Source of the DNA: Planctomycetota bacterium
Lineage (GTDB): Bacteria > Planctomycetota > UBA1135 > GCA-002686595
Assembly (NCBI GenBank): GCA_011524785.1
Contig: WTJQ01000016.1
Location: forward strand, 1 to 5,421
Direction of reading: 5' to 3'
Length of the DNA stretch: 5,421 nt
Shown here one piece after another: positions 1-5,421 of the stretch; the first letter of the stretch is position 1, and each line of letters begins with the position of its first letter. A model generated the notes under the pieces. It was not told the origin of the DNA. It saw only the letters and a program-made list of their open reading frames with translations, and ran no database searches. The position numbers were made by a program, and so were the translations under genes.

Positions 1-2
1 AC

Positions 3-926
3 CTGGTGCTGCCCGAGGAGGGGCAGGGTCACGCGCCGCTCGTCGCCCGGCTCACCGACCATGGTGCCGGACAGGGTGAAGGTGGTGCCGTCCGCGCCGA
101 ACTCGAGGTCCGTCGCGAGGAGGTCGGCGTTCGGGTCCTTCAGGCTGAACCAGTGCACGCGCGCGCGGGACATCGCGGCCATCGACGCCGTTCGGGAGCA
201 GTCCGCGTTGAGGACGCAGAAGCCCCCCTCGGGCAAGGCCGCGGGGAGCGCTCCCTTCTCGGTCGCGACCCCGTCCTCGTCCCCGAGCCCCTCGAGGTGG
301 CTGGCGCCCACGTTGGTCACGATGGCCCCCGTGGGACGCGCGAGCCGCGCGAGGTGAGCGATCTCACCGCGGCCGTTCGTGCCCAGCTCGGCCACGAGGA
401 CCTGTGCGTCCTCGGGACAGGCCAGCAGGGTGTGCGGCACCCCCACGTCGTTGTTGAACGACGCCGGGCTGGCGGACGAGCGCAGGCCCGCAGCGCGCAG
501 GAGCACGTGCAGCATCTCCTTGGTGCTCGTCTTCCCGCAGGAGCCGGTGATGCCCACGACCTCGAGGTCGCGCAGCTCACGGACCCAGCGGCCCAGGTCC
601 CCGAGAGCGCGCCGCGTGCAGGTGACCTCCAGAACGGGGACCCCCAGCTCGGCGGAGCGGGCCCCGCTCCCCGGAGCGACGACGACGGCGGCGGCACCGG
701 CCTCGACCGCGGCGGTCACGAAGCGCGCCCCGTCGAAGTTCGGGCCACTCAGCGCGACGAAGAGGTCCCCGGCACCGAGCGTCCGCGTGTCGGTGGAGAC
801 GCGCTCGATCGCGAGGTCTGCGATCGAGCCGTCCACCTGGGCACCCATCGCGTCAGCGAGGTCCTGGAGGGTCCAGCCCGTCTTGGGGAGCGACTCCGCT
901 GTCGAGTTCATGGCGATCGAGGTCAT
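3..926 (-). CDS. murF: UDP-MurNAc-tripeptide:D-Ala-D-Ala ligase MurF (partial, C-terminus beyond left edge)
   Basis: MurF is the cytoplasmic ATP-dependent ligase that adds D-Ala-D-Ala to UDP-MurNAc-tripeptide, the last cytoplasmic step before MraY. The first 308 codons are visible (family about 450), so the C-terminal domain is missing at the window edge. The N-terminal domain shows STDTRTLGAGDLFVAL (residues 44-59), the usual Mur-ligase UDP-substrate domain. The ATP P-loop is GITGSCGKTSTKEM (125-138). MurF-type signatures follow: FNNDVGVP (157-164), ELGTNGRGEI (180-189), TNVGASHLEGLG (204-215), and EKGAL (223-227), whose K224 is the expected carbamylated lysine. The ATG at 926-924 overlaps the murE stop as ATGA and has GGAG 8 bases upstream; a second in-frame ATG at 911 is less well supported. 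The P-loop Cys130 replaces the commoner Ser, Asn or Ala, which is probably tolerated. The assignment is firm because MurF motifs and position after murE agree. Confidence 0.95.
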   Translation of the reverse strand, partial: MTSIAMNSTAESLPKTGWTLQDLADAMGAQVDGSIADLAIERVSTDTRTLGAGDLFVALSGPNFDGARFVTAAVEAGAAAVVVAPGSGARSAELGVPVLEVTCTRRALGDLGRWVRELRDLEVVGITGSCGKTSTKEMLHVLLRAAGLRSSASPASFNNDVGVPHTLLACPEDAQVLVAELGTNGRGEIAHLARLARPTGAIVTNVGASHLEGLGDEDGVATEKGALPAALPEGGFCVLNADCSRTASMAAMSRARVHWFSLKDPNADLLATDLEFGADGTTFTLSGTMVGEPGDERRVTLPLLGQHQ

Positions 927-938
927 CCTGTCAGCTCC
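923..938 (-). promoter_or_regulatory. murF ribosome binding site and ATGA stop-start overlap
   Basis: The minus strand reads GGAG (938-935), eight bases, then ATGA, where the murF ATG (926-924) overlaps the murE stop TGA (925-923). The Shine-Dalgarno is inside the last murE codons. It decides the murF start over the in-frame ATG at 911 and indicates coupled translation of murE and murF. Confidence 0.8.
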
Positions 939-2440
939 ATGGCCGCGCGCTCGTCGAGTGCGGCCTGCGCGACGGTCCGGTCGTCGAAGGGGTGGCTGCC
1001 CCTCGCATCCACCTGCACGGTCTCGTGGCCCTTGCCGGCGATCAGCACGACGTCGCGCGGCGTGGCCTCCGCGATCGCCGTTCGAATCGCGGCCTCCCGG
1101 TCGAGCTCTCGGATCACGCGTGCCAGCTGCGCATCACTCAGCGCGGCGCACACCTGGTCCGCGATCGCATCCGGATCCTCGGACCGCGGGTTGTCGCTCG
1201 TGAGCAGGACGCGGTCGGCGAGGCGCGTGGCGGCGTCGCCCATGGCGGGACGCTTGCCGCGGTCGCGATCCCCGCCGCACCCGAAGACGCACCAGAGGCG
1301 CCCACCCCGGGCATCGAGCGAGGCGCGCAGGGCTCGGAGGGCGCGCTCGAGGGCGTCCGGCGTGTGCGCGTAGTCGACGATCACCTGGGGCGTGGGAGTG
1401 TCGCCGCCTGCCCGGAGCGCTTGCATGCGCCCCGGGGCAGGCGTGCAGGAGGTGAGCCCGGCCAACGCGTGGTCCGGACCCACCCCCGCGACGAGCGCGC
1501 AGGCGAGCGCCGCGAGGGCGTTCTCGACGTTGAAGCGGCCCCGGAGGTGGAATCGCACATCCCGCGCTGGAATCCCCATCCCAGACAAGTGGAAGGATGT
1601 GCCCTCCCGGGTCGCTCGCAGTCGAGACGCCATCAGATCGGCGCGCGTCCGCGTGCTGTATCGGAGGACCCCGGCCCCGCGGGCGCGCGCGGCGCGCGCC
1701 ATGCGGTCCGAGGCTGGATCATCGGCGTGGACGATCGCCGTCCCGCCGGGTGCGAGCGCCTCGAACAGGCGGGCCTTCGCCGCGCCGTACGCGTCGAGGG
1801 TCCCGTGGTAGTCGAGGTGGTCGCGGCTGAGGTTCGTGAAGATCGCCGCGTCGAACGCGAGGCCCGCGTGGCGCTCCTGGACCAGGGCGTGGGAGCTGAC
1901 CTCCATGGCGAGCGCGTCCCCCCCGGCGGCGCGGTGCGCGGCCATGAGCTGAGCCAGGGCGGGGGCGTCGGGCGTGGTGTGCGTGGCCTCCCGCGGCCCG
2001 TCCGCGAGCTTGTGGCCCGCGGTCCCCAGCACCCCCGCGCGGCGACCGCCGGCCTCGAGGAGATGCGCCACGAGGTGGGCGACCGAGGTCTTGCCGTTCG
2101 TCCCGGTGACCCCCGCGAGGAAGGTCGCGGCTGCCGGCTCCCCCGCGAAGGCCTGGGCGAGGATCCCCGTGAGCTGGGCCGGCGCGTCGTGGATCCACTG
2201 GGGCGTGCCGCCAGCGAGCCCCTCGAGGGGGCGCGGCGCGACGATGGCCACGGCGCCGCGCGCGACGGCGTCGGTCGCGTAGCGCGCCCCGTCGTCCCGG
2301 GTCCCCGGGAGCGCCACGAACAGGTCGCCCGGCACGACCCGGCGCGAGTCCAGCTGGACCCCACGGGCCTCCGTCGCGGCCGCGGCTCGGTCACCGCGGA
2401 GCCAGCCCCCATGGGCGCGCACGAGCTGCTGGAGGCTCAT
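923..2440 (-). CDS. murE: UDP-MurNAc-L-Ala-D-Glu:meso-DAP ligase MurE
   Basis: MurE is a cytoplasmic ATP-dependent ligase that adds the third stem-peptide residue to UDP-MurNAc-L-Ala-D-Glu. The 505 residues are complete and near the E. coli length of 495. In order: the N-terminal substrate domain with LDSRRVVPGDLFVALPG (30-46), ATP P-loop GVTGTNGKTS (110-119), TTPDA (155-159), MEVSSHAL (179-186), FTNLSRDHLDYHG (201-213), K222 in GAAKARLF as the probable carbamylated lysine, GRFNVENALA (301-310), VDYAHTPDAL (355-364), FGCGGDRDRGKRP (386-398), DNPR (416-419) and GKGHET (469-474). In characterised MurE enzymes the DNPR arginine binds the free carboxylate of meso-DAP, so DAP is the inferred substrate rather than L-lysine. 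The ATG at 2440 is chosen because the Mur domain begins there, GGAGG lies 5 bases upstream, and it overlaps the PBP stop as ATGA. The frame stays open upstream, but that extension is Arg/Gly-rich shadow sequence. The stop overlaps the murF start in the same way. Confidence 0.97.
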   Translation of the reverse strand: MSLQQLVRAHGGWLRGDRAAAATEARGVQLDSRRVVPGDLFVALPGTRDDGARYATDAVARGAVAIVAPRPLEGLAGGTPQWIHDAPAQLTGILAQAFAGEPAAATFLAGVTGTNGKTSVAHLVAHLLEAGGRRAGVLGTAGHKLADGPREATHTTPDAPALAQLMAAHRAAGGDALAMEVSSHALVQERHAGLAFDAAIFTNLSRDHLDYHGTLDAYGAAKARLFEALAPGGTAIVHADDPASDRMARAARARGAGVLRYSTRTRADLMASRLRATREGTSFHLSGMGIPARDVRFHLRGRFNVENALAALACALVAGVGPDHALAGLTSCTPAPGRMQALRAGGDTPTPQVIVDYAHTPDALERALRALRASLDARGGRLWCVFGCGGDRDRGKRPAMGDAATRLADRVLLTSDNPRSEDPDAIADQVCAALSDAQLARVIRELDREAAIRTAIAEATPRDVVLIAGKGHETVQVDARGSHPFDDRTVAQAALDERAAMELTG

Positions 2441-2450
2441 CGCCCCCTCC
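2437..2450 (-). promoter_or_regulatory. murE ribosome binding site and ATGA stop-start overlap
   Basis: The minus strand reads GGAGG (2450-2446), five bases, then ATGA, in which the murE ATG (2440-2438) shares bases with the PBP stop TGA (2439-2437). The Shine-Dalgarno lies within the last codons of the PBP gene. This arrangement fixes the murE start and suggests translational coupling of the two genes. Confidence 0.85.
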
Positions 2451-5292
2451 CCGCCCTGGCGCCCTCGTGGTCGAACGCGGGCGCGACCTCTCGCGGCACG
2501 TCCCCGAGCCAGGCCCTGCCCGTCCTCACACCGTCGCGGCTGGCGCCATCCTGCTCGGCGGGCTGCACCCTCTCGGGCTCCTCGGCCCGAACCGCCGCGG
2601 TGACCGGCGCCTGCCCCGCGAGGTCCTGGGGCTCCTCGGACAGTCCAAGCGCACGACGGAGCAGCCGCGCGGCCACGGGCCCCGCGACCTTGGAGCCGAA
2701 GTGGCCCCACAGAGGGAACTCGGTGACCTCGTCGACGACGACGAGGGTCATGACCTGCCGTCCCTGCGCGTCCTCACCGAACGCGAAGATCGAGGAGGTG
2801 TAGCAAGGGCACTCGTGACCGCGCCCAGCGGCCTTGAGCTCTCGACGGCATGCGCTGCTGCAGCGAGAGCCCTCGGCCTCGTGGCGCAGCCAGTGGCGCG
2901 CGTCGGCGTGACTGCAGGGAACGCCGGCCTCCTTCTCGGTGGTGCCGGTCTTGCTGCCGAAGCGCTCGACGCCGCGTCCCAGGAACCAGCGCTTCGCCAG
3001 CTCGGCCCCCGTGCCCCGCCAGTGGTCGTTCTCGGGGTACAGCGGATGGTCGGGGTGCATGTGGTGCACCGTGCCCTGGAAGGCCGGGTCGGTCCCACCC
3101 GCGCCCAGGCGCATGTACTCGACGATGCGGCGGCACTCGGCCGCGGAGAGGACCTGCTCCGGCGCCGCACTGCCTCGGGCCGTTCGCAGGAAGCGCAGGG
3201 GCGTGCGCTCCCCCTCGCGGAGGAGGGTCAGCAGCGCCTCGGCCATCTGGAGCGCGTTGACCTGGAGGGCGTGCCCGAAGGAGAGGCTCGCCGGCGTGAG
3301 CCCCGGGACGGGCGCTCCCCGCTCGGCTCCGTCCCAGCGCTCCACGGGGAGCAGGACCCCATCGCGGATGGGGCCGATGCCGAGATCGCGCGAGGGGCCG
3401 AGCCCGAGGGCACGCAGGCGGTCGTGGAACCGGTGCGGCGGGATCCGCATGCCGATCTGCACGAGCACCGCGTTCTGGGAGTGAGCCAGGCCGTAGGCCG
3501 CGGTGTGCAGGCCCGGCTTGGCCCCCTTGGCCTCCTTCACGCGGCGCGGGCGGCCCGCCACCCGGATGCCATCCATGCCGTTCGAGCGGAAGCGCTCCTC
3601 GGGCGTGACCACGCCGGCGTCGAAGGCGACCGCCATCACGAGCGGCTTCATGATCGAGCCGGGCGTGAACAGGTACTGCGCCGGCATGAACCCGCTCAGC
3701 GCGTAGCCCGAGTGGTCCGCGATCGCGAGGACCTCTCCGGTGGCGACCTCGACCACCAGCGCCATCGCCCCGGCCGCGTCGTGCTCCTCGGTCACGCTCC
3801 GCACGAGCTCCTCGGCGCGCAGCTGGAGCCCCGTATCGAGCGAGGTGAGCACCTCCAGCGGCTGCTCCGCAGCGCTGGCGTCGAGATACCCGTCGAACCT
3901 CCCCTCGGCAAGACCCAGGTCGAGGGGGTCTGCATCGACCCCATCGAGCCGCGCCTGCTCGACGCGGCGCTTGGCCTCACGCCGGAGGCCGCTGATCGCC
4001 TTGCGCACGTCGCGCGGCAGCACGACCCGCTCCCACTCGTGAGCAGCCCCCGACGCCGAGGCCTCGCCCCGCAGGACCTCGCGAACGAGCCGCTCGATTC
4101 CCGACCATGGAGCGGGCTCGTTCATGAGGGCATCGACACGCTCCGTGAGCGGGTCGCCGGCCCCCTCGAACTCGAAGCGCCAGGGCTCGTGCTCGAGCTC
4201 CCATGCCGCGCGCCGCTCGGCTGCGCCCCGCGTGAGCGTGCCCCAGTGCCCGAGCACCTCGAGGGCCTTGTCGCCGAGTCCAGGGATCGCCTGCGCGGCG
4301 CCCATGGGCACGTTCGCGCGCTCATCGTCGGTCGCGAGGTGGAGGCGCTGCATGCGCTCGCGGGCCTCCAGCTGCCAGGAGGTCACCCCCTCTCTCGCGA
4401 GGAGCTCGCGGACCTCGGCCGCCGTCACGGCGTCGAGGCCCTTGGCGACGACGCGGTGCCGCGACGGCACCAGCTCGGCCCACAGGCGGTCGGCATAGGC
4501 CTGGACGCGCTCGTCGCGAACGCGGTCCGCGCCGAGGCGCGCGAGGAGCGCGGGAGCGAGCCCCTCGCTGGCGAGGTCGAGGCTCCCGGAGGCGTCCGAC
4601 AGGTGGCCCAGGACCAGCCCCAGCTCGTGGAGCAGCCAGCGGGTCCAGCGCTCAGGATGTCCCTCGACCTCGGCCCCGAGGACGCGAGTCCGCACCTCCT
4701 CGCCCAGGAGGAGCGAGGGGCACCAGCACAGTGCGTCCGGTCCGCCGGCGGGATCCACGCTCATGGCCGCCTCGAGCCCGTGCTGAGCGACCCAGGCGGA
4801 GAGCCGGGTCGCCTGATCGCCGGAGAGCTGCGTGAGCCGGGCCCCCGTCGCGGCGACCCAACCGGGCCCCAGGTCACGAGCGCGGCCGCGCGGCTCCGGC
4901 AGCAGCCGCAGCAGGACGTCAGCCTCCGTCCAGCCCTCCGGCAGCACGGGCGCCAGGACCTCGTGGAGCTCGGATGCGATCCGCCAGGGCGTATGGCCGC
5001 GCAGAAGGGCATTGGGAGAGCCCTCCAGGTCCGCCAGCTGAACCGTGATCGCGAGCGGGCGGCCGTCCCGATCCAGGAGGATGCAGGGCCTGTCCTCGTA
5101 CTGCTCGTGAGCGGCGCGAACCAGGGGAGCGGGACGAGCTCCCAGCGCGAGTCGGATGGCGGCGAAGCCAGCCGCTGCGAGGCTGAGGCCCAGCACGACG
5201 AGCGCGGCCATCGGGCGGATCCCGCCGCCCCCATTGCTGGTCCCCTCTCCCCCCATCGCCCTCAGCTCATCCCCTCGGATCCGCGGACTCAT
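2437..5292 (-). CDS. ftsI: Large class B penicillin-binding protein, FtsI/PBP3-like septal transpeptidase
   Basis: This is a membrane-anchored D,D-transpeptidase that cross-links peptidoglycan, by position the septal enzyme FtsI. Numbering is from the ATG at 5292 (951 residues). A basic cytoplasmic tail (1-27) precedes one membrane segment (about 28-49). The class B N-terminal signature appears as LLDRDGRPLA (72-81), then an enlarged pedestal to about 480. The transpeptidase domain opens with TSLDTGLQL (483-491). The catalytic motifs are SIMK (S546, K549, inside PGSIMKP), SQN (605-607) and KTGT (781-784), so it should be active. The fold ends near SKVAGPVAARLLRRALGL (867-884), followed by a polar tail of about 68 residues. 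Usual FtsI length is 570-650. The extra sequence is in the pedestal and on both sides of KTGT, where His- and Cys-rich insertions occur. The start is uncertain: ATG 5292 has a weak GGA 8 bases upstream and overlaps the ftsL-like gene by 26 bases; ATG 5256 lies 10 bases after that stop; TTG 5319 is also in frame. Another class B PBP subtype is possible, but the dcw position favours FtsI. Confidence 0.9.
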   Translation of the reverse strand: MSPRIRGDELRAMGGEGTSNGGGGIRPMAALVVLGLSLAAAGFAAIRLALGARPAPLVRAAHEQYEDRPCILLDRDGRPLAITVQLADLEGSPNALLRGHTPWRIASELHEVLAPVLPEGWTEADVLLRLLPEPRGRARDLGPGWVAATGARLTQLSGDQATRLSAWVAQHGLEAAMSVDPAGGPDALCWCPSLLLGEEVRTRVLGAEVEGHPERWTRWLLHELGLVLGHLSDASGSLDLASEGLAPALLARLGADRVRDERVQAYADRLWAELVPSRHRVVAKGLDAVTAAEVRELLAREGVTSWQLEARERMQRLHLATDDERANVPMGAAQAIPGLGDKALEVLGHWGTLTRGAAERRAAWELEHEPWRFEFEGAGDPLTERVDALMNEPAPWSGIERLVREVLRGEASASGAAHEWERVVLPRDVRKAISGLRREAKRRVEQARLDGVDADPLDLGLAEGRFDGYLDASAAEQPLEVLTSLDTGLQLRAEELVRSVTEEHDAAGAMALVVEVATGEVLAIADHSGYALSGFMPAQYLFTPGSIMKPLVMAVAFDAGVVTPEERFRSNGMDGIRVAGRPRRVKEAKGAKPGLHTAAYGLAHSQNAVLVQIGMRIPPHRFHDRLRALGLGPSRDLGIGPIRDGVLLPVERWDGAERGAPVPGLTPASLSFGHALQVNALQMAEALLTLLREGERTPLRFLRTARGSAAPEQVLSAAECRRIVEYMRLGAGGTDPAFQGTVHHMHPDHPLYPENDHWRGTGAELAKRWFLGRGVERFGSKTGTTEKEAGVPCSHADARHWLRHEAEGSRCSSACRRELKAAGRGHECPCYTSSIFAFGEDAQGRQVMTLVVVDEVTEFPLWGHFGSKVAGPVAARLLRRALGLSEEPQDLAGQAPVTAAVRAEEPERVQPAEQDGASRDGVRTGRAWLGDVPREVAPAFDHEGARAGRGR

Positions 5293-5419
5293 TCGAGCGA
5301 TCCGAGAGCGTCGGTTCAACGCTGACGGCTCGAGCCTCCGGACCGTCGAGCGCGGCGTCGCTCTCGCGATTGCGGAGCGTGAGCTCCGTCGCGATCCGCT
5401 CGAGCTCGGTCGACGAGAC
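5267..5419 (-). CDS. ftsL: FtsL-like cell division protein (C-terminal fragment)
   Basis: Only the last 50 codons are inside the window; the start, membrane segment and most of the coiled coil would lie beyond the right edge. FtsL is a small bitopic divisome protein that works with FtsB/DivIB and activates FtsW-FtsI. The visible piece has TELERIATELTL (residues 4-15 of the fragment), which resembles the closing FtsL pattern of a helix reading roughly R-I-E-x-I-A-x-E-x-L-G-L. It is followed by about 35 polar residues (ending ESADPRG) that ordinary FtsL proteins lack. The stop TGA is at 5269-5267. Its position directly before the PBP gene is the standard ftsL position. Of the other two minus frames, one stops at the TGA at 5318-5316 and the other is the PBP frame, which stays open to the edge. 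The call rests on position plus one short motif, so another small coiled-coil protein cannot be excluded. Confidence 0.55.
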   Translation of the reverse strand, partial: VSSTELERIATELTLRNRESDAALDGPEARAVSVEPTLSDRSNESADPRG

Positions 5420-5421
5420 CG

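Follow-up and report, generated by a model that had tools for sequence, protein, structure and literature searches.

Genes of the window

The DNA analysed here (the window, 5,421 bases) is a single contig of a draft Planctomycetota genome, G000 (3.43 Mb in 652 contigs, 79% complete), and carries on its minus strand a class B penicillin-binding protein (PBP) gene followed by two Mur ligase genes (Table 1). The PBP scored 80.1 bits against PF00905 in the Pfam profile search (cut-off 22.1), and the residues of the SxxK, SxN and KTG motifs that characterise class B PBPs, namely S546, K549, S605, N607, K781 and T782, are invariant in our alignment A1. Residues are counted throughout from ATG 5292; translation probably starts 12 codons later, at ATG 5254-5256 (residue 13), where the near-identical proteins P0001 and P0002 begin. 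A membrane helix is predicted at the N-terminus (residues 27-50). Compared with Pseudomonas aeruginosa PBP3 (FtsI), whose matched chain has 490 residues, the window protein is several hundred residues longer, and Pfam recognised no PF03717 pedestal domain in it up to an E value of 1, but the predicted structure of the window protein can be aligned with entire PBP3 chains starting at its residue 64.

In the same-genus record L004 (Planctomycetota bacterium isolate BS301-5m-G81), the gene order is mraW, a small open reading frame, the PBP, two Mur ligases, an mraY-family gene and an FtsW-family gene. From this order, and from the overlap between the PBP and the first Mur ligase gene in the window, the PBP is assigned by position to the ftsI slot of the dcw cluster, in the interval between mraW and murE. 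No curated FtsI or PBP2 model was matched at its cut-off: all 12 NCBIfam families listed stay below theirs (best score 56.2 bits against 455), and we therefore call the protein an FtsI-slot PBP rather than a curated FtsI. Just one other transpeptidase-domain gene was found in G000, adjoining a second FtsW/RodA-family gene. Among the eight genomes of the window's family searched for PF00905, seven have two such genes (one of them split into two pieces in G404), and G444 has three.

With the ftsZ model TIGR00065, none of the 81 genomes of the window's family gave a match, and 13 of 14 control genomes did. For the way in which a family with no detected ftsZ divides, this PBP would offer a single-protein handle. 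The ftsI gene is reported as non-essential in Planctopirus limnophila (PMC10632474).

Table 1. Genes, motifs and insert residues of the window, with residues numbered from ATG 5292
Feature	Position	Strand	Basis or occurrence
Mur ligase, murF position, truncated by contig end	3..926	-	PF08245
Mur ligase, murE position; ATG overlaps PBP stop (ATGA)	923..2440	-	PF08245 and PF02875
Class B PBP gene, ftsI slot, 951 aa	2437..5292	-	PF00905; start and stop reading
PBP stop codon	2437-2439	-	Sequence reading
SxxK motif, S546-K549, catalytic serine	3646..3657	-	S546 and K549 invariant in A1
SxN motif, S605-Q-N607, x = Gln	3472..3480	-	Sequence reading
KTGT motif, 781-784	2941..2952	-	Sequence reading
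KTGT-to-beta4 stretch with insert, 785-830	2803..2940	-	54 residues K781-S834 (17-33 in insert-free homologues)
C793, candidate ligand, set A	2914..2916	-	Cys in 81/83
Helix 1, predicted, 794-807, H800 and H804 four apart	2872..2913	-	AlphaFold2, full length and insert alone
H795, candidate ligand, set A	2908..2910	-	His in 83/83; 72/72 rows of A4
H800, candidate ligand, set B	2893..2895	-	His in 52/83
H804, candidate ligand, set B	2881..2883	-	His in 56/83
C811, candidate ligand, set B	2860..2862	-	Aligned 5 residues earlier, as C806, in 30/83
Helix 2, predicted, 813-822, holds C815	2827..2856	-	AlphaFold2, full length and insert alone
C815, candidate ligand, set B	2848..2850	-	Cys in 52/83
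H826, candidate ligand, set A	2815..2817	-	His in 78/83 columns; near C830 in 79/83 by segment search
C828, outside both sets, unconserved	2809..2811	-	Cys in 4/83
C830, candidate ligand, set A	2803..2805	-	Cys in 82/83

A Cys/His-rich insert that marks one family

From K781 to S834 the window protein has 54 residues, against 17-33 (median 22) in 13 insert-free homologues, so that about 32 residues are added to its beta3-beta4 loop; among insert-bearing proteins this length ranges from 50 to 64. The first-pass annotation, made on the DNA letters, had placed an insertion between KTGT and the next strand, and this is borne out, as are the nine Cys/His residues that it listed, with their coordinates, minus strand and place after KTGT. 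Residues 785-830 hold five Cys and four His in 46 positions; the remaining 905 residues have four Cys and 26 His. The binomial p for this enrichment is about 2e-5, the stretch having been chosen post hoc. The main argument that such a composition did not arise by chance is that it is kept in homologues: the insert is present in 82 of 95 proteins of the first search, the remaining 13 being ordinary FtsI types. A second protein search, with the insert region of P0035 as query, gave 120 hits, of which 37 were already known; all 83 new ones have the insert.

Within the window's family, 73 of 81 genomes carry the insert, including all 29 with at least 90% completeness and at most 5% contamination, and the eight with no match are drafts of at most 82% completeness. 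In a survey of the phylum with profile A3, with scoring limited to 12 candidates per genome, 162 of 392 genomes matched at an E value of 0.001 or better. Twenty-two of these belong to the window's family and match through the insert at 1.4e-18 or better; the best of the 140 matching genomes outside the family reached 4.8e-11, and no family genome is among the non-matches listed, from near to far kin. Most of the outside-family matches listed begin at A3 position 36 or later, G285 and G090 beginning at 12 and 26, respectively. When 30 loci across the phylum outside the family were read, these two included, none had the insert, and short loops were found there. Beyond the phylum, coverage consists of the protein searches, in which most hits lack an organism name; the named insert-bearing proteins come from Planctomycetota, from records labelled 'bacterium', from Engelhardtia mirabilis and from one Candidatus Paceibacteria (P0067), the last perhaps a binning error. 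Judged from these searches and loci, the insert is a lineage marker of the window's family within Planctomycetota. One 616-residue homologue, P0151, is annotated with PF04230 besides PF00905, and is either a fusion or an assembly error.

Two sets of four residues in the insert

The five cysteines had been presented as one group in the first-pass annotation. A single five-cysteine cluster is ruled out by the alignment of 83 proteins, in which C828 is a cysteine in only four, and the other eight Cys/His residues fall into two nested sets of two Cys and two His, which we call set A (C793, H795, H826 and C830) and set B (H800, H804, C811 and C815).

Set A is entire in 79 of these 83 proteins, in 82 of the 83 further proteins from the P0035 search and in 68 of the 73 insert-bearing family genomes, three samples that overlap and are not independent, and it is nearly invariant over the 40 genera with matches. 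Of the set A residues, H826 is missing from each of the five genomes in which the set is broken, C793 from three of them and C830 from two, and H795 is kept throughout; the counts include L026, where the 'H826' returned by the script was a chance upstream His and was reset to lost, and where H795 was placed by eye. L022 and L024 retain just C-H-C. The homologue from Engelhardtia mirabilis (P0082), a cultured organism, has three of the four set A residues and lacks set B. C793 and H826 are gone from L066, which retains C830, and C793 and C830 are jointly lost in L085 and L026, i.e. in two of the three genomes that have no C793. H795 persists in all three (L066, L085 and L026) after loss of the rest of the set, which points to a further role for this residue, perhaps one at the active site. 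All five genomes with an incomplete set A also lack set B, so that set B is never found where set A is broken.

Set B behaves as a unit that is either present or absent. Searching the raw segments rather than alignment columns, we found that 52 of the 83 proteins have both HxxxH and CxnC, 31 lack both, and no protein has just one of them. After thinning to 37 members under 72% identity, set B was present in 14 and absent in 23, with none mixed (Fisher p 1.6e-10, kinship ignored). Of the 73 genomes, 36 have four set B ligands, in 33 cases HHCC, in one HHCH (L058) and in two DHCC (L005 and L050), and the other 37 have no set B, 16 of them holding one or two scattered Cys/His residues in that stretch. 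The 83 further proteins comprise 40 with plain HH and CC, 34 with neither, and nine that were recognised by eye as four-ligand variants; these nine count as mixed under the strict rule of the script, and in that sample the all-or-none pattern comes from reading the sequences. Four of the nine have Asp for the first His, three have the second His shifted to just before the Cys pair, and two are spaced unusually: P0133 has the order H, C, H, C, and in P0175 the two Cys stand side by side. Altogether Asp replaces H800 with the rest of set B intact in six proteins (L005, L050, P0101, P0103, P0114 and P0131), and in L058 His replaces C815 with the rest intact. Random loss of the residues, named beforehand as an outcome that would speak against a site, is not the pattern seen, given a set A that is whole in 79 of 83 proteins and a set B that is all or none. 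In one genus, g2, L025 and L084 have two other cysteines (SCAEEN...C) in place of set B together with an intact set A; these substitute cysteines may perhaps form a disulfide there.

The history of the two sets was followed on a quick maximum-likelihood tree that leaves out the insert and covers 73 family members and seven outgroup rows; 25 of its 77 inner branches are open. It requires a minimum of six changes in set B and of three in set A. Pair tests on supported branches agreed in direction in four of four cases (p 0.125), too few for significance; when strict His-His was counted, about 3.5 of five agreed, none opposed, and the others showed no difference. Such all-or-none behaviour makes set B a natural experiment in the gain and loss of a putative metal site.

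Predicted structure of the insert

AlphaFold2 models the insert as a helical hairpin with a block pLDDT of 81-92, and the two helices seen in the full-length model recur when the insert is modelled alone; a disordered model, the other outcome named beforehand as adverse, was not obtained. C793 and H795 lie at the transition from beta3 to helix 1, and H826 and C830 at the start of beta4. With profile A3 as query against PDB sequences, 40 were matched at E values up to 1, none via the insert, and their best stretches all lie within A3 positions 51-102, i.e. from the end of the insert onward. A fold search with the insert alone gave no significant match, to solved zinc domains or otherwise, a result that says little.

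Metal binding as the preferred explanation

A conserved set of two Cys and two His that is gained or lost as a whole, and whose ligands can shift position or be exchanged (His with Asp, Cys with His), is what a metal site typically looks like. Taken together with the conservation described above, this makes it likely, at a probability of roughly 0.7, that the lineage-wide insert, a predicted helical hairpin, binds one structural metal ion through set A, and a second one through set B in about half of the relatives. The metal is probably zinc, since zinc is usual for two Cys and two His. In such a structure, set A would tie the end of beta3 and helix 1 to the start of beta4, clamping both ends of the insert, and set B would pin the HxxxH of helix 1 to the Cys pair of helix 2, clamping the hairpin itself. 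Where ordinary class B PBPs have a mobile loop, the two sets together would thus create a rigid lid, or a knob for docking, next to the active site, and the insert may control substrate access or partner docking.

A metal site and a disulfide-braced lid had been left side by side in the first-pass annotation. The joint conservation of Cys and His supports the structural metal site; the disulfide half fares badly, as the histidines track the cysteines. If C793-C830 and C811-C815 were bonded outside the cytoplasm, where the predicted membrane helix puts this domain and where disulfides are common, the histidines would have to be kept for surface contacts, substrate binding or the like, and the joint loss of C793 and C830 in L085 and L026 fits a disulfide too. 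Yet a disulfide needs no histidine, and here the histidines share the fate of the cysteines, be it conservation, loss, replacement or a change of place: HxxxH and CxnC are present or absent together in 83 of 83 proteins, L066 keeps C830 despite the loss of C793 and H826, C815 has given way to His in L058, and Asp stands for H800 in six proteins that keep both cysteines. For these reasons metal is favoured over disulfides, and we regard a disulfide-braced lid as unlikely.

A bound metal might instead be labile and exchangeable, the loop reshaping on zinc loss or thiol oxidation and so switching cross-linking. Sensing of redox state or zinc has been proposed for zinc-PBPs (PMC9334274, PMC9974482), and the six or more changes of set B on the tree mean that it is dispensable; the near-invariance of set A over 40 genera suits a structural site better, and a sensor seems quite improbable to us. 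Least credible is an insert with no cofactor at all, whose Cys/His-rich surface would be kept purely for contacts with a divisome partner. Its variable length and the H795 that outlasts the rest of set A would agree with a docking surface of this kind, but residues of ligand type persist amid variable neighbours, and contacts hardly account for exchanges between His and Asp or between Cys and His.

Comparison with known metal sites in PBPs

Zinc-PBPs are known from Clostridioides difficile (PBP2, PBP3 and SpoVD; PMC9334274) and Acinetobacter baumannii (PBP2; PMC9974482). In these proteins zinc lies near the active site and is needed for stability; its ligands are the x of SxN together with residues ahead of it in the beta-hairpin region, for example in the pattern D-x14-D-x5-H-x12-C. 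The window protein resembles them in being a serine transpeptidase with a candidate four-residue Cys/His(/Asp) site, Asp and Cys being interchangeable in theirs according to the same text. Unlike in those proteins, the candidate ligands here come after KTGT, in the beta3-beta4 loop. The sequence hallmark of the class with zinc at SxN is absent: x is Gln in the window, and the known motif was not found in the 73 genomes, where x is Cys in seven and a His 13 residues before it occurs in none of the seven.

A long segment at this place does have a counterpart in C. difficile PBP2, whose 'coiled-coil stretch' (residues 805-915) is a long run of helices joining beta3 to beta4; other PBPs have about 5-20 loop residues there (PMC9334274). 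Helices between beta3 and beta4 are thus common to that protein and to the prediction for ours (794-807 and 813-822), but its insert is about 110 residues long and its zinc is bound at SxN, outside the insert. No sequence match was found between our insert and a solved chain, and common descent is not supported.

In gonococcal PBP2 the same loop swaps between extended low-affinity and inward high-affinity states, with involvement of a His at the edge of beta4 (PMC8503634). The transpeptidase domain of that protein has no long insert, and no metal was noticed in the loop in the portion of the source available. A clamp in the beta3-beta4 loop would fix or bias the motion known from this enzyme.

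A Rieske [2Fe-2S] site, with its pattern of C-x-H followed by C-x-x-H, does not fit: in the 68 genomes with a full set A the second half reads H-x1-7-C. A search of literature titles and the beginnings of abstracts, with thin coverage of subscription journals, turned up nothing on metal bound in a beta3-beta4 loop or on a metal site of a planctomycete PBP.

A lid in the beta3-beta4 loop braced by metal would lie at another place than the known SxN zinc site and would probably be independent in origin. If real, it would be a second and unrelated metal solution, on the KTG side of the cleft, the zinc sitting at SxN in PMC9334274 and PMC9974482; this would suggest that transpeptidases have been stabilised or controlled more than once by pinning the loops around the cleft with metal. 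A broader proposal, which we put forward tentatively and consider somewhat doubtful as a whole, is that a family of FtsZ-less Planctomycetota has an independent class of metal-dependent PBPs, with one or two zinc ions stapling the beta3-beta4 lid of the dcw-cluster transpeptidase, the second of them gained or lost repeatedly as a unit, and with septal cross-linking set by zinc or redox state.

Other conserved positions of the PBP

Outside the two sets, position 720 is Cys in 76 of the 83 proteins and Ala, Ser, Val or Arg in the 13 insert-free homologues, and column 836, in strand beta4, is Cys in 65 of 83 and Phe in the window. Both cysteines occur together in 62 of 83, and it is possible that C720 and Cys836 form a disulfide or a buried pair. 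Residue 674 (SFGHA), in a conserved FG-x motif of the transpeptidase domain, is His in 75 of 83 proteins, against Gln in 11 of the 13 insert-free homologues.
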